Source: Huberarchaeum crystalense [NCBI: Candidatus Huberarchaeum crystalense] (lineage in GTDB: Archaea > Huberarchaeota > Huberarchaeia > Huberarchaeales). From it: a stretch of 5,490 bases of DNA. Below, piece by piece: positions 1 through 5,490 of the stretch; positions within the stretch are counted from its first letter, which is position 1, and each line of letters begins with the position of its first letter. Location: NCBI GenBank assembly GCA_002790315.1, contig PFUW01000041.1, positions 1 to 5,490 of the forward strand, read 5' to 3'. Below the pieces are notes generated by a model. The model was given only the letters and a program-made list of their open reading frames with translations, did no database searches and was not told the origin of the DNA. A program made the translations under genes and the position numbers.

Positions 1-655
1 CAGCAGAATAAGCAGCAGCAGAAGATAAATAAGAAAAAATTAAGCTAAAAACTGCAGGATACCACCGCATAAATACTGTTAAAAATACTGAAAGAAAAAA
101 GAACAAAAAAGAAAGCACGGCTGCGACTATGTAAAGCCCAGATTCAAAAGAAGTTATGTTTTTATTTTTATCACAAGCAATACTATATAAATTTTCAAAG
201 CTTTTTTTATATGTATCCCACATATTGTTTGTCAAGATACTATATCCAAAAACAAACGAAAACGCTGATTTAGATGAGTTTATAAATGTCTTGTTCGCCT
301 CATCACAATTATTCAGCATATAGTTTTGAATTGACGCGCCCATCTGTACACTAGCAATCTTAAAACTCTCTATTGAGTCAGTTATTTCTTGCATAAAAAG
401 ATCTATTTTACAAGCACCAGGAGTTGTAAGGCAGGTTTGAAACATCTCTACCCCACCCCCTATTTTGCAAATCGGGCTAAAAAAAGGTGATTCACAAATC
501 TTATCAAAAGACTCTACAGCCTTACTAATATCTCCTAAAAATGTATAAACCATTAAGCCAACAAATATAAAAAATACAAATAATAAGTAAATAGGGCTAA
601 TTTCTTTATTGTTTGATGAAGGTGACGGCATAAACTTTTGTATAACAAATGCCAT
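1..655 (-). CDS. Uncharacterised membrane protein with Cys-bearing loop, 3' end missing (runs off window)
   Basis: An open frame of 218 codons starts at an ATG at 655 and has no stop before the left edge, so only the N-terminal part is present. I do not recognise the family. Residues about 22-40 form one hydrophobic segment after a polar start. Residues 41-172 are a soluble loop with six cysteines (C54, C63, C75, C82, C117, C161). Residues about 173-195 are a second strong membrane segment, with more hydrophobic sequence (about 199-215) after an M-R-W-Y-P turn. The loop holds three N-X-S/T sequons (N121, N126, N166), which together with the cysteines suggests it is extracytoplasmic and possibly disulfide-bonded and glycosylated; that is inference. 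A 10-bp palindrome (TTTGATCAAA) lies 5 nt before the ATG and there is no clear Shine-Dalgarno. M9 is an alternative start. The thiol-redox genes nearby are plausible partners. Confidence 0.75.
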   Translation of the reverse strand, partial: MAFVIQKFMPSPSSNNKEISPIYLLFVFFIFVGLMVYTFLGDISKAVESFDKICESPFFSPICKIGGGVEMFQTCLTTPGACKIDLFMQEITDSIESFKIASVQMGASIQNYMLNNCDEANKTFINSSKSAFSFVFGYSILTNNMWDTYKKSFENLYSIACDKNKNITSFESGLYIVAAVLSFLFFFLSVFLTVFMRWYPAVFSLIFSYLSSAAAYSA

Positions 656-660
656 AAAAA

Positions 661-670
661 TTTGATCAAA
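661..670. repeat. 10-bp perfect palindrome next to a start codon
   Basis: TTTGATCAAA is fully self-complementary and sits 5 nt upstream of the ATG at 655. It could be an operator or simply chance in AT-rich DNA. The related string ATAATCAAATAA occurs twice in the adjacent duplication. Confidence 0.35.
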
Positions 671-691
671 AACTTCTGCTTAACTTATTGC

Positions 692-747
692 AAAGAGTAA
701 ATAATCAAATAAATAATGTAAAGAGTAAATAATCAAATAATTTATGT
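692..747. repeat. 28-bp tandem duplication upstream of tRNA-Asn
   Basis: Positions 692-719 and 720-747 are direct tandem copies of 28 bp. The first 21 bases (AAAGAGTAAATAATCAAATAA) are identical, and only two of the last seven differ. The pair fills the 117-bp spacer between the divergent tRNA and the membrane gene at 655, so it duplicates promoter or operator DNA for one or both. It looks like a recent slippage or unequal-exchange event. Confidence 0.85.
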
Positions 748-767
748 AGATTTATTTGTATAAATCT
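741..767 (+). promoter_or_regulatory. Candidate tRNA promoter with inverted repeat
   Basis: TTTATGTA at 741-748 is a TATA-like box about 28 bp before the mature tRNA 5' end, a reasonable distance for archaeal TBP/TFB. It overlaps an inverted repeat: AGATTTA (748-754) and TAAATCT (761-767) with a 6-nt loop. On the minus strand the same hairpin could help stop transcripts that read through the tRNA from the operon ending at 846. Neither role is proven by the sequence. Confidence 0.35.
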
Positions 768-772
768 GCGTT

Positions 773-845
773 GCCAGAGTAGCTCAGTAGGTAGAGCGAC
801 TGACTGTTAATCAGTAGGTCGTAGGTTCGAATCCTTCCTCTGGCG
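773..845 (+). tRNA. tRNA-Asn (anticodon GTT)
   Basis: A full cloverleaf can be folded. The acceptor stem GCCAGAG (773-779) pairs perfectly with CTCTGGC (838-844) and G845 is the discriminator base. The D-stem is GCTC/GAGC (782-785, 794-797) with GG in the loop. The anticodon stem is ACTGA/TCAGT around the loop CTGTTAA, giving anticodon GTT at 806-808, which reads Asn codons. The variable loop is 816-820 and the T-loop is TTCGAAT (826-832). No CCA is encoded and there is no intron. One oddity: the T-stem GTAGG/CCTTC has a U-U mismatch at its second pair (positions 50:64 in standard numbering). The gene lies tail to tail with the minus-strand reading frame that stops at 846. Confidence 0.95.
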
Positions 846-1348
846 CTAAATCGAATTTAAATGTGACAACATCAAATCTAAAAGTAAATCTAATTTTTGC
901 GTAATTGGTTCTTTAGACAATAAACCAAAAACATATATCTTATACTTTTTACGCAATTCAGTATAATTTATTATATTATCTTCTTCAATAGAATACTCTG
1001 ATTTTTTTATAACATTTGCAATAAGTATCTTATATTTATATTTGCAATAAATATTATCTTTCTTTGTTTGAATTGTAAATTCATTATTTTTGTATATATT
1101 TTAATTAAGTTTTTTATTTGCTCTTCTGTTGGCGTTAATTCTTCATATTTTTCACCTGTTTTATAGTCTTGGTAACAATTTCTATTATAATCTGTAGAAA
1201 CAATTATTTTTACCATATCCTTATCTAAATGATAATGTTTTATGGCAAGCATACTTATAAGTAAAAAAATAGGAAAATAATTTTTATTTAATAAATTAGA
1301 AGGTGTGTTTTTAAAATAATTATAATTACCTCCCTCATTATTTTCCAT
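846..1348 (-). CDS. Uncharacterised protein, split by an apparent one-base frameshift
   Basis: The first part reads from the ATG at 1348 (M-E-N-N-E-G-G) in a frame that would otherwise stop at 1007. In the neighbouring frame an open stretch runs from 1100 to a TAG at 848-846. It reads like real protein and has no good early start of its own. Adding one A to the A5 run at 1091-1087 (minus strand) joins the halves into a single 167-residue protein. The product is basic, rich in Lys, Ile, Tyr and Asn, with one hydrophobic patch near residues 20-33; I recognise no family. A TTG at 1399 would extend it upstream and overlap the thioredoxin gene by 14 nt. I prefer the ATG, 37 nt after that gene's stop. 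It is the last gene of the cluster and its stop touches the tRNA. The break may be a sequencing error, a real pseudogene, or less likely recoding. Confidence 0.6.
894..898 (+). terminator. Possible U-tract terminator for the tRNA
   Basis: A run of five T lies about 50 nt past the tRNA 3' end. Archaeal RNA polymerase often stops at short U-tracts. This one lies inside the opposite-strand gene, so termination here would create an antisense overlap. Confidence 0.25.
1087..1091 (-). other. Probable frameshift site in homopolymer
   Basis: This is an A5 run on the minus strand. Upstream codons read A-C-A, A-A-A in one frame; downstream codons A-A-T, G-A-A, T-T-T belong to the frame shifted by one base. 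A sixth A would restore one continuous reading frame. The upstream stop in the second frame (1103-1101) limits the shift to a window between about 1100 and 1080. Confidence 0.55.
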
Positions 1349-1385
1349 AATATGTTTATATTTAAAAGCAGATATATTGCCAAAT

Positions 1386-1910
1386 TTACTTGCCTTCAAC
1401 TCTACACTTATCTACAAAATCAATCAGCGCCTCTTTGTTTTGCTTTCCTATTTTTGTTTTTCCGCTTCCATAGCATATAAATGTAGGAATTGAGTGAATA
1501 TTTGGGTACTTCACTGCAATGAGTTTTCCTATTTCTGTGTTAGTTTCTGCATTTACTATTGGATAACCTGCTTGGATTAATTCATTTACAATTGGTTTCA
1601 TTGTTTGGCAATGTTGGCACCAATTTGCGTGAAAGAAAATCACTGTGTTTTCTGACAATTCTACATTGGTTTGAGTTGTAGTATTCATCGCATTTTGGCT
1701 TTGATTATTGATTTTAATTATATTATTTTTTCCATAAACTTCATTAATATATAACAACAAAAAACCAGAACCTATAACAACAATTCCAAAAATTATACTT
1801 ATAAATACTAACAACAACATATTTTTCTTTACTCTAATAAACTCTTTTGCTTTCTCTACTATTGTTTTGTCAGGTGCGTACACTTCTGTTTTTTTGCTTT
1901 TTGTTGCCAT
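1386..1910 (-). CDS. Membrane-anchored thioredoxin-fold protein (WCQHC)
   Basis: This is a 174-residue protein starting at M-A-T-K. Residues 1-30 are a basic cytoplasmic tail and residues about 31-55 form one membrane helix. A polar linker with sequons at N69 and N76 follows. Residues about 86-172 are a thioredoxin domain: strand T-V-I-F-F-H-A-N, then W97-C98-Q-H-C101 followed by Q-T-M-K-P, and the cis-proline motif S-I-P142-T-F. The Cys-X-X-Cys pair implies dithiol-disulfide exchange, and the N-in anchor places it outside the cell membrane. Q-H between the cysteines is closer to the oxidase/isomerase-like G-H or P-H pairs than to thioredoxin G-P, but reduction or oxidation cannot be decided from this. 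C146 and C169 are extra cysteines. The ATG at 1910 is chosen because it lies 4 nt after the upstream 38-aa gene's stop; a TTG at 1952 would add 14 unlikely residues overlapping that gene. Confidence 0.9.
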   Translation of the reverse strand: MATKSKKTEVYAPDKTIVEKAKEFIRVKKNMLLLVFISIIFGIVVIGSGFLLLYINEVYGKNNIIKINNQSQNAMNTTTQTNVELSENTVIFFHANWCQHCQTMKPIVNELIQAGYPIVNAETNTEIGKLIAVKYPNIHSIPTFICYGSGKTKIGKQNKEALIDFVDKCRVEGK

Positions 1911-1914
1911 ATTT

Positions 1915-2031
1915 TTAGAATTTAACAACCATAACCACAAGTACAAGAACAAGAAGAATGATAACTATCCCTACTATTACTGACTTGTCAGTAAGTGCGT
2001 CCTTGAATTGTTGAAATTTGTCTTTTTCCAT
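1915..2031 (-). CDS. 38-residue single-pass membrane protein
   Basis: This small gene starts at an ATG at 2031 and ends with TAA at 1917-1915. The first 16 residues are charged and polar (M-E-K-D-K-F-Q-Q-F-K-D-A-L-T-D-K). Residues 17-36 are an uninterrupted Val/Ile/Leu membrane helix, and the protein ends in K-F. It starts 1 nt after the stop of the upstream thioredoxin-like gene and stops 4 nt before the ATG of the next one, the spacing of a translationally coupled operon. I know no family for it. Its position suggests a partner or anchor for the two redox proteins, for example a membrane adaptor, but that is inference. A predicted cytoplasmic amphipathic N-terminal segment with an N-in helix is the simplest topology. 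An 8-bp inverted repeat is embedded in its coding sequence at 1977-1994. Confidence 0.75.
   Translation of the reverse strand: MEKDKFQQFKDALTDKSVIVGIVIILLVLVLVVMVVKF
1977..1994 (-). repeat. Perfect 8-bp inverted repeat inside the small membrane gene
   Basis: TTACTGAC (1977-1984) and GTCAGTAA (1987-1994) are separated by 2 nt. In the minus-strand mRNA this folds as a 7-bp stem with a CAAG tetraloop, about 67 nt before the next gene's ATG. It could be an mRNA structure tuning expression or processing between the redox genes, or a DNA site. Confidence 0.5.
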
Positions 2032-2032
2032 A

Positions 2033-2530
2033 TTATTTTTGCTTATCTTTTGGTTTTGAAAGTGAAAGCAAGGCCTCATCTGCGTGGCTGCGGCACAAAT
2101 AAATAAATTGACTCATTAAATCTCGTGACACTGCGCGGCCTACAAAACCAATGCGTGGATTGCTTGCACAAAACATTAAAGGAACACCATCACTAACATA
2201 TTGACCATAACAACCAAGTATTTTTTTAAATTCTGTGCTGTTCTTGTCAATATAATCAATTTTTATAAAAGTAATACTTTGGTTTTCCCAATATTTTACT
2301 TCTTCTAACATCACTTCACACACATCGCAATATACTGATGAATAAACATATATAATTGAATTTGGATTTATTCCTTCGCTAATAGCGCACTTATAATCTT
2401 CAAACCATATTTTATTATTATCCTGCATATCTGATGTTCCGCCACTTGACCAAAAAACAACTGAGCTAGCAAGGAGCATAATCGCTACTAAAATAACGGC
2501 TATTTTAGAAATGTTATTTTGATTTTTCAT
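2033..2530 (-). CDS. Membrane-anchored or exported thioredoxin-fold protein (CDVC)
   Basis: This is a 165-residue protein with an ATG at 2530. Residues 1-9 are short and basic; residues 10-27 form a hydrophobic helix that acts as a signal anchor or signal peptide. It ends near W-S-S-G-G with no lipobox Cys. The rest is a thioredoxin-like fold: strand I-I-Y-V-Y-S-S, active site Y-C68-D-V-C71, strand T-F-I-K-I-D, and the cis-proline motif D-G-V-P117-L-M-F. Cysteines at 48, 107, 121 and 146 are additional, an unusually high number. Sequons occur at N83 and N97. The fold and Cys-X-X-Cys pair support an extracytoplasmic thiol-disulfide role; partner and direction are unknown. The active site differs from its downstream paralogue (WCQHC), which may mean different redox potentials or a relay. 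It heads the tightly spaced cluster and its stop is 1 nt from the 38-aa gene. Confidence 0.85.
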   Translation of the reverse strand: MKNQNNISKIAVILVAIMLLASSVVFWSSGGTSDMQDNNKIWFEDYKCAISEGINPNSIIYVYSSVYCDVCEVMLEEVKYWENQSITFIKIDYIDKNSTEFKKILGCYGQYVSDGVPLMFCASNPRIGFVGRAVSRDLMSQFIYLCRSHADEALLSLSKPKDKQK

Positions 2531-2554
2531 AATCTTTTTATATCAAGTTTAGAG

Positions 2555-2582
2555 AAATTTTGCTTATTTGCAAAGCAAATAA
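2555..2582 (-). promoter_or_regulatory. Candidate promoter/operator of the thioredoxin cluster with 8-bp palindrome
   Basis: TTATTTGC (2564-2571) and GCAAATAA (2575-2582) form a perfect inverted repeat with a 3-nt AAA spacer. On the minus strand it lies immediately upstream of AAAATTT (2555-2561), a weak TATA-like box centred about 28 bp before the ATG at 2530. A palindrome just upstream of the TBP/TFB site is a typical place for an archaeal regulator. No T-run follows the stem, which argues against a terminator. Confidence 0.4.
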
Positions 2583-2590
2583 CAATATAG

Positions 2591-2669
2591 AAAAAATAAA
2601 TTTACAAAAAAGGTATGTGTTGTTGTAAAAAATAATAAACTTGCAAAATAAATAGTAACAGTAACTATT
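2591..2669 (-). terminator. Terminator region after the platform gene
   Basis: On the minus strand, downstream of the TAA at 2670-2668, there is a short hairpin AATAGT/ACTATT (2651-2656, 2664-2669) that includes the stop codon. Three separate T6 runs follow (2632-2627, 2611-2606, 2596-2591). Repeated U-tracts are the usual archaeal termination signal. This suggests the thioredoxin cluster has its own promoter instead of being read from the platform gene. Confidence 0.5.
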
Positions 2670-5337
2670 AACTTATTACAAACACACCTGTTAATTGATT
2701 ACTAATTGCGCTGAAAATCATACTCATTCCAAACAAAATTACAATAAAAATAACAGTAGAAACAAGCATATTTCCTTTTAGTGATTCAGCAAACTTTAAA
2801 ATATCATCTCCATAGACAATATATGATGCAAAATAGCTTATAATAATAATACTAGTAATAAAATAAATACCAACAATAGCTGCAAAAAGATCTGGCGGAA
2901 GCGAATTATAAATCTTAAATCCAAACATTCCTGCTGATGTAAATGATGACATGCTACTTATTTCAGAAGTATCTGCTATAGAAAGTTCTGGCAAAGCCAT
3001 AATTAAATTAAAAACAGTTCCTATCAAAAACACAAAATTTATTATGGTCGCAGATATAAACGGCAAAAGTAGATAAATATTAATTTTCATTGAGCTTACT
3101 GTGTCTGCCATTTCTTGTTTAATTTGTGTATTTATCTTTTCCATATTGCGCAAATAAACAGAGAGCGATGCCAATGTGCGCGCAAGATTCTGCGAACCTT
3201 TATCAACTGTTTTTGCCACAATAATAAGCAAATCATAGATTAATTTTGATGGTGCATAATTTAGCGCACCTATTTCTGAATTATAAAGCGCGTCTTCAAA
3301 ATTCATTTTCAAAACAGTCATATTTTTTAAAACCCTATCAAAAAACACGCGAACTTCTGTTGTTTCTGTTGTATTTACAATGTGCTGTATGCTTGTTTCC
3401 AAAGGAAGACCGCGAAAAAGCAAAGTGCTTAATTGATAAAAAGAAACACTCAATTCGCGCTCAATTATGTCAACATTTTCAGACTCTTTTTTATATGCGT
3501 CAACAATCTTTCCTAAAATATTTCTAACAAACCAAACAATTGCAACAAATAAAGTAATTACAACAAAAATCCAAAGAATTGTTGTTTGTTTGATAAGATA
3601 TGAAATTGTTAGCTTTCCTACTGTTCCGTCTGCTAACATAATGTTTGCGCTAAAATTATGCTCCCCAACTAATCCACTAAATTGTTGTTGCGGGGGCAAT
3701 CTATACGAAACGCAATAAGCGTTAGTGTTTTCAACACAAGGAGCTATTGTAATTTGGTTTTTAAGTGCAGAAGCATTACCCAAAACATACTTTACTTTAT
3801 TTTCTTTTGAAAGACGCTCGTTTGTTATTTGCATAATATTTGAATTAAGGCCTTTAATAGTAAAATCTACTTTGTCTGATGGTAAAAAAGAATATTTATT
3901 AGAACTTACTTGCAAATTTAAATTTTTATCTTGAACAACATGAAGTCCTAGCGGAGAGTAAAATGCAGCAAAAAACACGAGCGCTGGCGAGGCAATAATT
4001 AATAAAATTACAACAAGTTTTATTATTTGAAATTTTGAAAGATTAAATTTAGACAGGTCTTGAGAAATCACACCTCCAAAACCAGGTCTATTACTAACTA
4101 AAATATAAACCACTATTAAAATAAAAAAAGGTAAAACAAGGTCATAAAGCAAGGCAAGATAACCTGGTTTTATTAATTCAGGCATAAACATTACAATCAT
4201 AGGAATCATTATACTAATCATCATTGGAAGCATAATACCCATCATATTTATTATATCTGTTGGAGTTTTTAATCCTTTTACAAAAAGTTGTGTATCATCA
4301 TGAATATCTTGAAGCATTGACTCCATTATATAATCATATCTCTTAATTCGGTCACTTTCAGTAGATTCAAAAAAAGACATTTGCACCTTTTCTAAACTGC
4401 TAACAAAAATAGGACTCCATTTTTTCCATTTTTTTATATATTCATCAAGCGCTGAATCTAGTGAAGAATATTTGGAATGAGATAAGTCCCACAAAATCTT
4501 TCGCAATTGATATGCTAATGGACCTTCTAATCGCGTGCTAGTAAAAAATAAAGCGTTTTCAAGCACAGGCTCATTTTTCAAATACACAATAATATAAAGC
4601 AAAGCAATTGGAGCTGTAAGGTTAAATTTTTGAATTGCGCGCTTTTCTTGAATAAAAGGATAATATATATAAAACAAAACAACCAACATACAAAAGATAA
4701 AAATAAGGCCAGCATAAATAATATCAGCAGCAAATACAAAAATTCCGAAACACAAAATAAGGCTCAAAACAAACAACAGAAAAGCCACAAAAACAACTTG
4801 GCGTGGAACAATCGAATATATATGAAGCATCTCAAATGCATTTATATATTTTTGCCCCCATTTTTTTGGTATCATAAATTTAAATATTCCAATCTTTTTA
4901 GTAATTTTTTCATAAAGTGTGTGGGGTTTTTGAAGCTCGTCAAACGATTTTTTAAACACATCATACGCCTCACGCGATTGAACTTGCCATTTAAATGATT
5001 CTTTATCAGATCTTTCTAATATTCCGCTGTATCTTTTAAAAATATTTGAAATTTCAGCAATGTCTGTGTCAATAGCAGAAGGTATATCTGCAATATTTGA
5101 GCCATTAGTCTTTCCTGTTTGTGCATCTTTTTTAGAGTTAGTATTTATTTTGTCTTCATTAAATATATCTTTTTTGATGTTATTATTTGTTTTGTCTTCA
5201 TTAAATATATCTTTTTTGATGTTATTATTTGTTTTGTCTTCATTAAATATATCTTTTTTGATGTTATTATTTATTTTATCTTTGTTTTTATCAAAGTTGT
5301 TATTTTTATCCCTGTCAGGCAATTTTGGTGCAATCAT
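2668..5337 (-). CDS. FlaJ/TadC-type (T2SSF family) pilus or archaellum platform membrane protein
   Basis: This 889-residue protein has the double F-domain layout of archaeal FlaJ/TadC-like platforms, the membrane core that couples a cytoplasmic ATPase to filament assembly. Residues 1-100 are a disordered Asn/Lys/Asp-rich tail with a 14-residue unit repeated three times (21-62) and a decayed fourth copy. Membrane helices lie near 180-203 and 205-229. F domain 1 is about 234-365 (P-V-L-E-N-A-L, then G-P-L-A-Y...R-K). Helices follow near 366-386, 393-414 and 438-462. Residues about 463-585 form an extracytoplasmic, probably beta-rich domain with C534 and C542 and sequons N521 and N561. A helix lies at 586-606. 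F domain 2 is about 626-750 (F-R-G-L-P-L-E-T-S-I, G-A-L-N-Y-A-P-S), with helices near 752-780, 816-842 and 856-880. The extra tail and outer domain make it longer than the usual FlaJ of roughly 550-650 residues. No ATPase or pilin gene is in view. The ATG at 5337 lacks a clear Shine-Dalgarno. Confidence 0.85.
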   Translation of the reverse strand: MIAPKLPDRDKNNNFDKNKDKINNNIKKDIFNEDKTNNNIKKDIFNEDKTNNNIKKDIFNEDKINTNSKKDAQTGKTNGSNIADIPSAIDTDIAEISNIFKRYSGILERSDKESFKWQVQSREAYDVFKKSFDELQKPHTLYEKITKKIGIFKFMIPKKWGQKYINAFEMLHIYSIVPRQVVFVAFLLFVLSLILCFGIFVFAADIIYAGLIFIFCMLVVLFYIYYPFIQEKRAIQKFNLTAPIALLYIIVYLKNEPVLENALFFTSTRLEGPLAYQLRKILWDLSHSKYSSLDSALDEYIKKWKKWSPIFVSSLEKVQMSFFESTESDRIKRYDYIMESMLQDIHDDTQLFVKGLKTPTDIINMMGIMLPMMISIMIPMIVMFMPELIKPGYLALLYDLVLPFFILIVVYILVSNRPGFGGVISQDLSKFNLSKFQIIKLVVILLIIASPALVFFAAFYSPLGLHVVQDKNLNLQVSSNKYSFLPSDKVDFTIKGLNSNIMQITNERLSKENKVKYVLGNASALKNQITIAPCVENTNAYCVSYRLPPQQQFSGLVGEHNFSANIMLADGTVGKLTISYLIKQTTILWIFVVITLFVAIVWFVRNILGKIVDAYKKESENVDIIERELSVSFYQLSTLLFRGLPLETSIQHIVNTTETTEVRVFFDRVLKNMTVLKMNFEDALYNSEIGALNYAPSKLIYDLLIIVAKTVDKGSQNLARTLASLSVYLRNMEKINTQIKQEMADTVSSMKINIYLLLPFISATIINFVFLIGTVFNLIMALPELSIADTSEISSMSSFTSAGMFGFKIYNSLPPDLFAAIVGIYFITSIIIISYFASYIVYGDDILKFAESLKGNMLVSTVIFIVILFGMSMIFSAISNQLTGVFVIS
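5151..5276 (-). repeat. Three tandem 42-bp coding repeats
   Basis: Units 5151-5192, 5193-5234 and 5235-5276 are tandem. The first two are identical and the third differs at one base. The period is 14 codons, so copy number can change without breaking the frame. The encoded unit is K-(T/I)-N-N-N-I-K-K-D-I-F-N-E-D. A degenerate fourth unit lies on the low-coordinate side (residues 63-76). Confidence 0.95.
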
Positions 5338-5435
5338 AAAGTTTTTGCGTAATAAAAATTTTACACATTGTTGTTATGTGATAACTATAATACAAGTAGG
5401 TGTTGATTATATTAAGTAATTTCTATAAAAAGTAT
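5338..5435. promoter_or_regulatory. Divergent promoter region
   Basis: These 98 bp separate two divergent starts. For the plus-strand gene, TTATATTAA (5407-5415) is centred about 26 bp before the ATG at 5436, matching an archaeal TATA box for a leaderless transcript. For the minus-strand platform gene the best candidate is the A/T tract at 5351-5363 (read TAAAATTTTTATT on the minus strand), which is weaker. No Shine-Dalgarno is visible on either side. A TATAAAA at 5424-5430 is too close to the plus-strand ATG to serve as its TATA box. Confidence 0.45.
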
Positions 5436-5490
5436 ATGCAAACCAAACCACGCTCATTAAAAAGAGTGCGAATCTTAAAACAAGCAAACA
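5436..5490 (+). CDS. N-terminus of a small basic protein, truncated by the window
   Basis: The ATG at 5436 opens a frame to the right edge: 18 codons reading M-Q-T-K-P-R-S-L-K-R-V-R-I-L-K-Q-A-N. It is strongly basic and has a good TATA-like box at leaderless spacing. The P-R-S-L-K-R-V segment resembles the start of archaeal ribosomal protein eL34, which usually has an R-S-x-R-R-V run. However, the T-P-G-G motif expected right after it is absent, so I do not assign that name. Confidence 0.5.
   Translation, partial: MQTKPRSLKRVRILKQAN

What the first reader, a model, noticed from the sequence alone, without database searches (positions are those of the whole stretch)
1915..2031. Overlooked 38-aa membrane protein wedged between two thioredoxin genes
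The short frame has a charged 16-residue head and a clean 20-residue membrane helix. It sits with 1-nt and 4-nt gaps between two membrane-anchored thioredoxin-fold genes. Such spacing is hard to explain unless it is translated. It is below usual gene-caller length cut-offs and may be an unrecognised partner of extracytoplasmic redox proteins.
Basis: partly seen in the sequence, partly recalled or inferred. Interest (0 to 1): 0.6.

Follow-up and report, generated by a model that had tools for sequence, protein, structure and literature searches.

The report
Tiny membrane protein between two thioredoxins
A 38-residue membrane protein gene sits tightly between two exported redox-protein genes in a tiny symbiotic archaeon; its DNA carries the start signal and codon pattern of a genuine gene, but no relative is known and its job can only be guessed.

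Summary
The frame at 1915-2031 (minus) is as described, in Ca. Huberarchaeum crystalense, a DPANN episymbiont. It is almost certainly a translated gene. Most Huberarchaeum ATG starts follow an A-rich 9-nt motif; the start at 2031 scores in the top 10% of 206 true starts, matched by 8 of 5,243 internal ATGs. Its codon score equals the gene mean. Using both, 0 of 740 decoy ORFs pass, against 9 of 433 others including this one and Sec61-beta (thresholds set after seeing the target). A synonymous-only test is inconclusive. Spacing (+1, +4 nt) fits translational coupling; the downstream thioredoxin has a weak start of its own. The peptide has no Cys, so it is no redox carrier. Best guess: a membrane adaptor or regulator made together with two exported thioredoxin-like proteins in a cell with giant Cys-rich proteins; that role is inferred. 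One genome of the phylum was reachable and 196 others gave no homologue, so conservation is untested. It is not below the common 90-bp gene-caller default. P0003's thioredoxin fold is likely, not shown.

The parts
1915..2031 (-). P0001: 38-aa single-pass membrane protein; head residues 1-16, TM helix 17-36, tail KF; no Cys
2032..2040 (-). Start motif AAAAATAAT directly before the ATG; it overlaps the last codons and stop of P0003
   Evidence: PWM 7.40; 9.7% of 206 true starts and 8 of 5,243 internal ATGs score as high
2033..2530 (-). P0003: 165 aa, N-terminal membrane anchor, CDVC; thioredoxin/glutaredoxin-like, fold not proven
1386..1910 (-). P0002: 174 aa membrane-anchored thioredoxin (WCQHC); weak own start motif (PWM -1.04) but strongly coding from its first codons
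1911..1914 (-). 4-nt spacer between the P0001 stop and the P0002 ATG
2531..2667 (-). Leader between P0004 and P0003; its part 2550-2611 is present twice in tandem in the reference strain
2668..5337 (-). P0004: 889-aa T2SSF-type (TadC/ArlJ-like, name recalled) membrane protein, upstream neighbour; not necessarily part of the same unit
   Evidence: (24.7 bits, just under cut-off 25.2)

Best explanation
P0001 is a genuine, translated 38-aa single-pass membrane protein, made from one mRNA with the two exported thioredoxin-like proteins P0003 and P0002. Ribosomes start on its strong A-rich motif (or re-start 1 nt after P0003's stop), end 4 nt before P0002 and re-start there, so the three products are made together (inferred from sequence). 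The peptide has no Cys and so cannot carry electrons. Its short head plus helix most likely acts as a membrane adaptor or regulator that holds the anchored thioredoxins together or near their client or reductant, serving disulphide handling in the Cys-rich surface proteins of this episymbiont (inferred). That it is a translated gene: about 0.93. The adaptor/regulator role given that it is a gene: a little under one half.
For: Gene: codon log-odds 0.157 against a mean of 0.155 for 275 ORFs of 150 aa or more; 1.2% of 1,029 out-of-frame ORFs reach it, 0 of the 14 with a TM. Start motif at 2031 scores 7.40, while the alternative 54-aa start scores -10.70. Joint test: 0 of 740 decoys, 9 of 433 others pass; 8 of the 9 were given to Pfam and two were confirmed over cut-off (Sec61_beta, GatD_N). 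By an ab initio scheme it ranks 7th of 33 small calls among 385. Coupling: in this genome gaps of -4 and +1 nt are the commonest (7 each of 29 close pairs), and close-following genes have weaker start motifs (mean 0.85, n=29) than others (4.24, n=179); P0002's is -1.04. In Haloferax a 22-nt gap abolished re-initiation in one native pair and 23 nt brought it near zero in two others, and 45.2% of pairs at -8 to +10 nt encode subunits of one complex against 5.6% at more than 20 nt (PMC10666635, abstract and passages). Context: predicted proteins with 174 and 93 Cys; large surface proteins, some Cys-rich, proposed for host contact (PMC6792436, passages). Model: helices 2-14 and 16-37, pLDDT 90. 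Precedent for a small archaeal membrane-located regulator: MtrR, 49 aa (PMC13370731, abstract).
Against: No homologue: 24 of 196 other genomes give a match at E 10 or better, the best at E 0.012 inside a 157-aa frame. No small TM ORF beside the thioredoxin at 29 loci of relatives. The synonymous-codon-only score (0.003) lies midway: 15% of null and 15% of coding resamples are as extreme. The thresholds of the joint test were chosen after the target's scores were known, and the codon score mixes amino-acid and codon choice. Amphipathicity of the head is not significant (p 0.12-0.39). Identity between strains carries no information on selection. The coupling paper found overlaps of -4 and -1 nt commonest and efficiency falling with any positive distance (in E. 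coli 2 nt already cost 5-70%), so +4 would couple only partly. Nothing shows contact with the thioredoxins. Small hydrophobic proteins are common among this genome's small genes (7 of the 9 have a KD19 of 2.2 or more), so neighbourhood alone is weak evidence of a redox role.
Confidence: 0.45

Rival explanations
1. Translated, but a stand-alone small membrane protein whose function has nothing to do with the thioredoxins; it merely shares their mRNA.
For: Of the 9 small ORFs passing the joint test 7 are hydrophobic (KD19 2.2 or more), and the other 6 of these lie in other neighbourhoods; no Cys; no recurrence beside thioredoxins elsewhere.
Against: The +1/+4 spacing to both neighbours is in the close range enriched for subunits of one complex in other archaea.
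Confidence: 0.25
2. A translational relay: the act of translating the frame carries ribosomes from P0003 to the weak start of P0002; the peptide itself matters little.
For: P0002's start motif is worse than 83% of true starts and lies 122 nt after P0003's stop, too far for re-initiation (by the Haloferax data) without an ORF in between; coupled genes in this genome show weak motifs.
Against: A relay does not need a clean membrane helix (0 of 20,000 shuffles gave a tight ORF with TM). P0001 has its own strong start. A second in-frame ATG in P0002 (1820) has a good motif, 5.37.
Confidence: 0.2
3. Not translated: a chance open frame.
For: No homologue and no expression data; synonymous test inconclusive; one apparently spurious ORF elsewhere in the genome fills a gap just as tightly.
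Against: Start motif, codon score, gap shuffles and decoy control together.
Confidence: 0.05
4. A minimal prepilin-like subunit linked to the neighbouring TadC-like protein.
For: T2SSF-type P0004 upstream, a prepilin peptidase in the genome (PF01478, 41.1 bits), a permissive consensus match DALT at residues 11-14 (consensus recalled).
Against: Charged D15 and K16 fall after the supposed cleavage, only 26 residues would remain, and there is no Glu at +5. A protein elsewhere in the genome that looks pilin-like by eye has a proper Gly site (L136:2956-3504; no Pfam match).
Confidence: 0.04
5. Part of a fusion made by +1 frameshifting (both junctions are in the +1 frame).
For: Frame relations.
Against: Strong separate start at 2031; a fusion with P0002 would put its thioredoxin domain inside the cell (inference).
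Confidence: 0.01

Closest known systems
Small membrane-located regulators of archaea such as MtrR of Methanosarcina mazei (49 aa; PMC13370731)
   Same: Very short, encoded by a small ORF, at the cytoplasmic membrane; MtrR binds and tunes a membrane-bound complex (abstract).
   Different: Different partner; P0001 is in an operon with exported thioredoxins. No sequence or topology comparison was made; the abstract does not say that MtrR spans the membrane.
Sec61-beta / SecE small translocon subunits
   Same: Short cytoplasmic head plus one C-terminal helix.
   Different: Huberarchaeum has both elsewhere (L128:1703-1852 PF03911 30.6 bits, cut-off 27; L115:1150-1329 PF00584 18.7 bits, below cut-off 22.7) and P0001 matches neither.
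Membrane-anchored extracytoplasmic thioredoxins (PF00085) with a CcdA/DsbD-type electron conduit
   Same: P0002 is such a thioredoxin; a 586-aa protein with an N-terminal thioredoxin-like part and NPC/ELPC membrane motifs (recalled as CcdA-like) exists at L093:6355-8115.
   Different: P0001 is not a thioredoxin and has no Cys. No DsbD_TM or VKOR was found by profile, and the CcdA likeness is by eye; PDB and NCBIfam searches gave it no support.

Membership tests
Translated small single-pass membrane protein (sORF-encoded) | Coding-like codon use and a genuine start signal | tested here: met
   the synonymous-only test was inconclusive
Translated small single-pass membrane protein (sORF-encoded) | One transmembrane helix | tested here: met
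   KD mean 3.58 over residues 17-36; helix 16-37
Translated small single-pass membrane protein (sORF-encoded) | Conserved in relatives | tested here: inconclusive
   No homologue in 196 other genomes, but only one genome of the phylum is held
Translated small single-pass membrane protein (sORF-encoded) | Product detected | not testable with these tools
   No proteomics or Ribo-seq
Thioredoxin PF00085 (P0002) | Score over curated cut-off, WCxxC | tested here: met
   42.4 bits vs 23.5; WCQHC
Thioredoxin/glutaredoxin fold (P0003) | Profile over cut-off or confident fold | tested here: inconclusive
   18 bits vs 88.55; no Pfam hit; model pLDDT 46.7
Sec61-beta / SecE (P0001) | Profile match; role not filled elsewhere | tested here: not met
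   No match; Sec61-beta and a SecE-like gene elsewhere
Class III (prepilin) signal peptide (P0001) | [KRDE][GA]-[ALIFQMVED][ILMVTAS] directly before a hydrophobic stretch (consensus recalled) | tested here: inconclusive
   DALT matches the letters, but charged DK follows before the helix
T2SSF (P0004) | Score over cut-off | tested here: not met
   24.7 vs 25.2 bits, just under; relatives in 30 of 60 other genomes, 26 of them with two or more matching stretches

The most novel reading that the evidence does not exclude
P0001 is an obligate, Huberarchaeota-specific transmembrane subunit that joins two exported thioredoxins into one complex dedicated to disulphide handling of the giant Cys-rich surface proteins with which this episymbiont contacts Altiarchaeum, its stoichiometry set by a +1/+4-nt chain of termination-reinitiation.
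Probability: 0.15. Interest if true: 0.55.

Novelty: new member of a known kind. Interest (0 to 1): 0.35.

Why it matters
It adds a well-supported orphan microprotein to a phylum with very few genomes, and shows that a genome-specific start signal can find such genes against decoys where conservation cannot be tested. If the partner role holds, it would be a small membrane subunit of an exported redox system in a host-dependent archaeon whose surface proteins are unusually Cys-rich.

Tried and rejected
Longer 54-aa start at 2079: rejected, start PWM -10.70. Sec61-beta or SecE: rejected. TTG start at 1952 for P0002, which would overlap P0001: rejected, since the 13-codon extension scores -0.318 while codons 2-30 from 1910 score 0.299. 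Internal P0002 start at 1820 has a good motif (5.37) but would discard the strongly coding first 30 codons. P0001 as a duplicate of P0002's anchor: a 9-residue hydrophobic match only (E 0.042). P0003 and P0002 as duplicates: no real similarity. Defence or phage families: none relevant. Solved structures: none for P0001; weak saposin hits for P0003 (E 0.02-0.2), taken as chance. P0004 and P0003 in viral contigs: no relatives. VKOR and DsbD_TM not found by profile in G001. Paper searches for DPANN with thioredoxin, cysteine-rich and disulfide, and for archaea with small membrane proteins, unannotated and thioredoxin: no paper held all terms. In the first gap census the target was missed because my gene caller took P0002's TTG start, with PWM-chosen ATG starts, includes it.

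Full report
What the window is. A protein search with P0004 returned one locus in the genome collection, contig PFSX01000030.1 of Candidatus Huberarchaeum crystalense, a DPANN archaeon. The window is another strain: over 2,941 bp 3 bases differ, and window 649-2611 is identical; the contig does not reach window 1-648. Only one genome of the phylum is held, so no informative orthologue was available. The describing paper reports about 0.5 Mbp, 11 genomes and an inferred episymbiosis with Altiarchaeum (PMC6792436, passages).

Observation. The frame, its strand, its length and the 1-nt and 4-nt gaps are as stated. P0002 is a thioredoxin by Pfam; P0003 is only probably thioredoxin-like. Upstream lies an 889-aa T2SSF-type (TadC/ArlJ-like, recalled name) protein, 24.7 bits against a cut-off of 25.2, with relatives in 30 of 60 other genomes searched. 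In 19 neighbourhoods of such relatives, from 18 genomes, phmmer at E 1 found no homologue of P0002 or P0003 among ORFs of 80 aa or more; some carry small CxxC proteins that I did not identify.

Is it a gene? I took the Huberarchaeum genome in stretches (76 loci, 474,383 bases) and trained on 275 ORFs of 150 aa or more, P0002-P0004 among them but not P0001. (a) Codons: the target's log-odds is 0.157 against a gene mean of 0.155; 1.2% of 1,029 out-of-frame ORFs of 34-60 aa reach it, and 0 of the 14 with a TM; 78% of 107 TM-bearing pieces of real genes score no higher. This score mixes amino-acid and codon choice. The synonymous-only version is 0.003, between the null (-0.067) and coding (0.055) expectations, with 15% of resamples as extreme on either side: inconclusive. 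(b) Start signal: ATG starts show a sharp motif at -9 to -1, A-rich (0.75, 0.79, 0.76, 0.61, 0.83 A at -9 to -5) with T at -1 (0.75), while -10 is at background (208 starts). With a matrix from the 206 starts outside this contig, the ATG at 2031 (AAAAATAAT) scores 7.40: 9.7% of true starts, 8 of 5,243 internal ATGs and 0.47% of all ATGs are as good. The longer 54-aa start scores -10.70. (c) Spacing: 0.04% of shuffled gaps hold an ORF this tight, none with a TM. Spacing alone is not proof, since the census also listed a 44-aa ORF with a non-coding-like score filling a gap as tightly, beside the genuine L39e. (d) Decoys: with PWM at least 4 and codon score at least 0.10 (thresholds set after the target's scores were known), 0 of 740 ORFs of 30-60 aa lying inside longer genes pass, and 9 of 433 others pass. 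Eight of these nine were given to Pfam (not L132:19170-19268) and it confirms two, Sec61_beta and GatD_N. Of four small genes that Pfam recognises (those two, SecE below its cut-off, L39e) two pass, so the filter is strict rather than sensitive. I put translation at about 0.93.

How it is translated. In this genome, genes that closely follow another (gap -20 to +10, n=29) have weaker start motifs (mean 0.85; 45% below 0) than the rest (n=179; 4.24; 18%), and the commonest gaps are -4 and +1 (7 each); starts were taken as the longest ATG frame, so a few long overlaps may be wrong starts. P0001 follows P0003 at +1 with a strong motif. P0002 follows P0001 at +4 with a weak one (-1.04), although its first codons are strongly coding (0.299). 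Without P0001, P0002's ATG would lie 122 nt after P0003's stop. In Haloferax, 22 nt abolished re-initiation for one native pair and 23 nt brought it near zero for two others, and pairs at -8 to +10 nt are 8.1-fold enriched for subunits of one complex; the same paper finds overlaps of -4 and -1 commonest and losses with small positive gaps (PMC10666635, abstract and passages). The chain P0003-P0001-P0002 is therefore probably co-translated at least in part. This is inference; no RNA or ribosome data exist here.

What it does. It has no Cys, so it cannot exchange disulphides. A single-sequence model gives helices 2-14 and 16-37 at pLDDT 90; the head's amphipathicity is not above shuffles. The cell has predicted proteins with 174 Cys in 2,291 aa and 93 Cys in 2,920 aa, a thioredoxin without a membrane anchor, and a 586-aa protein with an N-terminal thioredoxin-like part and NPC and ELPC membrane motifs that I recall as CcdA/DsbD-like, although no profile supports that. 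An exported thiol system acting on surface proteins is a reasonable setting, and a membrane adaptor or regulator is the role I find most likely. It stays a guess, because small hydrophobic proteins are a general feature of this genome's small genes, and no such ORF lay beside the thioredoxin at 29 loci of relatives (29 of the 39 places outside Huberarchaeum listed; many of these thioredoxins have no anchor).

Comparison and novelty. P0001 matches no family above cut-off in Pfam, NCBIfam, PHROGs or PADLOC, no solved structure, and nothing better than E 0.012 in 196 other genomes. It is an orphan of a known kind, the sORF-encoded small membrane proteins; one archaeal example located at the membrane, MtrR, tunes a membrane complex (PMC13370731, abstract).

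Side result. The A-rich 9-nt motif directly before the start codon was not seen elsewhere in the sequences I had: 141 starts pooled from fetched loci of genomes offered as relatives (unnamed, mixed G+C, few starts each) show a G-rich zone at -11 to -6 and no A-block, while Huberarchaeum keeps an anti-SD CACCTCCTT at its 16S 3' end with few SD-like hits (24 of 207 at -16 to -3; 8 of 207 at -30 to -17). It is present both in 179 starts without and in 28 with a close upstream gene, so it looks like a translation signal. My two paper searches on archaeal start motifs listed 15 of 178 and 6 of 6 papers; by titles and beginnings of abstracts none describes it. Passages of PMC5397173 hold no 'A-rich', and PMC1847833 mentions A-rich motifs for Bacteroides thetaiotaomicron. 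This is no proof that it is unreported.

Noticed in passing
G001 genome-wide (L043, L063-L137); window 2032-2040 as one instance: Sharp A-rich 9-nt motif (AAAWAWWWT) directly before ATG in most Huberarchaeum starts (T at -1 in 155 of 206), with and without a close upstream gene; not seen in 141 pooled starts of unnamed relatives, although the 16S anti-SD is present.
   Followed up: partly
window 2550-2611; L043:1902-2025: A 62-bp stretch of the leader before the thioredoxin genes is tandemly duplicated in the reference strain (1 mismatch between copies) and single in the window; real or an assembly effect.
   Followed up: partly
L093:6355-8115: 586-aa protein with signal or anchor, N-terminal thioredoxin-like domain (CSHC) and membrane segments with NPC and ELPC motifs: a possible CcdA/DsbD-type conduit missed by the DsbD_TM profile.
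   Followed up: partly
L102:19-6894; L078:979-9741: Giant predicted proteins with 174 Cys in 2,291 aa (frame begins at the contig's edge) and 93 Cys in 2,920 aa.
   Followed up: no
L075:7864-8028: 54-aa ORF that matches the GatD N-terminal domain alone (40.0 bits), possibly a split gatD.
   Followed up: no
L071:1164-1331; L127:2762-2905; L131:3372-3533; L136:3686-3850; L080:10250-10381: Other likely small membrane-protein genes in Huberarchaeum that pass the same decoy-controlled test; L071's lies 1 nt before the next gene.
   Followed up: partly
window 5125-5282: 42-bp tandem repeat (3.8 copies) in the N-terminal part of P0004, giving Asn/Lys/Asp-rich repeats.
   Followed up: no
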